From Candidatus Gastranaerophilales bacterium (GTDB taxonomy: Bacteria; Cyanobacteriota; Vampirovibrionia; Gastranaerophilales; Gastranaerophilaceae), in contig CALUUK010000004.1 in assembly GCA_944323955.1 (NCBI GenBank), positions 62,001-126,000 of the forward strand: a stretch of DNA of 64,000 nucleotides. Direction: 5' to 3'. How positions within the stretch are numbered: position 1 is the first letter of the stretch; the number at the start of each line of letters is the position of its first letter. A model generated the notes under the pieces. That model was not told the DNA's origin. It saw only the letters and a program-made list of their open reading frames with translations, and searched no databases. Both the position numbers and the translations under genes were made by a program. This document shows positions 1 through 64,000 of the stretch, piece after piece.

Positions 1-366
1 AAAATGCAAAAACAAATGAAGATGTTCGGTTCAATTGAGAATATTTTGGGAATGCTGCCGATTAAGGGGCTTAACAGAGAAAACAAAGAAATGATTGCAA
101 CAGAGGGGGAAAAACAGATGAAAAAGATAGAATCTTTTATATCAAGTATGACCCCTGAGGAAAGAGCAAAACCATCTTTGATTAATACTTCAAGGAAACG
201 AAGAATCGCAGCCGGATGCGGTCTTCCAATGCATGAGGTAAATCAAATAATTTCTCAATTTGACGGTATGCGCCAAATGATGAAGGGTTTTTCGGATATT
301 AAGAAGAAGGTTAAAAGCGGAAAAATAAAAATTCCCAAAAATTTAGGCGGGAAATTTCCGTTTTAA
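1..366 (+). CDS. ffh: Signal recognition particle protein Ffh, C-terminal part (cut by window edge)
   Basis: The reading frame is open from base 1, so only the last ~120 residues of Ffh are present. What remains is the methionine-rich M domain that binds SRP RNA and hydrophobic signal sequences. It has the family landmarks GSIENILGMLP near its start, an ERAKP/SRKRRIAAGCG RNA-binding segment in the middle, and a run of QMMKGF-type residues towards the end. The GTPase (NG) domain lies outside the window. The protein delivers nascent membrane proteins to FtsY and the translocon. A sugar nucleotidyltransferase gene follows after 11 bases behind an AGAGGAG ribosome site, so the two are probably co-transcribed. 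The family call is firm from the M-domain motifs. Confidence 0.93.
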   Translation, partial: KMQKQMKMFGSIENILGMLPIKGLNRENKEMIATEGEKQMKKIESFISSMTPEERAKPSLINTSRKRRIAAGCGLPMHEVNQIISQFDGMRQMMKGFSDIKKKVKSGKIKIPKNLGGKFPF

Positions 367-377
367 GAGGAGCAATT

Positions 378-1373
378 ATGTTAAAAAAGGCAATGATAAT
401 GGCGGCAGGAGTCGGCTCCAGACTGGGCGAGCTCTCCGAAGAATGTCCTAAACCCCTGGTTCGTCTTGTTAATAAGCCTGCAATGGATATTATTATAGAA
501 CACCTTTCTTCGTTTGGTATAGATAAAATAATTGCAAATACTTACTATAAATCAGAAATTATTGAACAATATTATAAAAATAACGCTAATATATTCTTAA
601 ACAAAGAAGATAAATTATCAGGTACGGCAGGCGGAGTCAGAAAATGCCGGTTTTTCTTTGACAAGGATGAGGATTTTATTGTTATGTCAGGTGACGGATT
701 AAGCGATGTAGATATTTCGCGTGCATATGATTCTCATAAAAAATCGGGAGCTATTGCCACTATTGTTTTAAAAGAAGTTGAAAAAGAAAGAACATCATTA
801 TACGGAATTGTTGTTCCGGATGAAAATTCATTTGTCCTTAATTTTCAGGAAAAACCAAAAACCAGTGAAGCAGAGTCAAATCTTGCAAATACAGGCATTT
901 ATATTTTTAAATATGAAATTTTTAATTATATTCCGGAAAATACATTCTATGATTTTGCAAAAAATGTATTTCCTTCATTAATGCAAAACGGAGAAAAAAT
1001 TAATACATATATACACCGCGGATATTGGTCTGATATAGGCTCAATAGAACAATATAAAGAATCGCATTATGATATTCTTAATCATAAAGTAAAAAATTAT
1101 ACTCCGACGGTTGTTAAAACAAAAACGGGACGGTATAGTGCCGGTAGTAATCTTATTATGAAAGATAATGCCGAAGTTTACGGAAATTGTGTTTTTGGAG
1201 ATAATTGCCTGCTTGGAAAAAATTCGAAAATAATAAACTCAATATTATGGGATAATGTAAAAGTAGAAGAAAATATAATAATTGAAAATTCAATAGTTTT
1301 AAGTAATACCACGGTAAAAAGAAACCTGTTTAACGGTATTGAAACCGCAAACCGGACACAGACAGCAGTTTAG
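378..1373 (+). CDS. Sugar-phosphate nucleotidyltransferase (mannose-1-phosphate guanylyltransferase-like)
   Basis: This 331-residue protein opens with the pyrophosphorylase signature MAAGVGSRLGELSEECPKPLV (residues ~8-28, with Gly-rich loop and catalytic Lys). An SGDGLSDVD metal/nucleotide motif follows near residue 106, and an acidic NTG-type segment near residue 175. From about residue 245 onward the sequence looks like a left-handed beta-helix (short hexapeptide-like turns with I/V/N). It should join a sugar 1-phosphate to an NTP to give an NDP-sugar for envelope glycans. Whether the substrate is mannose-1-P/GTP or glucose-1-P cannot be told from sequence alone. It has a good ribosome site, and the next gene, a DAHP synthase, starts 11 bases later. 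Confidence 0.8.
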   Translation: MLKKAMIMAAGVGSRLGELSEECPKPLVRLVNKPAMDIIIEHLSSFGIDKIIANTYYKSEIIEQYYKNNANIFLNKEDKLSGTAGGVRKCRFFFDKDEDFIVMSGDGLSDVDISRAYDSHKKSGAIATIVLKEVEKERTSLYGIVVPDENSFVLNFQEKPKTSEAESNLANTGIYIFKYEIFNYIPENTFYDFAKNVFPSLMQNGEKINTYIHRGYWSDIGSIEQYKESHYDILNHKVKNYTPTVVKTKTGRYSAGSNLIMKDNAEVYGNCVFGDNCLLGKNSKIINSILWDNVKVEENIIIENSIVLSNTTVKRNLFNGIETANRTQTAV

Positions 1374-1384
1374 GGAGAGAAATA

Positions 1385-2428
1385 ATGATTATAATAATGG
1401 AGCCTTCGGCAACAAAAGAACAGATAGATACAGTTATAAAGGCATTAAGAAACAAGGGTTTTAAAATAGTTTTAAACCAGGGTGATGTAATGACCGTTAT
1501 TGCCGCAATAGGCGATAAAAGACTTGTTGAACCTCATTCTTTTCAATCGTATGAAGGGGTCAGAAGTGTTAAATTGATTCAGGAACCATATAAACTTGCG
1601 TCAAGGGAATGTAAACAGGAAGACACGGTCATTGAATTTTCAAATGGGGTAAAAATAGGCGGACTTGAAAAACCTGTTCTCATAGTAGGCCCTTGCTGCG
1701 TAGAAAAAGATCTGGACGGACTGTTAAGAGTTGCTGATGCCGCAAAGGAAATGGGCTGTCATTTCTTAAGAGGCGGTGCTTTTAAACCCAGAACTTCACC
1801 GTATGACTTTCAGGGACTCGAGGAAAAAGCGCTTGAATATCTTGCAATTGCAAGAGAAAAAACCGGACTTTTAATTGTGACCGAACTTATGGATACAATG
1901 GATACGGAACTTGTATGCCAATATACCGATGTAGTTCAAATCGGGGCAAGGAATATGCAAAACTTCAAACTTTTACACGCCGTCGGAAAATGCAACAAAC
2001 CTGTTATATTAAAACGGGGTGCAGCCGCTTCTATAAGAGAATTTTTACTTGCTGCGGAGCATATCATGGCTAACGGAAATGACAGAGTTATTCTTTGTGA
2101 ACGCGGTATTAAAGGCGTTGATAATACAATGACAAGAAATACAATGGATATTGCTTCCGTTCCTGTTATAAAAAAATATTCGCATCTGCCGGTTATTGTT
2201 GATCCCAGCCACGGAACGGGAAGACGCTATTTGATTGAACCTATGGCAAAAGCAGGATTAATAGTAGGCGCCAACGGTGTTATGATGGAGGTGCACCATG
2301 ACCCTGAAAATGCTTCATCTGACGGTGCACAAAGCCTTTCAATTCCCATGTTTAAAGAAGTTGCAAAACATTTAAATAAACTGATCGGCAGAATTGATTA
2401 TGATAATAAAAATTTAGCGAAGGTATAA
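1385..2428 (+). CDS. aroF: 3-deoxy-7-phosphoheptulonate (DAHP) synthase
   Basis: A 347-residue enzyme for the first step of the shikimate pathway: phosphoenolpyruvate plus erythrose 4-phosphate gives DAHP. Residues 1-75 form the ferredoxin-like N-terminal regulatory domain typical of the type I-beta (TM0343-like) enzymes. The barrel then carries GPCCVEK (~102), LRGGAFKPRTSPY (~130), the metal-site region around C/H/E, and VDPSHGTGRR (~273). The length matches the family. The start has a GGGAGA ribosome site. It sits in an apparent operon with the upstream nucleotidyltransferase and the downstream helicase, which are functionally unrelated. Confidence 0.93.
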   Translation: MIIIMEPSATKEQIDTVIKALRNKGFKIVLNQGDVMTVIAAIGDKRLVEPHSFQSYEGVRSVKLIQEPYKLASRECKQEDTVIEFSNGVKIGGLEKPVLIVGPCCVEKDLDGLLRVADAAKEMGCHFLRGGAFKPRTSPYDFQGLEEKALEYLAIAREKTGLLIVTELMDTMDTELVCQYTDVVQIGARNMQNFKLLHAVGKCNKPVILKRGAAASIREFLLAAEHIMANGNDRVILCERGIKGVDNTMTRNTMDIASVPVIKKYSHLPVIVDPSHGTGRRYLIEPMAKAGLIVGANGVMMEVHHDPENASSDGAQSLSIPMFKEVAKHLNKLIGRIDYDNKNLAKV

Positions 2429-2431
2429 ATA

Positions 2432-4726
2432 TTGTATAAATTTGATTTTGAACCTGATGACTTCCAAAAAGAGGCAATTAATTATATAAATGACGGAAAA
2501 AGTGTTGTTGTATGTGCTCCTACAGGTGCGGGAAAAACCTGTATAGCAGAAGCGGCTATACAAAAAACGCTTGAAGAAAATACAAGATTATTTTATACAA
2601 CTCCTTTAAAGGCACTCTCAAATCAAAAATTTTACGACTTCGGACAAAAATACGGGATAGGTAATGTAGGTTTATTAACCGGAGATACTTCGATAAACAG
2701 AGAGGCTCCCGTTGTTGTTATGACAACGGAAGTCTTTAGAAATATGCTTTATAACACTAATTTTGGTTCTTTGAAAGATAATTTAAGGGATGTAAAATAT
2801 GTTGTTCTGGATGAAGTTCATTATATGAATGACGAACAAAGGGGCACAGTTTGGGAAGAAAGTATTATATATTGCCCGCAGACTGTTCAAATAATAGCGC
2901 TTAGTGCTACTGTCGCCAATTCAAGACAGCTTTGCGACTGGATTAATACCGTACATTCAAAAACCGAACTTGTTTACACTGATTTCAGACCCGTACCTTT
3001 AAGGCATTATTATTTTGATTCGTCAAAACCGTTTGACATATTGCCTCTTTTGACCCCTGACGGAAAATTAAACAGAAAAATCAGACCGGAGAAAAAAGTT
3101 AGTTTTCACTCCCGTCAGGCAAAAAAACAAAATTCGGTTAAGGACGTTATTAATGTTTTACATAAAAAAGAAATGCTCCCGGCAATATTTTTTACCTTTT
3201 CACGCAAAAAATGCGATGAAAATATGGAAAAATGTTCTTCCGTTAATCTTATTACTCCCGAGGAGGCAAAACAAATAAGAGACGAAATAAAAGAATTTCT
3301 GAAAGACCATATATATCTTGAAAATAATAAAAATCTGGAATATTTGTATAACGGTGTTGCCTCGCATCATGCAGGACTTTTGCCGTCATGGAAATTATTG
3401 GTTGAAAGATTATTCCAAAAAGGTTTAATAAAAGTGGTCTTTGCAACAGAAACGCTTGCAGCGGGAATAAACATGCCGGCAAGAACGACCGTAATATCAG
3501 CAGTAAGCAAACGTACCGATTCAGGACATCGAATGCTTACGGCTAATGAATTTCTTCAAATGTCGGGACGTGCCGGCAGACGCGGAATGGATAAAATAGG
3601 TTACGTTGTTGTTATGGGGACACAGTTCCAATCTCCCGATGAAGTTGCGGAATTGGTAAAAAGCGGGGCCAATCCTCTTGAAAGCCGATTCTCACCCGGA
3701 TATTCAATGGTTCTTAATCTTCTTCAAAACCTTGAATTGGAACAGGCAAAAGAACTTATATTAAAAAGTTTCGGATATTTTTCTTCAAATGACAGATTAA
3801 AACCTATTATAGCCAATCAAATTCATTGCGAACAGACACTTGCAAAATTAAAATCCGAAAAATGTCCGTTCGGTCTTACCTCCGAGGATTTAATACAGTT
3901 TAATAAACTTAAAGAAAAATATATTACATACAGAAAATTAACAAAAACTCTCATTAAACAAGCAAAACAAAAAGGTAAAAAAGATACTCCCGAAGTTGTT
4001 GAGTATACTGCTAAAACCCGCGAAATCCGTGAAGAGATGGCAAAATATAATTGCGAAATATGCCGCGGATATAAAAAACATATAAAAAATCTTGAGATTA
4101 TTGCACGGTATGAGAAACGATATAAAGAAGCATGCCGTAATATCGAAAAGCAAAAAGATATTTATTGGAATAAATTCCTTGCACATAAAGAAATACTTGA
4201 GAAAACAGGTTATATAGTAAACGGATATCCGTCTGAAAGCGGAGTTGTCTGTTCGATGATACGTGCTGAAAATGAACTTTTCTTATCGGAAATTCTCCTA
4301 AACGGATTGTTGGATGAGCTTCTTCCTTATGAATTGGCCTCTGTTATATGTGCATTGGTTACCGAAGATTTAAGATGCGAAGTATATCCTGATTGCCCGA
4401 TTAGTAAAAATACCAGAAAAACTCTTAACAAAATAAAAGAAATCCGTAAAAAAATTGCTGTTTTACAAAGAGATTATGATATTAATACAGAGATGTATAT
4501 AAACTCATATTACTCGCCGTTAATGGAACAGTGGGTGCAAGATACGCCTTGGGAAGATATTGCAAAACAAGTTGATTCTTCAGAAGGAGATATCGTAAGA
4601 ATTTTCAAACGGACAGTTGATGTTTTAAGGCAGCTTACCATTTTGCCGAATATTTCGGAAAATCTGAAACAATCCGCAAAAGAAGCAATAACAGGCATCC
4701 TTAAAGAGCCGGTAGATGCCGATTAA
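2432..4726 (+). CDS. Ski2/Mtr4-like DEAD/DEAH-box RNA helicase
   Basis: A 764-residue superfamily 2 helicase starting at TTG only 3 bases after the previous stop, with GAAGG just upstream. Motif I is APTGAGKT (~29-36), motif II DEVH (~128), motif III SAT followed by VAN (~159), and motif VI QMSGRAGRRG (~375). A long helical region with several cysteines follows, then the DSHCT-type C-terminal helical domain seen in Ski2/Mtr4 relatives. Eukaryotic relatives unwind RNA for the exosome. Cyanobacteria, some actinobacteria and their relatives carry homologues, but the bacterial role is poorly defined; RNA processing is an inference. It ends 31 bases before the convergent XRE gene. Confidence 0.87.
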   Translation: MYKFDFEPDDFQKEAINYINDGKSVVVCAPTGAGKTCIAEAAIQKTLEENTRLFYTTPLKALSNQKFYDFGQKYGIGNVGLLTGDTSINREAPVVVMTTEVFRNMLYNTNFGSLKDNLRDVKYVVLDEVHYMNDEQRGTVWEESIIYCPQTVQIIALSATVANSRQLCDWINTVHSKTELVYTDFRPVPLRHYYFDSSKPFDILPLLTPDGKLNRKIRPEKKVSFHSRQAKKQNSVKDVINVLHKKEMLPAIFFTFSRKKCDENMEKCSSVNLITPEEAKQIRDEIKEFLKDHIYLENNKNLEYLYNGVASHHAGLLPSWKLLVERLFQKGLIKVVFATETLAAGINMPARTTVISAVSKRTDSGHRMLTANEFLQMSGRAGRRGMDKIGYVVVMGTQFQSPDEVAELVKSGANPLESRFSPGYSMVLNLLQNLELEQAKELILKSFGYFSSNDRLKPIIANQIHCEQTLAKLKSEKCPFGLTSEDLIQFNKLKEKYITYRKLTKTLIKQAKQKGKKDTPEVVEYTAKTREIREEMAKYNCEICRGYKKHIKNLEIIARYEKRYKEACRNIEKQKDIYWNKFLAHKEILEKTGYIVNGYPSESGVVCSMIRAENELFLSEILLNGLLDELLPYELASVICALVTEDLRCEVYPDCPISKNTRKTLNKIKEIRKKIAVLQRDYDINTEMYINSYYSPLMEQWVQDTPWEDIAKQVDSSEGDIVRIFKRTVDVLRQLTILPNISENLKQSAKEAITGILKEPVDAD

Positions 4727-4757
4727 AAAGCCCGATTAAACTATTTTGCCGATATGC

Positions 4758-5180
4758 CTAACCGTATATGGCTTTTATCCCCTGCAGGTTGTATATAAGG
4801 CTGTCCAGTGCTTCCTTATTACCTCGTTTTATTTCAATAAATTTAAATACCATCTCACGGCTGGCAGCAGAATCCAGAATGTCAATTAATCCGTCAATTT
4901 CACTGGCAGTCAGTTTCAGACGGTTTTGCAAGTCGGCAATATAGTTGATATCAGCCTGAGTCTTTTCGGAAATGAACATATATCCTTTTCCTGTTAAAAA
5001 CCAGTTAATATCAATATTGTATTTTTCATGGATACAATGAAAAAACTTAGGCCCCGGCTGCGCCTCGTCTCTTTCGTAGCTGCCGATTGTTCTAACGGGT
5101 ATCCCAAGATTTTCCGCCAATTCACGTGATGTGATTTTTAATACCGATTTGATTTCTTTTAGTCTTTTTCCAATTGTCAT
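4758..5180 (-). CDS. XRE-family helix-turn-helix regulator
   Basis: The frame is open to 5261, but the natural start is the ATG at 5180: a homologous-looking HTH begins directly at MTIGKRLKEIK, and GGGAAA lies about 9 bases upstream. The resulting 140-residue protein has an N-terminal HTH (residues ~4-60, with TSRELAENLGIPVRTIGSYERDEAQPG). It is followed by NIDINWFLTGKG, the linker common in phage-repressor-like regulators. The C-terminal ~70 residues are helical; no S24 peptidase domain is present. Two perfect dyads lie in front of it (5199-5213 and 5234-5253), suggesting autoregulation. It diverges from the small gene at 5386. Confidence 0.8.
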   Translation of the reverse strand: MTIGKRLKEIKSVLKITSRELAENLGIPVRTIGSYERDEAQPGPKFFHCIHEKYNIDINWFLTGKGYMFISEKTQADINYIADLQNRLKLTASEIDGLIDILDSAASREMVFKFIEIKRGNKEALDSLIYNLQGIKAIYG

Positions 5181-5198
5181 AATTTTTCCCGCATAAAC

Positions 5199-5213
5199 TT
5201 TTGTTACACAAAA
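5199..5213. promoter_or_regulatory. Perfect dyad in front of the XRE gene
   Basis: TTTTGT, a 3-base spacer, then ACAAAA form a perfect inverted repeat 19 bases upstream of the XRE start. The position and size suit an autorepression operator; the binding itself is inferred. Confidence 0.4.
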
Positions 5214-5233
5214 TAGTAATAAACCTTGCACGC

Positions 5234-5253
5234 TCATACAATATAATGTATGA
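5234..5253. promoter_or_regulatory. Second perfect dyad upstream of the XRE gene
   Basis: TCATACA and TGTATGA form 7-base arms around ATATAA. The dyad lies in the divergent region between the XRE regulator and the small gene at 5386, about where a promoter for the regulator would be. A further dyad (ATGAT around TATAAT) lies at 5262-5277. Confidence 0.4.
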
Positions 5254-5385
5254 TGGTACATATGATTATAATATCATGAAACTTCCAACTAAAGATATTA
5301 TACAACAGTCTACATTTTAATGCACTAGTTTTCTAATATTTTACATGTTGTTGAAGTGAAAAATGTAAATAGGAATGGAGAATAT

Positions 5386-5694
5386 ATGAGAAAAAAGCAC
5401 TTAAAACTTGTTGTTTCAAATAGTCTTAAAAGTCCGAAAAAACTGGATTTTAAAGGAGTTGTTCCTTTGGTTTGCGAACATTTTAAGTTTATATTAACTC
5501 CTAAAAGAGAAAAGATTTATGTGCTGAAAGACTCCTTAATAAAACTATACAGAGATTATGAAATTACTACCGGAATATGTGAAATCCCTTATTATATCAG
5601 GGCAGAGCTGAAAATCAGCGAAATTATTCAGGATAATAAAGTTGATTATTATTTTAAAATTATGCAAAAAATAAGAAAAAATTCACTCGAGTGA
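5386..5694 (+). CDS. Small basic protein of unknown function
   Basis: An upstream in-frame GTG exists at 5356. The ATG at 5386 is preferred because it follows a clear GGAG ribosome site by 5 bases. The 102-residue product begins with a basic stretch (MRKKHLKLVV) and has no signal peptide, membrane segment or motif I recognise. It is Lys/Ile/Tyr-rich and probably helical. It lies divergent from the XRE regulator, with an inverted repeat (TTTACAT at 5340-5346, ATGTAAA at 5363-5369) just in front of it, so it is a plausible target of that regulator. It ends 24 bases before smpB. Confidence 0.6.
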   Translation: MRKKHLKLVVSNSLKSPKKLDFKGVVPLVCEHFKFILTPKREKIYVLKDSLIKLYRDYEITTGICEIPYYIRAELKISEIIQDNKVDYYFKIMQKIRKNSLE

Positions 5695-5703
5695 ACATGA
5701 TGA

Positions 5704-5712
5704 TGATATAAT
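5704..5712 (+). promoter_or_regulatory. Extended -10 promoter element for smpB (leaderless start)
   Basis: TGATATAAT matches the extended -10 consensus (TGnTATAAT). It ends 6 bases before the smpB ATG, which puts the expected first transcribed base at or next to the A of the start codon. No Shine-Dalgarno sequence lies between. Confidence 0.5.
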
Positions 5713-5718
5713 CTTGCT

Positions 5719-6168
5719 ATGGCTAAGAAGATTATATCAGCAAACAGAAAAGCATTTCATGAATATCATATATTTGACAAGTACACGGCAGGCATGGTTC
5801 TCACCGGTACGGAAATCAAATCTGTGAGAAAAGGTGCTGTTAATTTAAAAGACAGCTTTGTCCGTATTGATGATTTTGAACCGTTTTTATATAACTGTCA
5901 TATAAGTCTTTACGAGCAGGGCAACAGATATAATCATGAGGAAAAAAGAACAAGAAAACTTCTTTTAAATAAAAAAGAAATAGAAAAAATGCTCGGAAAA
6001 ATAAAAAAAGACGGTTATACAATTATACCGTTAGAATTATTTTTGGAAAACGGCTGGGCAAAACTGGAAATAGCTCTTGCAAAAGGAAAGAAGTTATACG
6101 ATAAACGTGATGATCTCGCTAAAAAAGCGCAGAACAGGGATATTCAAAGAGCCGTAAAAAACAGATAA
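5719..6168 (+). CDS. smpB: SsrA-binding protein SmpB
   Basis: A 149-residue protein of normal SmpB length that binds tmRNA and carries it to stalled ribosomes during trans-translation. It shows the conserved N-terminal region AFHEYHIFDKYTAGMVLTGTEIKSVR, the beta-barrel segment RNYNHEE-like around residue 75 (here NRYNHEEKRTRKLLL), and the basic tail DKRDDLAKK. The tail folds into the decoding centre. The start fits the family exactly, yet there is no ribosome site; an extended -10 box abuts the start codon. No tmRNA gene was recognised in the window. dnaX converges on it and its stop codon directly abuts. Confidence 0.95.
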   Translation: MAKKIISANRKAFHEYHIFDKYTAGMVLTGTEIKSVRKGAVNLKDSFVRIDDFEPFLYNCHISLYEQGNRYNHEEKRTRKLLLNKKEIEKMLGKIKKDGYTIIPLELFLENGWAKLEIALAKGKKLYDKRDDLAKKAQNRDIQRAVKNR

Positions 6169-7998
6169 TTACTCTATATATTTCCCGTTAAACAGTTCTT
6201 TTACCATTGCTGCCTGAGAGGATGAGTCTACCGATGAAATTTGCGGTTTTATTTCTTGCTCTTTTTTTGATTCAATAAAATTATGGTATTCTTCTTCTTC
6301 CTGCTTTCTTATATTATGCTCTTCTTCTTTATTTTCATATATGGGCGCGGCAGGCGGTATTGTTTTAACTGCGGATTGTGCATTCTCGTTTAATATAATA
6401 TTGATATTAGGATTTGAAATATTAAGATACCTTGAAATTGCATCGACAAGAGCTGTTTTTTTACTGCCTTCTTTTGCCTGTTTTACAAACATCTCTTTTT
6501 TAAATGCAATTGTTATTTTATTTTCGTTAATCTCAACCGGGTGTGCAAGATTTGAATAGAATGCTCTTGTTGGCGGGCTTTCTATGCTTTGAAGTATTGA
6601 TGTCCAAAGATTTTGCATATCATCCGGATTTGTATTTGCTTTTGTTGTCTGAGGTTTTTCTTCTTCTTTTTCGGATGCTGTATTTTGCTGAGAAATTTTT
6701 GTTTCTGCAGATTTTATTTCCGCTGTATTTTCTTCTGTTGATTTCGGTTTTGTATGTTCAAATGAAATCGAATTGTTAATTTGTTTTTCTTGAACAGGTT
6801 TTACCGTTATTTTTGCAGGTTCAAAATTACCCGATGCTAATTTCTGTTCAAGTTCTTCAATTCTTCTTAAAAGGTTATCGGAGGAAGGAAGATTTTTATA
6901 ATTTGTTAAATCTACTATGCACAATTCCAGCCATAAATATTTGTTTGTTGTATCTTTTATTTGTACTGAATAATAAGAAAGTCGGTCTATTATTTGTATT
7001 ATTTCCGCAACCGAGAATTTATCCGCCTGTTGTTTTGTTTTTTCGTAGTTTACTTCATTTATTTGTGTCAGAGAGAAAATCAAATCTTTATCACTACAAT
7101 TTTTTACAATCATCATATCTCTAAAGTATTGAATCAAATTTGATACTATTTGAACAGGTTCATTTCCTTTTGAATATATATTATCTATAAGCATAATAGA
7201 TTTTGAACAATCGGATTCTATTATGCACTTTGTAATTTCACTTAGTGTATCATATGATATTTTGCCTAAAAGTTCGTTGATATCATTGGTATCAATTTGT
7301 TTATTGATTCCGAGAACGCTGATTTGATCCAGAAGAGCCAATGCATCTCTCATTCCGCCCTGTGAGTTTTTTGCAATGGAATAAAGTGCTTCTTTTGATA
7401 TATTTATCTTTTCTTCACCGGCAATATATTCAAGTCTTTTTACTATATCGTCCGTTGTAATTCTTCTGAAATCGAACCTTTGGCATCTTGATATAATGGT
7501 GTCAAGTACTTTGTGCGGTTCTGTTGTTGCAAGAATAAAAATTACATTTTCAGGCGGTTCTTCAAGTGTTTTTAAGAGCGCATTAAATGCATGATTTGAC
7601 AGCATATGAACTTCGTCTATTACATATATTTTATATCTTCCGTTTACCGGAACGTATTGGATTTTTTCCAAGATGGCCTGTGTATCTTCAACACTTCTGT
7701 TACTTGCGGCATCTATTTCTATAACATCAACTGGAATAGAGTTCATAATGTCAAGACAAGCAGGACATTTCCCGCAAGGAGTAAGAGTTGGGCCTTCTTT
7801 ACAGTTAAGAGATTTCGCAAGTATTCTCGCTGAAGATGTTTTACCTGTTCCTCTCGGACCGCATAACAAATATGCATGAGCAATGCGGTTTAATTCAATT
7901 GCATTACTTAAAGCATGTACAATATTTTCCTGTCCTATAAGGTCATGAAAGTTCTGAGGTCTGTATTTCCGATATAAAGGAATGTATTTTGTTTCCAC
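6169..7998 (-). CDS. dnaX: DNA polymerase III subunit gamma/tau
   Basis: A 609-residue clamp-loader ATPase starting at GTG (7998). It shows the classic start LYRKYRPQNFHDLIGQE, Walker A GPRGTGKT (residues 47-54), the zinc-binding cysteines C66, C75, C78 and C81, Walker B with DEVH (~128), sensor 1, and the QRFDFR segment. After about residue 370 there is a low-complexity Glu/Lys/Thr linker. A C-terminal tau-like region of ~100 residues (LWTSILQSIESPPTRAF) follows. An A7 run occurs near the C-terminus, but I see no convincing programmed-frameshift signal that would yield a separate gamma form. The gene converges with smpB. Confidence 0.93.
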   Translation of the reverse strand: METKYIPLYRKYRPQNFHDLIGQENIVHALSNAIELNRIAHAYLLCGPRGTGKTSSARILAKSLNCKEGPTLTPCGKCPACLDIMNSIPVDVIEIDAASNRSVEDTQAILEKIQYVPVNGRYKIYVIDEVHMLSNHAFNALLKTLEEPPENVIFILATTEPHKVLDTIISRCQRFDFRRITTDDIVKRLEYIAGEEKINISKEALYSIAKNSQGGMRDALALLDQISVLGINKQIDTNDINELLGKISYDTLSEITKCIIESDCSKSIMLIDNIYSKGNEPVQIVSNLIQYFRDMMIVKNCSDKDLIFSLTQINEVNYEKTKQQADKFSVAEIIQIIDRLSYYSVQIKDTTNKYLWLELCIVDLTNYKNLPSSDNLLRRIEELEQKLASGNFEPAKITVKPVQEKQINNSISFEHTKPKSTEENTAEIKSAETKISQQNTASEKEEEKPQTTKANTNPDDMQNLWTSILQSIESPPTRAFYSNLAHPVEINENKITIAFKKEMFVKQAKEGSKKTALVDAISRYLNISNPNINIILNENAQSAVKTIPPAAPIYENKEEEHNIRKQEEEEYHNFIESKKEQEIKPQISSVDSSSQAAMVKELFNGKYIE

Positions 7999-8056
7999 TT
8001 AATTGTCCAAGTTGTTAATATTTGCTAATATAATTATATATTAAAAAAGGTTATCC

Positions 8057-8971
8057 ATGAAAATAATAAAACCAAAAAAATTAAAAAAAGGTGATACAAT
8101 CGGAATTTTAGCTGTTTCCGGTAAAATAAAAGATATTGAAAAAATTAATAATGCAAAAAAAATTTTTATTTCGTCGGGATATAATGTTACAGTATCTGAA
8201 ACTTGTTTTTCATCACATCGTTATATGGCAGGAAGTTGTGATAAAGATTGTGTTGATGAGCTGCATAATTTTTTTCTTAATAAGAATATTAATGCCATTT
8301 TGTGTGCAAGGGGCGGTTATGGCACATTAAGGCTTATAAATAAAATTGATTGGAATATTATAAGAAATAATCCTAAGATTTTTGCAGGTTATTCAGATAT
8401 TACAATTCTGCTTGCAATGATGTATAAAAAGAGCAATCTTATTACATTCCATGCGCCGATGGCAAACGGGGATTTCGGTTCTGCCATAAATGAATATACA
8501 AAAAAAAGTTTAATAAATACACTTGAAGGAAATACTGAATTTATAGAAGCCAGATACCCCGATGTTTATAATTCCGGTGCTGCAAACGGTGTTCTCTGGG
8601 GCGGAAATTTGTCTTCACTTGTATCTCTTTGCGGAAGTGATTTTGTTCCTGATGAAAATATTATTTTATTTTTGGAAGATTTAAATGAACCTTCATATAA
8701 AATAGACAAAATGCTTACACAGCTTTTTAACACCGAAAAAATAAGACAAAATGTAAGAGGTATTGCACTTGGTGAATTTACGAATATTAAAGATGATTAT
8801 GACCTTAAAAATATTTTTTCGGAGATGGCGCATGAATTAAAAATTCCCGTTTCGGGAGGATTTAAAATTACCCACGAAAAAACAAAAGATACCGTACCAT
8901 ATGGCGTAAAGGTTCTTTTTGACAGCAATCAAGGCAGAATAACGATACTTGATAAATATTTAACCGATTAG
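8057..8971 (+). CDS. LD-carboxypeptidase (peptidase family S66)
   Basis: A 304-residue cytoplasmic LdcA-like peptidase that trims the terminal D-alanine from murein tetrapeptides during cell-wall recycling. Diagnostic segments are KKGDTIGILAVSG at the start, ARGGYGTLRL (~94), and FAGYSDIT (~118) with the nucleophilic Ser. The C-terminal half carries GGNLSSLVSLCGS and a Glu/His-containing region (LGEFT, ~237; PVSGGFKITHEK) supplying the other catalytic residues. There is no signal peptide, as usual for the family. A ribosome site (AAAGG) precedes the ATG. It stands alone between divergent dnaX and convergent ilvH. Confidence 0.9.
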   Translation: MKIIKPKKLKKGDTIGILAVSGKIKDIEKINNAKKIFISSGYNVTVSETCFSSHRYMAGSCDKDCVDELHNFFLNKNINAILCARGGYGTLRLINKIDWNIIRNNPKIFAGYSDITILLAMMYKKSNLITFHAPMANGDFGSAINEYTKKSLINTLEGNTEFIEARYPDVYNSGAANGVLWGGNLSSLVSLCGSDFVPDENIILFLEDLNEPSYKIDKMLTQLFNTEKIRQNVRGIALGEFTNIKDDYDLKNIFSEMAHELKIPVSGGFKITHEKTKDTVPYGVKVLFDSNQGRITILDKYLTD

Positions 8972-8982
8972 ATGTAAATAAT

Positions 8983-9486
8983 TTATTTGTTAAGGTTAAT
9001 AAATTGATTTTCACGTGTTATTGCAACCATACCGGATCGAACGAGTTCTTTTACACCTAAAGGTCTTAAAAGTGCAATTATGGCTGTAATCTGCCGTGTA
9101 TCCCCGCTGTATTCAAGCGTGTAAGTATCGGGTGAAACATCAATAATTTTAGCGCCGAAAATTTCCGATATTCTTAAAATTTCACTTCTTGCATCGTCTT
9201 TTGCCGTTACTTTACAAAGAACCAGTTCTCTGTCTATACACTTGTCTGCTGATTTTGGAAGTTCAACCACTTTTATTGTATTTATAAGACGGTTTAATTG
9301 TTTGCAAATCTGTTCAATTACAACCTCATCACCCGTTGTAACAATGGTAATTCTGGAATAAGTTTCATCTATTGTAGCTGCAACGGTCAAACTTTCAATA
9401 TTAAAACCCCTTGTGGAAAATAAATCACACACACAGGAAAGAATTCCGGGTTCATTTTTTACAAGTACCGAAATCGTATGTTTCAT
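8983..9486 (-). CDS. ilvH: Acetolactate synthase small (regulatory) subunit
   Basis: A 167-residue regulatory subunit with an N-terminal ACT domain (KHTISVLVKNEPGILSCVCDLFSTRGFNIESL, first ~75 residues) that binds valine for feedback control. The C-terminal domain follows (ELVLCKV to GVKELVRSG). It activates the catalytic subunit IlvB, encoded immediately upstream. The ilvB stop lies 2 bases before the ilvH start, and the ilvH ribosome site (GGAG) lies inside the end of ilvB, so translation is probably coupled. Confidence 0.94.
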   Translation of the reverse strand: MKHTISVLVKNEPGILSCVCDLFSTRGFNIESLTVAATIDETYSRITIVTTGDEVVIEQICKQLNRLINTIKVVELPKSADKCIDRELVLCKVTAKDDARSEILRISEIFGAKIIDVSPDTYTLEYSGDTRQITAIIALLRPLGVKELVRSGMVAITRENQFINLNK

Positions 9487-9488
9487 AA

Positions 9489-11231
9489 TTATTCTCCTAA
9501 TCCTGTTTCAGTGTTATTTGACAGTAATACTTCATTTAACGGTTTGCCTGCTAAGACCCAGGGATAAACCATTTCAAAAGGTTCAACAACAAAATCCATA
9601 ATCACGGGTCCGTCATAAGCCATTGCTTTATCAAGTGCCGTATCTATTTGAGATTCTTCGGTTATTCTCATTCCCAAAACCCCGTATGCTTCTGCAAGTT
9701 TTACATAATCGGGTGATGTAATCGGTGTTTGGGAATAATGTTTATTGAATAATTTTTCCTGCCATTGTCTTACCATTCCGAGATAACCGTTATTAATAAC
9801 TGCAATTTTAACCGGAATTTTATAGTCAACACAGGTCATCAATTCCTGAATATTCATTTGAATACTTCCGTCACCGGCTATATTGAAAACAAGACGGTCT
9901 TTATCAGCTATTTGAGCACCGATTGCAGCGGGGAAACCAAATCCCATTGTGCCCAAACCACCGGAAGTAACAAGCTGACGCGGTTTGTTAAACTTAAATA
10001 GTTGGGCAGTCCACATTTGATGCTGCCCCACTTCGGTTGCAATTATCGGATTTTTGTCTTTTGTTTTTTCATATATATGTTCAATTACCGTTTGCGGACT
10101 CATTTTACCGTTTTCAACAGCTCTTATTACTCTTTTTGATTTCCAGGAATTTATCTGTTCAACCCATGCTCTTCTGAAATTTTCTTCGTAGGTATATTTC
10201 CCCGTATTAAATTCTCTTAACATGATATTTAATACATTTTTTGCATCACCTACGATGGGGATATCGACGTGAACATTTTTGCTTATAGAGCAAGGATCAA
10301 TATCAACGTGAATAACCTGAGCATCTTTACAAAAACGTTTTAAACAGCCAGTTATTCTGTCATTAAATCTTGTACCTACCGCGAAGAGCACGTCACAATT
10401 ACTGATAGCCAGATTTGCCCAGTAATTACCGTGCATACCGAGCATCCCAAGAGAAAGATTATCATCCTGAGGGTAGGTGCCGATTCCCATAAGAGTTGTA
10501 GCTACAGGTATATTAAGTTTCTTGGCAAGTTCTCTTATTTCCATCCAGGCATCAGAATGTATTACACCGCCGCCTGAAATGATTGCGGGACGCTGTGCTT
10601 CACAAAGCAGTTTTAATGCTTTTTTACACTGCATCGGGTGTCCTTCGTAATTCGGGTTATAACCCGGCAGTACAATTTTGTCCGGATATTTAAATTCCAT
10701 TTTTGATGTTAAAACATCTTTAGGCAATGATACAACAACGGGACCGGGTTTCCCCGTTTTTGCTATATGGAAGGATTCTTTTATTACTCTGGGTAAATCA
10801 TTTATATTTTTTACCAGATAATTATGCTTGCAGCAGCTGCGTGTGATTCCTACAATATCGGCTTCCTGAAAAGCGTCGTTACCGATTAACTTTGAATCAA
10901 CCTGACCCGTAAATACAACAAGCGGATAGCTGTCATAGTAGGCATTTGCAATACCGGTTATGGCGTTGCAGGCTCCGGGACCGGATGTTACAAGAACAAC
11001 ACCGGGTTTTCCTGTTATTCTTGCATAGCCTTCCGCCGCATGAACGGCGGCTTGTTCATGTCTTACAAGATAGTGTTTGATGAAATCACAATTGTACAGT
11101 TCGTCGTATATATGGAGAATTACTCCACCCGGGTAGCCGAATATTTTATCTACACCTTCTTCTTTTAAACATTCCAGAAATATTTTTGCACCTGATATTT
11201 TTTCTGTTTTATTCATTTGTTCGGCGGTCAT
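9489..11231 (-). CDS. ilvB: Acetolactate synthase large (catalytic) subunit
   Basis: A 580-residue thiamine-diphosphate enzyme joining two pyruvates, or pyruvate and 2-oxobutyrate, as the committed step to valine, leucine and isoleucine. The N-terminal pyrimidine-binding domain carries the catalytic Glu in VRHEQAAVHAAEGYAR. A central FAD-type domain follows. The C-terminal domain has GGLGTMGFGFPAAIGAQ and the ThDP/Mg motif GDGSIQMN...NNGYLGM. The start has a GGAGAAA site. It is transcribed away from ilvC across a 190-base shared promoter region and is followed by ilvH. Confidence 0.95.
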   Translation of the reverse strand: MTAEQMNKTEKISGAKIFLECLKEEGVDKIFGYPGGVILHIYDELYNCDFIKHYLVRHEQAAVHAAEGYARITGKPGVVLVTSGPGACNAITGIANAYYDSYPLVVFTGQVDSKLIGNDAFQEADIVGITRSCCKHNYLVKNINDLPRVIKESFHIAKTGKPGPVVVSLPKDVLTSKMEFKYPDKIVLPGYNPNYEGHPMQCKKALKLLCEAQRPAIISGGGVIHSDAWMEIRELAKKLNIPVATTLMGIGTYPQDDNLSLGMLGMHGNYWANLAISNCDVLFAVGTRFNDRITGCLKRFCKDAQVIHVDIDPCSISKNVHVDIPIVGDAKNVLNIMLREFNTGKYTYEENFRRAWVEQINSWKSKRVIRAVENGKMSPQTVIEHIYEKTKDKNPIIATEVGQHQMWTAQLFKFNKPRQLVTSGGLGTMGFGFPAAIGAQIADKDRLVFNIAGDGSIQMNIQELMTCVDYKIPVKIAVINNGYLGMVRQWQEKLFNKHYSQTPITSPDYVKLAEAYGVLGMRITEESQIDTALDKAMAYDGPVIMDFVVEPFEMVYPWVLAGKPLNEVLLSNNTETGLGE

Positions 11232-11248
11232 AATTTTCTCCGTTTTTT

Positions 11249-11321
11249 CACTAAAATGATAAAAAATTGTCCAAAATTCCTTTTTATTTACTTAAATTTT
11301 ACTATTATCAAGATTTTAGTG
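11249..11321. promoter_or_regulatory. ilvB/ilvC divergent control region with spaced inverted repeat
   Basis: CACTAAAAT (11249-11257) and its exact reverse complement ATTTTAGTG (11313-11321) flank the AT-rich divergent promoter region. They are 64 bases apart centre to centre, a spacing of about six helical turns. A shared operator pair controlling ilvBH and ilvC is a reasonable reading. No leader peptide rich in Ile/Leu/Val was found. Confidence 0.3.
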
Positions 11322-11346
11322 CAAATTTTTTGTAAAATTTTCTATA

Positions 11347-11375
11347 TTGACTACTGTTTTTTATAGGATTAAACT
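11347..11375 (+). promoter_or_regulatory. Candidate ilvC promoter
   Basis: TTGACT (-35) and TAAACT (-10) are separated by 17 bases. The -10 matches the consensus at four of six positions. The predicted start would leave an untranslated leader of about 40 bases before the ilvC ATG. Confidence 0.35.
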
Positions 11376-11406
11376 TATGAAAGCTGATATTTACTAAAAA
11401 AATTAG

Positions 11407-12420
<1,014 letters not shown>

Positions 12421-12433
12421 TAATCTGTTTTAT

Positions 12434-12465
12434 AAAAAAGAGGAAACATTTGTTTCCTCTTTTTT
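12434..12465. terminator. Strong bidirectional terminator after ilvC
   Basis: A perfect 15-bp stem (AAAAAAGAGGAAACA with its complement) has a 2-base apparent loop and T-runs on both strands. It lies between the convergent ilvC and the DUF1796 gene and can serve both. Confidence 0.85.
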
Positions 12466-13123
12466 AATTTTTCATAAATTTATCTATTTCAGATTTGACT
12501 TGCTGCGTAACAGTTTCTTCAAACAATTTTCCCTCTTTTGATTCGTAATACTTTTTTCTGTCCCAGTATTTTCCGTATTTCTTTGATGGAAAAGGAATTT
12601 TTAAAACGGAAACATTTTTATATTCCTTTGTTACAACGTCATTAAAATCAAGAATTACCAGTTTAAACGGTTTATTACCGCGTATACTTTTTAAAACTTC
12701 ATATAAATTTTCAATATCTTCTTCTTTCTTAAGTGCTTGGACAAAAATAATCGGCTTATAATCCTTAATGATTTTTCTGAAATTTTCAATTCTGCCTGAA
12801 ATTCTCTCTGTAAGTTTATCTTTATCGTTTATATTGCAATCTTTATCATGGAAAAATTCGGTATTGTCTGTTTTCTTCCAGATTCCTTTTTTTCTGAAAT
12901 CAAGCCAGCATCTTGTATATTTTTCAAAGTATAAATCATCAAGATATCCTTCAAAATCATTTTTAATGTAATAAGTAATTCTTTTTACGGGATGAATAAC
13001 TAAGTCAAAAGGACAGGATAATTCACCCTGTGCTTTTGACGGTTTAAGATGTTGTCTTGTCAATATTGTTCTTGAGATGCAATAACAACCCAAAGATACT
13101 ATTTCATACTTCTTTTCTTCCAT
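12464..13123 (-). CDS. DUF1796-family protein (putative papain-like cysteine peptidase)
   Basis: A 219-residue protein with the N-terminal SLGCYC segment (~10-15) and CPFDLVI (~37-43), which match the DUF1796 pattern of a conserved SLGxxC followed by a PFD motif. Members are described as putative papain-like cysteine peptidases but also occur in polysaccharide loci, so the real activity is uncertain. There is no signal peptide or membrane segment. The C-terminus is Lys-rich. It starts 3 bases after the ilvD stop with only a weak ribosome site, so it is probably translated from the ilvD transcript. Its link to branched-chain synthesis is not obvious. Confidence 0.65.
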   Translation of the reverse strand: MEEKKYEIVSLGCYCISRTILTRQHLKPSKAQGELSCPFDLVIHPVKRITYYIKNDFEGYLDDLYFEKYTRCWLDFRKKGIWKKTDNTEFFHDKDCNINDKDKLTERISGRIENFRKIIKDYKPIIFVQALKKEEDIENLYEVLKSIRGNKPFKLVILDFNDVVTKEYKNVSVLKIPFPSKKYGKYWDRKKYYESKEGKLFEETVTQQVKSEIDKFMKN

Positions 13124-13126
13124 AAA

Positions 13127-14791
13127 TTATATACTTGTGACAGCTCCTTTATCAGATGAAGAGACTACTGCGGCATATCTTTTTAAATATCCTTTTTTAA
13201 TTTTGTAAGAAAGAGGTACAAAGTCTTTTTTTCTTTGCTCCAATTCTTTTTCGTCAACTTTCAAAGTTATTTCACGATTTGGAATATTAATATATATTTC
13301 ATCGCCGTCTTGTATAAGTCCTATTAACCCCCCTGCCGGAGCTTCCGGAGAAATGTGCCCGATACAAAGACCTCTTGTGCCTCCTGAAAATCTTCCGTCG
13401 GTTATAAGCGCAACATGTTTACCCAGTCCTTTTCCGACAATTGCCGAAGTAGGGGAAAGCATTTCTCTCATACCCGGGCCGCCTTTAGGACCTTCGTATC
13501 TTATAACTACAACATCACCTTTAACTATTTTATCATCCATAATAGCTTTCATGGCGTCTTCTTCGCTGTTGAAGGTTTTTGCCTTGCCTGTAAATTCAAG
13601 ACATTCTTTTTCAACACCGGATATTTTTACAACGGCGCCATTCGGTGCAAGATTTCCGTGAAGAACTGCAAGTCCGGGATTTGACGTTACGGGATCCGAT
13701 ATCGGTCTTATAACTTCGTTATCACACCATATATCGGCTTTCGCTATTTCGGATAGCTTTATTCCGGAAACACCGACCGTATCTTTCATTTCAGATATAT
13801 TTCCGTATATTGTTTTTAAAACTGCCGGAATACCGCCTGCATTATCCAAATCCGTCATTGTTTTTGCCGCTGACGGGTCAAGTTTTATAATCTGCGGAAC
13901 TTTAAAACTCAATTCTTCAAAGTCTTTCAGTGTTATATCAACGCCGGCTTCATTAGCAATAGCAAGTAAGTGAAGAATGGAGTTTGTTGAACCGCCGAGA
14001 GCAAGGTCTGTAATAATTGCATTTCTTATTGAATCCTTTGTAATAATTGAAGAAGGACGAATATCTTTTTCAATAAGTTCATTTATAATAAGTCCGGAAT
14101 CAAAAGCAATACGTTTTGTTTTTGCGCTCACGGCTGCTGATGTTGCGCATCCGGGAAGGCTCATTCCCATAACTTCAGTTAAACATGCCATTGTATTAGC
14201 GGTATATAACCCCTGACATGCGCCTGCTGACGGACAGGAAGTTATTTCCATTTCATGAAACATTTTTTCGTCTATTTCTCCGTTAGAGAATTTTCCTACC
14301 GCTTCAAAAGTTCCTTTTATCATTGTAAGTGTGTTATTGCGGCATTTTCCGTCAAGCATGGGTCCAACAGTTACAATAATAGAGGGAATGTCAAGTCTTG
14401 CTGCTGCCATAATCATTCCGGGAGTTATTTTATCGCAGTTTGTAAGAAGTACGAGACCGTCCAGCTTATGAGCCTGAGCAACGGATTCAACGCAATCCGC
14501 AATTAAATCACGGGAAGGCAGAGAATAGTTCATCCCGCTATGTCCCATTGCAATACCGTCACAAATTGCAGGAACTCCGAAAATAAAAGCCTGTCCGCCG
14601 CCCGAGTGGATACCTTTTTCTATTTGGCGTTCTATTTCTCTCATGCCGGAATGCCCCGGTACCAAATCGGAAAAGCTGCTTGCTATACCGATAAATCTTT
14701 TATCTATCTGGTTTTCACTTACTCCTGTTCCATAAAGCAATGCTCTGTGCGGAGTCCTTTGTATTCCTTTTTTTATTTCGTCACTTCTCAT
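13127..14791 (-). CDS. ilvD: Dihydroxy-acid dehydratase
   Basis: A 554-residue Fe-S dehydratase that converts dihydroxy-isovalerate and dihydroxy-methylvalerate to the 2-oxo acids. It has the family segments [15 protein letters not shown] near the start, [12 protein letters not shown] with a cluster cysteine, and [19 protein letters not shown] with further cluster cysteines. The C-terminal [13 protein letters not shown] and [11 protein letters not shown] complete the pattern. The length is typical. A GGAG site precedes the ATG. Together with ilvBH and ilvC this window encodes every step from pyruvate to the branched 2-oxo acids. Confidence 0.96.
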
Positions 14792-14897
14792 AAAACTCTC
14801 CTTCTCTTATCCCGATAAAATTATTCTACCAAAGAGTTCATTTTTCTGATAGAGTTTATTTATCTTTTGTGTTTTTGTATAAAGAAAGGAGAGAATC

Positions 14898-15308
14898 ATG
14901 AAAAAATTATTTACAATTTTAGTATTATCAGTTGTTTTTTTGATGACGGGATTTTCAGGTGTATCGTTTAACGGTTTTATGGCTGGAAAAGCGGAAGCGG
15001 CAGCTGCCGTAAAACAGGTCAGAGCAATGCATATTCTGGTTCCTACGGAACAGGAAGCTGTTAATATACGTAAAGAAATTATGACCGGCGAAGATAAGAT
15101 GCAAATATTTAACAATTTCAGAAATGCGGCAAAAAAATATTCAAAATGTCCTTCCGGAGCTTCTGGCGGTGATCTTGGCTGGTTTGGAAAAGGTGATATG
15201 GTCCCCGAATTTGAAAAGGCAGCATTCGATATCCCGAGCGGTGAAGTATCTGAACCTGTGAAAACTGCGTACGGATGGCATTTAATTTATGTTATTTCAA
15301 AGAAATAA
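14898..15308 (+). CDS. Exported parvulin-type peptidyl-prolyl isomerase
   Basis: A 136-residue protein with an N-terminal signal peptide (basic MKK, hydrophobic core, likely cleavage after AEA near residue 35). It is followed by a single PpiC/rotamase domain: VRAMHILVPTEQEA, AKKYSKCPSGASGGDLGWFGKGDMVPEFEKAAF, and YGWHLIYV at the C-terminus. It should speed proline isomerisation in folding proteins outside the cytoplasm. It consists of the catalytic domain alone, unlike SurA or PrsA, which have chaperone arms. A good AAAGGAG site precedes it. It overlaps the convergent phosphopantetheinyl transferase gene by 12 bases. Confidence 0.88.
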   Translation: MKKLFTILVLSVVFLMTGFSGVSFNGFMAGKAEAAAAVKQVRAMHILVPTEQEAVNIRKEIMTGEDKMQIFNNFRNAAKKYSKCPSGASGGDLGWFGKGDMVPEFEKAAFDIPSGEVSEPVKTAYGWHLIYVISKK

Positions 15309-15770
15309 TTCTTGTATTTTTTCAAGTTTAAATTTATTGCCCGAGGCAATTGAAAAAATATAATTTCCATTTAAATTATCACTGAAGCGGTATTTAACTT
15401 CACCATGAAGTTTATATGCCGCTTCATATTCTGTCCAGCATTTGTAAAAAGCGTATAAGGAATCTTCTTCCAGTTCAAACTTCATTCTTTTTGCTATTTC
15501 TTTGTAATCGCGCTTTGTAATTTGTTCCATATCAAACCCTACGGGATTTTTATCAAAGCAGACCGCTGCATATTCTCCCGAATGTGAAATTGAAAATTGA
15601 AGAGAAGAATTTTTGAAAGACGGCTTTTTATTTATTAGCTCAATTTCCGGATTTTGAATATGATAAATGTTTTCGGCACAATATTCAAGAACATATCTTC
15701 CTGCATCATGCCCTTTTCTGTATCTGTTCCCGGCTTTAAAATTACATATTTTTATATAAAATAAATCCAT
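15297..15770 (-). CDS. 4'-phosphopantetheinyl transferase-like protein
   Basis: A 157-residue Sfp/AcpS-superfamily protein. Conserved segments are SISHSGEYAAVCF (~77), VGFDMEQI (~96, with the Mg2+-binding acidic residues), and KCWTEYEAAYKLHG (~125). The last deviates from the usual WTxKEA motif by replacing the Lys with Tyr. The family attaches the phosphopantetheine arm to carrier proteins. The protein is shorter than Sfp (~230 residues), so its activity is likely but not certain. It is the last gene of a three-gene minus-strand unit, starting 1 base after the upstream stop. Confidence 0.75.
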   Translation of the reverse strand: MDLFYIKICNFKAGNRYRKGHDAGRYVLEYCAENIYHIQNPEIELINKKPSFKNSSLQFSISHSGEYAAVCFDKNPVGFDMEQITKRDYKEIAKRMKFELEEDSLYAFYKCWTEYEAAYKLHGEVKYRFSDNLNGNYIFSIASGNKFKLEKIQELFL

Positions 15771-15771
15771 A

Positions 15772-16608
15772 TTATAAGCTCAGATAATAATCTTTTAACA
15801 GTTTTGTATCACCTTCAATATTAGGACTTTCACAAACAAGGGCACCTTTTACGTTAAATTGTTTAAGAACTTTTAACAGGTCTTTATAATTCATATCGCT
15901 TTCTTTAAGTATAAGGTGGTTTTTCTCCCCCTTTATTCCGTATTCAATGCCTGCAAGATGCATATGCATATGATTAAGAACATCGCTGCCAAGTTCTCTT
16001 GCAACAAATTCTATCATTTTTGAAAATTCATCGTAAGTATTATATATGCCGTTATTTCTGGCATGAATATGTGCAAAATCGATGCAGGGAAGAACATTTT
16101 TAAATTCTTTTGACAATTTTACTATTTCTTCTAATGTTCCCCACTGTGTCCCTTTCCCTGTTGTTTCGGGACGTATCCAGATGTTATTGTTTTCTTTTTC
16201 CAATTCTGCTGATATTTTTTCAATTGAAGAATAAACAGTTTTATATACATCATCAACAGGTTTTTTCATATAAAATGCGGCATGAAAAGTTATGCTGTAT
16301 GCTCCGATTGCCCGGCCCATACGGGCCGTTTCCAGTATTCTTATAACACTGGCATCAATCTTTTCGGATTCATCGGAGTTTAAGTTTATATAATAAGGTC
16401 CGTGGCAGGTAACCATCAATCCTTCTTTTTCGGTAAAATCCTTGACCAGAGATTGATTAGCTTCATTCATTCTTACTCCGTGGACAAACTCGACTTCTAT
16501 ACCGTCAAGATTCATTTCTTTAATTATTTCAAGTCCCTTTTTATATCCTTTGTTCTCAGAAGATAAAGGAAGTCCTGCAGTCAGGAAGTTTAATTTATCC
16601 GTTGTCAA
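15772..16608 (-). CDS. Endonuclease IV-like TIM-barrel protein (AP endonuclease family 2)
   Basis: A 278-residue TIM barrel starting at TTG behind AGGAG. It has the metal-ligand pattern of the Nfo/xylose isomerase-like fold: CHGPYYINL (~69), TFHAAFY (~107), PETTGK (~147), CIDFAHIHARN (~174), MHMHLAGIEYG (~214) and CESPNIEG near the end. Three metal sites appear intact. It may cleave abasic sites in DNA, or be a sugar-phosphate isomerase relative. The order HGPY, PETTGK, DFAH and HxH fits endonuclease IV best. It overlaps the upstream formyltransferase gene by 14 bases. Confidence 0.72.
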   Translation of the reverse strand: MTTDKLNFLTAGLPLSSENKGYKKGLEIIKEMNLDGIEVEFVHGVRMNEANQSLVKDFTEKEGLMVTCHGPYYINLNSDESEKIDASVIRILETARMGRAIGAYSITFHAAFYMKKPVDDVYKTVYSSIEKISAELEKENNNIWIRPETTGKGTQWGTLEEIVKLSKEFKNVLPCIDFAHIHARNNGIYNTYDEFSKMIEFVARELGSDVLNHMHMHLAGIEYGIKGEKNHLILKESDMNYKDLLKVLKQFNVKGALVCESPNIEGDTKLLKDYYLSL

Positions 16609-17539
16609 AAATATCTCCTTTTTTTAGTTTTACGCGTTCAATAAATTCTTTTGCGTTGGATATAAAGAAACCGCCGTATTGAAGGCATTCGGGCATAATT
16701 ATATCTTTTCCGCAAGCAATTTTTATGTTTTTCTTTGCTTCAATGATTGTTCCGGGAGCATAATGATGTTTTTGTTTGATAATTTTTGCCGAGTTAATTC
16801 TTACAACATAACCTTTATACATTGTAACAGCACCGATAAACGGATTTAGTGCTCTTATAAAACGTTCGATTTCAACGGCGGATTTATTCCAATCGATGAA
16901 AACATTTCTTTTTGCAAAAGAAAGTGCGTATGCTCTCTTTTTTTCATTACCAAGGGGCTGGGGTTTTCTTGGAAATTCATGTGATTCATAATAATCAAGT
17001 GCCTCATAAAGCATGGATGCGCACATTTCATTTGTACGGTAAAACAATGTTCCCATTGTCTCGTTTAAATCAAGACTGAATCTGTACTGGGATATAATAT
17101 CTCCCGTATCAAATTCTTCATCCATAAAGTGAAGAGTTATAGCAGATTCTTCTTCGCCGTTAATTATAACGTGAGAATACGGGTTTGCGCCTCTATAGTC
17201 GGGCAATTTTGAAGGATGAAGATTTATAAATCCGTCTTTAGGTAATCTTAATAATTCTTTTGGAAATTTTTTGTTATAAGAAGCCACGACACCCAGATCC
17301 GCATTTAAATTTCTTATTTTATTTAAAAATTCTTTTTCATTCAGGTTTTTCTCATATTCCACTAATTCATATCCCATGGATTTTGCATTGTTTACCATTA
17401 AAGAATATGTAGGGTCTTCTTTGGGCGGCGGTACGACACCTATAATATTTATGCCTTTTTCATTTAATTTGTGCAGGCAGACAAGCGCCATATCAGGCAT
17501 GCCGATAAAAAGTATTCTCTTTTCGTATTTCTTTTTCAC
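16595..17539 (-). CDS. Formyltransferase-family protein (Fmt-like)
   Basis: A 314-residue protein starting at GTG. It has an N-terminal formyl-THF transferase fold with NLHPSKLPDYRGANP (~124-138, catalytic Asn and His) and DTGDI (~165, catalytic Asp). A C-terminal OB-like domain (IDWNKSAVEIERFIRALNP onward) is typical of methionyl-tRNA formyltransferase and of sugar N-formyltransferases. The HPSKLPDYRG variant differs from the usual HASLLPRWRG of Fmt, so it may formylate an amino sugar instead. No other fmt is seen in this window. It heads a three-gene unit with the endonuclease-like and phosphopantetheinyl transferase genes. Confidence 0.7.
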   Translation of the reverse strand: MKKKYEKRILFIGMPDMALVCLHKLNEKGINIIGVVPPPKEDPTYSLMVNNAKSMGYELVEYEKNLNEKEFLNKIRNLNADLGVVASYNKKFPKELLRLPKDGFINLHPSKLPDYRGANPYSHVIINGEEESAITLHFMDEEFDTGDIISQYRFSLDLNETMGTLFYRTNEMCASMLYEALDYYESHEFPRKPQPLGNEKKRAYALSFAKRNVFIDWNKSAVEIERFIRALNPFIGAVTMYKGYVVRINSAKIIKQKHHYAPGTIIEAKKNIKIACGKDIIMPECLQYGGFFISNAKEFIERVKLKKGDIFDNG

Positions 17540-17638
17540 TTCTTATATCCTTCGTTTTAATTATACCAAAAAATTATTGCTTTTATTTTGTGCATGTTTT
17601 TAATAGAATGGTAAAAGAAACACGACGAGGTAAAAGCA

Positions 17639-18904
17639 ATGCTTGATATAAGAATGATAAGGGAAAATCCCGATAAGGTTAATGAGCTTTTAAAAAGAAG
17701 AAATCCCGAACTTTCAATTGACGGAATTCTTGATATAGACGCAAAAAGGCGTAAAGTGCAGGCTCAGGCGGATGAGTTAAGGGCAAAAAGAAAGAATATG
17801 TCCCAGCAAATCGGTATGATGAAAAAAGAAGGTAAAAATACCGATGAAATACAATCGGAAGTCAAGTCTATGGGCGATGAAATTTCTCAATTGGAAATTC
17901 AAGAACAAGAACTTGATGCACAGCAGCGAAAATTACTGCTTTCGACTCCGAACATCCCTGATGAAACAACACCTATTGGTTCATCAGATGCTGAAAATGT
18001 TGAAATAAAAAGATGGGGAGAACCCCGAAAAACATCTTTTGAGCAGAAGGCTCACTGGGATATTTGTACGGAAAAAAATATCGTAGATTTTGAACGCGGA
18101 GTTAAACTGTCTCAATCAAGATTTTCTCTTTACAGAGGAAAAGGCGCTCAATTGGAACGTGCGATTATTAATTTCTTTTTGGATACACATACAACAGAAC
18201 ACGGCTATGAAGAAATTCTTCCTCCCGTAATGGTTAACGCTGCGGCAATGACAGGCACCGGACAACTTCCTAAATTTGCTCAGGATATGTATAAATGTGA
18301 AGAAGAAGATTTGTATCTTATTCCGACCGCAGAAGTTCCGGTTACAAATATCTACGCGGGTGAAATTTTGAGTGAAGATGATCTTCCTAAATATATGACT
18401 GCATATACCCCCTGTTTCAGAAGAGAAGCTGGCAGCGCCGGAAAAGATACCAGGGGTTTAATCCGCCAGCATCAATTTAACAAGGTTGAGTTAGTAAAAT
18501 TAACAACACCCGAAACAAGCGTTGAAGAACATGAAAAACTTACCAGAAATGCGGAAAGAATACTTGAACTTCTTGAACTGCCATATAGAAGAGTTGCTCT
18601 TTCTACAGGTGATATAGGATTTTCTGCAAGAAAATGTTTTGACCTTGAAGTTTGGCTTCCTTCTTATAATGCATATAAAGAAATTTCAAGCTGTTCTAAC
18701 TTTGGTGATTTTCAGGCAAGAAGAGCCAATATAAGATACAGAAGCAAAGAAACAGGCAAGCCCGTGTTTGTTCATACCTTAAATGGTTCCGGACTTGCAG
18801 TCGGCAGAACATTTGCAGCTATTTTGGAAAATTTCCAGAATGAAGACGGAACGGTTACCATACCTAAAGTGCTCAGAAAATATACGGGATGGGATATTCT
18901 GTAG
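17639..18904 (+). CDS. serS: Seryl-tRNA synthetase
   Basis: A 421-residue class II synthetase. Residues ~1-110 form the long antiparallel coiled coil that grips the long variable arm of tRNA-Ser. The catalytic core follows with motif 2 ([26 protein letters not shown]) and motif 3 ([18 protein letters not shown]). A GAGG site lies 8 bases before the ATG. tmk starts 1 base after the serS stop. This begins a plus-strand chain of overlapping genes running to hisH. Confidence 0.96.
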
Positions 18905-18905
18905 C

Positions 18906-19535
18906 ATGAAAAAAGGCTTATTTATAACATTCGAAGGGGCGGATGGTTCAGGAAAAACCACCCAGCTGAATAAAATAAAAGACCTGTTAGTCGAACAAGG
19001 CTTTGATGTGGTTGTAACGCGTGAACCCGGGTCGCTTGATATAGGACAAAAAATCAGAAATATATTGCTCCATCAGGAAGGTTTTGTATCGGACAGATGT
19101 GAAATGTTCCTGTTTTTAGCAGACAGAAGCCAGCATGTTGATGAACTTATTAAACCTGCAGTTGAACAGGGTAAAATAGTTCTTTGTGACCGCCATACCG
19201 ATTCTACGGTTGCATATCAGGGATATGGAAGAGGACAGGATATTGAACTTTTGAAGCGTTTAAATAAAATTGCGGTAGACGGAATTGTGCCTGATTTAAC
19301 ATTGCTTTTTGATGTCTCGACTCAAACGGCACAAGATCGTGTTGGCAGTGAAAAAGACAGAATGGAATCCGCCGGAGCGAAATTTCACTCCAGAGTAAGA
19401 AACGGATATCTTGAACTTCAAAAAGAAAATCCTGACAGAATAAAAATTATTGATGCAAATAATGATATAGATAAAGTATTTGAAGATACAAAAAATATTG
19501 TGGTAAAACTTATACAAGAAAGTCGAGGAGTATAA
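18906..19535 (+). CDS. tmk: Thymidylate kinase
   Basis: A 209-residue kinase converting dTMP to dTDP. The frame is open further upstream inside serS. The natural start is the ATG at 18906, which begins MKKGLFITFEGADGSGKTTQ with the P-loop GADGSGKT. The DRHTDSTVAYQGYGRG segment (~92) carries the DRY/H motif and the substrate Ser/Thr residues, and a lid region lies near residue 145. The length is standard. Its stop shares one base with the next start (TAATG), so translation is coupled. Confidence 0.94.
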   Translation: MKKGLFITFEGADGSGKTTQLNKIKDLLVEQGFDVVVTREPGSLDIGQKIRNILLHQEGFVSDRCEMFLFLADRSQHVDELIKPAVEQGKIVLCDRHTDSTVAYQGYGRGQDIELLKRLNKIAVDGIVPDLTLLFDVSTQTAQDRVGSEKDRMESAGAKFHSRVRNGYLELQKENPDRIKIIDANNDIDKVFEDTKNIVVKLIQESRGV

Positions 19536-19885
19536 TGACCGAATCATACAGACGTTGGTATGACAATGACCCGATTTTAAAAGAAGCATTAGAGTTATTA
19601 AAACTGCAAACGGATGATACGAAAAATGCGGCTGCGGATTTTATGATTTCGCTTCAGGAACAGGTTGCACAAGATGTAATCGAACGTATTTATGAAATAA
19701 CTCAAAATTTTGCGGGAAAAGGTAACAGATGGTACGATTCGGATCCTGTTATGCTGAAGGCAATTGAGCTTTTAAGAGCGGCTCCGCCCAAAACCCAGCG
19801 GGTTGCTGCATTGAAATTACTTCTTGCAATGGAAAATAATAAATTGGATGAATTAGATAAATTAGATAAAAATGAGCTTGAGTAG
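19535..19885 (+). CDS. Small protein of unknown function with an internal duplication
   Basis: A 116-residue soluble, acidic protein. Two copies of the same segment are visible: RWYDNDPILKEALELLK near residues 6-22 and RWYDSDPVMLKAIELLR near residues 67-83. Each is followed by a helical stretch with a QxV/AA pattern (NAAADFMISLQE and RVAALKLLLAME). The C-terminus ends in a short LDK repeat. I know no assigned function. It sits in the operon between tmk and folE2, overlapping both (1 and 14 bases). Confidence 0.75.
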   Translation: MTESYRRWYDNDPILKEALELLKLQTDDTKNAAADFMISLQEQVAQDVIERIYEITQNFAGKGNRWYDSDPVMLKAIELLRAAPPKTQRVAALKLLLAMENNKLDELDKLDKNELE

Positions 19886-20684
19886 TACTTTAAAAGATAT
19901 ACAAAATCAAAATGATAAACGCGGAATTGATATACAAAAAGTAGGAGTCAACGGTGTTGATGTACCTTTATTGATTGAGCGTAAAAATGCGGACAGTCAG
20001 GTGGTTTCCGCAAAAGCGAGGGTCAGTGTTTCATTGCCTCATAATTACAGGGGCACTCACATGTCGCGTTTTATTGAAATTCTCGGAGAATATTCACAAA
20101 AAAATCTTCTGGGAGTTGATATAAAAGGACTTTTGATTGATGTAAAAAATAAATTAGATTCTAAAAGTGCTCATGTTAAGTTTGATTTTAAATATTTTAT
20201 TAATAAAAAAGCGCCGGTGAGTGAGATTGAGTTTCCCGTAAGTTATGATTGTTCTTTTCAGGGTGATTTAACCGATGATGATTATAAGTTCATTCTCGGA
20301 GTAAAAGTTCCCGTAACTACGCTTTGTCCGTGTTCAAAAGAAATATCAAAATACTCTGCCCATAACCAAAGAACAATGGTTAAAGTTAAGGTCAGTTATG
20401 ATGAGAACGATATAATTTGGATTGAAGATTTGATAGAGCAAATTGAAAGCTGCGGGTCAAGCCGGGTTTATTCCGTTTTAAAAAGATGTGACGAAAAATA
20501 CGTAACGGAAACCGCTTATGAAAATCCTAAATTTGTCGAGGATGTATTAAGAGAAGTTATTTGTATTTTAAAAAATGATGATAAAGTAACATATTATGAA
20601 GTGGAAGTTGAAGCTCAGGAAAGTATCCATAACCATAATGCCTGGGCTTGGCAGTCTGAAATTAAACAAAATGGAGATAGGTAA
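19872..20684 (+). CDS. folE2: GTP cyclohydrolase I, FolE2 (COG1469) type
   Basis: A 270-residue enzyme of the metal-flexible FolE2 family, which makes 7,8-dihydroneopterin triphosphate from GTP for folate (and queuosine-type) synthesis. Diagnostic are GTHMSRFIE (~57), VPVTTLCPCSKEIS (~142, metal-binding Cys), SAHNQR (~158), and the C-terminal VEVEAQESIHNHNAWA region. FolE2 replaces the zinc-dependent FolE in many bacteria and is often favoured under zinc shortage, though no zinc-regulator site was recognised here. Its end shares one base with the next start. Confidence 0.92.
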   Translation: MSLSSTLKDIQNQNDKRGIDIQKVGVNGVDVPLLIERKNADSQVVSAKARVSVSLPHNYRGTHMSRFIEILGEYSQKNLLGVDIKGLLIDVKNKLDSKSAHVKFDFKYFINKKAPVSEIEFPVSYDCSFQGDLTDDDYKFILGVKVPVTTLCPCSKEISKYSAHNQRTMVKVKVSYDENDIIWIEDLIEQIESCGSSRVYSVLKRCDEKYVTETAYENPKFVEDVLREVICILKNDDKVTYYEVEVEAQESIHNHNAWAWQSEIKQNGDR

Positions 20685-21928
20685 TGAAAGAATTATTTAA
20701 CGATTACGTTCAATCACTTGAAACTTACATAATGATTCAAATAAAAATGGAAACGGCAAAACTGGCGCCTGAGCTTACCGCAAAAGGAAGAGCGCCTATA
20801 TCTCTTGCAATGGGTGCGCCTGTTGAAAGACCGCCTAAATTGGTTACCGATAAATTAATAGAGTATGCAAATACAGACGATATGCATACATATACACTCG
20901 TAAAGGGTGAAAATTATTTGTTGGAAGCCATTGCAAAAAATATGAAAAAACGTACAGATGTTGATTTTGATGCGAAATCTGAAATTTGTGCATTAATCGG
21001 TTCAAAAGAGGGTATTGCAAATTTAATAAGAGCTTTAATTAACCCTAAATCCGAGATGAAAGACAGAGATATTATTTTAATTCCTGACCCGGGGTATGCT
21101 TCTTATAAAGAAATGGTTAAAGTTTCAGGCGGTATGAGCTACGGTATTCCTTTAACTCCCGAAAATAACTATATGCCGGATTTTGAAGAAGTTTTAAACA
21201 ATCTTGAAAAAGACGGATATTCAAAAAATAAAGTTAAGGCATTAATTATTAACTATCCAAATAATCCATTGGGTGCAATTTGTACAAAAGAATATCTCCA
21301 AAAAGTTGTGGATTTTTGTAAAAAACATAAAATTCTTCTTATTTCAGATGCCGCATATATTGATTTAACTTTTGAAGGCTCGCCTAAAGCTCACAGCGTG
21401 TTTGAAATAGAAGGTGCAAAAGATGTTGCTGTTGAATTTTTCAGCTTCTCAAAACCGTATTCAATGACAGGATGGAGAATAGGCTGGGTATGCGGAAATA
21501 AAGACGCTGTCGGCATTTTGGGAAAATTAAAATCAACTATTGATACTGGTATTTATAAACCGATACAAAAAGCTGCTGCTGAAATTTTAAACTCCAAAGA
21601 AGGCGATGATTATATCATAGAGGCAAATAAAAGATTTGAGAGAAAACAAAAAATTATTGTCGAAGGATTTAAAGAACTCGGTTGGCCCATGGATAAATTG
21701 AATCCTCCAAAAGCTACTTTTTATTTGTGGCTTCCTGTTCCGCCAAAATATAAAACATCAAAAGAATTTACGGATGATGTTTTAAGAACTTCGGGAATTG
21801 TACTCGTTCCGGGTAACGGTTTTGGAGAAAACGGCGAAGGCTGGTTCAGAATGTCAATTGTTGCTGCGGAAGAGCAGATGACGGAAGTTATAAGAAGACT
21901 AAAAGAAGACGGTTTTTATTTTGAATAA
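20684..21928 (+). CDS. Class I/II aminotransferase, LL-diaminopimelate aminotransferase-like
   Basis: A 414-residue PLP enzyme. The binding-site features are in place: the Asn/Pro segment INYPNNPLG (~188), ISDAAYIDL (~222, Asp and Tyr for PLP), and FSFSKPYSMTGWRIGW (~251) with the Schiff-base Lys. The C-terminal Arg region GNGFGENGEGWFRMS binds the carboxylate. Length and motifs fit DapL, the single-step route to LL-diaminopimelate used by cyanobacteria and relatives, but other subgroup I-gamma aminotransferases look similar. It overlaps hisH by 8 bases. Confidence 0.7.
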   Translation: MKELFNDYVQSLETYIMIQIKMETAKLAPELTAKGRAPISLAMGAPVERPPKLVTDKLIEYANTDDMHTYTLVKGENYLLEAIAKNMKKRTDVDFDAKSEICALIGSKEGIANLIRALINPKSEMKDRDIILIPDPGYASYKEMVKVSGGMSYGIPLTPENNYMPDFEEVLNNLEKDGYSKNKVKALIINYPNNPLGAICTKEYLQKVVDFCKKHKILLISDAAYIDLTFEGSPKAHSVFEIEGAKDVAVEFFSFSKPYSMTGWRIGWVCGNKDAVGILGKLKSTIDTGIYKPIQKAAAEILNSKEGDDYIIEANKRFERKQKIIVEGFKELGWPMDKLNPPKATFYLWLPVPPKYKTSKEFTDDVLRTSGIVLVPGNGFGENGEGWFRMSIVAAEEQMTEVIRRLKEDGFYFE

Positions 21929-22517
21929 GACGGTAATTGTAGATTATGATGCGGGAAATTTAAGAAGTGTCGCTAATATGATGACATTTCTTAATATCCC
22001 GTTTGAAATAACATCTGATAAAGATAATATTTTGAATGCTCAAAGAATCATTTTCCCGGGGCAGGGACATTTTATGCAGGCAATGAATAACCTTGAAAAA
22101 AAGGGGCTTGTACCGGTAATAAAAGAATGCTGCGAGAAAGGAATTCCTTTCCTTGGAATTTGTATCGGGCTTCAAATTCTTTTTGAAAGAAGTGAAGAAG
22201 CGCCGAATGTAGGCGGTCTTGGTATTTTAAACGGTGAGGTTAAACGTTTTAAACAGGGGAAAATCCCTCAAATCGGCTGGAATAAAGTTATTCCTGCGCC
22301 TGCAAATAAATATATTCCTGAGGATTATTTTTATTATGTTAATTCATACTATGTTGTGCCTGAGGATGAAAATATAATAAGTGCATATACCGATTACAAC
22401 GGCAGATTCTGCGCTGCCGTCCAATCAGGTAATATAACTGCGGTACAATTCCACCCTGAAAAGAGTTCCGAGGCGGGATTGAAGTTCTTTAAAAATTGGT
22501 TTGGTATTAATAATTAG
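21921..22517 (+). CDS. hisH: Imidazole glycerol phosphate synthase glutaminase subunit
   Basis: A 198-residue class I glutamine amidotransferase starting at TTG inside the end of the aminotransferase gene. It has VDYDAGNLRSV at the N-terminus and PGQGHF (~49). FLGICIGLQILFE (~77) carries the nucleophile Cys, and AVQFHPEKSS (~176) carries the catalytic His and Glu. It supplies ammonia to HisF in histidine synthesis; hisF is not nearby. It overlaps the convergent glycosyltransferase gene by 11 bases. Confidence 0.93.
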   Translation: MNKTVIVDYDAGNLRSVANMMTFLNIPFEITSDKDNILNAQRIIFPGQGHFMQAMNNLEKKGLVPVIKECCEKGIPFLGICIGLQILFERSEEAPNVGGLGILNGEVKRFKQGKIPQIGWNKVIPAPANKYIPEDYFYYVNSYYVVPEDENIISAYTDYNGRFCAAVQSGNITAVQFHPEKSSEAGLKFFKNWFGINN

Positions 22518-23526
22518 CTATGTTTTCAAATTTTTTTTCGGGCAATTCTTTTAACTTATTAATAATATAATCTGTATCGGTCTTATGTTCTTGTATGTTT
22601 GTATAAATGGCATTATTTACAAGATTTTTAGGCCCCCATTTTTTTGCAATATCATAGAAAAAGATTGCGACTACCGGTACTTTTAAAGCAAGTGCAAGAT
22701 GCATACATGAAGTATCAATACTAATAAATTTTGAACATAAATCTGTAAGCGCCGCACTCTCTGTATATGAGGTTTTACCTGCGAAATCATAAAACTCAAT
22801 GTCGTTGTACTTATTTAATTTCTTGGTATAATTTTCAATGTCTGATCCGCCTATTATCACAACTTTAAAATCAGGGAAGTTTTTATTTAATGACCTTATA
22901 ATATCTGCCGCATCGTCCGTAATAAGACTCTTTTCTTTAAGATGACAAGCGGGACAAAATCCTATTAGTTTTTTATCTGCAATATTATATTCTCTGAGAA
23001 GTTCTTGAACTTTTTCGGTGTCATTTTTTTTATATTCAAAATAGGTATCAATATTTTCCTGATATATTCCCATCGGTTTTAAACATCTTGCGTAGTGTTC
23101 CGAAACAGGTATTTGCATATTTCTTTCTTCCTGCAAATAAGGTATAATATCCGTCAGCAGAAGCTCTCTTAATTCTCTTCCTCTCCCTATACGTACTTTT
23201 GCTCCTGTTAAGAAAGCGATTATCGCGCTGGTAAGTGAGTTGTCAAGTACTATTATTGTGTCAAATTTATGGCGCATTGATAGACCGAACTTTATTACTC
23301 TAAGTTTCTTTATGAATATTGACTGATTATTTCTATTCATATGGTATACTGTATTAATTTCGGGAATTCCTTTAACTGCGGGTAATGCATTATCTATTGT
23401 GATAATGGAAATAACGGAATCAGGATAGTATTTACGGAGCTGTTTAAATATTCCTGATGTATTTATAACATCTCCAAGCGGGCCTAATATCATAACGGCA
23501 ATTCTGGAGCCGAATTTTTCTTTCAC
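22507..23526 (-). CDS. Glycosyltransferase family 9 (heptosyltransferase-like)
   Basis: A 339-residue GT-B enzyme starting at GTG behind AAAGGAA. It has the GT9 N-terminal motif LGPLGDVINTSGIFKQLRKYYP (~14-35), a Rossmann C-terminal half opening with IGFCPAC (~187), and SFISIDTSCMHLALALKVPVVAIF (~266) that contains the donor-binding Asp/Ser-Met-His motif. The family moves ADP-heptose onto LPS inner core. It implies a Gram-negative-type envelope. Divergent from the GT2 gene, with about 110 bases between. Confidence 0.85.
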   Translation of the reverse strand: MKEKFGSRIAVMILGPLGDVINTSGIFKQLRKYYPDSVISIITIDNALPAVKGIPEINTVYHMNRNNQSIFIKKLRVIKFGLSMRHKFDTIIVLDNSLTSAIIAFLTGAKVRIGRGRELRELLLTDIIPYLQEERNMQIPVSEHYARCLKPMGIYQENIDTYFEYKKNDTEKVQELLREYNIADKKLIGFCPACHLKEKSLITDDAADIIRSLNKNFPDFKVVIIGGSDIENYTKKLNKYNDIEFYDFAGKTSYTESAALTDLCSKFISIDTSCMHLALALKVPVVAIFFYDIAKKWGPKNLVNNAIYTNIQEHKTDTDYIINKLKELPEKKFENIANY

Positions 23527-23624
23527 AATAGGTTCCTTTATTTACTTAATTTATGATATTATAAAAAGAAAACGGAAAGTTGACAATAGACGATAGTGTA
23601 GTTTTAGTTATAGCATTTTGGGTA

Positions 23625-23630
23625 TATAAT
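23625..23630 (+). promoter_or_regulatory. -10 element close to the GT2 start
   Basis: TATAAT ends 9 bases before the ATG of the GT2 gene and no ribosome site lies between. Transcripts starting here would have a leader of a few bases at most. Confidence 0.4.
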
Positions 23631-23639
23631 TGATTTTAT

Positions 23640-24503
23640 ATGACTGAGGTATCAATAATTATTGTTAGTTATAATACGGCTGATATTACACTTGAGTGTA
23701 TTAAATCCGTTTATGAAAAAACTCAAGGCGTTGATTTTGAAGTTATTGTTGTTGATAATAATTCTCAAGACGGCAGTGCCGCAGCAATCGAAGAAGCATT
23801 CCCTCTTGTTAAAGTAATAAAATGCACTGAAAATCTCGGTTTTGGCAGAGCAAATAATCTTGGGATGAAAGACTTAAATTCAAAATATATTCTTTTATTG
23901 AATCCTGATACGGTATTAAAGAATAATGCAGTTAAAATTCTTTTTGATTTTATGCAGGAAAATCCTTCGGCAGGTGCTGCGGGCGGAATGTTATATGATA
24001 TTGAAGGCCGACGAACACATTCTTTCGGAAGATTGCCGTTAATGAAAGATAAGCTGGCTCTTACATTTTTACCTCATATATTCTTAAGTAAAGACATGAG
24101 GAATAAATTTGATTTGGACTCCCTTAACGAAAATAGGGAAACAGGATATATTACTGGTGCTGATTTGATGCTGCGCCGGAGCATTCTTGAAAAAACCGGT
24201 GTATTTGACCCGGATTTCTTTCTGTATTATGAAGAAACTGAATTTCAATTCAGAATTAAAAAGGCCGGATATAAAATATACATTGTGCCCGAGGCTGAGA
24301 TTATTCATCTTGAAGGAAAATCCTTAAATAAAAAATCCAGAAGAGAAGAGTCTTATAAAAGTGAATATTTATATTATAAGAAGTGTTATAAATTAACAAA
24401 GTTTTCATTGTTTAAATTAGCTTTTTTCATATATTTGTTTCCAAGATTTTTTTCTAATCCTAAAATGATTTTGAGAGTGTTAAAATATGTTTTGGGAAAT
24501 TAG
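23640..24503 (+). CDS. Glycosyltransferase family 2 (rhamnosyltransferase-like)
   Basis: A 287-residue inverting glycosyltransferase. The GT-A fold is shown by VSIIIVSYNTADITLECIKSV at the start, VVDNNSQDGS (~40) and LLLNPDTVL (~83, DxD-like metal site). The acceptor region GADLMLRR and FDPDFFLYYEETEFQFRIKKAG lies near residue 195. The C-terminus has a hydrophobic stretch (KLAFFIYLFPRFF) that may dock on the membrane. It probably adds a deoxyhexose or similar sugar to an envelope polymer. The radical SAM gene follows 2 bases after its stop, implying a shared transcript. Confidence 0.87.
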   Translation: MTEVSIIIVSYNTADITLECIKSVYEKTQGVDFEVIVVDNNSQDGSAAAIEEAFPLVKVIKCTENLGFGRANNLGMKDLNSKYILLLNPDTVLKNNAVKILFDFMQENPSAGAAGGMLYDIEGRRTHSFGRLPLMKDKLALTFLPHIFLSKDMRNKFDLDSLNENRETGYITGADLMLRRSILEKTGVFDPDFFLYYEETEFQFRIKKAGYKIYIVPEAEIIHLEGKSLNKKSRREESYKSEYLYYKKCYKLTKFSLFKLAFFIYLFPRFFSNPKMILRVLKYVLGN

Positions 24504-24505
24504 TC

Positions 24506-25549
24506 ATGATAGATAAAATAAAATCATTTTTTAAACGTGAAAAAACAAATACAAAAACAAAATATTTGAGCTGCGAGTATATTCAACACGGGTTTAATGT
24601 TGATTATGAAGATATAAAAATGTGTTGTTTTAACTGCCATGAAGGCGGCGGCAGACAGATATTGATAGATAATTATCATGGTGAAACTATTGACTGGAAT
24701 AAGTTTTTTAAAGAAAAAAGAAAAATGCGTGAATTAAATAAAAAAGGTATTATTTTAGAGCGCTGCAGAGGCTGTTTTTTTCTCAAAGAACGTGAATGGG
24801 ATGACGAAGATTATATAAATTATATGGTTTTTAATCATTGGACGCAGTGTAATTGCAAGTGCAAGTACTGTTTTACTAATGAGCAATCCGACTTTTTCAA
24901 TGCCAGAAAAAATTATAATATGTTCCCGCAAATAGAAAAACTCGTTAAGATGGGAAAAGTAAGAGGCGGAGGTGAAATAGGATTCGGCGGCGGAGAACCT
25001 GCACTTTTGCCGGAGTTTGAACCAATAGTTAATATGCTTTTAGATGCGGGCTGCGATAATATAAGAGTACATTCGTCAGGTGTCAAGTATTCGCAAGCCA
25101 TAGAAAGAGGACTTGCCGAAGGTAAACTGACTCTTGTTGTATCAGTCGATTCGGGCTCGCCCGAAGTTTATGAAAACATAAAAAGAGTCAACCATTTTAA
25201 TAAGGTGTGGGAAAATCTTACCAGGTATGCACAAAGCCAAACTGAAGATAAATATAAAGCCAAAACAAAGTATATAATATATCCGGGTTTTAATGACAAC
25301 AAAGATGAATTTGATAAATTCCTTAATCTTTCTTTAAAATCAGGTATAAAAAGTATGGTTTTGGATGTTGAAGGCGGCTGGTATGAACAAAATAAGTACC
25401 GCGTGCCTGATTATATTTATGAACTTTTGGATTATGCTCTTAAGTGTGCCGAAGATTCGGGTATGAAGAATATTGAAGTTTATGACAGAGCTAATCATAT
25501 GCGCATTCATAGAGATGAATATATAAAACTGAGAGACAATGCAAAATAA
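24506..25549 (+). CDS. Radical SAM protein with N-terminal cysteine-rich region
   Basis: A 347-residue radical SAM protein. The [4Fe-4S]-SAM motif is CNCKCKYC, with the CxxxCxxC cysteines at C115, C119 and C122. GGGEPALLPEF (~165) binds the methionyl carboxylate. Before the barrel lies a ~100-residue region with its own cysteines (C23, MCCFNCHEGGG near 39-50, RCRGC near 88-91), likely an extra Fe-S site arranged like a SPASM domain but at the N-terminus. There is no peptide substrate gene beside it. It is a close paralogue of the radical SAM half of the next gene, which it overlaps by 11 bases. The reaction is unknown. Confidence 0.85.
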   Translation: MIDKIKSFFKREKTNTKTKYLSCEYIQHGFNVDYEDIKMCCFNCHEGGGRQILIDNYHGETIDWNKFFKEKRKMRELNKKGIILERCRGCFFLKEREWDDEDYINYMVFNHWTQCNCKCKYCFTNEQSDFFNARKNYNMFPQIEKLVKMGKVRGGGEIGFGGGEPALLPEFEPIVNMLLDAGCDNIRVHSSGVKYSQAIERGLAEGKLTLVVSVDSGSPEVYENIKRVNHFNKVWENLTRYAQSQTEDKYKAKTKYIIYPGFNDNKDEFDKFLNLSLKSGIKSMVLDVEGGWYEQNKYRVPDYIYELLDYALKCAEDSGMKNIEVYDRANHMRIHRDEYIKLRDNAK

Positions 25550-27818
25550 TCAATACACAAGCTGCGACAGGCTCATAAACGGAATTGATTTTGAGCTCGA
25601 CTGTATAGAACTATGCTGTTTTCGCTGCCATCAGGGGGGCGGAAATATAGAAATTGCGCGGGTCATTGACGGTAAGATTGATATTGATGTATTGGAAAAA
25701 AATCGGCAGGAGTTGATAGAGGCATGTAAAAACGGTAATGTTAATCCAAAATGTGAAGGGTGCTTTAATCTTGAGAAAAAATTCTGGGACGAAAAGCCTA
25801 AAATAAAATATATTCATTTTAACCATTGGACGATGTGTAATACAAATTGTATATACTGTTACACTAAATCCGACAAAAAATATGAAGGCGGAGTTCAGCA
25901 TTATAAAGCATTGCCATTATTGAAAGAAATTTTAAACCGTTTTGAATTTTCACCTGACGGAGAAATTACCTTTGCGGGCGGTGAGCCTTTACTTTTGGCG
26001 GAGTTTGACGAAATTATCGAATATTTGCTTGAAATCGGAGCAAAGAAAATAATTGTTCATACCTCGGGTGTTTTATACTCACAATCCCTGGCAAAGGCTG
26101 TATCCTCGGGCTGCGCAAGAGTTGTTATTTCTCATGACTCCGGCAGTGAAGAGACTTATAAACGTATAAAAAATACCGATTTTTGCCATAAAGTCTGGCA
26201 AAATACACATAATTATGCAAAATCGGAATGTAATAATGTTTTTTCGAAATATGTAATTATACCCGGTATTAATGACAGCAGAAAAGAAATTGAAACATGG
26301 CTTAAAAAATCTGCAGATTCCGGTGTAAAAACGGTTATTCTTGATGTTGAACATAAATGGTATGAGAAAAATAAGAGTAATTTAAAACAATCATTAAGAT
26401 TGCTTTCTTTGTGTGAATATGTTTCTTCCCGTGCAGAAATATATAATTTAAACGTCGAATTTTATAACGCCGTCAGATATTTGTATGCGGAATATAAAAA
26501 ATATCTTCCGTTTATAAAATATAAAAATTACTTTTCCGCTCTGTTGACACTTGCTCTGCCAATTATGGCGGGAAGTATCGGTCATACAATAATAGGTGCG
26601 ACCGATATTTTGGTTGTTGCTAAGTATAATATAAATTCACTTGCCGCGATAAGTATTGCGAATGCTTTTTTATTTACCATATTTATTTTCGGGATAGGCT
26701 TACAAGATGCAATATCCATAATTCTATCCAATAAACGAGGTAAAAAAGAAGGAATTAAAAAATATTTAAATACAACATTAATATTTTCATTAATTTTGGC
26801 TGTTTTGTTTTCGTCAGTTTGTTATGCAATGACATATATAATTGACAGATTTTCGTTTGACCCTGAATTAATTCCTTATATTAAACAATATACACGAATT
26901 GTGGCTTTTTCAATGTTCGGTGTTTTTATATATCAAGGAATAAAGCAGTTTTTACAATCATATGAAATAGTTAATTTCCCGAATTTACTTATACTTATTG
27001 CTGCATTATTAAATCTGGTTTTTGATGTTGTCTTTGTGTTTGGCTTTAAAGATATTATTCCCGCCATGGGGGTAAAAGGTGCTGCGCTTGCAACTTTTGG
27101 TGTTCGAACATTTATGGGGCTTGTTATGCTGATTTACGTTATGAGATTTATAAAGATTACAGATAAAATTGATTTTTCTTTAATGAAGCAGATAATAAGA
27201 TTTGGAACTCCTCTCGGAATTACATTGTTAATTGAATTTTTGGCATTTAATATAATAACCGTTCTTGTCGGGAAAGAAGCGGGTATTTTAGCGGCTACCC
27301 ACAATATTCTTTTAACAATATCATCAGTAACGTTTAATGTTCCGTTGGCAATAGCCGTTGCCGTTGCCGTAAAAGTTGCATATCATTACGGCGCGAAAAA
27401 TTATGATGAAATAAGAAAGTATTCATATACGGGAGTTTTTATGGGTGTGTCATTTATGGCGCTTTGTGCCGTGATTCTTGCGTTATTTCCCCGTCAACTG
27501 GTCGGAATATTTACAAAAGACACAGCTGTTATGGATATAGCTATGCCTATAGTATTAATTGCGGCAATGTATCAAATTTTTGACGGGTTTCAGGTTGTTA
27601 TGGGCGGAGTGCTAAAAGGTTTCAAGATGACAAAAGTTGTTTCTTTGTGCGTTTTTTCGGGCTATTGGCTTGTTGGACTGCCTGTTGCATATTTCCTTGT
27701 TTTCAAATACGGTATGTCTTTAAAGGGATATTGGATAGCACTTGCCGTATCTCTATGTGCTATAGGTGTTTTTGATGCTGTTATTGCAAAATATAAGTTT
27801 AAAAAAATAAAATCATGA
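25539..27818 (+). CDS. Fusion: radical SAM enzyme joined to a MATE-family transporter
   Basis: One uninterrupted 759-residue frame. Residues 1-~315 form a radical SAM domain with a cysteine-rich N-terminus (CIELCCFRCHQGGG, CEGC), the motif CNTNCIYC (C100, C104, C107) and AGGEPLLLAEF (~147). From about residue 330 the sequence becomes a complete 12-helix MATE exporter, beginning FSALLTLALPIMAGSIGHT. The usual repeat halves are visible (second half from FGTPLGITLLIEF), and it ends in a Lys-rich tail. MATE proteins export organic compounds or lipid-linked material using H+ or Na+. Joining a catalyst to its exporter suggests coupled synthesis and export. An assembly or sequencing artefact that removed a stop remains possible. 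Confidence 0.85.
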   Translation: MQNNQYTSCDRLINGIDFELDCIELCCFRCHQGGGNIEIARVIDGKIDIDVLEKNRQELIEACKNGNVNPKCEGCFNLEKKFWDEKPKIKYIHFNHWTMCNTNCIYCYTKSDKKYEGGVQHYKALPLLKEILNRFEFSPDGEITFAGGEPLLLAEFDEIIEYLLEIGAKKIIVHTSGVLYSQSLAKAVSSGCARVVISHDSGSEETYKRIKNTDFCHKVWQNTHNYAKSECNNVFSKYVIIPGINDSRKEIETWLKKSADSGVKTVILDVEHKWYEKNKSNLKQSLRLLSLCEYVSSRAEIYNLNVEFYNAVRYLYAEYKKYLPFIKYKNYFSALLTLALPIMAGSIGHTIIGATDILVVAKYNINSLAAISIANAFLFTIFIFGIGLQDAISIILSNKRGKKEGIKKYLNTTLIFSLILAVLFSSVCYAMTYIIDRFSFDPELIPYIKQYTRIVAFSMFGVFIYQGIKQFLQSYEIVNFPNLLILIAALLNLVFDVVFVFGFKDIIPAMGVKGAALATFGVRTFMGLVMLIYVMRFIKITDKIDFSLMKQIIRFGTPLGITLLIEFLAFNIITVLVGKEAGILAATHNILLTISSVTFNVPLAIAVAVAVKVAYHYGAKNYDEIRKYSYTGVFMGVSFMALCAVILALFPRQLVGIFTKDTAVMDIAMPIVLIAAMYQIFDGFQVVMGGVLKGFKMTKVVSLCVFSGYWLVGLPVAYFLVFKYGMSLKGYWIALAVSLCAIGVFDAVIAKYKFKKIKS

Positions 27819-27990
27819 ACCCTTGTTTATTCTGATAACCAGGATTAATATTAATTTCTTTATTCAATAATTCTTTAATTTTCATATATAAAAGTATAAC
27901 ATATATTAATTATATTTATTTATTACTATACATGCCCGCATAAATTAATATATAATAGTTTGAGTATATATAGACAGTAAACGGGTTAAT

Positions 27991-28716
27991 ATGGCGGATA
28001 ATTTAAAGTATAAAAGAATTTTATTAAAGCTCTCGGGTGAAGCATTGCTGGGTTCTCAAGAATTCGGTATTGATCATAATCCTTTAGAGATGATTGCAAA
28101 TGAAGTTAAAGAGGCCTATGAACTGGGTGCACAAATAGCAATTGTAGTCGGCGGCGGAAATATATTCAGAGGTGTTAAAAACTCGGCGACATACGGTATG
28201 GATCAGGCAACAGGCGATTATATAGGAATGCTTGCAACGGTTATGAATGCATTGGCGTTGCAAAGCGCGTTAAGAAAACTTGATGTCCATTGCCGCGTCC
28301 AATCGGCAATAGATATGGATAAAATCGCCGAACCTTATATAAGATTTAAAGCAATAAGACATCTTGAAAAATCAAGAGTTGTTATATTTGCGGCCGGAAC
28401 AGGTAATCCTTTCTTCACAACGGATACCGCGGCAGCTTTAAGAGCTTCCGAAATAGGTGCGGAAGCTATGTTGATGGCAAAAAATGGCGTGGACGGCATA
28501 TATTCGGATGATCCGAGAACAAATTCGAACGCAAAAAAATATAGTAATATTACTTACGACGATATAATTATTAAGGGTCTTAAGGTTATGGATACCGCTT
28601 CTTGTGCGCTTTGCAAACAAAATTCCATACCCATTGTGGTATTTGATTTTGCCGCAAAGGGCAGTATCTGTCAAATATTAAAAGGTGATAATATAGGAAC
28701 ATATGTAGGAGGTTAA
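27991..28716 (+). CDS. pyrH: Uridylate kinase
   Basis: A 241-residue hexameric UMP kinase of the amino acid kinase fold. Visible are the Lys/Gly phosphate loop RILLKLSGEALLG, VVGGGNIFRG (~53), the UMP-binding DYIGMLATVMNALAL (~78) and FAAGTGNPFFTTDTAAALRA (~135). It makes UDP for nucleic acids and envelope precursors. It heads the widely conserved cluster pyrH-frr-cdsA. frr starts 1 base after its stop. An AT-rich 172-base gap with several TATA-like boxes precedes it. Confidence 0.96.
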   Translation: MADNLKYKRILLKLSGEALLGSQEFGIDHNPLEMIANEVKEAYELGAQIAIVVGGGNIFRGVKNSATYGMDQATGDYIGMLATVMNALALQSALRKLDVHCRVQSAIDMDKIAEPYIRFKAIRHLEKSRVVIFAAGTGNPFFTTDTAAALRASEIGAEAMLMAKNGVDGIYSDDPRTNSNAKKYSNITYDDIIIKGLKVMDTASCALCKQNSIPIVVFDFAAKGSICQILKGDNIGTYVGG

Positions 28717-28717
28717 A

Positions 28718-29278
28718 ATGCCGATAGAAGAATTATTTAAATCCGGTACAGACAGAATGGAAAAAGCTATTAATCAGCTTAAAAAGGAATTTGTTTCAAT
28801 CCGTACGGGGAGAGCAAATCCTATGATTTTAGACAAGGTAATGGTTGAATACTACGGTGTTCCGACGCCTTTAAGACAACTTTCACAGGTCAGCGTGCAA
28901 GACGGTACGACTCTTGTTATCGCTCCTTATGATAAATCCGCGTTAAAAGAAGTCGAAAAAGCACTCGCAAAAGCCGATTTGGGTATTACCCCAAATAGTG
29001 ACGGTATTGTAATAAGATTGGTATTTCCTCCGTTAACTCAGGATAAAAGAAAAGAAATCTGCAAAGATGTTAAAAAAGTTTGCGAAGATACTAAAGTTGC
29101 AATACGTAATATAAGACGTGATATGGCAGATGAGCTTAAAAAACTGGAAAAATCAGAAAATCTTCCTGAAGATACGGTAAAAGATAATCAGGATAAAATT
29201 CAGAAATTGACAGATAAATATATCGGTATCGCAGACAGTTTATCCGCAGATAAAGAAAAAGAGGTCTTGACGGTATAG
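28718..29278 (+). CDS. frr: Ribosome recycling factor
   Basis: A 186-residue protein of standard length that, with EF-G, splits post-termination ribosomes. The family segments are FVSIRTGRANPMILDKVMVEYYG (~27), LSQVSVQDG, and RKEICKDVKKVCEDTKVAIRNIRRD (~110). The C-terminal helix of the three-helix bundle is complete. It shares its last base with the GTG start of cdsA. Confidence 0.96.
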   Translation: MPIEELFKSGTDRMEKAINQLKKEFVSIRTGRANPMILDKVMVEYYGVPTPLRQLSQVSVQDGTTLVIAPYDKSALKEVEKALAKADLGITPNSDGIVIRLVFPPLTQDKRKEICKDVKKVCEDTKVAIRNIRRDMADELKKLEKSENLPEDTVKDNQDKIQKLTDKYIGIADSLSADKEKEVLTV

Positions 29279-30174
29279 TGGCTGTAATAGATTCTCTGCT
29301 GAAAAATCGAATTGTAACGGGATTTACAATCGGGGTGCTGGTATTTGCCTGCATACTTTTAGGCGGCAAATGGCTGCTTGCTTTGCTGCTTGTTTTCATA
29401 ATAATTGCATCAAAAGAATATGCGGATATATTAAGAAATAAAGGATTTCTTCCGTTTTTTAAGGTTATTCTTGTTACTTCGGTATCTATGATTTTGGTTT
29501 CCGCAAGCGGATATGATAATTTAATACCGCTTGTGCTGCTTGCAGGTACCATAGGTTCTTTTCTTGCAGTACTGTTTAGAGGCAGACAGCCTTATATTGC
29601 AAACGTTGCAACAACAATTCTGGGATTTTTAATAGCGTGGATGCCTTGTCATGTTTGTCTTATAAGACAAATGGGAGAAGAAACTTCACTTTTTGGTATT
29701 TCTTTTAAACAGGGACTGTATTTTCTTATATTGATTTTCTTTGTTATATTGTTTACCGATATTGCAGCTTATTTCTTCGGGATAAGGTTTGGAAAACATA
29801 AATTATCACCAGTTATAAGTCCTAAAAAATCTGTTGAAGGAGCTTTAGCGGGTGGTGTGTGTGCGATTATTGCCGGACTTGTTATCGGAAAATTAATCGG
29901 TATTTCTTTATATCATTCATTTGTATTGAGCGTAATTGTTACCGTTATGGCGCAATTGGGCGATTTATCAGAGTCGTTGATAAAAAGAGATGCAGGTGTT
30001 AAAGATTCCGGACATTCACTCCCGGGGCATGGCGGATTTCTCGACAGGGCGGACAGCTATTTGTTTTCGGTGCCTGTTGCGTATTACTATATAAAATACT
30101 TTATTCTTTCAGGAATTACTTTTCCTGATATAGGAATTTTAATAACGAAAGTCTTAAATGTCATCTGCAGCTAA
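29278..30174 (+). CDS. cdsA: Phosphatidate cytidylyltransferase
   Basis: A 298-residue integral membrane enzyme making CDP-diacylglycerol, the branch point for phospholipids. It starts at GTG overlapping the frr stop. About eight hydrophobic segments are visible. The C-terminal CdsA signature runs from SPKKSVEGALAGG through GDLSESLIKRDAGVKDSG to PGHGGFLDRADS, with the metal-binding Asp residues intact. rnc starts inside its end (17-base overlap). Confidence 0.93.
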   Translation: MAVIDSLLKNRIVTGFTIGVLVFACILLGGKWLLALLLVFIIIASKEYADILRNKGFLPFFKVILVTSVSMILVSASGYDNLIPLVLLAGTIGSFLAVLFRGRQPYIANVATTILGFLIAWMPCHVCLIRQMGEETSLFGISFKQGLYFLILIFFVILFTDIAAYFFGIRFGKHKLSPVISPKKSVEGALAGGVCAIIAGLVIGKLIGISLYHSFVLSVIVTVMAQLGDLSESLIKRDAGVKDSGHSLPGHGGFLDRADSYLFSVPVAYYYIKYFILSGITFPDIGILITKVLNVICS

Positions 30175-30880
30175 CGAAAGAAAAATACTGTTAAAAAAAC
30201 TAAAGATAAAAAAGATTGATGAAGCGCTTTTAAATGAGGCGCTTACTCATCCTTCTTTTAATTTCGAAAGAAATATAGAAAATGCTCCTGATTATGAAAG
30301 ACTGGAATTTCTCGGTGATTCGGTTCTGCGTTTGAGCTTGAGTGATTACTTGTTTAGAAAATATCCAGATTATAACGAAGGAAAACTGACTAAAATAAGA
30401 AGTTATCTTGTAAGTGATGAATGCCTTGCCAAAATAGCCGTTTCTCTGTCTCTTGGCAGATATCTTAATATAGGTGTTCATGAAGCTAAAGACGGCGGCA
30501 GAGAAAAAGATTCGATACTTGCTTGTTCAATGGAAGCAATTTTAGGCGCAATATATACTGATTCAGGATTTGATAAGGCTAATGAGGTTATATATAATTT
30601 GTATTCTTCAATAGATATTGATATTAATAATATTCTGATTTCGTATAATCCGAAAGAGATATTGCAGCAGTATACGCAGGGATTAAACAAAGATTTGCCC
30701 GTTTATAAAACTGTAAGTGAATCGGGACCTGCTCATAAAAAAATATATGAAATCGCCGTTATTTATCAAAATAAAGAAATCGGCAGAGGCATTGCACCTA
30801 CAAAAAAAGAAGCTGAAAAAAAAGCGGCATTAAATGCACTGTGTGAGCTAAATATTAAAGAGGAAAAATTGAATGGCTGA
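30158..30880 (+). CDS. rnc: Ribonuclease III
   Basis: A 240-residue double-strand RNA nuclease. The catalytic domain has the signature YERLEFLGDSVL (~46) and the second acidic site ILACSMEAILGAIYTDSG (~120). The C-terminal dsRNA-binding domain runs from NPKEILQQYTQG to the PTKKEAEKKAALNAL helix. It matures rRNA and processes structured transcripts. It overlaps both neighbours (17 and 8 bases), so the cluster is translated as a coupled unit. Confidence 0.95.
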   Translation: MSSAANERKILLKKLKIKKIDEALLNEALTHPSFNFERNIENAPDYERLEFLGDSVLRLSLSDYLFRKYPDYNEGKLTKIRSYLVSDECLAKIAVSLSLGRYLNIGVHEAKDGGREKDSILACSMEAILGAIYTDSGFDKANEVIYNLYSSIDIDINNILISYNPKEILQQYTQGLNKDLPVYKTVSESGPAHKKIYEIAVIYQNKEIGRGIAPTKKEAEKKAALNALCELNIKEEKLNG

Positions 30881-31514
30881 ACGTATAATTGCTCCTTCTA
30901 TTCTTTCAAGTGACTTTGCTAATTTGCAAAGTGAAGTTGAAAAACTTGAAATTAACGGTGCCGATTGGATTCATGTTGATGTTATGGACGGGCATTTTGT
31001 TCCTAATATTACAATAGGCGCCCCTGTTGTTAAAGCACTCAAAAAGGTATGCTCTCTTCCTCTTGATGTGCATTTGATGATTGATAATCCCGAAAAATAT
31101 ATAAAAGATTTTGCGCTTGCAGGTAGTGATTATATAACATTTCATTATGAAGCGGCAAAAGATAAGGCGAAAGAAATTATCAATTTAATAAAGTCTTATA
31201 ATATTAAGGCAGGAATATCAATAAAACCAAAGACGACAGTGCGGGAAATCATTTCATATCTTGATATGGTTGATTTGGTTCTGATAATGACGGTAGAACC
31301 GGGATTTGGCGGACAGAAATTTATGACGGATTGTGCATTAAAAATAAAAGAACTTAAACAATATATAAAAAATGATACAATTATAGAAGTTGACGGCGGA
31401 ATAAATCCCGAAACAGCCGAAATATGTGCCGAATATGGTGCAAGAGCATTTGTTGCGGGTAATTATATTTTTGCTCATCAGAATATGAAAGAGGCAATTG
31501 CTTCATTGAGGTAA
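30873..31514 (+). CDS. rpe: Ribulose-phosphate 3-epimerase
   Basis: A 213-residue TIM-barrel enzyme that interconverts ribulose 5-phosphate and xylulose 5-phosphate. The start IAPSILSSDFANL, the metal-binding WIHVDVMDGHFVPN (~32), LDVHLMIDNPE (~64), VEPGFGGQKFM (~140) and the phosphate loop region EVDGGINPE are all present. Length is normal. It starts within the end of rnc and is followed 2 bases later by the nagA-like gene. Confidence 0.95.
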   Translation: MAERIIAPSILSSDFANLQSEVEKLEINGADWIHVDVMDGHFVPNITIGAPVVKALKKVCSLPLDVHLMIDNPEKYIKDFALAGSDYITFHYEAAKDKAKEIINLIKSYNIKAGISIKPKTTVREIISYLDMVDLVLIMTVEPGFGGQKFMTDCALKIKELKQYIKNDTIIEVDGGINPETAEICAEYGARAFVAGNYIFAHQNMKEAIASLR

Positions 31515-31516
31515 AT

Positions 31517-32446
31517 GTGAAAATTACAAAAGGACTTATTGAACAACATATCCATGGGGCGTTTGGTATTGATTTTATGACATGTGATATTGATGAACTG
31601 CTTTATTGTGCCGATTTATTGGCACAAAACGGAGTATGTGCATTTTTTCCCACTGTTATGACAGACGACTTGGATGTGATAAAAAACAGAATTGAAATAA
31701 TAAAAGAAGCGCAATCTTTACAAAATCAAAAAACCGCAAAAATATCAGGTATACACCTTGAAGGCCCTTTTATAAATCCTTCTGAGGCAGGAATACATGA
31801 AAAAAAATTCATTCTTCCTCTTGATATTGAACTTTACAAAAAAATACACGATGACATAATTAAAATTGTTACCATTGCTCCCGAACTAGACATGGAAGGC
31901 AGTTTTAGAAAATATTTGAATGAAAAAGGAATTAAAATCTCGGCAGGGCACACTCAAACAATTGATTTTAACATGGTTCACCAGATTACACATTTATATA
32001 ATGCAATGTCACGATTTCATCACAGAAATATTACGACAGCAGTAAAGGCACTCGTAAGTGATGATATTTATACTGAAATAATAGCTGATTCAGTGCATGT
32101 AAGTGATGATGTTTTAAAAATCACTTTTAAACAAAAACCTTTGAATAAAATAATTCTTATTTCTGATGCTCTTCCTTTGGCGCACAGTAATATAACAGAA
32201 GCTGTATTTGCAGGACAGAAAATATATAATCAAAACGGAAATTTAATAAATAAAGACGGAACAATTGCAGGCAGTTCCGGCCTTTTATGTGATATTGTAA
32301 AAAACCTTACCGATAAACGGATTATATCTTTTGAATCTGCACTTCAATGTTCGGCTTCAAATATAGCAAACTACCACGGTATACCTGATAATTTGGAAGT
32401 ATACTGGGATGAGTATAATAAAATTCAAAAAGTCCGGTTTAATTAA
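31517..32446 (+). CDS. nagA: N-acetylglucosamine-6-phosphate deacetylase, short form
   Basis: A 309-residue amidohydrolase starting at GTG. The barrel is recognisable: EQHIHGAFGIDF (~9, HxH), GIHLEGPFINPSEAG (~76, metal-binding Glu), SAGHT (~138), HLYNAMSRFHHR (~155) and SDALPLA (~216, catalytic Asp). Typical NagA proteins run to about 380 residues. Here the N-terminal part of the small beta-sandwich domain is missing and the C-terminus is short, although no frameshift is evident. It removes acetate from GlcNAc-6-P during amino-sugar recycling. It ends 4 bases into the convergent MerR-like gene. Confidence 0.8.
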   Translation: MKITKGLIEQHIHGAFGIDFMTCDIDELLYCADLLAQNGVCAFFPTVMTDDLDVIKNRIEIIKEAQSLQNQKTAKISGIHLEGPFINPSEAGIHEKKFILPLDIELYKKIHDDIIKIVTIAPELDMEGSFRKYLNEKGIKISAGHTQTIDFNMVHQITHLYNAMSRFHHRNITTAVKALVSDDIYTEIIADSVHVSDDVLKITFKQKPLNKIILISDALPLAHSNITEAVFAGQKIYNQNGNLINKDGTIAGSSGLLCDIVKNLTDKRIISFESALQCSASNIANYHGIPDNLEVYWDEYNKIQKVRFN

Positions 32447-32976
32447 AACAAATCTCCTTCGGAAGACGTTTTTGCATAAAATCCGAAAGGAACTTTTTTA
32501 AAAGAATTAATTTCTTTTTTTAATTTATAAATTTCTTTGTTTAATTCATTTATTTTGAAACGCATTGTTTCGTTTTCGGTTTTAACTCTTATAAGTTCCA
32601 AAACAACATCATCCATACCGTCAAGTTTTTCGTCCAGAATGGATGTAATATTCTTTGTCATGTTTTTTTCAATATCTTTAAGAGTTTCAACAAGTTTAAC
32701 TACGGATGCGCTTGTTATTGTGTTTGTACCTTGATAAGCTGTTGTCTTTATTGGTAAAGACATATTTTTTTCGGCATTTTCTTTACCTTTAAATGTCTTT
32801 AAAATTTTTGCATCATCTTTTGTAAAATAAGTAAGTCCTCTTGAATTTTTTTTGAGTTTAATATCAGCAATTTTGCATAATTCCTGAATGCCGGAATTAT
32901 CAATGCCAAGCATTTCGCGTATTTCTTTCGGTGAAAACTCCTTGTTCTCAACATCCTCTAGTATAGATAAACCCAT
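32443..32976 (-). CDS. MerR-like HTH protein with C-terminal coiled coil
   Basis: The frame allows a TTG start at 32982, but the ATG at 32976 is preferred because AGGGG lies 7 bases before it. The 177-residue product has an N-terminal MerR-type winged-helix segment (FSPKEIREMLGIDNSGIQELCKIADIKLKKNSRGLTYFTKDDAKIL, residues ~13-58). A ~50-residue linker follows, then a long heptad-rich coiled coil (from ~125: VKTENETMRFKINELNKEI). It resembles nucleoid or plasmid-type DNA-binding proteins that oligomerise through the coil. The target is unknown. A TATAAT box on the minus strand lies about 50 bases upstream. Confidence 0.65.
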   Translation of the reverse strand: MGLSILEDVENKEFSPKEIREMLGIDNSGIQELCKIADIKLKKNSRGLTYFTKDDAKILKTFKGKENAEKNMSLPIKTTAYQGTNTITSASVVKLVETLKDIEKNMTKNITSILDEKLDGMDDVVLELIRVKTENETMRFKINELNKEIYKLKKEINSFKKVPFGFYAKTSSEGDLF

Positions 32977-33137
32977 GTACAATCCCCTTTTAATTTAAAA
33001 GCATGACATCTTACTAGAATATTATATACTTCTTTTGTTTTGTTGTTTTTAAGATGAAGAATTATCTTTACATATCTTTTCATTTTGGCGTCTGATTTTT
33101 TACGGGTTAAAATATTATATAAGAACAGGAGTGTAAA

Positions 33138-34523
33138 ATGAAAAGTATAATATTGGTAGGAGGGTCAGGACAGAGACTTTGGCCTTTATCAAGAGATTTG
33201 TATCCAAAACCGTTTTTAAAGCTGCACGGAACAAAAAATTTTCTGCAAAATACATTTGAACTGGCAAGTTCTGTCGTTGCTCCCAAAAATATAATAACAA
33301 TAACCAATATTAAACATTCTTCCGATACAGAACTGCAGTTAAAAGAACTTTATAAATCTCCTGTTGTTATATCGGAGCCGATTGCAAAAAATACAGCCGG
33401 TGCTGTTGCATCTGCACTTACATATTTAAAGGATGAAAAAGATGAAATCCTTATTTTTATTCCCTGTGATTTCACTATAGAAGATAAAGAGGTATTTATA
33501 CAAACCGTACAAAAAGCAAAAGATCTTGCAAAAGACGGATATATTTGCGCTGTCGGAACAAAACCGACTTTCCCCGAAACGGGATACGGTTATATAAAAG
33601 CGGGAAGTAAATTAAAAAAAGGCAGAAAAATAGATCAGTTTAAAGAAAAGCCGTCTTTGGAAACCGCAAAAAAATATTTAAAAAACGGTAATTATTTCTG
33701 GAACTGCGGAATTTATATTGCGAAGAAGTCAGTATTAATTGATGCATTTGAAAAATATGCTCCGGATGTTATTTCCGGAATGAATAAATCTATGTTTGAT
33801 GAAAATAAAAAGATAAAATATTCTTTTTATGAAAATATTCCTTCTGTTTCAATAGATTATGCGGTCATTGAAAAAGCTGAAAATCTTGCAATGGTTGAAC
33901 TTGAAACAAAATGGTTTGATTTCGGTTCGTGGAAGTCCGTGTATGATAATTCCGAAAAAGATTCCAAAGGTAATGTTCTTCGGGGAAATGTTGTTACAAA
34001 TGGTGTAAAAAACTCTTTTGTATATTCTCAAAAAGAACTTGTTGCGGTTTCCGGCATGGACAATACGGTTGTTATTGAAACGGAAGATGCCATTTTAGTT
34101 TGTGATAAAAAAGAAGCACAAAATATTAATAAACTTGTTAAAATTCTTAAAGAAAAACAAAATGAAGTAACATCGATTCATAAAACAGTTTTTCGTCCCT
34201 GGGGTTTTTATACATGTTTAAACGGCGGAGACGGCTGGATGTCCAAAATAATTACCGTATCGGCGGGACATAAACTGTCACTTCAGTCACATAATCACCG
34301 TTCGGAACACTGGGTTGTTCTTGAAGGAACGGCCAGTGTGATTCTTGAGGGCAATCAATACCAGCTTGAAAAAAGACAAAGTATTGATATCCCTCTGGGA
34401 GCAAAACATTCTTTGCAAAATAACACCAGGTCTCCTTTAAAAATACTGGAGGTCCAAAAAGGTGATTATATATCCGAGGATGATATTATTCGTTATGAGG
34501 ATATATACGGCAGAGTAAAATAG
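33138..34523 (+). CDS. manC: Mannose-1-phosphate guanylyltransferase / mannose-6-phosphate isomerase-type protein
   Basis: A 461-residue two-domain protein. The N-terminal GDP-mannose pyrophosphorylase domain has GGSGQRLWPLSRDLYPKPFLKL (residues ~7-28) and the FKEKPS segment (~170). The C-terminal cupin of the type II phosphomannose isomerase runs from RPWGFYTCL (~354) through LSLQSHNHRSEHWVVLEGTA to the IPLGAKHSLQN strand, with the metal-binding His/Glu set intact. The product, GDP-mannose, feeds fucose, rhamnose or mannose glycans made by the glycosyltransferases in this window. An AGGAG site precedes the start. Confidence 0.9.
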   Translation: MKSIILVGGSGQRLWPLSRDLYPKPFLKLHGTKNFLQNTFELASSVVAPKNIITITNIKHSSDTELQLKELYKSPVVISEPIAKNTAGAVASALTYLKDEKDEILIFIPCDFTIEDKEVFIQTVQKAKDLAKDGYICAVGTKPTFPETGYGYIKAGSKLKKGRKIDQFKEKPSLETAKKYLKNGNYFWNCGIYIAKKSVLIDAFEKYAPDVISGMNKSMFDENKKIKYSFYENIPSVSIDYAVIEKAENLAMVELETKWFDFGSWKSVYDNSEKDSKGNVLRGNVVTNGVKNSFVYSQKELVAVSGMDNTVVIETEDAILVCDKKEAQNINKLVKILKEKQNEVTSIHKTVFRPWGFYTCLNGGDGWMSKIITVSAGHKLSLQSHNHRSEHWVVLEGTASVILEGNQYQLEKRQSIDIPLGAKHSLQNNTRSPLKILEVQKGDYISEDDIIRYEDIYGRVK

Positions 34524-34561
34524 TGATATAATCTGAAAATAAAGTTAGTAAGGAATATAAT

Positions 34562-36418
34562 ATGAGCAAAAATCAATCAATGGGCGTTTGGCTGGTAGTG
34601 GGTATATTAATTTTGTTTCTGGTTTCAACTCTTTTGGGCGGAACAACTACTTCAACAAAGTCATTATCTTATACGGAGTTTTTATCCAAAGTTAAAAATT
34701 CGGAAATAAAAGAAGTTGTTATTGATAACGAAAGTTTGGTTGCTGTTCCTGTTAACGATGAAATAAAAACAAATATAGACGGAAAAGAAACAGTGACAGC
34801 GTCTTTAAGATACAGAGTCAATATTCCTTTAAATGATTCTTCGTTTTATAAATTACTTCAAGACAACAATGTAAATATAGAAATAAAGAAATCAAATGAA
34901 TCTTCGCCGGCAATGGGGCTTATGGGTACTTTCTTCCCCATACTTCTAGTTATAATATTTTTTGTTATACTGGCGAAAATTATTCAAACAGGCGGTTCTC
35001 AGGCACTTTCTTTCGGAAAAAGCAAAGCAAAAATGATGCTTGACAGTAAAGTTAAAGTAACTTTTAACGATGTTGCAGGTATTGATGAAGAGAAACAAGA
35101 ACTTGAAGAAATAGTTGATTTCTTAAAAAACGGTGAAAAATATTTAAAACTCGGAGCAAAAATACCCAAAGGAGTTTTGCTTGTGGGAGCGCCGGGGACA
35201 GGTAAAACATTAATGGCAAAAGCTGTTGCGGGAGAAGCCGGTGTTCCGTTTTTCTCAATAAGCGGAAGTGATTTTGTTGAAATGTTCGTAGGTGTTGGTG
35301 CCTCAAGAGTAAGGGATTTATTTGAACAGGCGAAAAAACATCAACCCTGCATTGTATTTATTGATGAAATAGATGCGGTAGGACGTCAAAGAGGGGCAGG
35401 TCTTGGCGGCGGACATGATGAAAGAGAACAAACACTTAACCAGTTACTCGTTGAAATGGACGGCTTTGAGGCAAATACAAATATTATAATTATTGCTGCA
35501 ACAAACAGACCTGACATATTGGATAAAGCGCTTCTTCGTCCCGGCAGATTTGACAGGCAAATTATGGTCAGTATGCCTGATGTAAAAGGCAGAGAAGAAA
35601 TATTAAAGGTGCATGCAAAAGGAAAACCGCTGGGCAGCGATGTTGATCTTAAAGTACTTGCAAAACGTACTCCCGGTTTTACGGGTGCCGATATTCAAAG
35701 TTTACTGAATGAGTCAGCACTTCTTGCTGCAAGACGTAATAAAAACGTTATTAATATGGCTGAGGTTGATGATTCTATTGATAGGGTTATTGCCGGTATT
35801 GAAAAGAAAAGCAAGGTTCTGACAGATGAAGATAAAGAAATTACTTCTTACCACGAAGTAGGTCATGCACTTCTTGCAAAATTATTGGAAAATTGTAATG
35901 AGCTTCATAAGGTTACCATAATTCCGAGAGGCTATGCGCTTGGTATAACCTGGACAAAACCCGAAGATAACAAAGTCCATGTAAGTAAAGCCAAGTTATT
36001 GGATGAAATTACAATGACTCTTGGCGGTCGTGTTGCTGAAGAAATTGTGTTCGGTATTGATAAAATATCAACGGGCGCATCTCAAGATATAAAACAAGTT
36101 ACCGAAACAGCTAAAAAAATGGTATTTAAGTGGGGTATGTCCGAAAAAATGGGTACTATTGAATACGGTAAATCACAAGAACATGTGTTTATGGGAAGAG
36201 ATTTCGGTAATTCCAGAGATTTCTCCGAAGAATTTGCCGCTGAACTTGACAGAGAAGTTAAGAGAATTGTTGATGAAAGATATGCGATTGCAAAAGAGCT
36301 TTTGACTCAAAACAGAGATTTACTTGATGCGATTGCAAAAGAATTGCTGGAAAAAGAAACTCTGGATGATGAAGAAGTTACGGCGATTATTGATAAAATA
36401 AGACCAAAAGATATGTAA
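34562..36418 (+). CDS. ftsH: ATP-dependent zinc metalloprotease FtsH
   Basis: A 618-residue membrane-anchored AAA protease. It has two N-terminal transmembrane helices (residues ~9-27 and ~119-138) flanking a small periplasmic domain. Walker A is GAPGTGKT (~209), Walker [11 protein letters not shown], and the second region of homology includes [20 protein letters not shown]. The zinc site HEVGH lies near residue 431 and has its third ligand in the following helices. It degrades misfolded membrane proteins and short-lived regulators. The SD is weak (AAGGAA). It is followed by a membrane protein gene after 26 bases. Confidence 0.96.
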
Positions 36419-36444
36419 ATAACTATATAAAGAGGACAGAGAGT

Positions 36445-37167
36445 ATGGCAGGTGTTATATCCGCATTCAGAAATATTACGAGTGACAGATTATGGATTAT
36501 AAAAGTTGCGGTTTTCTCCATTCCGTTATTTATGTATTTCCATGATAAAAAGGCCGTTTTATCAGTGTTTGTTCATGATTATATCTTCTTTGTGGCATTA
36601 GGCCTTTTTTATCTGGGAATTTCTTCTGTTTTGATAAACAGAAATATAAATAATAAAATGCCTATATTGCCTTTTATCTTTGATATATATGAAATTATAA
36701 TAAAAACAATAGGTTCCGTTCTCGCAACATTACCGAGTTTGATTATTGTATGTTATATTTTATATTTTGTTGAACATGTTGTCCATTTGGATAATGATAA
36801 TGTTGAAAATATCATAAAAATTTGTACGGCTGTTTTAATGTTTCCGTTTATATGTATGCCGGTTGTTGTTTTTAGTGCCAGAGGGAATATTCTTGATGTA
36901 TTTAAATCATTTAAAATCTTTTTTGACTGTGGCAGATTTATTGAACATTTTCTGGGATATATAATATACAGTGTTATCACCATAGGTTTAGCTGCATATT
37001 TGATTTATACGGGACTTGAACAGTATGTCGGCGTGGAAAGAATCTACGTGCAGATTTTGTATTCATTTTTAATTACATTATATGTATTAATGTTGTTTTC
37101 ATGGGCATCTGATTTATACGGAGATGTAATTCCCGAAATAGAAGAAAAAGGAAAATCAATAAGGTAA
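36445..37167 (+). CDS. Polytopic membrane protein of unknown function
   Basis: A 240-residue protein with about five or six hydrophobic segments (near residues 18-33, 44-63, 83-110, 125-145, 168-188 and 198-222) and a charged C-terminal tail. The overall shape resembles the DUF4013-type bacterial membrane proteins, but no diagnostic motif was recognised. It has a ribosome site (AGAGGA) and follows ftsH closely, so it may be co-transcribed and might be a quality-control partner; that is only context. It overlaps the convergent uvrB by 12 bases. Confidence 0.7.
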
Positions 37168-39150
37168 ATTTTTTAATTTCTTAATTTGGTTACGAATTTC
37201 GGCGGCTCTTTCAAAATCAAGAATTGATGCCGCTTTTTTCATTGCTTTTTCAAGTGAATCAAGCAGTTTAGGCAAATCTTTCGGCGAAATATTATTATCC
37301 ACCATTTCTTCCGCCACAATATCTTCTATATTTCTGTAGCTTGCAACAAGCTGCAGTAGATTATTTTCAATCGGCTTCTTTATCGTTTGAGGTGTTATGT
37401 TATGAATTTTGTTATATTCAAGCTGGAGTTTGCGTCTTCTTTCGGTTTCTTTTATTGCTCTGTCCATACTGTCGGTTATTTTATCAGCATACATTATTAC
37501 TTTTGAACAAACATTTCTTGCGGCTCTTCCTATTGTCTGGATTAAACTTGTCTCAGAGCGCAGAAATCCTTCTTTATCCGCATCCATAATTGCCACAAGT
37601 GAAACTTCGGGAATATCAAGACCTTCTCTTAAAAGGTTTACTCCGACAAGTACATCAAATACTCCCAATCGTAAATCTCTTAAAATTTCGACTCTTTCAA
37701 TAGATGATATTTCGCTATGCAGATATCTTACTTTTATTCCGAGCTGCAGCAGATAATCCGATAAATCTTCTGCCATTTTTTTTGTAAGTGTTGTAATAAG
37801 AACCCTGTATTTCTGTTGTGTTGTTTTTTTTATTTCTGCAATGAGATCATCAACCTGATTCAATGTCGGGCGAACAAAAATCTCAGGGTCAACAAGTCCG
37901 GTCGGTCTTATAATTTGTTCCGTAATTTGAGATGATATTTCTTTTTCAAAATCTCCCGGAGTAGCCGATACAAATATTTTTTGTCCGACTTTTGACCAAA
38001 ATTCATCAATGGTTAAAGGTCTGTTATCTTTAGCGCTGGGAAGCCGGAACCCGTAATCAACAAGCACGGTTTTTCTTGATTGGTCGCCGTTATACATTGC
38101 TTTTAACTGCGGAATTGTTACATGTGATTCATCTATTACGATAAGAAAATCATCGTTGAAATAATCCAATAAAGTAGCGGGCGGACTGCCTTTCGGACGT
38201 CTTTCTATAATACGTGAATAGTTTTCAATACCGCTGCAATATCCCATTTCTTTTATCATTTCAATGTCATAATTTGTTCTTTGCTCAATGCGTTGTGCTT
38301 CGATAAGTTTATTTTCAAATTCAAATTTTCTGACTTGTTCTTGAAGTTCCTGTCTTATAAGTTTTATTGTTTCTTCTTTATCCTCGTCTCCCGATATATA
38401 ATGAACTGCCGGAAAAATAACAGTAGAATCCAAATCTTCAACAATCTCGCCCGATACCGGATTAATTCGCGTAATTTTTTCGACTTCATCTCCGAATAAA
38501 GATATTCTTGTTATCATTTTTTCATATGCAGGCATGATTTCTATAATATCCCCGCGTGGTCTGAAGGTTGAACGTGTTAATTCAACATCATTTCTTGAAT
38601 ATTGAACATCAATAAGTGCTCTTAAAAAAGCATTTCTGTCTATTTCATCACCTTTATGAATTTCAAGTGCACCTTTAAAATATTGCTCGGGAAGTCCTAA
38701 TCCGTATATACAGCTTACGGAAGCAACAACTATAACATCATTTCTTTCATATAAACTTCTTGTTGTATTATGTCTGAGCCTGTCTATTTCATCGTTTATT
38801 GTTGCTGATTTTTCAATGTATGTATCACTCCTCGGGATATATGCTTCAGGCTGGTAGTAATCATAATAAGATATAAAATATTCAACGGCATTATTCGGAA
38901 AAAGCTCTTTAAATTCGTTATATAACTGTGCCGCAAGGGTTTTATTGTGCGCAATAACAAGTGTTTGTTTTTGCATTTTTTCAATAACATTAGCGATAGT
39001 ATATGTCTTACCTGAACCGGTTATTCCGAGCAGAGTCTGCGCATCATATCCGAGTCTAAGTCCTTCCGTCAATGCCTGAATCGCTTTAGGCTGATCTCCT
39101 GACGGTTTGTATTTTGAACATATTTCAAATTGTCTGTTGCTGCCAGTCAT
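37156..39150 (-). CDS. uvrB: Excinuclease ABC subunit B
   Basis: A 664-residue nucleotide-excision repair helicase. It has the family start [14 protein letters not shown], Walker [11 protein letters not shown] (~42), the beta-hairpin region [13 protein letters not shown] that clamps the DNA strand, DESHV (~345), and the helicase motifs [12 protein letters not shown] and QTIGRAARN. The C-terminal UVR motif ([14 protein letters not shown]) contacts UvrC. There is no ribosome site: a TATAAT box on this strand lies 7 bases from the ATG, so the message is probably leaderless. It diverges from the TPR gene. Confidence 0.96.
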
Positions 39151-39157
39151 ATTTAAT

Positions 39158-39187
39158 ATTATAGAGAAACTTTCATTTAAAAATCAA
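39158..39187 (-). promoter_or_regulatory. uvrB promoter (leaderless)
   Basis: Read on the minus strand: TTGATT (39187-39182), an 18-base spacer, then TATAAT (39163-39158), with 7 bases to the uvrB ATG. Transcription would begin at the start codon or within 1-2 bases of it. Confidence 0.5.
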
Positions 39188-39220
39188 CACTGATTACTTT
39201 ACTAAATCGGCTATTGAAAA

Positions 39221-39226
39221 TATAAT
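39221..39226 (+). promoter_or_regulatory. -10 element for the TPR gene (near-leaderless)
   Basis: TATAAT ends 10 bases before the TPR protein ATG, with no ribosome site between. It lies back to back with the uvrB promoter in an 86-base divergent region. Confidence 0.45.
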
Positions 39227-39236
39227 TAGTATAACT

Positions 39237-41006
39237 ATGGATAATGTAACGGAAAATATAAAAAAAGCATTTGAATGTAAACAAGAGGGGCGGTATAAAG
39301 AGGCAATAGACTTCCTTTATAAGGCATTTACGGTTGATAATGAAAGTGTTGAAATAATGAGCGAACTTGCTCATTTATATTCAAAAATAAATAAAGCAGA
39401 TAGGGCAATTGATTTTTGTGAACAAATTTTGAATAAAGTTCCGAATGATTTTGAAACAAGGTTTTATATTTCATCACTCTGCAAAAAACAAAAAAACTAT
39501 GATAAAGCCGAAGAAAATTTAATGATAATTTTCAATGAAGATTATGAAATAGTACGCGCGGCAGAGGAGTTATTCTCTGTTTTACAAAAAGCAAATAAAC
39601 CTGAAAAGATAATAGATTTGTATTATTCACGAGAAGCCGAGTTAAAATCAAGTGTTATATATTGTTTTGTGGGGTGGGCATTTCTTTCATTAAAAAATAC
39701 TGAAAAAGCGAGAGAATTTTATAAGTCAGCTTTTTGTGAAGATGAAAGCAATGTGGAAGCAGGAAGCAGGGTTGCAGAAGTCTTGTTTGAAAACGGTTTA
39801 TTTGATGATGCACAAATTTTATTGAATCAATTGTTAAAATATTCGGAAAATGACAGAATTTATTCTGTTCTGGGCGAAATATGTTATATACAATCAGACT
39901 ATGATAAAGCTATTAATTATTATGTTCTTGCGTTAAAACTGAATGATAAGAACGCACAATATTATTATAAACTGGGCGGGCTTTATGTTATAAAAGGTTT
40001 TTATAATGAAGCTGAAGAATGCTATAATAATGCAATAAATATAGATCCGCAAAACCTTCTTTATAATTATACACTTGCATATTTCTATTTTATTAATAAT
40101 AAATATACTCTTTCAAAGCATATTATTGAAGATGTCTTAAATCTGGATAATGATTATGAAGATGCTCTTACTTTGAAATTGCAGATTTTAGTAAATGAGA
40201 ATAATCTTGCACAGGCGGGAAAACTTGTTGAATATTTATCCAAAAAGGAAGATAAAACAGAACAGATATTTTATTCTTTTGCAATGTATTATTCCAAGCT
40301 GGGTTTGTTTGAAAAGGCCGTAAAAAATGTAATAAAAGCTATTTCTCTCAATCCTGATTCGCTTGTTTATAATATAGAGCTTGCCGGTGATTATTATTTA
40401 CTTAAAGATTATAAAAAAGCAAAAGAAATATGTGAAAAAATATTATCAATTAACAATAAATATATACAGGCATATATTTTGCTTTCTAAGGTATATTTTG
40501 CTTTAAAAGATTATAAAGAAGCGAATGAAAATATAGAACAAGCCTTAAAGTTGGATATGAACATTCCGGAAGTGTATTACATAAAGGGAAAAATTTCATT
40601 TGCCGAAAAAAATATTCCCCGCGCAATTGAAAACTTTAAAACAGCGATATCTATGAATCCCGGAAAAGTTGAATATTATGCCCTTCTTGCGGAAGTGTAT
40701 TTTTCAGTTGATGATTATGAAAGCGCATATTTTTATTATAAAGAAGCGGCAGAACTTGATGTTGTAAACGGAGAATACCGATATTATATGGCAAAGTGCT
40801 GTGAATACAGGAATGATACTGAATCGGCAATTTCAAATTATTCAGTAGCAAGAAGACTTTCACCGTTGAACTTTTTGTATACGGAAGATTATGTAAAAAT
40901 ATTGTGCCGGAATAATAAAAAGAAACAAGCAGGTGCAATTATAAAAGCGTCAATGAAATTCTTTTCGCCTGAAGAAAAAAAGAAACTGGAAAATATTTTA
41001 AAATAA
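39237..41006 (+). CDS. Tetratricopeptide-repeat protein
   Basis: A 589-residue, wholly repetitive helical protein with about 15 TPR-like units of 34 residues. The consensus positions (Y/A at 8, 11, 20, 27; A-x-x-x-Y-x-x-A-L) are clear in ANEPQALKLD-type blocks such as YKEAIDFLYKAFTVD, YDKAINYYVLALKLN, YNEAEECYNNAINID and IPRAIENFKTAISMN. No signal peptide, catalytic domain or membrane anchor is visible, so it is likely a cytoplasmic scaffold. It is an isolated gene with a promoter abutting its start and is followed by tRNA-Ala. Confidence 0.88.
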   Translation: MDNVTENIKKAFECKQEGRYKEAIDFLYKAFTVDNESVEIMSELAHLYSKINKADRAIDFCEQILNKVPNDFETRFYISSLCKKQKNYDKAEENLMIIFNEDYEIVRAAEELFSVLQKANKPEKIIDLYYSREAELKSSVIYCFVGWAFLSLKNTEKAREFYKSAFCEDESNVEAGSRVAEVLFENGLFDDAQILLNQLLKYSENDRIYSVLGEICYIQSDYDKAINYYVLALKLNDKNAQYYYKLGGLYVIKGFYNEAEECYNNAINIDPQNLLYNYTLAYFYFINNKYTLSKHIIEDVLNLDNDYEDALTLKLQILVNENNLAQAGKLVEYLSKKEDKTEQIFYSFAMYYSKLGLFEKAVKNVIKAISLNPDSLVYNIELAGDYYLLKDYKKAKEICEKILSINNKYIQAYILLSKVYFALKDYKEANENIEQALKLDMNIPEVYYIKGKISFAEKNIPRAIENFKTAISMNPGKVEYYALLAEVYFSVDDYESAYFYYKEAAELDVVNGEYRYYMAKCCEYRNDTESAISNYSVARRLSPLNFLYTEDYVKILCRNNKKKQAGAIIKASMKFFSPEEKKKLENILK

Positions 41007-41061
41007 ATAAAAAAATTGTTGATTTTTTTTTATGACATGTTATTATAATCTAGTAATCCGA

Positions 41062-41134
41062 GGGGGATTAGCTCAGTTGGTAGAGCGCCTGCTTTGCACG
41101 CAGGATGTCAGGAGTTCGAGTCTCCTATCCTCCA
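41062..41134 (+). tRNA. tRNA-Ala (anticodon TGC)
   Basis: A full cloverleaf. The acceptor stem GGGGGAT pairs with ATCCTCC and has the G3-U70 wobble that identifies alanine tRNA. The D arm is GCTC/GAGC, and the anticodon stem CCTGC/GCAGG encloses the loop TTTGCAC (TGC at positions 34-36). The T loop is TTCGAGT. The discriminator is A and CCA is not encoded. Confidence 0.97.
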
Positions 41135-41143
41135 TTTTAATAG

Positions 41144-41171
41144 ACGGCCGAAATGAAATCGGTCGTTTTTT
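41144..41171 (+). terminator. Terminator after tRNA-Ala (TGC)
   Basis: ACGGCCGA and TCGGTCGT form an 8-bp stem (one G-U pair) around a 7-base loop, followed by TTTTT. Confidence 0.75.
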
Positions 41172-41347
41172 ATTTTTATGTAAAACTTATACAGATTGAC
41201 ATCGATATTGGGAAAAGTGACAGGGAAGGTTGGGAAAATTTTTATTTAATTTAATTTTTTAAATCAACTGATAATTGTTTTCTGATTGACTTAATCTGTA
41301 ATATGAAAAGAATTGATTTAATGTGTTACACCTTTTATTAAAGTTAT

Positions 41348-44300
41348 ATGGATTTGTGTCGATTATATTTACAGGAATGTAAGGAAATCGGAAAAATAGT
41401 GGACTTTAAGAAAGTACAAAATATAAATAACAATATGTTTCCGCAAAAGGAACCCAAAAGTTTTCGTGCGGAAAAGACAGAAAAAGTTTCCGAACAAAAA
41501 TCCGATGAAAAAACCCCGATAAATCCCGAGTATTGGCAACAATCTTTAAGAATTAGACCTAATTCCGGCAGTTTAGGATCTAAAGCAGATGAAAAATTCT
41601 TGATTTCACTCACTCCGGAACAAATTAATGAGTTATATAATTGGATTGAGTCCGGAAAAATTGAAAAAGAAAATATATTTCAATTCTTACAAAGGGAATA
41701 CAATACTGTCTATGGAAAAGATGAAATTCCACAAATAATTAATATGGCTAAAGGTGATGAATCTGCTGTTGATTTGATTTCTAAATTGATTCAGCCCGAC
41801 ACATTTCTGCACAAAATTCCCGCAAGCAGTATGAAAGAATTTCTGGGCTCAGATATAGAATTGTTAAACAAACTGATTTGTTCTTTTAAGGAAAAATTTG
41901 AATTAGATGAAGGCTTTATATTTCCTGATGCAAGGACGCTGTCGCAATTATTAGAAATAGTTAATGATAGTAATGTCGACGATTTTATTGATGCATTTCA
42001 GGGAAAACAAACTACACAAGCAATATTTGATGCGGGTTGTTTTGTCAGTCCGGCTACCGAATTGTTTGATGCAAGGATTATTGATAAAAAATATCAATTG
42101 GAAAATATTGGAGTGCCGGAAGAATATAGTACTTCCGCTGCAGCAAATTGTTTTGACTCAAAAACAAATGAAGTATCTCCATTTGCAGATAAGTTTTTAA
42201 ATTTGTTTTATATGCCGTCGCATGAAACAGGGGTAAAGGGTGCAATTCAAAAAATAGGAAACAAGGTAAAAAATAGATTTATAACAAGAGGACGAATTGA
42301 ATTTTATACTGATGAAGATCCTTCTCCTGTTTTAATTTCAATGAAAAACAACCAAGGACAGTTTGAAGAAAAGAATTATGAAACTGTTCTGAAAGTTATA
42401 AAAAAAATGATTAAAATATATTCTTCTGTATCAATGTCTTTTGATGATTTGGCAAGTACTGTTAACTTGTTAAAAGATGAAAACGGAGTTGTTGATGATA
42501 GAAAATATGAGTTGTTTTCTGAATTAAGCGATTTGTTTAAAGATGATGTTACATATATTTTTGAAGCATTAGACTCTTTTCCTTCCGAAAAACACGATGT
42601 AATTTTGCAAACTTATCATGATTTTAAGCAAGAAGGTTATTGTGCCTATTCGAATTTTCCCGCTTTGGTTAAATTCTGTTTTGATAAAGACGGGAACAAA
42701 ATCCATCAGAATATAGAATTTATAAATAAAATATTGGCAGTAAATAATGAACAGAATTTTCCCGAATCTTTTTTGAATAATTGTAACTGTAATCAAGAAA
42801 TACAAGCCTTTGCCCTTGCGTTTATCAGTAAGAATGCTTACTGCGACGTTTTATATTTCCTTTCTCCCATAATTGATGTTTTTAAAACGAAAGATGAAAA
42901 AATTCCACCTTTAGTTCAAGATAAATTAACTGAATATACTGCAAAAAATATGTCCCCGAATGGTTTTATTGAAGTGTTTCAATCTTGTATGAAATCAGAT
43001 GAAGATTATTCAATATCAAATTTTGATAATGATATGTTTGACAGAGTAAATGATTTTAGAAAACTGTTTTCTCCGGCAAAAGTTAACACGTCTTTTAACG
43101 GAAAACATATTGTTAATATTTTAAACGGAGAATTGAAACCTGATGAAATTAATTTTAAATCAAAAGTTATATACTTAGATAATCTGAGAAAAATAAAAGA
43201 GTATACCCAAGCAAATAAAATAGACGGATATGATTTCATTGATCTGTCTTTATATATTTTAGAAAAAAGTTTGCGGTTTGAAGACATTTCTCTGCCTGTT
43301 GATGAGACAAGTAAAGTCGATTTTATAAAAAATATAATGTTTTCAACTTCCCAATATACAGATTTTGAGAGCACATTAATTTCCGCTATTCCATTATTGG
43401 AAACAATGAATAATGGGTTGAATTTGACATATTCAAGAGAAGATTTTTTATCTGATTTAAGTGATATTTGTAAAACAAAAGAAGATGTTGACTTATTAAA
43501 ACAAAAAACGGGAATAAGTCCTGTCTTGGCACCGGATACGGATAGAATTGTATTAACCGGTTTTGACGGAATTATAAAATTGGATGCTTTGAATCAAAAT
43601 GATTCAAAAGAAAAACGAATATACGATTTAATGTATAAGTATATGTACGAAAACACGGTTGATACAGGAAATAAAAAATTGGATGAATATTTGAATAAGA
43701 TAATAAAAGCATTTCCTGAATTTATTAATACTATTGGAAGAAAACAACATGGAACACACGCCTATACTGTTGATGTCCATTCTTTACTGGTAATGGCTTA
43801 TTCAATAAATAATCCCGATTATTTGTCGAAACTTAATGATTTAGATAAAGCGCTACTCAAGGTAACAGCTATTTTTCATGATATTGCAAAACAAGAAGGG
43901 GTTGTAGATAAAGGACACCAGAATTTATCGTCGCTTTATACACAAAGTATAATTCATAAACTCATTAAATCTCCAACAATTCAAGATAGATTATTTGGAC
44001 TGATAAACAATCATCATTGGCTTGAAGAGTATTCTTCTGCTGCCGGAAAAGAAAAGACTGCGAGAGAAATTGCTTTTAAATTTAGAAGACCAAATGATTT
44101 TGAGGTTGCCAAAATAATGGCAAATGCTGATTTAAAGGCGGTTAGTGAATCTTTTTATGAGGGAAGAAAAGGTAATCTTTCTCAAGAGAATATAGCCCCG
44201 ATTGAAAAAAATATAGATTATCTGTATTCAAACGGCAATGTTTTATTGACCGATTATTTTGTTGCACAATCGATGTTGAATAATCATACAGAAGTAAAGG

Positions 44301-45031
44301 ACGGGAAAGAATATAAAGTTGTTAATTTGCATAATATTTCTGATGAAGAGAACATGGGTAAGTATGGATTTTATAACGGCATAAAAAAAGATGATCTTCG
44401 TTTTCTTGTCCATATGGTAGATAATGAAGAAATGTATCACGCTCTTTATACCGTGCAGCAGCTTTCGTCGCCATTCAATGGAGGTGTTCTGTCAGAATCA
44501 ATAATTAGTCCAAAATATAAACGTACATATGCGAATAGAAAATATGGTGTTATATTATCGCAAGAAAACATCAATGTTATTAATCAAGCTAATTCTAATC
44601 AGGGATCCGGCAAGGAAAAGGGGTTCTCTAACGTTATGGCTCTTTTATATAGTGAACAGGCTTTCGATAAGCGAAATGCCTTTAGAGATGAATTTCTGAT
44701 GTTTTTAGGTTTTACCGGTAAAGATATTTCACCGGAAGAATATGCTGAATTTTATAAGAAAGTGCTTTCAGGAAAAACGACAATAATGCAAATAAATCCA
44801 AATAAAGAATATAAAATAGGAAAAAAAGTTGTTACAGGTGAGCAAATTAAAAATGCAATTATTTCATACCAAAATTCATTAATCGATAAAAAAGAGCAAA
44901 TGCATAACGAAATTGTCGGATATTTGCCAAAAATCCATGCTGTAATTGCAAAAGAAGACAGCATTCATAAGCTGCCCGATGATTTGTTGAAATTCGCTTA
45001 TGATAACGATTATCCGATTGTTTTGATATAG
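41348..45031 (+). CDS. Very large protein of unknown function with a C-terminal HD domain
   Basis: A 1227-residue protein. Only one domain is recognisable, an HD-type metal phosphohydrolase in the region ~780-950: KQHGTHAYTVDVH (~799-811), IFHDIAKQEG (~841, the HD pair) and NNHHWLEEY (~887), a layout of conserved His and Asp as in HD domains. The first ~750 residues are charged, helical and without clear motif. They start with a Lys/Glu-rich stretch containing FPQKEPKSF. No signal peptide or membrane helix is seen. No ribosome site lies before the ATG at 41348, so the start is uncertain; ATG 41435 (MFPQKEP) is an alternative. It lies between two alanine tRNA genes. Confidence 0.75.
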   Translation: MDLCRLYLQECKEIGKIVDFKKVQNINNNMFPQKEPKSFRAEKTEKVSEQKSDEKTPINPEYWQQSLRIRPNSGSLGSKADEKFLISLTPEQINELYNWIESGKIEKENIFQFLQREYNTVYGKDEIPQIINMAKGDESAVDLISKLIQPDTFLHKIPASSMKEFLGSDIELLNKLICSFKEKFELDEGFIFPDARTLSQLLEIVNDSNVDDFIDAFQGKQTTQAIFDAGCFVSPATELFDARIIDKKYQLENIGVPEEYSTSAAANCFDSKTNEVSPFADKFLNLFYMPSHETGVKGAIQKIGNKVKNRFITRGRIEFYTDEDPSPVLISMKNNQGQFEEKNYETVLKVIKKMIKIYSSVSMSFDDLASTVNLLKDENGVVDDRKYELFSELSDLFKDDVTYIFEALDSFPSEKHDVILQTYHDFKQEGYCAYSNFPALVKFCFDKDGNKIHQNIEFINKILAVNNEQNFPESFLNNCNCNQEIQAFALAFISKNAYCDVLYFLSPIIDVFKTKDEKIPPLVQDKLTEYTAKNMSPNGFIEVFQSCMKSDEDYSISNFDNDMFDRVNDFRKLFSPAKVNTSFNGKHIVNILNGELKPDEINFKSKVIYLDNLRKIKEYTQANKIDGYDFIDLSLYILEKSLRFEDISLPVDETSKVDFIKNIMFSTSQYTDFESTLISAIPLLETMNNGLNLTYSREDFLSDLSDICKTKEDVDLLKQKTGISPVLAPDTDRIVLTGFDGIIKLDALNQNDSKEKRIYDLMYKYMYENTVDTGNKKLDEYLNKIIKAFPEFINTIGRKQHGTHAYTVDVHSLLVMAYSINNPDYLSKLNDLDKALLKVTAIFHDIAKQEGVVDKGHQNLSSLYTQSIIHKLIKSPTIQDRLFGLINNHHWLEEYSSAAGKEKTAREIAFKFRRPNDFEVAKIMANADLKAVSESFYEGRKGNLSQENIAPIEKNIDYLYSNGNVLLTDYFVAQSMLNNHTEVKDGKEYKVVNLHNISDEENMGKYGFYNGIKKDDLRFLVHMVDNEEMYHALYTVQQLSSPFNGGVLSESIISPKYKRTYANRKYGVILSQENINVINQANSNQGSGKEKGFSNVMALLYSEQAFDKRNAFRDEFLMFLGFTGKDISPEEYAEFYKKVLSGKTTIMQINPNKEYKIGKKVVTGEQIKNAIISYQNSLIDKKEQMHNEIVGYLPKIHAVIAKEDSIHKLPDDLLKFAYDNDYPIVLI

Positions 45032-45063
45032 TTTTCATATAACTATTAAAATAATACTTGTAA

Positions 45064-45564
45064 TTAGTTTATATGATTAATGGCCTGATTCCATTCTCTG
45101 AATAAATCATCTGTCGATGATTTCGCATTCGCAGGACTTGTTGACGGCATTTTATAACAATAATATTGCGTTAATAACTGCGGAAAATATCTTTTAAATG
45201 CACAAGATGCTTTGCTGCCGTTAAGAAGAATTATTTTAATATTTGGATATTCTTTTAAAAGTTCGGGGATTTTATTTGGAATTTCATTTTGAATGTTTGT
45301 ATCTAAACTTCCTTCTCTTTTGCAAAAATTTAAAACATCCCAAAGTGCAAAATTATTTTTTAAAAGAATTTGAATCTTTTTATCGTAATCCAATAATTGT
45401 AAATCATTACAGGCACATAACTTTCCTATTAATTTCCAAAAACGATTTTGAGGATGTGCATAGTATTGCTGCATTTCAAGTGATTTTATACCCGGCATTG
45501 AGCCAAGAATTAAAATTTTTGATTTATAATCAATTATTGGTAAAAAACTTTTACAATCAGCCAT
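45064..45564 (-). CDS. Hypoxanthine-DNA glycosylase-like protein (uracil-DNA glycosylase superfamily)
   Basis: A 166-residue member of the UDG fold that flips and cuts damaged bases. The N-terminal motif ILILGSMPGIKSLEMQQYYAHPQNRFWKLIG (~17-47) is characteristic of the hypoxanthine/mismatch-specific branch, with the active-site loop GSMPG. ILLNGSKAS (~112) and MPSTSPANA near the end (~140) complete the pocket. It should remove deaminated adenine (hypoxanthine) from DNA. There is no ribosome site; a TAAAAT box lies 6 bases from the start. It is the last gene before tRNA-Ala (GGC), on the opposite strand. Confidence 0.82.
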   Translation of the reverse strand: MADCKSFLPIIDYKSKILILGSMPGIKSLEMQQYYAHPQNRFWKLIGKLCACNDLQLLDYDKKIQILLKNNFALWDVLNFCKREGSLDTNIQNEIPNKIPELLKEYPNIKIILLNGSKASCAFKRYFPQLLTQYYCYKMPSTSPANAKSSTDDLFREWNQAINHIN

Positions 45565-45610
45565 ATTTTTATTTTACAATATAATTTTAATTATGTTATA
45601 TTTTACATAC

Positions 45611-45683
45611 GGGGCGTTAGCGCAGTTGGTAGCGCACGACACTGGCAGTGTCGGGGTCAGGGGTTCGAATCCCCTACGCTCCA
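45611..45683 (+). tRNA. tRNA-Ala (anticodon GGC)
   Basis: Acceptor stem GGGGCGT/ACGCTCC again with the G3-U70 pair of alanine. The D arm is GCGC/GCGC, and the anticodon stem CGACA/TGTCG encloses the loop CTGGCAG (GGC). T arm GGGG/CCCC encloses TTCGAAT. Discriminator A; CCA is not encoded. Confidence 0.96.
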
Positions 45684-45692
45684 ATTTCCTTT

Positions 45693-46838
45693 TTAAAAAG
45701 ATGAATATCTTGATACTATTGACGATTCATAGCTGTTCATATTGTCGTAATAGTGCATTTGTGAGTAATTAAAATCATGTGAATTAATTCTGTTGTCAAA
45801 AGATTCATACTCTGAAATTATATCCTTGTGTGTTCTAATATATTCTTTTAATAAATTTTCTTGTTTTTTGAGAACTGTTTCAACATTATCTTTTGTAATT
45901 TCCATATATAAATCAGAATCTTTATTTGCCGTATCAAAAATTATATCATATGCCAGAGCACCATATAGTGAAGACGGGTGTATTACATCTCTGTAAAAAT
46001 ATGTATTATCAAATAATGACTGGGTTGTATTTTTATTTATGAATGCCATGTCAATAATTTTCGAATTTTTTTGAGCCAGAAATCTTTTAATATTTTTAGT
46101 ACAAGTGTAAAACGGGCTGTTGTATATTTCCGCAAGAAATAATGCGTTATATGGAGCAATAAAATATATAATTTCAGCGTTTCTTCTTTCTGCAATATTA
46201 TTGATTTCATCCAGTTCTTGTAATATTTTTCCCTCTAAATAAGTTCTTTCTTCCTGCTTTTCAAATAAACTGTAATATTTTCTTTTCGGAAAAACTTCCA
46301 TTCCTGGTCTATGGTTATGGTTATGGTTAATTTCTTTTTGTTTGCTTATCTTATGTAGAAACTTTTTTATACTTAATTTTGTTGTATCAGTTGCAAGTAA
46401 TAATTTGTTAATATCATTAATATTTAATTTGTCAGAGGAATAAACCGGCAGTGTTTTTTCTCCTGCTGCCATAAATGCGGCATAATCAACAGGAAAAATT
46501 ATGGTTTTAACCTCAGGGTGCATATTTAGAAATATTACTAAAATATCTTTTATATCGGGATAGCAAATATCATTTATTGAAACTATTGCGGTTTTCTTTT
46601 TTGTAATGGGCAAATTTAGCATATTGGTATTTGTTGAACCGCCGCAGATAACATAATCATATTTTTCTTTTTTATGCATTTTTAATGTTAAATGAATTAA
46701 ATCACGCGGACTTTGGAAAAGCATTAAATTTTGTCTGGGGTTGAATAATTCAAAAGGATCCATTTTATAGTTGAATAATGCAATTCCTAAAAGACAGATT
46801 ATTATTAATAAAATAAAACCTATATTTTTTGATTTCAT
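45693..46838 (-). CDS. Membrane-anchored SGNH-hydrolase-like protein
   Basis: A 381-residue protein with one N-terminal transmembrane helix (residues ~6-24), so the bulk lies outside the cytoplasm. YVICGGSTNTNM (~62-73) is the nucleophile block of the SGNH fold. ELDEINN and NAEIIYFIAPYNALF form the central part. YRDVIHPSSLYGALAY (~300) supplies the catalytic Asp-x-x-His. The layout resembles DltD/AlgX-type enzymes that move or remove acyl groups on envelope polymers. It stands alone downstream of tRNA-Ala on the opposite strand. A related but broken gene lies at 57560-58430. Confidence 0.65.
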   Translation of the reverse strand: MKSKNIGFILLIIICLLGIALFNYKMDPFELFNPRQNLMLFQSPRDLIHLTLKMHKKEKYDYVICGGSTNTNMLNLPITKKKTAIVSINDICYPDIKDILVIFLNMHPEVKTIIFPVDYAAFMAAGEKTLPVYSSDKLNINDINKLLLATDTTKLSIKKFLHKISKQKEINHNHNHRPGMEVFPKRKYYSLFEKQEERTYLEGKILQELDEINNIAERRNAEIIYFIAPYNALFLAEIYNSPFYTCTKNIKRFLAQKNSKIIDMAFINKNTTQSLFDNTYFYRDVIHPSSLYGALAYDIIFDTANKDSDLYMEITKDNVETVLKKQENLLKEYIRTHKDIISEYESFDNRINSHDFNYSQMHYYDNMNSYESSIVSRYSSF

Positions 46839-46988
46839 ATATGCTCTTTCTTAAGAAATATGTATAGTATTTTAACAAAAAAGATGAAAATATTACAATT
46901 AATGTTATTATTCGGGATTAATTATTGTAAAATAGTTGTAAAAAATAAAAAAATATATAATATAAGAAATGAAGAAAAGGAGGGAAGT

Positions 46989-47279
46989 ATGTTAAAGAAA
47001 GTTTTGTCATTGGTTGTTCTTACTGCGGTTATGAGTTTATCTGCTCCTGCATTTGCCGAAGGAACGCACGGGACTGACGGTGAAATATCAGGAAGAAGTG
47101 TAGGGGCTGCAGTATGCTCATTACTTATCTGGCCCGGAATTGGACAGGCTATTAATAAACAGGATAAAGAAAAAAATATAACACATGCTGTTTTAGGATT
47201 AACAGGTGTATTCAGATTGTGGTCTTTTTATGATGCACTGGTTGACAGAGACGGCGGTGTTTGGCATAACAGAATATAA
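46989..47279 (+). CDS. Small exported protein of unknown function
   Basis: The frame begins earlier at 46860, but the ATG at 46989 follows AAAGGAGG by 5 bases and starts a classical signal peptide (MLKKVLSLVVLTAVMSLSAPAFA, cleavage after AFA at ~23). The mature ~73 residues contain a hydrophobic stretch (VGAAVCSLLIWPGIGQAIN) that may be a membrane helix and a second one (AVLGLTGVFRLWSF), with an Asp/Gly-rich tail. I recognise no family. It ends at a strong terminator before the SLH gene, with which it shares the envelope location. Confidence 0.7.
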   Translation: MLKKVLSLVVLTAVMSLSAPAFAEGTHGTDGEISGRSVGAAVCSLLIWPGIGQAINKQDKEKNITHAVLGLTGVFRLWSFYDALVDRDGGVWHNRI

Positions 47280-47283
47280 TAAT

Positions 47284-47312
47284 AAAGAGAGAGAGATTTT
47301 CTCTCTCTTTTT
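47284..47312 (+). terminator. Terminator after the small exported protein gene
   Basis: AGAGAGAGA and TCTCTCTCT form a 9-bp stem with a TTT loop, and the hairpin is followed by a T-run. Confidence 0.85.
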
Positions 47313-47437
47313 AATATGAGGTAAATATTTTCTACATTATTCGTCTTATGTTTGTTGCCTAAAAACAAGTTTTAATTTATAATTTTTCTATATATTAGAG
47401 TAGTATGAAAAGCTATAACAGTTTAAGTGAGGTAAAC

Positions 47438-48814
47438 ATGATTTTTAAAAAGAAATTAGCAGCTCTTTTTCTTGGATTAATGCTGCTTTTGACAAGTGTT
47501 TCTTCTGCTTTGGCTAAAGATTATACCGATATCCCGGATGATTATTGGGCTGCTGAAGAAATTGAAGATGTTGTTACAAAACAAATAATTCCTTTATATG
47601 GAGATAATACTTTCAGACCGTTGGAAAGAGTTCCCAGAGTCGATTGGACAGGATGGCTTTTAAAAGCGTTAGGCTTAAGCAATGCACCTATTACGGCAGA
47701 ACCCGCATATTCTGACGTTACAATGGCTACATACGGATATTCCGATATCGCAAGATCAGATCAATTTGGTTTAATATACGGTTATACCGATGGTGAATTT
47801 AAACCTCAAAGATTTATTACAAAATGTGAAACGGCTTCTATTATGAGCCATATTACAAAAGATACCGAAGTAGATGCTTCAGTAGTTAAGCAATTTGCTG
47901 ACTATGAACAAATTCCCGGCTGGGGTGTGCTTCCGTTTTCAAAAGCTATTAAATACGGCTTATATGTAAACTATCCGTTGGAAACAGAATTAAATCCGAA
48001 CAGAGAATTAAACAGGGCAGAAGCAGCTGTTCTGCTTGCAAGGTTAATGAAAGCATTGGGGCTTGTTGAAGACCAGTATAAAGCAGAAGAACCTGCAGAA
48101 GAGCCGGTTGCGGAAGAACCTGCTGAATATGTACTTTCCGTAGAACATCTTGATGATTACGGTAAGGCAGTTGTTGACAGAGTTTCTATTACAAATTTAA
48201 GAAGAATTATTTTAGCAAAGAATGTATTCAGAGTTTCTTTCGTTGAACCTTTTAATTCAAAGAAACATCAAATCGGGGATGTTATTCCTTTCTACTTTAA
48301 GAAAGATGTTGTTACTAAAGAAGGCACATTAATAATTCCCGCTAATACAAAACTTTATGCAACAATTGAAGAGTTAAGAGATAAAAAATGGGTTAACAAA
48401 AACGCAGAAGTTTATTTGCACTTTACAAAAATGGTATTCCCGAACGGCAATGAATATCCGTTTATTGCAAGAGTACTTAATAATGACGAAGGTGTTTTAA
48501 GAGAAAACTTCTGGCTGAAACCTTTGGAATACACAGTTGCAGGTGCTGCAATCGGCGGTGCTGCAATCGGTCTTCCTATCGGTGCTGCTAATGATCGTTC
48601 AGGCGACGGTATGGCAATCGGTTTCCCTGCCGGTGCAGGTGCAGGTTTAATTGCCGGTTTCTTAACTCCCGGTGTTAACTTCAAAGCAAAAGCTAATGAA
48701 GATGTATTAGTTGAATTGAAAGTTGATTGCAGCTTATATAATGATTATGTAACTCAGACAACAACAACTACTACTACAGAAACAACCACAGTTCCTGTTG
48801 AAGATGCTCAATAA
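47438..48814 (+). CDS. SLH-domain exported envelope protein
   Basis: The frame opens at 47405; the ATG at 47438 is preferred because it follows GAGG and begins the signal peptide. The 458-residue protein has a signal peptide to about residue 26 (SSALA). Three S-layer homology units (residues ~27-80, ~92-145 and ~155-210) contain repeated Y-x-D-I/V, GYxDGEFKP and LNRAEAAVLLARL features. An acidic Glu/Pro/Ala linker follows. The beta-rich region includes GDVIPFYFKKDV and IIPANTKLYATIEEL, then a glycine-zipper segment (VAGAAIGGAAIGLPIGAAN) and a Thr-rich tail. SLH units usually bind pyruvylated cell-wall polymers. The C-terminal part resembles no porin I know. Confidence 0.85.
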   Translation: MIFKKKLAALFLGLMLLLTSVSSALAKDYTDIPDDYWAAEEIEDVVTKQIIPLYGDNTFRPLERVPRVDWTGWLLKALGLSNAPITAEPAYSDVTMATYGYSDIARSDQFGLIYGYTDGEFKPQRFITKCETASIMSHITKDTEVDASVVKQFADYEQIPGWGVLPFSKAIKYGLYVNYPLETELNPNRELNRAEAAVLLARLMKALGLVEDQYKAEEPAEEPVAEEPAEYVLSVEHLDDYGKAVVDRVSITNLRRIILAKNVFRVSFVEPFNSKKHQIGDVIPFYFKKDVVTKEGTLIIPANTKLYATIEELRDKKWVNKNAEVYLHFTKMVFPNGNEYPFIARVLNNDEGVLRENFWLKPLEYTVAGAAIGGAAIGLPIGAANDRSGDGMAIGFPAGAGAGLIAGFLTPGVNFKAKANEDVLVELKVDCSLYNDYVTQTTTTTTTETTTVPVEDAQ

Positions 48815-48837
48815 GAAATTAATATATTAAAGATAAG

Positions 48838-48868
48838 AAAAAACCCCAAATATTTATTTGGGGTTTTT
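48838..48868 (+). terminator. Terminator after the SLH gene
   Basis: AAACCCCAAAT and ATTTGGGGTTT form an 11-bp stem with a 4-base loop and T-run. It lies immediately before the promoter of the HEAT-like gene. Confidence 0.85.
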
Positions 48869-48869
48869 A

Positions 48870-48898
48870 TTGTAAATAAAGAAAAATACGGATATAAT
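48870..48898 (+). promoter_or_regulatory. Promoter of the HEAT-like gene (leaderless)
   Basis: TTGTAA (-35), a 17-base spacer, then TATAAT (48893-48898). The ATG lies 7 bases after the -10 box, so the message likely begins at the start codon. Confidence 0.5.
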
Positions 48899-48904
48899 TA
48901 CATT

Positions 48905-50137
48905 ATGGAAAACATAGATTTAATTTTAAAGAATCTTACAGGCAAAGAAGAAAAAAAAGCTCTGGAAGCTGCGCGCTATATGATTGATACTTCTGATGTC
49001 GGGCTCTTTCAAAAACTGGTTGATAAATCTGATTATTTGTTTGACTTTGTTCGTGATAATGTTATAAAACGGATAAAAAAATCAGTAAATGAAAAGAATT
49101 TTAGAAATATAGTTAACTTTTTTGAAATATATTCTCCGTATTATGATGATTTATTTGCAGAGATTCTTTCTAAATATGCAGATGAGGATTTTACCGATGA
49201 AATGTGTGATTTGCTGGAAAAAGGTACAAATCAGCAAAAATCATATGCTGCAAAATATTTTTGTTTTATTCCTGATACTATTGCGGCGGAAATCCTCGTT
49301 AAACTTGCTTTTTCCGAAGATGATAATTTAAGTTATAATTGTGCTGAGGCTTTAGGACAGATGCAAGATGATTTATCATATAATAAAGCTCTTAATCTTC
49401 TTCAAAGCAGTGATGATTTTGACAAATTAAAAGCAGTTAAGTTTTTTTGCGGATATGGCGAAAAATATCCTTTGCGTGAAATATTTTCGGCAATGAAGAA
49501 ATCCAATATGCCTGAAAACATTGCAGGGCAGATACCTTATATGCAAAGTTTAACAGAACTTTTAAATAGTAATGATACAAAAGAAGAAGCGATATTGACG
49601 ATAAATTATATTGTATCAGGGCTCGGTGAAATTTTGCCGTTGTCTGATATCTTTCAATTTGAACTCTTTGAACTTGCTGAATGTCTTGTTAATACAAATA
49701 AGGCAGATAACTTCTATTCGGGGAAAATTGCGGTTGTTTTATTAAAAATGTACTCAAAGTTTATGCTTTTCACAGAAAATCGAGAATATGCTTTTGATGA
49801 AACTAAAGAAACAAAAAAGGAAATTAATGCAGTATTTAATTTATTGAATAATCAGGGGAAAGAATTCTGGAATTTACAAAAAAATTATGTACGTGCTGCA
49901 TTGAAACAGGATAAAGAAAGCATTATTGCTGCTTTGGATTTGGTTGGTGAGTTTTCATTGACTGATCTTGTTGCAGATATTAAAAATATACTTGACTCAT
50001 GCGAAGATGAAATTATATTATATGAGTCTCTTTCGGCATTAAAAAAGATAAACAGCCTGTCAAAAGATGATGTAGTAAATGTATCTGAAAAAATACATAA
50101 TCCTAATATCAAAGCTATTATCGATGTGTTACTTTAG
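48905..50137 (+). CDS. HEAT-repeat-like helical protein of unknown function
   Basis: A 410-residue protein composed almost wholly of paired amphipathic helices. Repeated short motifs such as KKALEAARYMID, QQKSYAAKYFC, LSYNCAEALGQM, FDKLKAVKFFC and EIILYESLSALKKI recall HEAT or PBS-lyase-type repeats. There are no catalytic residues, signal peptide or membrane segment. It is likely a protein-binding scaffold. Its promoter abuts the ATG. The 3' end overlaps glyS by 4 bases on the other strand. Confidence 0.7.
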   Translation: MENIDLILKNLTGKEEKKALEAARYMIDTSDVGLFQKLVDKSDYLFDFVRDNVIKRIKKSVNEKNFRNIVNFFEIYSPYYDDLFAEILSKYADEDFTDEMCDLLEKGTNQQKSYAAKYFCFIPDTIAAEILVKLAFSEDDNLSYNCAEALGQMQDDLSYNKALNLLQSSDDFDKLKAVKFFCGYGEKYPLREIFSAMKKSNMPENIAGQIPYMQSLTELLNSNDTKEEAILTINYIVSGLGEILPLSDIFQFELFELAECLVNTNKADNFYSGKIAVVLLKMYSKFMLFTENREYAFDETKETKKEINAVFNLLNNQGKEFWNLQKNYVRAALKQDKESIIAALDLVGEFSLTDLVADIKNILDSCEDEIILYESLSALKKINSLSKDDVVNVSEKIHNPNIKAIIDVLL

Positions 50138-52164
50138 AATATTATTTTACTAAAGTCCGCAATCTTTTCAAACTTAAGTCTTATCATATTTAAAAGGTTT
50201 ATTCTGTTTTGTTTAACGTCAATATCGTTATCCATTACAAGAACTTTATCAAAAAACTCCGATATGAGCGGAATAATTTTGATTAATGCCTGTTCCAAAT
50301 TTTCGTATGACAGTGAATTTTCATCTATTGTTTTAACTGCATTGTAAAGTTCTTTTTCAGCATTTTCTTTAAATAAAGCCGTATTAACCGTATCAAAAGC
50401 AGTTTCATTTTTGATAATTCTTATAATTCTGTTAATTGCTTCATGAAATTGTGCATAATTATCTTTTTTAATAATGTCGGAAACAATATCTAATCTTTGA
50501 ATAAAATCTTTTAAATTACTTAAGACATCTTTCTTGCTGATGCATGATTCCAAAATATCATGTTTATAATCATCAGATAAAAAGACAATTAATCTTTGTT
50601 CAAAAAATTCTTTTATATTATTAAATAATTTTTCTTTATCTTCAATTTTATCCGGCCAGAGATTTATTGACTGTTTCAAAAGTTTTGAAACATCAATATC
50701 TAAATTTTTATGTAATATTGTTTTTAATATACCCAAAGTTGCGCGTCTAATGCCCAGAGGATCCTGGGAACCGGATATTTTCTTTCCGTCGGCAAAAACT
50801 GTAACTATTGTATCAATTTTATCAGCAATACCTACAATTTGGCCTTCTATTCCTTTTGCGGGTTCTGAGTCGGCATTTAACGGGAAATAGTGTTCTTTAA
50901 TTCCTTGCGCAACTTCTTTTGTCTCACCGCTTCTTAATGCGTAATCACTTCCTATGAAGCCCTGGAGTTCCGTAAATTCAAATACTAATTTGGTAACAAG
51001 GTCAGCTTTGCATAATAAAGCTGTTCTTTCAATACTTTCGACGGGAACATTAAGTGATTTTGCGATATCTTTTGAAAGGGTAATTATTCTTTGAGTTTTA
51101 TCATATACGCTGCCGAAACCCTTCTGGAATGTAACTCCTTTTAAGTCGTCAAGATATTCTATTAATGGTTTTTGAGTATCTTCTTTAACAAAAAATACGG
51201 CATCTTCAAGTCTTGCTCTTACAACTCTTTCGTTACCGGCCTGAATATTTTCAAAAGTATCCCCTGTATAGTTACTGATTGTTATAAATTTATTCAATAA
51301 TTTTCCGTTTCTATATAGCGGGAAATATCGTTGGTGAACCGCCATTACGGTAACGGCAACTTTCTCGGGTATTTCAAGATATTTTTCATCAAAAGAGCAA
51401 ATAACAGGAACCGGCCATTCGGTAATAAACGTAACTTCATCCAGTAAATTACCGTCTATTTCAATATATGCATTTATTTCTTTTGCTTTTTTTGCTGCAA
51501 GTTCAAGTATAGTTCTTTTTCTTTTTTCATAATCAGCTATTACATTAACTTTTTCAAGCGTTTCAAGATAAGAATCAGGGTTTTCTATTTTTACTTGAGG
51601 CAAGGAAGCAAATCTGTGACCTCTTGAAATATTTGAAGCTGTCACTCCTGCTATTTCAAATTCGACTATTTCATTATTGAATAAAGAAACAATCCACCTT
51701 ATGGGTCTTTGGAATTTAATGTCCAAATCAGCCCAGCGCATAAAGTGAGTACCTTTTAGTTTAAGGATAATTCCCGGAACGATTTCTTTCAGTATTTCTT
51801 TTATGCTTTTACCTTTTTGTTCAACTTTTGCCCAGATATAATTATCTTTTTTATACAGATTTTGAGGCTCAATATTATTTTTGCTGGCAAATCCGATGGC
51901 GGCTTTTGTTAAATTGCCGTCTGCGTCATAGGCTATAGTTGAAATAGGACCTTTCAGTATTTTTTCAACGTCGTTTTGTTTATCGGGTAATCCTTCAATT
52001 ATGACTGTTAATCTTCTTGGTGTTGCATAAGATTTTATATTTGAATATTGAATTTCATTTTCTTCCAGTGATTTTGCAAATTCAATTTTAAGCTGTTCTA
52101 TTGCAGACGGAATAAATTTATATGCAAGCTCTTCCGTTCCTATTTCCAACAAATATTTATTCAT
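50134..52164 (-). CDS. glyS: Glycyl-tRNA synthetase beta subunit
   Basis: The frame is open to 52188, but the ATG at 52164 is preferred. It follows GAGG and starts MNKYLLEIGTEELAYKF, which is the usual GlyS start. The 676-residue protein shows the family segments KGPISTIAYDADGNLTKAAIGFA, HFMRW (~146), RPIRWIVSLF, PLYRNGKLLNKFITISN, the KADLVTKLVFEFTELQG helix region, SQDPLGIRRATLGIL (~482), and a C-terminal anticodon-binding domain. It works as part of an alpha2beta2 enzyme; the alpha subunit gene glyQ is not in this window. Confidence 0.94.
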   Translation of the reverse strand: MNKYLLEIGTEELAYKFIPSAIEQLKIEFAKSLEENEIQYSNIKSYATPRRLTVIIEGLPDKQNDVEKILKGPISTIAYDADGNLTKAAIGFASKNNIEPQNLYKKDNYIWAKVEQKGKSIKEILKEIVPGIILKLKGTHFMRWADLDIKFQRPIRWIVSLFNNEIVEFEIAGVTASNISRGHRFASLPQVKIENPDSYLETLEKVNVIADYEKRKRTILELAAKKAKEINAYIEIDGNLLDEVTFITEWPVPVICSFDEKYLEIPEKVAVTVMAVHQRYFPLYRNGKLLNKFITISNYTGDTFENIQAGNERVVRARLEDAVFFVKEDTQKPLIEYLDDLKGVTFQKGFGSVYDKTQRIITLSKDIAKSLNVPVESIERTALLCKADLVTKLVFEFTELQGFIGSDYALRSGETKEVAQGIKEHYFPLNADSEPAKGIEGQIVGIADKIDTIVTVFADGKKISGSQDPLGIRRATLGILKTILHKNLDIDVSKLLKQSINLWPDKIEDKEKLFNNIKEFFEQRLIVFLSDDYKHDILESCISKKDVLSNLKDFIQRLDIVSDIIKKDNYAQFHEAINRIIRIIKNETAFDTVNTALFKENAEKELYNAVKTIDENSLSYENLEQALIKIIPLISEFFDKVLVMDNDIDVKQNRINLLNMIRLKFEKIADFSKIIF

Positions 52165-52280
52165 AATAGCCTCGTGTAATAATGACATATCAATTATATT
52201 TCAAAAAGAATATAAGTAAAATATTTACAGATAATAGTGTTGCAATTTTTTTTTGCTTCGCATATAATAATTTTGCAGTT

Positions 52281-52358
52281 GGGATCGTAGCTCAGTTTGG
52301 TTAGAGTGTCTGCCTGTCACGCAGAAGGTCGCGAGTTCGAGCCTCGTCGGTCCCGCCA
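52281..52358 (+). tRNA. tRNA-Asp (anticodon GTC), CCA encoded
   Basis: Acceptor stem GGGATCG pairs with CGGTCCC; discriminator G as expected for Asp, followed by encoded CCA (52356-52358). The anticodon stem TCTGC/GCAGA encloses the loop CTGTCAC (GTC). T loop TTCGAGC. It differs from the two alanine tRNAs, which lack encoded CCA. Confidence 0.95.
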
Positions 52359-52516
52359 TTAAAAGAACCCCGAAGGGGGTTCTTTTTTTAGTATAAGGCA
52401 AAAGCGAGAACGAGCGAAAGCGATACAAAGTGAACCGCTGAGCTAAAGCGAAGCGAGTGAACCTGTATCCGGAGCGAAGCGCAGGTGTGAGAGCCTCGTC
52501 GGTCCCGCCATTAAAA
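52339..52516. repeat. Direct repeat of the tRNA-Asp 3' end, 152 bp apart
   Basis: The 26 bases at 52339-52364 (tRNA-Asp 3' end from the T arm through CCA plus TTAAAA) recur perfectly at 52491-52516. GAACCC follows each copy, after one extra A in the second. Between lies a GC-richer block (52395-52488) of short repeated words such as GCGAAAGCGA, AGCGAAGCGAGTGAAC and GGAGCGAAGCGC. The second copy lacks the 5' two thirds of a tRNA. Each copy is followed by its own terminator-like hairpin. Confidence 0.8.
52361..52389 (+). terminator. Terminator after tRNA-Asp
   Basis: AAAAGAACCCC and GGGGTTCTTTT form an 11-bp stem with loop GAAG and a T-run. Confidence 0.85.
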
Positions 52517-52538
52517 AGAACCCTTTTGGGTTCTTTTT
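52513..52538. terminator. Terminator following the second tRNA-end copy
   Basis: AAAAAGAACCC and GGGTTCTTTTT form a perfect 11-bp stem around TTTT. It lies against the stop codon of the minus-strand LysR gene and can serve either strand. Confidence 0.8.
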
Positions 52539-53427
52539 ATTTGAATTTTTCTTGTAACTTATTTAAAAATAATTTTGCGGCAGGAGAAAAAACCTGATAT
52601 TTCTTCCAAACAATGTCAAGCCTTGATTCCAGTTTTGGTTTTAACGGACGAAAACATAATTCGCTTTCTTTTGATATATCAACAAGTTTATTAAGTGTAA
52701 TTGCATAACCGATTCCGGCTTTTACCATTACTGCCGCATTATATACAAGGTTAAATGTTGCTACGGTATTTAATTTATCAAATCTGTTTTGAAACCATTC
52801 TATAAATTCATTTTTATCGGAAGTTTTTCTTATTGCTTGCCTTGAATTAAGCAGCGGAATATTTTCCAAATCATCAAGTTCTATATATTTTTTCTTTGCA
52901 AGCGGACTGTCTTTTCTCATAACCACACCCCATAAATCTTTTTCGGGAAGTGTTATATTATCATATTTAGAAATATCTACGGGGTGGATAAGAATGCCGA
53001 AATCCAGTAAGCCTTTATCAAGTTTTTCTATAACATCTTCTGCATTTCCGGAATAAATGTGAAATTTGATTTGGGGAAAATCAATTTGAATTTCTTTTAT
53101 AATTTCCGCAATATATTTCATAGAGTCTGACTCGCCGCCGCCTATATAAATATCCCCGCTTATTGTATCTGATATTGAAAGAAATTCCGCTTCGGTTTTT
53201 TCAACCATCTCGACAATTTCTTCCGCTCGTTTTCTTAGAATCATTCCTTCCGGGGTAAGAGTTACTTTATATTTCCCCCTGATTAAAAGTTTTTGTTTTA
53301 ATTCTTTTTCAAGATCCTGAAGCTGCCGTGTGAGTGTGGGCTGCGTAAGATGAAGCGAATTTGCGGCTCTTGTTATACTGCCTTCTTTTGCTACTGCCAA
53401 AAAATATTTTAATACTCGAAGTTCCAT
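52537..53427 (-). CDS. LysR-family transcriptional regulator
   Basis: A 296-residue regulator. The N-terminal winged HTH has the signature FLAVAKEGSITRAANSLHLTQPTLTRQLQDLEKEL (residues ~9-43). From about residue 90 comes a periplasmic-binding-protein-like effector domain (GDIYIGGGESDSMKYIAEIIKEI, LDFGILIHP). It is transcribed away from an alpha/beta hydrolase gene across a 176-base gap, the usual layout for a LysR protein that controls its neighbours and itself. The effector is unknown. A dyad at 53487-53515 is a candidate binding site. Confidence 0.92.
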   Translation of the reverse strand: MELRVLKYFLAVAKEGSITRAANSLHLTQPTLTRQLQDLEKELKQKLLIRGKYKVTLTPEGMILRKRAEEIVEMVEKTEAEFLSISDTISGDIYIGGGESDSMKYIAEIIKEIQIDFPQIKFHIYSGNAEDVIEKLDKGLLDFGILIHPVDISKYDNITLPEKDLWGVVMRKDSPLAKKKYIELDDLENIPLLNSRQAIRKTSDKNEFIEWFQNRFDKLNTVATFNLVYNAAVMVKAGIGYAITLNKLVDISKESELCFRPLKPKLESRLDIVWKKYQVFSPAAKLFLNKLQEKFK

Positions 53428-53486
53428 ATTCTCATAATAAAAAAATTAAATATGCTCGTCAAGTATTTTTAATTATGTAATATAAG

Positions 53487-53515
53487 TATTTGCTATTTCT
53501 TCAAAATGGTAAATA
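53487..53515. promoter_or_regulatory. Palindromic operator candidate between LysR and hydrolase genes
   Basis: TATTTGCTATTT (53487-53498) and AAAATGGTAAATA (53503-53515) are nearly complementary, giving a dyad of two TATTT(G/A)C(C/T)ATTT half-sites. It sits 60 bases from the LysR start. The same half-site recurs at 55544, in front of the CMD-cupin gene. Confidence 0.5.
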
Positions 53516-53603
53516 ATATAGAAAGTAATGCAATAATGGCATACCGAATTCTTCAATTGCGGGCAATGAAAGGACATTGTATTAGAACAAAAGGAGAATT
53601 AAT

Positions 53604-54482
53604 ATGAAAATAATAAGAGTAAATACTCCGAGAGGACTGGAGCTAAAGGGGGCAATGTGGGGCAACAACTCAATGAGAAGTGTTGTTGTTATGATGAGCG
53701 GTATTTGTTCAAATGTTTTTCAAAATGATTTGTTAACCGCAACGGGAGAATTGTTATGTGAGAATAATATTGCATTTATTGCCGGACAGGCAATGGATGC
53801 ATTTTCGTGTATCGGATATTCCGATTTTACAACAGGAAAACAAAAATATACCGGAGTTGTTTTTGATGACTTTTCTCTTTCTTATGAAGATGTTGAAAGC
53901 TACGTAAAGTATGCGAAAGAACTCGGATTTCATAATATAATTCTTGCGGGGCATTCTTTGGGTTCAAATAAAATTATTCATTATCTGGGAAATACTGCTG
54001 ATAATTTTGTAGATTATTTTATTGTTTCTGCACCTGTTGATTTGGGACACTGGTTTAAAGTGATGCCGAATGTAACTGATTGTATTGAACTTGCACAAAA
54101 ATATGTTGCATGTGGCAGAGGAAATGATATTTTACCTTATATGTTCGGAGATTTTTCTCCGATGTCAGCGAATGCCGTGCTTAGCTTTTATAATGCATTT
54201 AATCTGAAAAATTGTCCTGTTATAAGCGGTGATGGTGAAACTGCTTCACTCTATAATATAAAAGTAAACGGCTCCTTTATAATAGGTGAAAAAGATAGTT
54301 TAACAGAAAATAATCCTAAACTCTTTATGGAAAAAATAAATTCTCATTGCAAAAATCCACATCATAATCAGATTATTGTAATAACCGATGCTTCGCATAT
54401 TTTTTACGGCAGGCATGAGCAATACGCTCAAGCTATTCTTGACTGTGTGGAATATCAACGCTGCTTTGTATCGGTATCTTAA
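53604..54482 (+). CDS. Alpha/beta hydrolase (putative esterase)
   Basis: A 292-residue protein with the alpha/beta hydrolase fold. The nucleophile elbow is LAGHSLGSNK (~114-123, Ser in GHSLG). The acid is likely in IGEKDSLTE (~233), and DASHIFYGRHEQYAQ (~259) carries the catalytic His. There is no signal peptide, so it is cytoplasmic. Substrate unknown. It has an AAAGGAG site and is divergent from the LysR gene. The next gene follows 15 bases after its stop, so the two hydrolases likely share a transcript. Confidence 0.8.
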   Translation: MKIIRVNTPRGLELKGAMWGNNSMRSVVVMMSGICSNVFQNDLLTATGELLCENNIAFIAGQAMDAFSCIGYSDFTTGKQKYTGVVFDDFSLSYEDVESYVKYAKELGFHNIILAGHSLGSNKIIHYLGNTADNFVDYFIVSAPVDLGHWFKVMPNVTDCIELAQKYVACGRGNDILPYMFGDFSPMSANAVLSFYNAFNLKNCPVISGDGETASLYNIKVNGSFIIGEKDSLTENNPKLFMEKINSHCKNPHHNQIIVITDASHIFYGRHEQYAQAILDCVEYQRCFVSVS

Positions 54483-54497
54483 AATGAAAGGATAAAT

Positions 54498-55532
54498 ATG
54501 AAAGTCGGAAGAGTATTATGTTGTTTAATTTTGTTAGTATCATTAATTACGGGAGGTATACTTATGAGTAATGCTAAGTCGAATGATTGGGATAAAACAT
54601 TTCCGAAAAGCGATAAGGTTAATATAGAAAAAGTTCACTTTAAAAACAGATTCGGAATAGAATTAACAGGTGATTTATATACGCCGAAAGATAAAAAAGC
54701 TGATAATCTTCCCGCAATTGCAGTAAGCGGGCCTTTTGGCGCCGTAAAAGAACAGGTCTCGGGACGATATGCGCAAACCATGGCAGAGCGGGGCTTTGTA
54801 ACCTTGGCTTTTGACCCTTCATATACGGGGGAAAGTTCAGGTGAACCGCGGGATGTTGCATCGCCTGATATAAATACCGAAGATTTCAGTGCTGCTGTTG
54901 ATTTTTTGAGTAATCAGAAAAATGTTAATCCTGACAGAATAGGTATTATAGGTATTTGCGGCTTTGGCGGTTTCGGCTTAAATGCTGCCGCTATTGATAC
55001 AAGGATTAAAGGAACTGTTACGGTAACAATGTATGATATGACAAGAGTTACCGCAAAAGGCTATAACGATACTATGGATGAAGATGCGCGTTATAAAATG
55101 AAAGAACAGCTTAATATGCAAAGAACCGAAGATTTTAAAAACGGTACCTGTGCAAAAACTCAAGGTTTGCCTGACGAGCTTACGGGCGATGAACCTCAAT
55201 TCGTTAAGGATTATGTTGGTTTTTATAAAACTAAAAGAGGATTTCATGAACGTTCAATCGGATCCAACGGCGGTTGGAATACAACCTCATCTTTATCTTT
55301 AATTAATATGCCGATTTTGGCTTACAGTAATGAAATCAGAAATGCGGTATTAATGATTCATGGCGAAAATGCACACAGCAGATACTTCTCGGAAGATGCT
55401 TTTAAAAAACTTAAAGGTGATAATAAAGAACTGTATATAGTTCCTGGGGCAAATCATGTCGATTTATACGATAATCTTGAAAAAATACCATTTGATAAAA
55501 TTGAAACTTTCTTCAATACATATTTGAAATGA
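54498..55532 (+). CDS. Exported alpha/beta hydrolase with Cys at the nucleophile position
   Basis: A 344-residue protein with an N-terminal hydrophobic signal or anchor (RVLCCLILLVSLITGGILM). The body is an alpha/beta hydrolase. AFDPSYTGESSGEPR (~108) is the oxyanion region. The nucleophile elbow reads GICGFGG (~155) with Cys instead of Ser, as in dienelactone hydrolases. VLMIHGENAHSRYFSE (~291) and VPGANHVDLYD (~317) supply acid and His. YcjY-like proteins share this layout. The real substrate is unknown. It follows the first hydrolase closely and lies upstream of the CMD-cupin gene. Confidence 0.78.
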   Translation: MKVGRVLCCLILLVSLITGGILMSNAKSNDWDKTFPKSDKVNIEKVHFKNRFGIELTGDLYTPKDKKADNLPAIAVSGPFGAVKEQVSGRYAQTMAERGFVTLAFDPSYTGESSGEPRDVASPDINTEDFSAAVDFLSNQKNVNPDRIGIIGICGFGGFGLNAAAIDTRIKGTVTVTMYDMTRVTAKGYNDTMDEDARYKMKEQLNMQRTEDFKNGTCAKTQGLPDELTGDEPQFVKDYVGFYKTKRGFHERSIGSNGGWNTTSSLSLINMPILAYSNEIRNAVLMIHGENAHSRYFSEDAFKKLKGDNKELYIVPGANHVDLYDNLEKIPFDKIETFFNTYLK

Positions 55533-55543
55533 AAAAGTGCAGA

Positions 55544-55570
55544 TATTTGCCATTTTCAAAATAATAATAA
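55544..55570. promoter_or_regulatory. Second copy of the LysR-cluster operator motif
   Basis: TATTTGCCATTTT (55544-55556), one base, then AAAATAATAAATA form a dyad whose left arm equals the half-site seen at 53487-53515. It lies about 50 bases before the CMD-cupin gene. Confidence 0.5.
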
Positions 55571-55622
55571 ATAATAATTTTATAAATAATCTCAGAAGAT
55601 AAAATTAAGGGGTAAAAACTTT

Positions 55623-56471
55623 ATGTTTAAAAAATTACTTTTAGCAATGGTTTTAGCAAATATAATTTTGAATCCTGTTTTTGCGAAAATTGATAATGAG
55701 GGAAATAATATGAAAAAAATTGTTCAAACTGCGGGAAGAACCCAGCTTGGTGAATTTTCTCCCGAATTTGCTCATTTTAATGACGATATTTTATTTGGTG
55801 AAAATTGGAATAATAAGGCTATAGATTTAAAAACAAGAAGTATAATAACTGTTGTATCTCTTATGTCACAGGGGATTACTGATAGCTCTATGATGCATCA
55901 TCTTGAAAATGCAAAAAAAGCAGGAGTTACAAAATCAGAAATTGCCGCAATAATCACGCATAATGCATTTTATGCGGGATGGCCCAAAGCATGGGCGGTT
56001 TTCAATCTGTCTAAAACCGTATGGACAGATAATGATTTAAATTCAGCTGCCGTTTCTAAGGATGAATATGCTAAAACTGTTATGTTCCCTATAGGCGAGC
56101 CTAATACCGCTTATTCAAAATATTTTATCGGACAAAGTTATTTGGCACCTGTTTCTGATGAACAAGTAAAAATTCATAATGTAACATTTGAGCCAAAATG
56201 CAGGAATAATTGGCATATTCATAAGGCGAAATCAGGCGGCGGGCAGATGCTGATCGGAGTAGGCGGACGCGGTTATTATCAGGAATGGGGAAAAGAACCT
56301 GTTGAAATAAAAGAAGGAACGGTTATTCATATTCCTGCCGGCGTAAAACACTGGCATGGTGCGGCGCCTGATTCATGGTTTTCTCATTTGGCAGTTGAAC
56401 TTGACGGGGTTGAAACTTCAAATGAGTGGCTGGAACCCGTTAGTGATGCTGTTTATGGAAAATTAAAATAA
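55623..56471 (+). CDS. Exported carboxymuconolactone decarboxylase-like / cupin two-domain protein
   Basis: A 282-residue protein with a signal peptide (MFKKLLLAMVLANIILNPVFA, cleavage after VFA at ~21). The next domain (residues ~40-145) is of the CMD/AhpD type (RSIITVVSLMSQG, HNAFYAGWPKAW) with a conserved His but no CxxC pair. The C-terminal cupin (~175-270) has NNWHIHKAKSGGGQMLIGVGGRGYYQEWGK and IPAGVKHWHGAAP, giving the metal-binding His/Glu set. It acts outside the cytoplasm. Substrate unknown. It shares its last base with the downstream radical SAM start. Confidence 0.85.
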   Translation: MFKKLLLAMVLANIILNPVFAKIDNEGNNMKKIVQTAGRTQLGEFSPEFAHFNDDILFGENWNNKAIDLKTRSIITVVSLMSQGITDSSMMHHLENAKKAGVTKSEIAAIITHNAFYAGWPKAWAVFNLSKTVWTDNDLNSAAVSKDEYAKTVMFPIGEPNTAYSKYFIGQSYLAPVSDEQVKIHNVTFEPKCRNNWHIHKAKSGGGQMLIGVGGRGYYQEWGKEPVEIKEGTVIHIPAGVKHWHGAAPDSWFSHLAVELDGVETSNEWLEPVSDAVYGKLK

Positions 56472-57559
56472 TGAAAAATAAACAAAGTTTGTTAGCTGAA
56501 TTTGAAAAAAAATATAATAAAAAATTTGTTTGTAAAAGACCGTTTGAGCTTGTAGAGTTGGATATGTGGGGAAATTTATATTTGTGTTTTCCCAGATGTA
56601 ACAATAAATCATATAAAGCAGGCAATTTATATGAGGCGGATTTTGAAGATATTGTGACGTCAGAAAGAGCGGTTGAGTTTAAAAGAAGTATAATTTCTTC
56701 GGAATATAAATATTGTGATTTTGCAAATTGCCAGGCTCCGGATGCTGCTTTGCAGCTATCTGACGAGTTGCTGTTTTCTCCCGAAGATATTGTTTATCCT
56801 TCGGAATTAAGACTTCATATTGATAATATATGTGATGTCCGGTGTATAATGTGCAGAAACGAATATATTTTAAATAGCAAAAATGAAAGTAAATTTAAAG
56901 AAATATTAATTCCAAGAATTGTTCAAATGTGCAGGAATGCAAAAGTAATATTTATGAACGGTAACGGCGAGGTGTTTTTCTCTCCTTTGGCAAAGGATTT
57001 GATACTTGCTATTACAACGGAATATCCCGATGTAAAATTTGATTTTTGTACAAATGGAATAAAGTGCACTAAAGAAAATATTCACTCATATAATCTTGAC
57101 GGCAGAATCAAAAGTATCTCTTTTTCATTACATGCAATAACAGAACATACATATAATCAAATTGTCAAAGGCGGTAATTATAAAAAATTATTTGAAAATA
57201 TAAATTATATAAAAACACTTAAAGAAAAAGGTGATATTGAAAGTGTAACTTTAAATTTTGTTGTAACCAAACTTAATTATAAAGAAATACCCGCATTTCA
57301 AAAATTTGTCGATGATAACCATTTCTCTGCATTTTATTCTGCATTGGTTGATAATAATGTAATGAATAATTATTCCGATATTGCAATTAAGAATCCCTCC
57401 GAACAAGAATATAAAAAATTGTCTGCAATTCTTAATTCTGATGAATTGAGTAAGAGTAGTGTTATTCTGGACAATGAATTGCTGGAAATAAAAAACAATA
57501 TATGTAATAAAAGAAATAATATTTTTGATTTGATAATTAAAAAGTTGTCCAAAAAATAA
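56471..57559 (+). CDS. Radical SAM protein with SPASM-like region at the N-terminus
   Basis: A 362-residue protein whose start overlaps the CMD-cupin stop (TAATG). The radical SAM motif is CDVRCIMC (C121, C125, C128). The first ~90 residues match the CX9-15GX4C pattern of SPASM domains (C21, G34, C39, then C43) followed by GNLYEADFEDIVTSERAVEFK. C82 and C87 follow. SPASM regions normally sit at the C-terminus and bind extra Fe-S clusters in peptide-modifying enzymes. No precursor peptide gene is seen. A link to the preceding hydrolases is only by context. Confidence 0.82.
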   Translation: MKNKQSLLAEFEKKYNKKFVCKRPFELVELDMWGNLYLCFPRCNNKSYKAGNLYEADFEDIVTSERAVEFKRSIISSEYKYCDFANCQAPDAALQLSDELLFSPEDIVYPSELRLHIDNICDVRCIMCRNEYILNSKNESKFKEILIPRIVQMCRNAKVIFMNGNGEVFFSPLAKDLILAITTEYPDVKFDFCTNGIKCTKENIHSYNLDGRIKSISFSLHAITEHTYNQIVKGGNYKKLFENINYIKTLKEKGDIESVTLNFVVTKLNYKEIPAFQKFVDDNHFSAFYSALVDNNVMNNYSDIAIKNPSEQEYKKLSAILNSDELSKSSVILDNELLEIKNNICNKRNNIFDLIIKKLSKK

Positions 57560-58430
57560 TTACATTTTTTCCATTTTTATAATTTCGGGAGTTATTATCT
57601 GCCACGCTTTAGCTGACGGATGACGCTTTATAAGCATATCTTGTTCATATAGCTTTTTGCCAAATATGACTGACAAGTCAATTACATCAATTCCCATTTG
57701 TTTTATTTCATTAATCATATCATCCGTAAATTCAAGGTTTTTTGGATAATTAGGTTTATTGCTTTTTAGGTATATTAAGAATACAAATTTTGGTGCTGGG
57801 GGGGTATTTTTGGCTTATTTCGTTTTTCATTTCCTCCAGATATTTTTTGAGTAATTTGAATCTTTTTTCCTGATTTATTTGCGGATATATAAATTTGGAA
57901 TATATATTTTTATATAACAATGTATTTCTTAAAGGTGCCAGCTTATCTTGTTTTTGTACAAACTTTCCGTCTTTTTGTTCATATTCAAGCAAGTAATAAG
58001 GGTCGATATTCATACATGTTTGATAAAGTCTTCTTATTTGATCATCAATGTATACATATATGATATATTCGGGAGAGGGTTCTATTTTCTTCTGATTCTT
58101 CATAATAAAAAGCGCATGCTGCAGTCCTCTTGCTTCTATGCCGAAGTTATATACAGGTCTTTTTGTTTGTTCTGACAAAATATACCCGAGATGCTCTGTT
58201 TCATTTAATCTTGCTCCATATGCAAAAGAACATCCGTATATTAATATAGGCGGTTTTTTATACTGTTGGCCGCTGATTCTGAATTTATATTCAACATCTT
58301 CAATTCTGAAATGCTTTTTGTTTAACGGGAACTCTTTCAGATAAAAGAAACCTTCAATCATTATAAAAAATGCTGCTAAAATTAGAATATTTATGAGTAG
58401 TATTATAAGTATTTTTGTTGCTTTTTTCAT
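57560..58430 (-). pseudogene. SGNH-hydrolase-like membrane-anchored protein, frameshifted at a C7 tract
   Basis: The frame starting at 58430 gives 224 residues and stops at 57756. It has an N-terminal helix (ILIILLINILILAAFFIMI), YGCSFAYGARL (~70, SGNH nucleophile block), and VYNFGIEARGL. After the C7 run at 57798-57804 (TAC CCC CCC on this strand) the frame ends early. Removing one C restores the other frame, which runs to a stop at 57560 and includes IKRHPSAKAWQII with the expected catalytic His of SGNH enzymes. The restored protein would have 289 residues. The end abuts the radical SAM stop exactly. It follows rnhC on the same strand. Confidence 0.75.
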
Positions 58431-58444
58431 AATGTCTCTTTTTT

Positions 58445-59320
58445 CTAATTTATATTTTGTACCGTTTTAAAGTGCATCTTTGCAACTTCATTTAATCTGT
58501 TTTTTGAGTATTTATCAACAAATATTTTTGCTTGCTGTATGACTTTATCAGAAGCACCTTTTGAAAAATTTAATTCATACTTTGATGCCATTTCATCCAT
58601 TCTTCTTACAAACTCGGCTCTTGCAAGAATTGAAGCCGCCGCAACAGCAATGTCTGCTTCTGCTCTCACCATCTGGTTAAGAATAATTTCTCTGCCTTTA
58701 TTCATAAGTGCATTTTTGATGAGGCTTTCATCTCCGAATTTGTCTGCTAAAGCATATTTGCAAGGAGATTTTTCAAGAATGTTTTCAATGGCTCTGGCAT
58801 GTCCCCAGGCAAGAAGTTTATTCAGATTATTAAATTTTGAATATAGTTCGTTGTATTTCTGAGGTGTTATTACAACTACTGAATGAACGGCATTTGCTTT
58901 TATTGATGCGGCAAGTTGTTTTATTTTTTTATCATCCAGCTGTTTACTGTCTTTTATTCCTAAATCAATAAATAATCGTTTGTTCTCATTTGAAACTTGC
59001 ACTCCGGCAATTACTAAAGGACCGAAGAAGTCGCCTTTACCGGATTCATCCGTACCAATATATTTTTCATAATCTGTTCTTATTGCAGGTTGTTCGGTTT
59101 CTTCAAGTCCGAGCAGCTTATTTATTTTGCCTGCAATATCAGAAATATCTTTTCCCTGAATTAGAAGTTTTCCGCTTGTATAATATGTTGCCTGAAAAAT
59201 CGGAGCTTTTGCTCTCCAAATAGAATATTGAATAACATCAAAAACAGGATTATATTCTTTTAACAGTTCCTTTATGATATCGCTCTGCCGCTTTGTAATT
59301 TTAACCGAATAATTATTCAT
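58445..59320 (-). CDS. rnhC: Ribonuclease HIII
   Basis: A 291-residue nuclease that removes RNA from RNA-DNA hybrids. The N-terminal ~75 residues form the TBP-like domain that identifies RNase HIII (IIKELLKEYN to IWRAKAPIFQATYYTSGKLLIQGK). The catalytic domain has YIGTDESGKGDFFGPLVIAG (~87, Asp-Glu active site), LADKFGDES and ADIAVAAASILARAEF (~218, Asp and the conserved Ser/Ala helix). An AAGAGA site precedes the ATG. The frameshifted SGNH-like gene follows 14 bases after its stop. Confidence 0.93.
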   Translation of the reverse strand: MNNYSVKITKRQSDIIKELLKEYNPVFDVIQYSIWRAKAPIFQATYYTSGKLLIQGKDISDIAGKINKLLGLEETEQPAIRTDYEKYIGTDESGKGDFFGPLVIAGVQVSNENKRLFIDLGIKDSKQLDDKKIKQLAASIKANAVHSVVVITPQKYNELYSKFNNLNKLLAWGHARAIENILEKSPCKYALADKFGDESLIKNALMNKGREIILNQMVRAEADIAVAAASILARAEFVRRMDEMASKYELNFSKGASDKVIQQAKIFVDKYSKNRLNEVAKMHFKTVQNIN

Positions 59321-59368
59321 TCTCTTAGTATATCATGTATGTGATATAATTTCATAAAGGAGAATACA

Positions 59369-59995
59369 ATGGAATTAAAAATATATAATGTGGGCTTTCT
59401 CGGTATAAATACGTATCTTTTACTTGATAATGATTCTAAAGAAGCGGTAATAATCGACCTTGGAGGTGATTATAAACCGATAAAAAAAGATATTGATAAA
59501 TCGGGATATAAAATCAAATTTATATTGAACACTCACGGACATTTTGACCATATATACGGTGAAGTGCAATTTCAAAAAGATTTCCCCGAAATACCTATAT
59601 ATATGCATAAAGATGATATGATACATATCGATCATATTGATGTAGAAATGGCATTATGGGGATTTAACGGTCAGGTTAAACCTGTTAAAATAGCAGAATT
59701 TATAGATGAAAACTCGGAACTTTCCATAGGCTGCAATAAAATACAGGTATTGCACACTCCCGGACACTCAAACGGCAGTTTAAGTTATTATACCGACGGT
59801 AAACTTTTTTCGGGAGACGCTCTTTTTCAGCGTTCTATAGGCCGAACCGATCTATATGACGGAGATTATAATAAACTTATTTCGTCAATCAAAACAAAAC
59901 TCTTAACACTCGACGATGATACGATCGTTTTTCCCGGTCACGGGCCTTCTACAACAATAGGGGAAGAAAAAAAATACAACACTTATTTAAGATAA
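59369..59995 (+). CDS. Metallo-beta-lactamase-fold hydrolase (glyoxalase II-like)
   Basis: A 208-residue single-domain metallo-hydrolase. The metal motif THGHFDHIYG (~57-66) with HxHxDH is intact. A further His in LHTPGHSNGSLSYY (~128) and Asp in FSGDALFQRSIGRTDLY (~147), then PGHGPSTTIGEE near the end, complete the set. These small MBL proteins hydrolyse thioesters such as S-lactoylglutathione analogues or related small substrates. A GGAG ribosome site precedes the ATG, and a terminator hairpin follows its stop by 5 bases. Confidence 0.88.
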   Translation: MELKIYNVGFLGINTYLLLDNDSKEAVIIDLGGDYKPIKKDIDKSGYKIKFILNTHGHFDHIYGEVQFQKDFPEIPIYMHKDDMIHIDHIDVEMALWGFNGQVKPVKIAEFIDENSELSIGCNKIQVLHTPGHSNGSLSYYTDGKLFSGDALFQRSIGRTDLYDGDYNKLISSIKTKLLTLDDDTIVFPGHGPSTTIGEEKKYNTYLR

Positions 59996-60000
59996 CGACA

Positions 60001-60034
60001 GGAATAGATTGCGTAAACAATCTATTCCGTTTTT
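60001..60034 (+). terminator. Terminator after the metallo-hydrolase
   Basis: GGAATAGATTG (60001-60011) and CAATCTATTCC (60018-60028) form a perfect 11-bp stem with a 6-base loop, followed by GTTTTT. It overlaps the 3' end of the small minus-strand gene at 60022. Confidence 0.85.
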
Positions 60035-60126
60035 AAGTATTCCATGAGTCCTTTTACAACTTCGTCCTCAAATCTCATTAATAATGTCCCTAGATTTTCA
60101 GCAATAGCAATGTTTAATTCCTGCAT
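60022..60126 (-). CDS. Small protein (34 residues), unknown
   Basis: A short minus-strand frame behind a strong AGAGG site (7 bases before the ATG at 60126). The product begins MQELNIAIAENLGTLLMRF and continues DEVVKGLMEYLKTE. It is acidic and could form one amphipathic helix. The good ribosome site and sensible composition favour a real microprotein, but length alone gives little weight. No related gene is visible in the window. Confidence 0.4.
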   Translation of the reverse strand: MQELNIAIAENLGTLLMRFEDEVVKGLMEYLKTE

Positions 60127-60379
60127 ATTTTTCCTCTTTATTTATTTTGCCAAATAGAATAACGGCAATTTTTTGGATAAACTTTAGCCCAAAAAATCAG
60201 TTTATAAACTTTCTTAACAAAAATTCATAATTTCACTCCTCCAAAAGGAGTATTTAATTCGTATATACCTTCAAACTTTGTTTATTTTTTACATTAAAAG
60301 AACGATATTATTAAAAAAAAAATATGATAACCTAGATTTACAAAGTTGAATAAGTATATACGGAAAGGGGCTATTTATT
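60127..60379. other. AT-rich intergenic stretch before the NPFGVSFKGN gene
   Basis: No convincing gene. It contains a weak hairpin (TTGCC/GGCAA, 60147-60168), a 12-base perfect palindrome AGTTTATAAACT at 60199-60210, and a small hairpin ACTCCT/AGGAGT with an anti-Shine-Dalgarno-like CTCCTCC near 60235. Upstream of the next gene lies an AAAGGGG ribosome site and A-rich promoter-like DNA. Confidence 0.4.
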
Positions 60380-60838
60380 ATGCAGCTGGGAAAAATATCT
60401 TTCGGTTCTACAAAAGTATTACAGCAGAACAAACAACAAAACACAATAAATTCAAATAAGTTATCTACAAATCCTTTTGGAGTAAGTTTTAAAGGAAATG
60501 TGATACAAGCGGATGTATTCCAAAGCGCAAAGAGTGCAGCGGAAAATCCCGGAATTATGCAAAGAGGAAAACTGTTTGCAAGTGCCGTAGTAAGCGGTAT
60601 AAACAGTTTTAATGATGCATTTAAATCAAGAATGAATGCAGTTGTATCTTTCGGTAAAAAGATAACAACAGATGTATTTGATACAATTGAAAGAATCGGA
60701 AATACGGAAATTACATTTGATATGTCCGGTATAGCAAATCGTTTATTCCCTGACAGACAATACAGTGTTAAGAATTTATCCAATAAATCCGTTGACGAGT
60801 TAAAATCTCTATGGCAGGGATTGGCAGAAATAGCATAA
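60380..60838 (+). CDS. Small protein with N-terminal NPFGVSFKGN motif, unknown
   Basis: A 152-residue protein with a Gln/Asn-rich, disordered-looking N-terminus leading to STNPFGVSFKGNVIQ (~30-44). I associate this short motif with proteins of the Gastranaerophilales, but it was not searched. The rest is helical and moderately basic (ASAVVSGINSFNDAFKSRM, FGKKITTDVFDTIERIG), with no signal peptide or transmembrane helix. The C-terminus SVDELKSLWQGLAEIA is a helix. Function unknown. It is followed 18 bases later by the small HEAT-like gene, likely co-transcribed. Confidence 0.75.
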   Translation: MQLGKISFGSTKVLQQNKQQNTINSNKLSTNPFGVSFKGNVIQADVFQSAKSAAENPGIMQRGKLFASAVVSGINSFNDAFKSRMNAVVSFGKKITTDVFDTIERIGNTEITFDMSGIANRLFPDRQYSVKNLSNKSVDELKSLWQGLAEIA

Positions 60839-60856
60839 CAAAAGGGGATTAAGAAT

Positions 60857-61222
60857 ATGGAAAACAATGCAAAAATAAAGAATATTATTCAGGCACTCGG
60901 ACAGCACAAAGATTCTCAGGCAGCTATAGATCTTTTAACAGAACTCGGCACAAATTCTCCTGATGATGAAATAAGAGAGTTGACAGCCCAGGCTTTGATT
61001 AAGAAAAATACACACGAATCTCTTAGAGTTGTTCTTATTCATCAGGGCAAAGGTATTAATGATTTAAGTGCAAGAGTTGCAATGACAGCTATTAATGAAC
61101 TTTTGGCTTTGAAAGATAAAAATGAAGCTATAAAGATTCTGGATGACACAATAAAAATGCATTCGGAAGAAGATGTAAAAAATACGGCACGTTCCGTAAG
61201 AGCATTGATGACTTTTTCATAA
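60857..61222 (+). CDS. Small HEAT-like helical protein, unknown
   Basis: A 121-residue protein of helix-turn-helix pairs with Ala-rich packing (SQAAIDLLTELG, IRELTAQALIKKN, LSARVAMTAINELLALKDKNEAIKIL, VKNTARSVRALMTF). It has an AAAGGGG site. No catalytic motif or signal. It is probably translated with the preceding NPFGVSFKGN protein and ends before a terminator. A scaffold or partner role is inferred only from adjacency. Confidence 0.7.
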   Translation: MENNAKIKNIIQALGQHKDSQAAIDLLTELGTNSPDDEIRELTAQALIKKNTHESLRVVLIHQGKGINDLSARVAMTAINELLALKDKNEAIKILDDTIKMHSEEDVKNTARSVRALMTFS

Positions 61223-61246
61223 ATTGATATGTGGTTTATAATATAC

Positions 61247-61270
61247 AGCGCTCCTTAAAGGAGCGCTTTT
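61247..61270 (+). terminator. Terminator after the small HEAT-like gene
   Basis: AGCGCTCCTT and AAGGAGCGCT form a 10-bp stem with a 1-base apparent loop (effectively 3-5 bases), followed by a short T-run. Confidence 0.8.
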
Positions 61271-61287
61271 CGCATAATAAAATAATG

Positions 61288-62484
61288 TTAAGCTCTTAAT
61301 TTTTTATACAGAATAATTCCTGTTAACACTATTAATAATCCGAGCAATATAAAGGTTTTTTCAACTCCGAGAAACTCTGAAACTGTTCCTGCCAAAAGAT
61401 TACTGATTGAGGCTGAGCCGAGATAGCATATAGTGTATAAACTCATTAATCTGCCGCGTTTATTATCATCCGCAAGCTGCTGCAAAATCGTATTTATACC
61501 GGTAATACTTGCTGTCATTCCCGCTCCGAGAAAGAAAGCAAAGATAATAGATAATACAGGTATTTTTGATAAACCTAAAAACAAAAAACCGCAGCCGAAT
61601 AATATAATACCTGCAAGCATCGTATTTTTCAGCCCGCTTAATGAAGTTTTCGATGCCAAAACAAAAGATGAAAAGAGCGCTCCGAATCCTGTTGCCGCCA
61701 TTAAAAATCCCAATAAATCAGCATTTGCGTTAAAAGTATTCTTCGTATATATAGGCATCAAAACAGGATATGTCATTCCGAAAAAGCATATAAATATCAG
61801 GAATACAAGTATTAAGGATATTGTTTTATCATTTTTGACATATACTAATCCTTCTTTTAAAGATTTAATGATTGATTGTTTTTCCGTGTTTGCAATATTA
61901 TTTATGTTTGGTTTAAGCATTGAGATTAATATAATTGCCGGCAGAACCAACAGGAAACACATAAATAAACAGATTTTTGTTCCGTATAAAGCCAGTAAAA
62001 TACCTGCAATTGCGGGACCGATGAGTCTTGCCGCATTAAAACATGCGGAATTTATGGCTATTGCATTACTCAAATCCTTTTTGTCATCAACTAAACTTGT
62101 AAAAGAAGATTGCCTTAGCGGTGTATCTATTGCAATAATAGAATTTAACAACAATCCCAGTATAATAATGCTTGTAAGATTTAAATACCCCGTTACGGCT
62201 GCTGCTGTTATTAAAAGTGCTTGAATAGAAAGAAGTATTTGTACCGTAAAAAGAAGTTTCTTCTTATTATATTTGTCTGTTATGACTCCTGCTAAAGGTG
62301 TTAAAAAAAACAAAGGAAGTGCATTTATGAATGTTACAAATCCCATTATCAGCGGGGATTTGGTTATTTCAAGTATAAGCCAGCTTATTGTTATATTTTG
62401 AAACCATATCCCTATTTGTGACAGAAAAAGCCCCGAAAAAAATAATCTGCAATTTCTGTATTTTAATGCCCTGTATAAATTCAT
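61288..62484 (-). CDS. MFS-family transporter (multidrug-type exporter)
   Basis: A 398-residue 12-helix major facilitator protein. It starts with the short polar segment NLYRALKYRNCRLFFSGLFLSQIG, then GFVTFINALPLFFLTPLAGVITDKYNKKK (~46-74) which carries the motif A loop (G-x-x-x-D-K/R). The central cytoplasmic loop contains KQSIIKSLKEGLVYVK. The second half repeats from FFGMTYP. It resembles the H+-driven exporters of the MFS_3 (enterobactin exporter/Bcr-like) group. Substrate unknown. It is divergent from leuB. Confidence 0.85.
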   Translation of the reverse strand: MNLYRALKYRNCRLFFSGLFLSQIGIWFQNITISWLILEITKSPLIMGFVTFINALPLFFLTPLAGVITDKYNKKKLLFTVQILLSIQALLITAAAVTGYLNLTSIIILGLLLNSIIAIDTPLRQSSFTSLVDDKKDLSNAIAINSACFNAARLIGPAIAGILLALYGTKICLFMCFLLVLPAIILISMLKPNINNIANTEKQSIIKSLKEGLVYVKNDKTISLILVFLIFICFFGMTYPVLMPIYTKNTFNANADLLGFLMAATGFGALFSSFVLASKTSLSGLKNTMLAGIILFGCGFLFLGLSKIPVLSIIFAFFLGAGMTASITGINTILQQLADDNKRGRLMSLYTICYLGSASISNLLAGTVSEFLGVEKTFILLGLLIVLTGIILYKKLRA

Positions 62485-62537
62485 GAATTATCCGTTTATA
62501 TTTTATGATAATATTATTCTATAACGGAGAGGGAAAT

Positions 62538-63620
62538 ATGAAAACATATAACATTGCACTTTTAGCGGGAGACGGAACGGGAAAAGAAGTTACGGATGAA
62601 GCAGTAAAAGTTTTAAAAGCAGTAGGAGAAAAATATTCCTATGATTTTAATTTCGAACCTGAATTAATAGGCGGATGTGCTTATGATGAATATAGAACAC
62701 CGCTGCCGGATAAGACTCTTGAAATTGCGAAGAAGTCGGATGCTGTGTTACTTGGTGCGGTCGGTGATTGGAAATACGACACTTTGCCGGCTGAAGTCCG
62801 CCCTGAAAGAGCATTATTGGGAATAAGAAAAGAGCTTAATCTGTTTGCAAATTTGCGTCCGGCATCTGTGTATCCCGAATTAACTTCACTTTCTCCTTTA
62901 AAAGAAGAGTTTGTCTCGGGAACGGACATAATGATTGTAAGAGAACTCACGGGGGATGTATATTTCGGTACGCCTAAAGGTATTGAAATAAAAAACGGCG
63001 AAAAGTTCGGTTTTAATAACATGTGTTATTTTGAAAGTGAAATAAGACGTATATGTCATGTTGCTTTTAGTGTTGCAATGCAAAGAAGTAAAAAACTCTG
63101 TTCGGTAGATAAAGCGAATGTACTTGATGTTTCAAGATTATGGCGCGAAATTGTTACAGAAGTATCAAAAGAATATCCGGAAGTAGAACTTTCACATATG
63201 TATGTTGATAATGCAGCTATGCAGATTATAAGAAACCCGAAACAATTTGATGTTATATTAACAGGAAATATATTCGGAGATATACTCTCTGATGAAGCAT
63301 CTATGCTTTCGGGTTCTTTAGGACTTTTGCCGAGTGCATCTTTGTCCGATACAAAACTTGCCATGTATGAACCTATTCACGGCAGCGCTCCAGATTTAAA
63401 GGGTAAAGATACAGTTAATCCGATTGCAACAATTTTATCTGCCGCAATGATGCTTAAGTATTCGTTTAATATGGATAAAGAACATGATTTGATTGTTGCA
63501 GCAGTAAGAAAGGCGCTTAAGGACGGATACAGAACGCAGGATATAATGCAGACCGGCATGAATATTGTCGGTTGTTCGAAAATGGGTAATATCATAAAGG
63601 ATAATGTTCTCACTCTTTGA
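62538..63620 (+). CDS. leuB: 3-isopropylmalate dehydrogenase
   Basis: The frame is open from 62505, but ATG 62538 follows GGAGAGG and starts with the natural [18 protein letters not shown]. The 360-residue enzyme oxidises and decarboxylates 3-isopropylmalate with NAD+ in leucine synthesis. Visible are [11 protein letters not shown] (~73), [12 protein letters not shown] (~104), REL(TGDVYFG) (~132), [35 protein letters not shown] (~218, catalytic Asp residues) and the NAD-site segment [18 protein letters not shown] (~275). It sits apart from the ilv genes of the same route. Confidence 0.95.
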
Positions 63621-63712
63621 TAGTACTTAAGCAGTAATATATAAGAAGTATGATTCAAGGTGAAATTTTATTCTAAAGAGCAGTGAAAAAATACGAAAAT
63701 TAAGTTATAGTG

Positions 63713-63806
63713 AAAATGCAGATTGGAACTAACGAACACTCTTTTCGGGGTTGCGAAAGAAATTTATAAAAAAAGTTCGGTAAAAATCAGTTCCAATCTG
63801 CATTTT
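63713..63806. repeat. Long perfect inverted repeat forming an 18-bp hairpin
   Basis: AAAATGCAGATTGGAACT (63713-63730) and its exact complement at 63789-63806 are 58 bases apart. Inside, CGAAC pairs with GTTCG, and CTTTTCG can pair with CGAAAG, giving a multi-stem RNA-like fold. A T-rich tail follows on the plus strand. It could be a small RNA, an attenuator for the next gene or a miniature mobile repeat. No further copy was seen in the window. Confidence 0.6.
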
Positions 63807-63916
63807 TATTTTATAAACCCGTGACTGTATAAAAATTATTATTTGTCCTGATGAGCAGATTATTTTTTTTTGATAAATATGCTAGAATATATATGTATTT
63901 CATATAGAGGTTTATT

Positions 63917-64000
63917 ATGCATAAAATATTTAAATATAATAAAAAATTATTAACTATATTGGTAATTATATCAATGTTCGGTTTTAATGCGGCTATTGCA
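63917..64000 (+). CDS. Start of an exported protein (cut by window edge)
   Basis: The first 28 codons only. The ATG follows AGAGG by about 6 bases. The residues form a signal peptide: a basic start (MHKIFKYNKK) and a hydrophobic core (LLTILVIISMFGF), with possible cleavage after AAIA at the window edge. The mature protein lies outside. Nothing more can be said about function. Confidence 0.65.
   Translation, partial: MHKIFKYNKKLLTILVIISMFGFNAAIA

Follow-up and report, generated by a model that had tools for sequence, protein, structure and literature searches.

Biosynthetic enzymes and the pumps that carry their products out of the cell are normally distinct polypeptides, and for most MATE pumps and most radical SAM (rSAM) enzymes the substrates are unknown. 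In the 64,000-nucleotide stretch of a Candidatus Gastranaerophilales genome analysed here (the window), the two kinds of protein meet in a single gene at positions 25539-27818 of the + strand. This locus raises the questions of whether the two halves truly form one protein, how they came to be joined and what the joined protein could do.

An enzyme half and a transporter half in one frame

The gene consists of one uninterrupted frame of 759 codons that begins with ATG and contains no internal stops. Residues 1-328 correspond to an rSAM enzyme and residues 329-758 to a complete 12-helix NorM-like MATE transporter, an architecture supported by the ORF reading, by Pfam and NCBIfam profiles and by full-length relatives in seven congeneric species. 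The first-pass annotation had described the frame in the same way, and the ORF, the Pfam matches, the NCBIfam profile TIGR00797 and the 12-helix model all agreed with its residue numbers, which were correct.

In the enzyme half, Pfam placed Radical_SAM (PF04055) at residues 95-251 (25821..26291, +; E 9e-21), and this core carries the CxxxCxxC motif C100/C104/C107 (25836..25859, +). The core is preceded by a cysteine domain at residues 9-75 (25563..25763, +), which was recognised by the conservation of its cysteines; no Pfam family, SPASM included, matched this N-terminal stretch. The AlphaFold2 model of the enzyme half (pLDDT 93, pTM 0.90) matched many rSAM structures in Foldseek and VIA comparisons as a partial TIM-barrel, and its nearest solved structures were SuiB, Mmp10, SkfB and PFL-AE (PFL-activase), with VIA-align Z values of 15-16. 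By motif and predicted fold, the fused N-terminal half is a member of the radical SAM superfamily. It shares with these four enzymes the predicted core fold, CxxxCxxC and the SAM-binding GGE (G147-G148-E149), but differs from them in that its extra cysteines are N-terminal, identity is 13-19%, the protein is joined to a transporter and no precursor peptide was found nearby. The structural neighbours hint at a peptide or protein as the class of substrate. Membership of the prokaryotic viperins (pVip, NF038283) was rejected. The rSAM core resembles them with 56.9 bits, against a curated cut-off of 180, and with a PADLOC E value of 2e-18, but the match to the fusion spans only about 125 residues and no nucleotide kinase was seen beside the gene.

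The MATE half (26523..27812, +) was recognised by Pfam as MatE in two stretches (E 1e-47), and residues 341-732 scored 229 bits with TIGR00797 matE, above the curated cut-off of 147.4. The half aligned end to end with NorM-VC, its best match (E 4e-41), and D356, E566 and D682 fell on the acidic positions of TM1, TM7 and TM10 of that pump. We take these positions to be D36, E255 and D371 of NorM-VC and the acidic positions of NorM helices 1, 7 and 10 to be the cation-coupling residues. The three residues were invariant in the fused proteins and also among 13 fused or stand-alone relatives. On the basis of the profile, the two MatE repeats and the twelve predicted transmembrane helices, the C-terminal half belongs to the MATE family. 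It was rejected as a NorM equivalog (NF000263), since it scored 108.2 bits against a curated cut-off of 950. The fusion resembles the stand-alone NorM-type pumps (NorM-VC 3mkt/9rsj; TIGR00797) in its 12 helices and three aligned acidic positions, and differs from them in carrying a 328-residue rSAM enzyme at the N-terminus.

AlphaFold2 modelled the whole fusion with a pLDDT of 92.9 and a pTM of 0.73, and placed twelve long helices across residues 329-758. At the joint (26469..26522, +), the predicted helix 311-327 is near-continuous with the first transmembrane helix. The loop charges of the MATE half obey the positive-inside rule when the N-terminus is cytosolic, from which we infer that the enzyme half is located in the cytosol, the required workplace of a SAM-dependent Fe-S enzyme.

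Conservation, gene order and origin of the fusion

Of the 41 species searched in one genus of Candidatus Gastranaerophilales, 8 carried the same full-length fusion (758-782 aa), with 61-69% identity to the window protein, and the samples of the carriers include goat colon and rabbit ('Lapin'). In all eight fused proteins, C100, C104 and C107 were unchanged together with C9, C26, C27, C30, C72 and C75, and the GGE and all MATE motifs were invariant. When the in-frame starts were compared, no start codon at the joint was common to the eight fusions, and in one of them the whole stretch of residues 295-350 lacked a start. Outside the genus, no fusion appeared among the listed matches in samples of 288 family and 241 order genomes. 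The source genomes are metagenome assemblies, in which an assembly or sequencing artefact might have joined two genes; however, eight separate assemblies carry the conserved fusion at 61-69% identity and with an identical joint, and for this reason we consider an artefact refuted, its probability being vanishingly small. The first-pass annotation had named a stop or frame break at the joint as an observation that would speak against the fusion. The frame is open there and the fusion is conserved in eight species, so that it can be taken as real.

The gene directly upstream encodes rSAM A (24506..25549, +; 347 aa; recognised by Pfam), a separate, unfused paralogue whose frame overlaps the start of the fusion by 11 nt. 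In 35 of the 41 genus genomes, A lies directly upstream of either the fusion gene (8 genomes) or a separate MATE gene (27 genomes). The other objection foreseen in the first-pass annotation, halves that are always separate genes in related genomes, does not hold either. The frame of A overlaps the following MATE or fusion frame by 8-92 nt in all 35 genomes, in one of which A is interrupted by a contig end. In most genus genomes, this slot has an aminotransferase/HisH-like pair on one side and pyrH-frr on the other. In the window, the upstream flank is a HisH-like glutamine amidotransferase (21921..22517, +; Pfam GATase; the same flank occurs at loci L057, L063, L095 and L096) and the downstream flank is pyrH, of the amino acid kinase family (27991..28716, +; Pfam AA_kinase), which comes after the MATE or fusion gene in most genomes of the genus. 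Positions 22507-24503 of the window hold GT9 and GT2 glycosyltransferase genes that separate the HisH-like gene from A, and at loci such as L063 and L057 HisH is immediately upstream of A. Four genus genomes (G017, G025, G033 and G034) gave no matches to the rSAM family at E 1e-30; MATE is present in them without A or any other rSAM neighbour, in G033 in the same slot. In two incomplete genus genomes (G004 and G008), MATE was absent among the matches listed.

A tree of 128 rSAM proteins, together with a smaller careful tree, resolved A, X and B with good support as three orthologous rSAM types that genera have in common. In four genomes of genus g19, A, X, B and MATE are four separate, nearly contiguous genes in different surroundings, and the A/B-MATE association is kept in two chromosomal settings in two genera. 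An 835-codon open frame in one genome (G058) was considered as a second fusion in g19 and rejected, the two genes being separate. The genome of genus g13 (G052) has A before pyrH, an X-B pair elsewhere and MATE at another place; the idea that MATE always accompanies the rSAM family was rejected on this ground. MATE was solitary at the seven loci checked in other genera and, in the genome of the window, none of the remaining rSAM family members was seen adjoining a MATE gene.

The fused rSAM halves formed one clade (100/100) within type B, beside the stand-alone B of the genus and the B of g19, and tests did not separate which of these two is nearer (p-AU 0.45-0.49). When the fused MATE halves were constrained to one clade, the likelihood improved by 15 units (p-AU 0.83). 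Because the rSAM halves are monophyletic and the MATE halves gain in likelihood, the fusion looks like one event with a single origin. Type B is thereby present in a second copy, the fused enzyme half, which evolves faster. A recent tandem duplication of A was rejected as its source, since in the trees this half falls among the B sequences and not with A. The local genes pyrH, frr, hisH and A divide the fused species into four pairs, which makes it likely that the fusion was later lost in some lineages or spread laterally; rpoB was too conserved to give a species tree that would decide between loss and lateral transfer. A mobile origin was rejected on searches of phages, viral contigs and plasmids: no relatives of A were found in the phages and none of A or the fusion in the viral contigs, and the plasmids yielded matches to the MATE half only (25-29%) among the matches listed.

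A joining of this kind could have been incidental, B having stood beside MATE in an operon of the A-X-B-MATE type until its stop was lost, with the halves still working alone and the tether doing little. Consistent with this, B of g19 directly precedes a MATE gene of its own frame, the two being separated by short gaps or overlapping, and the clade of fused B halves may have arisen from a g19-type B-MATE pair or from a stand-alone B copy. The rSAM family also fuses readily, as shown by rSAM-rSAM double proteins in two species of g19. Yet the fusion has been retained in eight species despite large divergence, with a joint that lacks a start common to all, and we regard an incidental joining as rather unlikely.

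Possible function of the fused protein

Selection on the two halves was estimated in two close species pairs by the Nei-Gojobori method, the ratios being computed from dN and dS. The dN/dS values were about 0.17 and 0.25 in the rSAM half of the fusion; the MATE half gave 0.06 and 0.11, and the neighbouring rSAM A 0.06 and 0.09. Purifying selection acts on both halves, with the enzyme half under the weaker constraint, and the fused rSAM half evolved faster than A or stand-alone B.

We give an about even chance to the reading that the protein is a bifunctional enzyme-exporter, in which a cytosolic rSAM reaction would be tethered to the export of its product. A [4Fe-4S] cluster on C100/C104/C107 would cleave SAM and generate a radical. 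C9, C26, C72 and C75 probably ligate a second [4Fe-4S] cluster comparable to the auxiliary one of SPASM/twitch enzymes, a proposal made because these four well-spaced extra cysteines are conserved. The enzyme half, of type B, would act on a short peptide or a small molecule, and enzyme A, which is translated along with it, would probably take part in this modification. The product would exit via the MATE channel tethered to B, the C-terminal half acting as a putative cation-coupled antiporter of the NorM type. No precursor-peptide gene was recognised beside the operon, in which the frames of A and MATE overlap wherever A occurs in the genus, and hence we assume that the precursor would be encoded at a distance or that the substrate would not be a peptide. 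Only four short frames were seen at 27700-28010. No other biosynthetic partner was found in the operon, and the flanking genes are housekeeping genes.

The first-pass annotation had proposed a single polypeptide that both makes its product and exports it, and this part of the proposal fits the overlapping operon in two genera, the apparent single origin of the fusion, the purifying selection on both halves and the predicted cytosolic placement of the enzyme. The congeners that are free of the rSAM family and carry MATE without A also count in its favour. Against it count the lack of a precursor in the operon, the family members that occur elsewhere without MATE, the separate location of MATE in g13, the faster evolution of the fused rSAM half and the fact that NorM-type pumps are usually multidrug pumps. 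The second part of the proposal, that the enzyme modifies a substrate as it leaves the cell, is less likely, because the loop charges place the enzyme in the cytosol.

The pump could instead serve detoxification, with the enzyme half altering a xenobiotic or toxic metabolite that the MATE half then expels and with no natural product made. The NorM-like nature of the MATE half (108 bits to the NCBIfam NorM model, far below its cut-off of 950) and the animal gut setting of the relatives would suit such a role. However, the enzymes structurally nearest to the enzyme half mostly have peptides or proteins as substrates, and MATE has long existed in the order but became joined to rSAM in rSAM-rich genera only, so that we judge detoxification unlikely. 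We see little chance that the rSAM half has no product of its own and instead regulates the transporter half or brings about its chemical maturation, or acts as a sensor of the iron, redox or SAM state of the cell. The near-continuous helix leading from residue 311 into TM1 could transmit a conformational change and the enzyme half has evolved faster than A, but its catalytic motifs are all invariant, also in paralogues without a transporter, and 27 congeners and all other genera manage without a fused half.

Pairing of modifying enzymes with MATE pumps has precedents. Methanobactin operons include the MATE exporter MbnM and encode peptide-modifying enzymes beside this pump (PMC3621798). Similarly, the tryglysin-associated MATE WgkD (NCBIfam NF052396) is encoded with peptide-modifying enzymes. 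In both systems the enzyme and the pump are separate proteins, whereas the fusion unites them in one. The methanobactin maturases MbnB/C are not rSAM enzymes. No description of an rSAM-MATE fusion was found in the papers searched, which cover the literature in part, domain-architecture tables lying outside their scope. The enzyme superfamily, the transporter family and the kind of partnership are known; a covalent joining of the two was not found described in those papers. Returning to the bifunctional enzyme-exporter, the persistence of the fusion in eight species suggests that the enzyme product passes straight to the pump. Because its rSAM and MATE halves are covalently linked and unfused relatives exist in nature, this protein offers a case in which the product of one half would identify the cargo of the other.

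The radical SAM family of the fused half

The rSAM family to which the fused half belongs counts 42 paralogues in the 1.96-Mb genome of the window (loci L064-L085; contigs C1, C2, C3, C5, C7, C8, C9, C11, C12 and C13 of G000). Together they take up about 43 kb, a share of 2.2%, and lie mostly scattered among housekeeping genes; their median pairwise identity is 28%, and all 42 retain the four N-terminal cysteines and CxxxCxxC. Among the 43 rSAM proteins collected from this genome, CxxxCxxC was present in all, and residues C9, C26, C72 and C75 were aligned in 42 and invariant in one alignment (A5). In a sample of the phylum, matches with E below 1e-100 were confined to this genus, and a few other genera gave matches of E 1e-32 to 1e-44. 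With a broader profile, 18-36 copies of the family were counted in g19 genomes and 10 in g13. These numbers indicate a large rSAM expansion in the Gastranaerophilales, non-photosynthetic gut relatives of cyanobacteria, and no description of it was found in the papers searched, with their partial coverage. Forty-two paralogues in a 1.96-Mb genome are arguably a bigger surprise than the fusion. It is a speculative and rather improbable extension that the fusion forms the exporting terminus of an rSAM system peculiar to this clade, in which dozens of diverged enzymes (42 here, with A, X and B as the core) would make modified peptides or metabolites for one dedicated MATE, one enzyme being covalently tied to it in eight species and the product channelled from the radical site to the exporter.

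Four other rSAM proteins of the same genome adjoin members of the 42-copy family (L070:4512-9622 and L081:2141-3178, on contigs C9 and C13 of G000), and at least one of them has Pfam SPASM at the N-terminus instead of the C-terminus. These SPASM-first proteins (L070 4512, 7557 and 8609; L081 2141) resemble the fusion family in a homologous core and in the N-terminal placement of a cysteine domain. They differ in that the one tested has an N-terminal Pfam SPASM, whereas the N-terminus of the fusion family is unrecognised by Pfam and unaligned by hhalign, which aligned the core alone (95%, columns 88-272) and left out the N-terminal domain.

Further arrangements of the family were observed. A conserved rSAM triple, X-B-C, occurs in every one of the 14 rSAM-rich genomes examined in the genus (L065:2242-5205, L086-L094, L097-L100), and X and C of this triple have changed residues following the N-terminal cysteine pair. 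In genus g19, two genes on the minus strand (L156:1479-3413 in G119 and L157:1337-3268 in G162) encode proteins of 643-644 aa, each with two complete tandem copies of the rSAM family, and adjoin a gene for an ABC-transporter-like ATPase. Finally, a 632-aa protein encoded on the minus strand of another genome (L106:760-2658, G085) is a further multi-domain rSAM of this bacterial family; it combines an N-terminal part without assignment, an rSAM core and a hexapeptide-repeat acyltransferase stretch, and its gene adjoins a PGA_cap (CapA-type) capsule gene.
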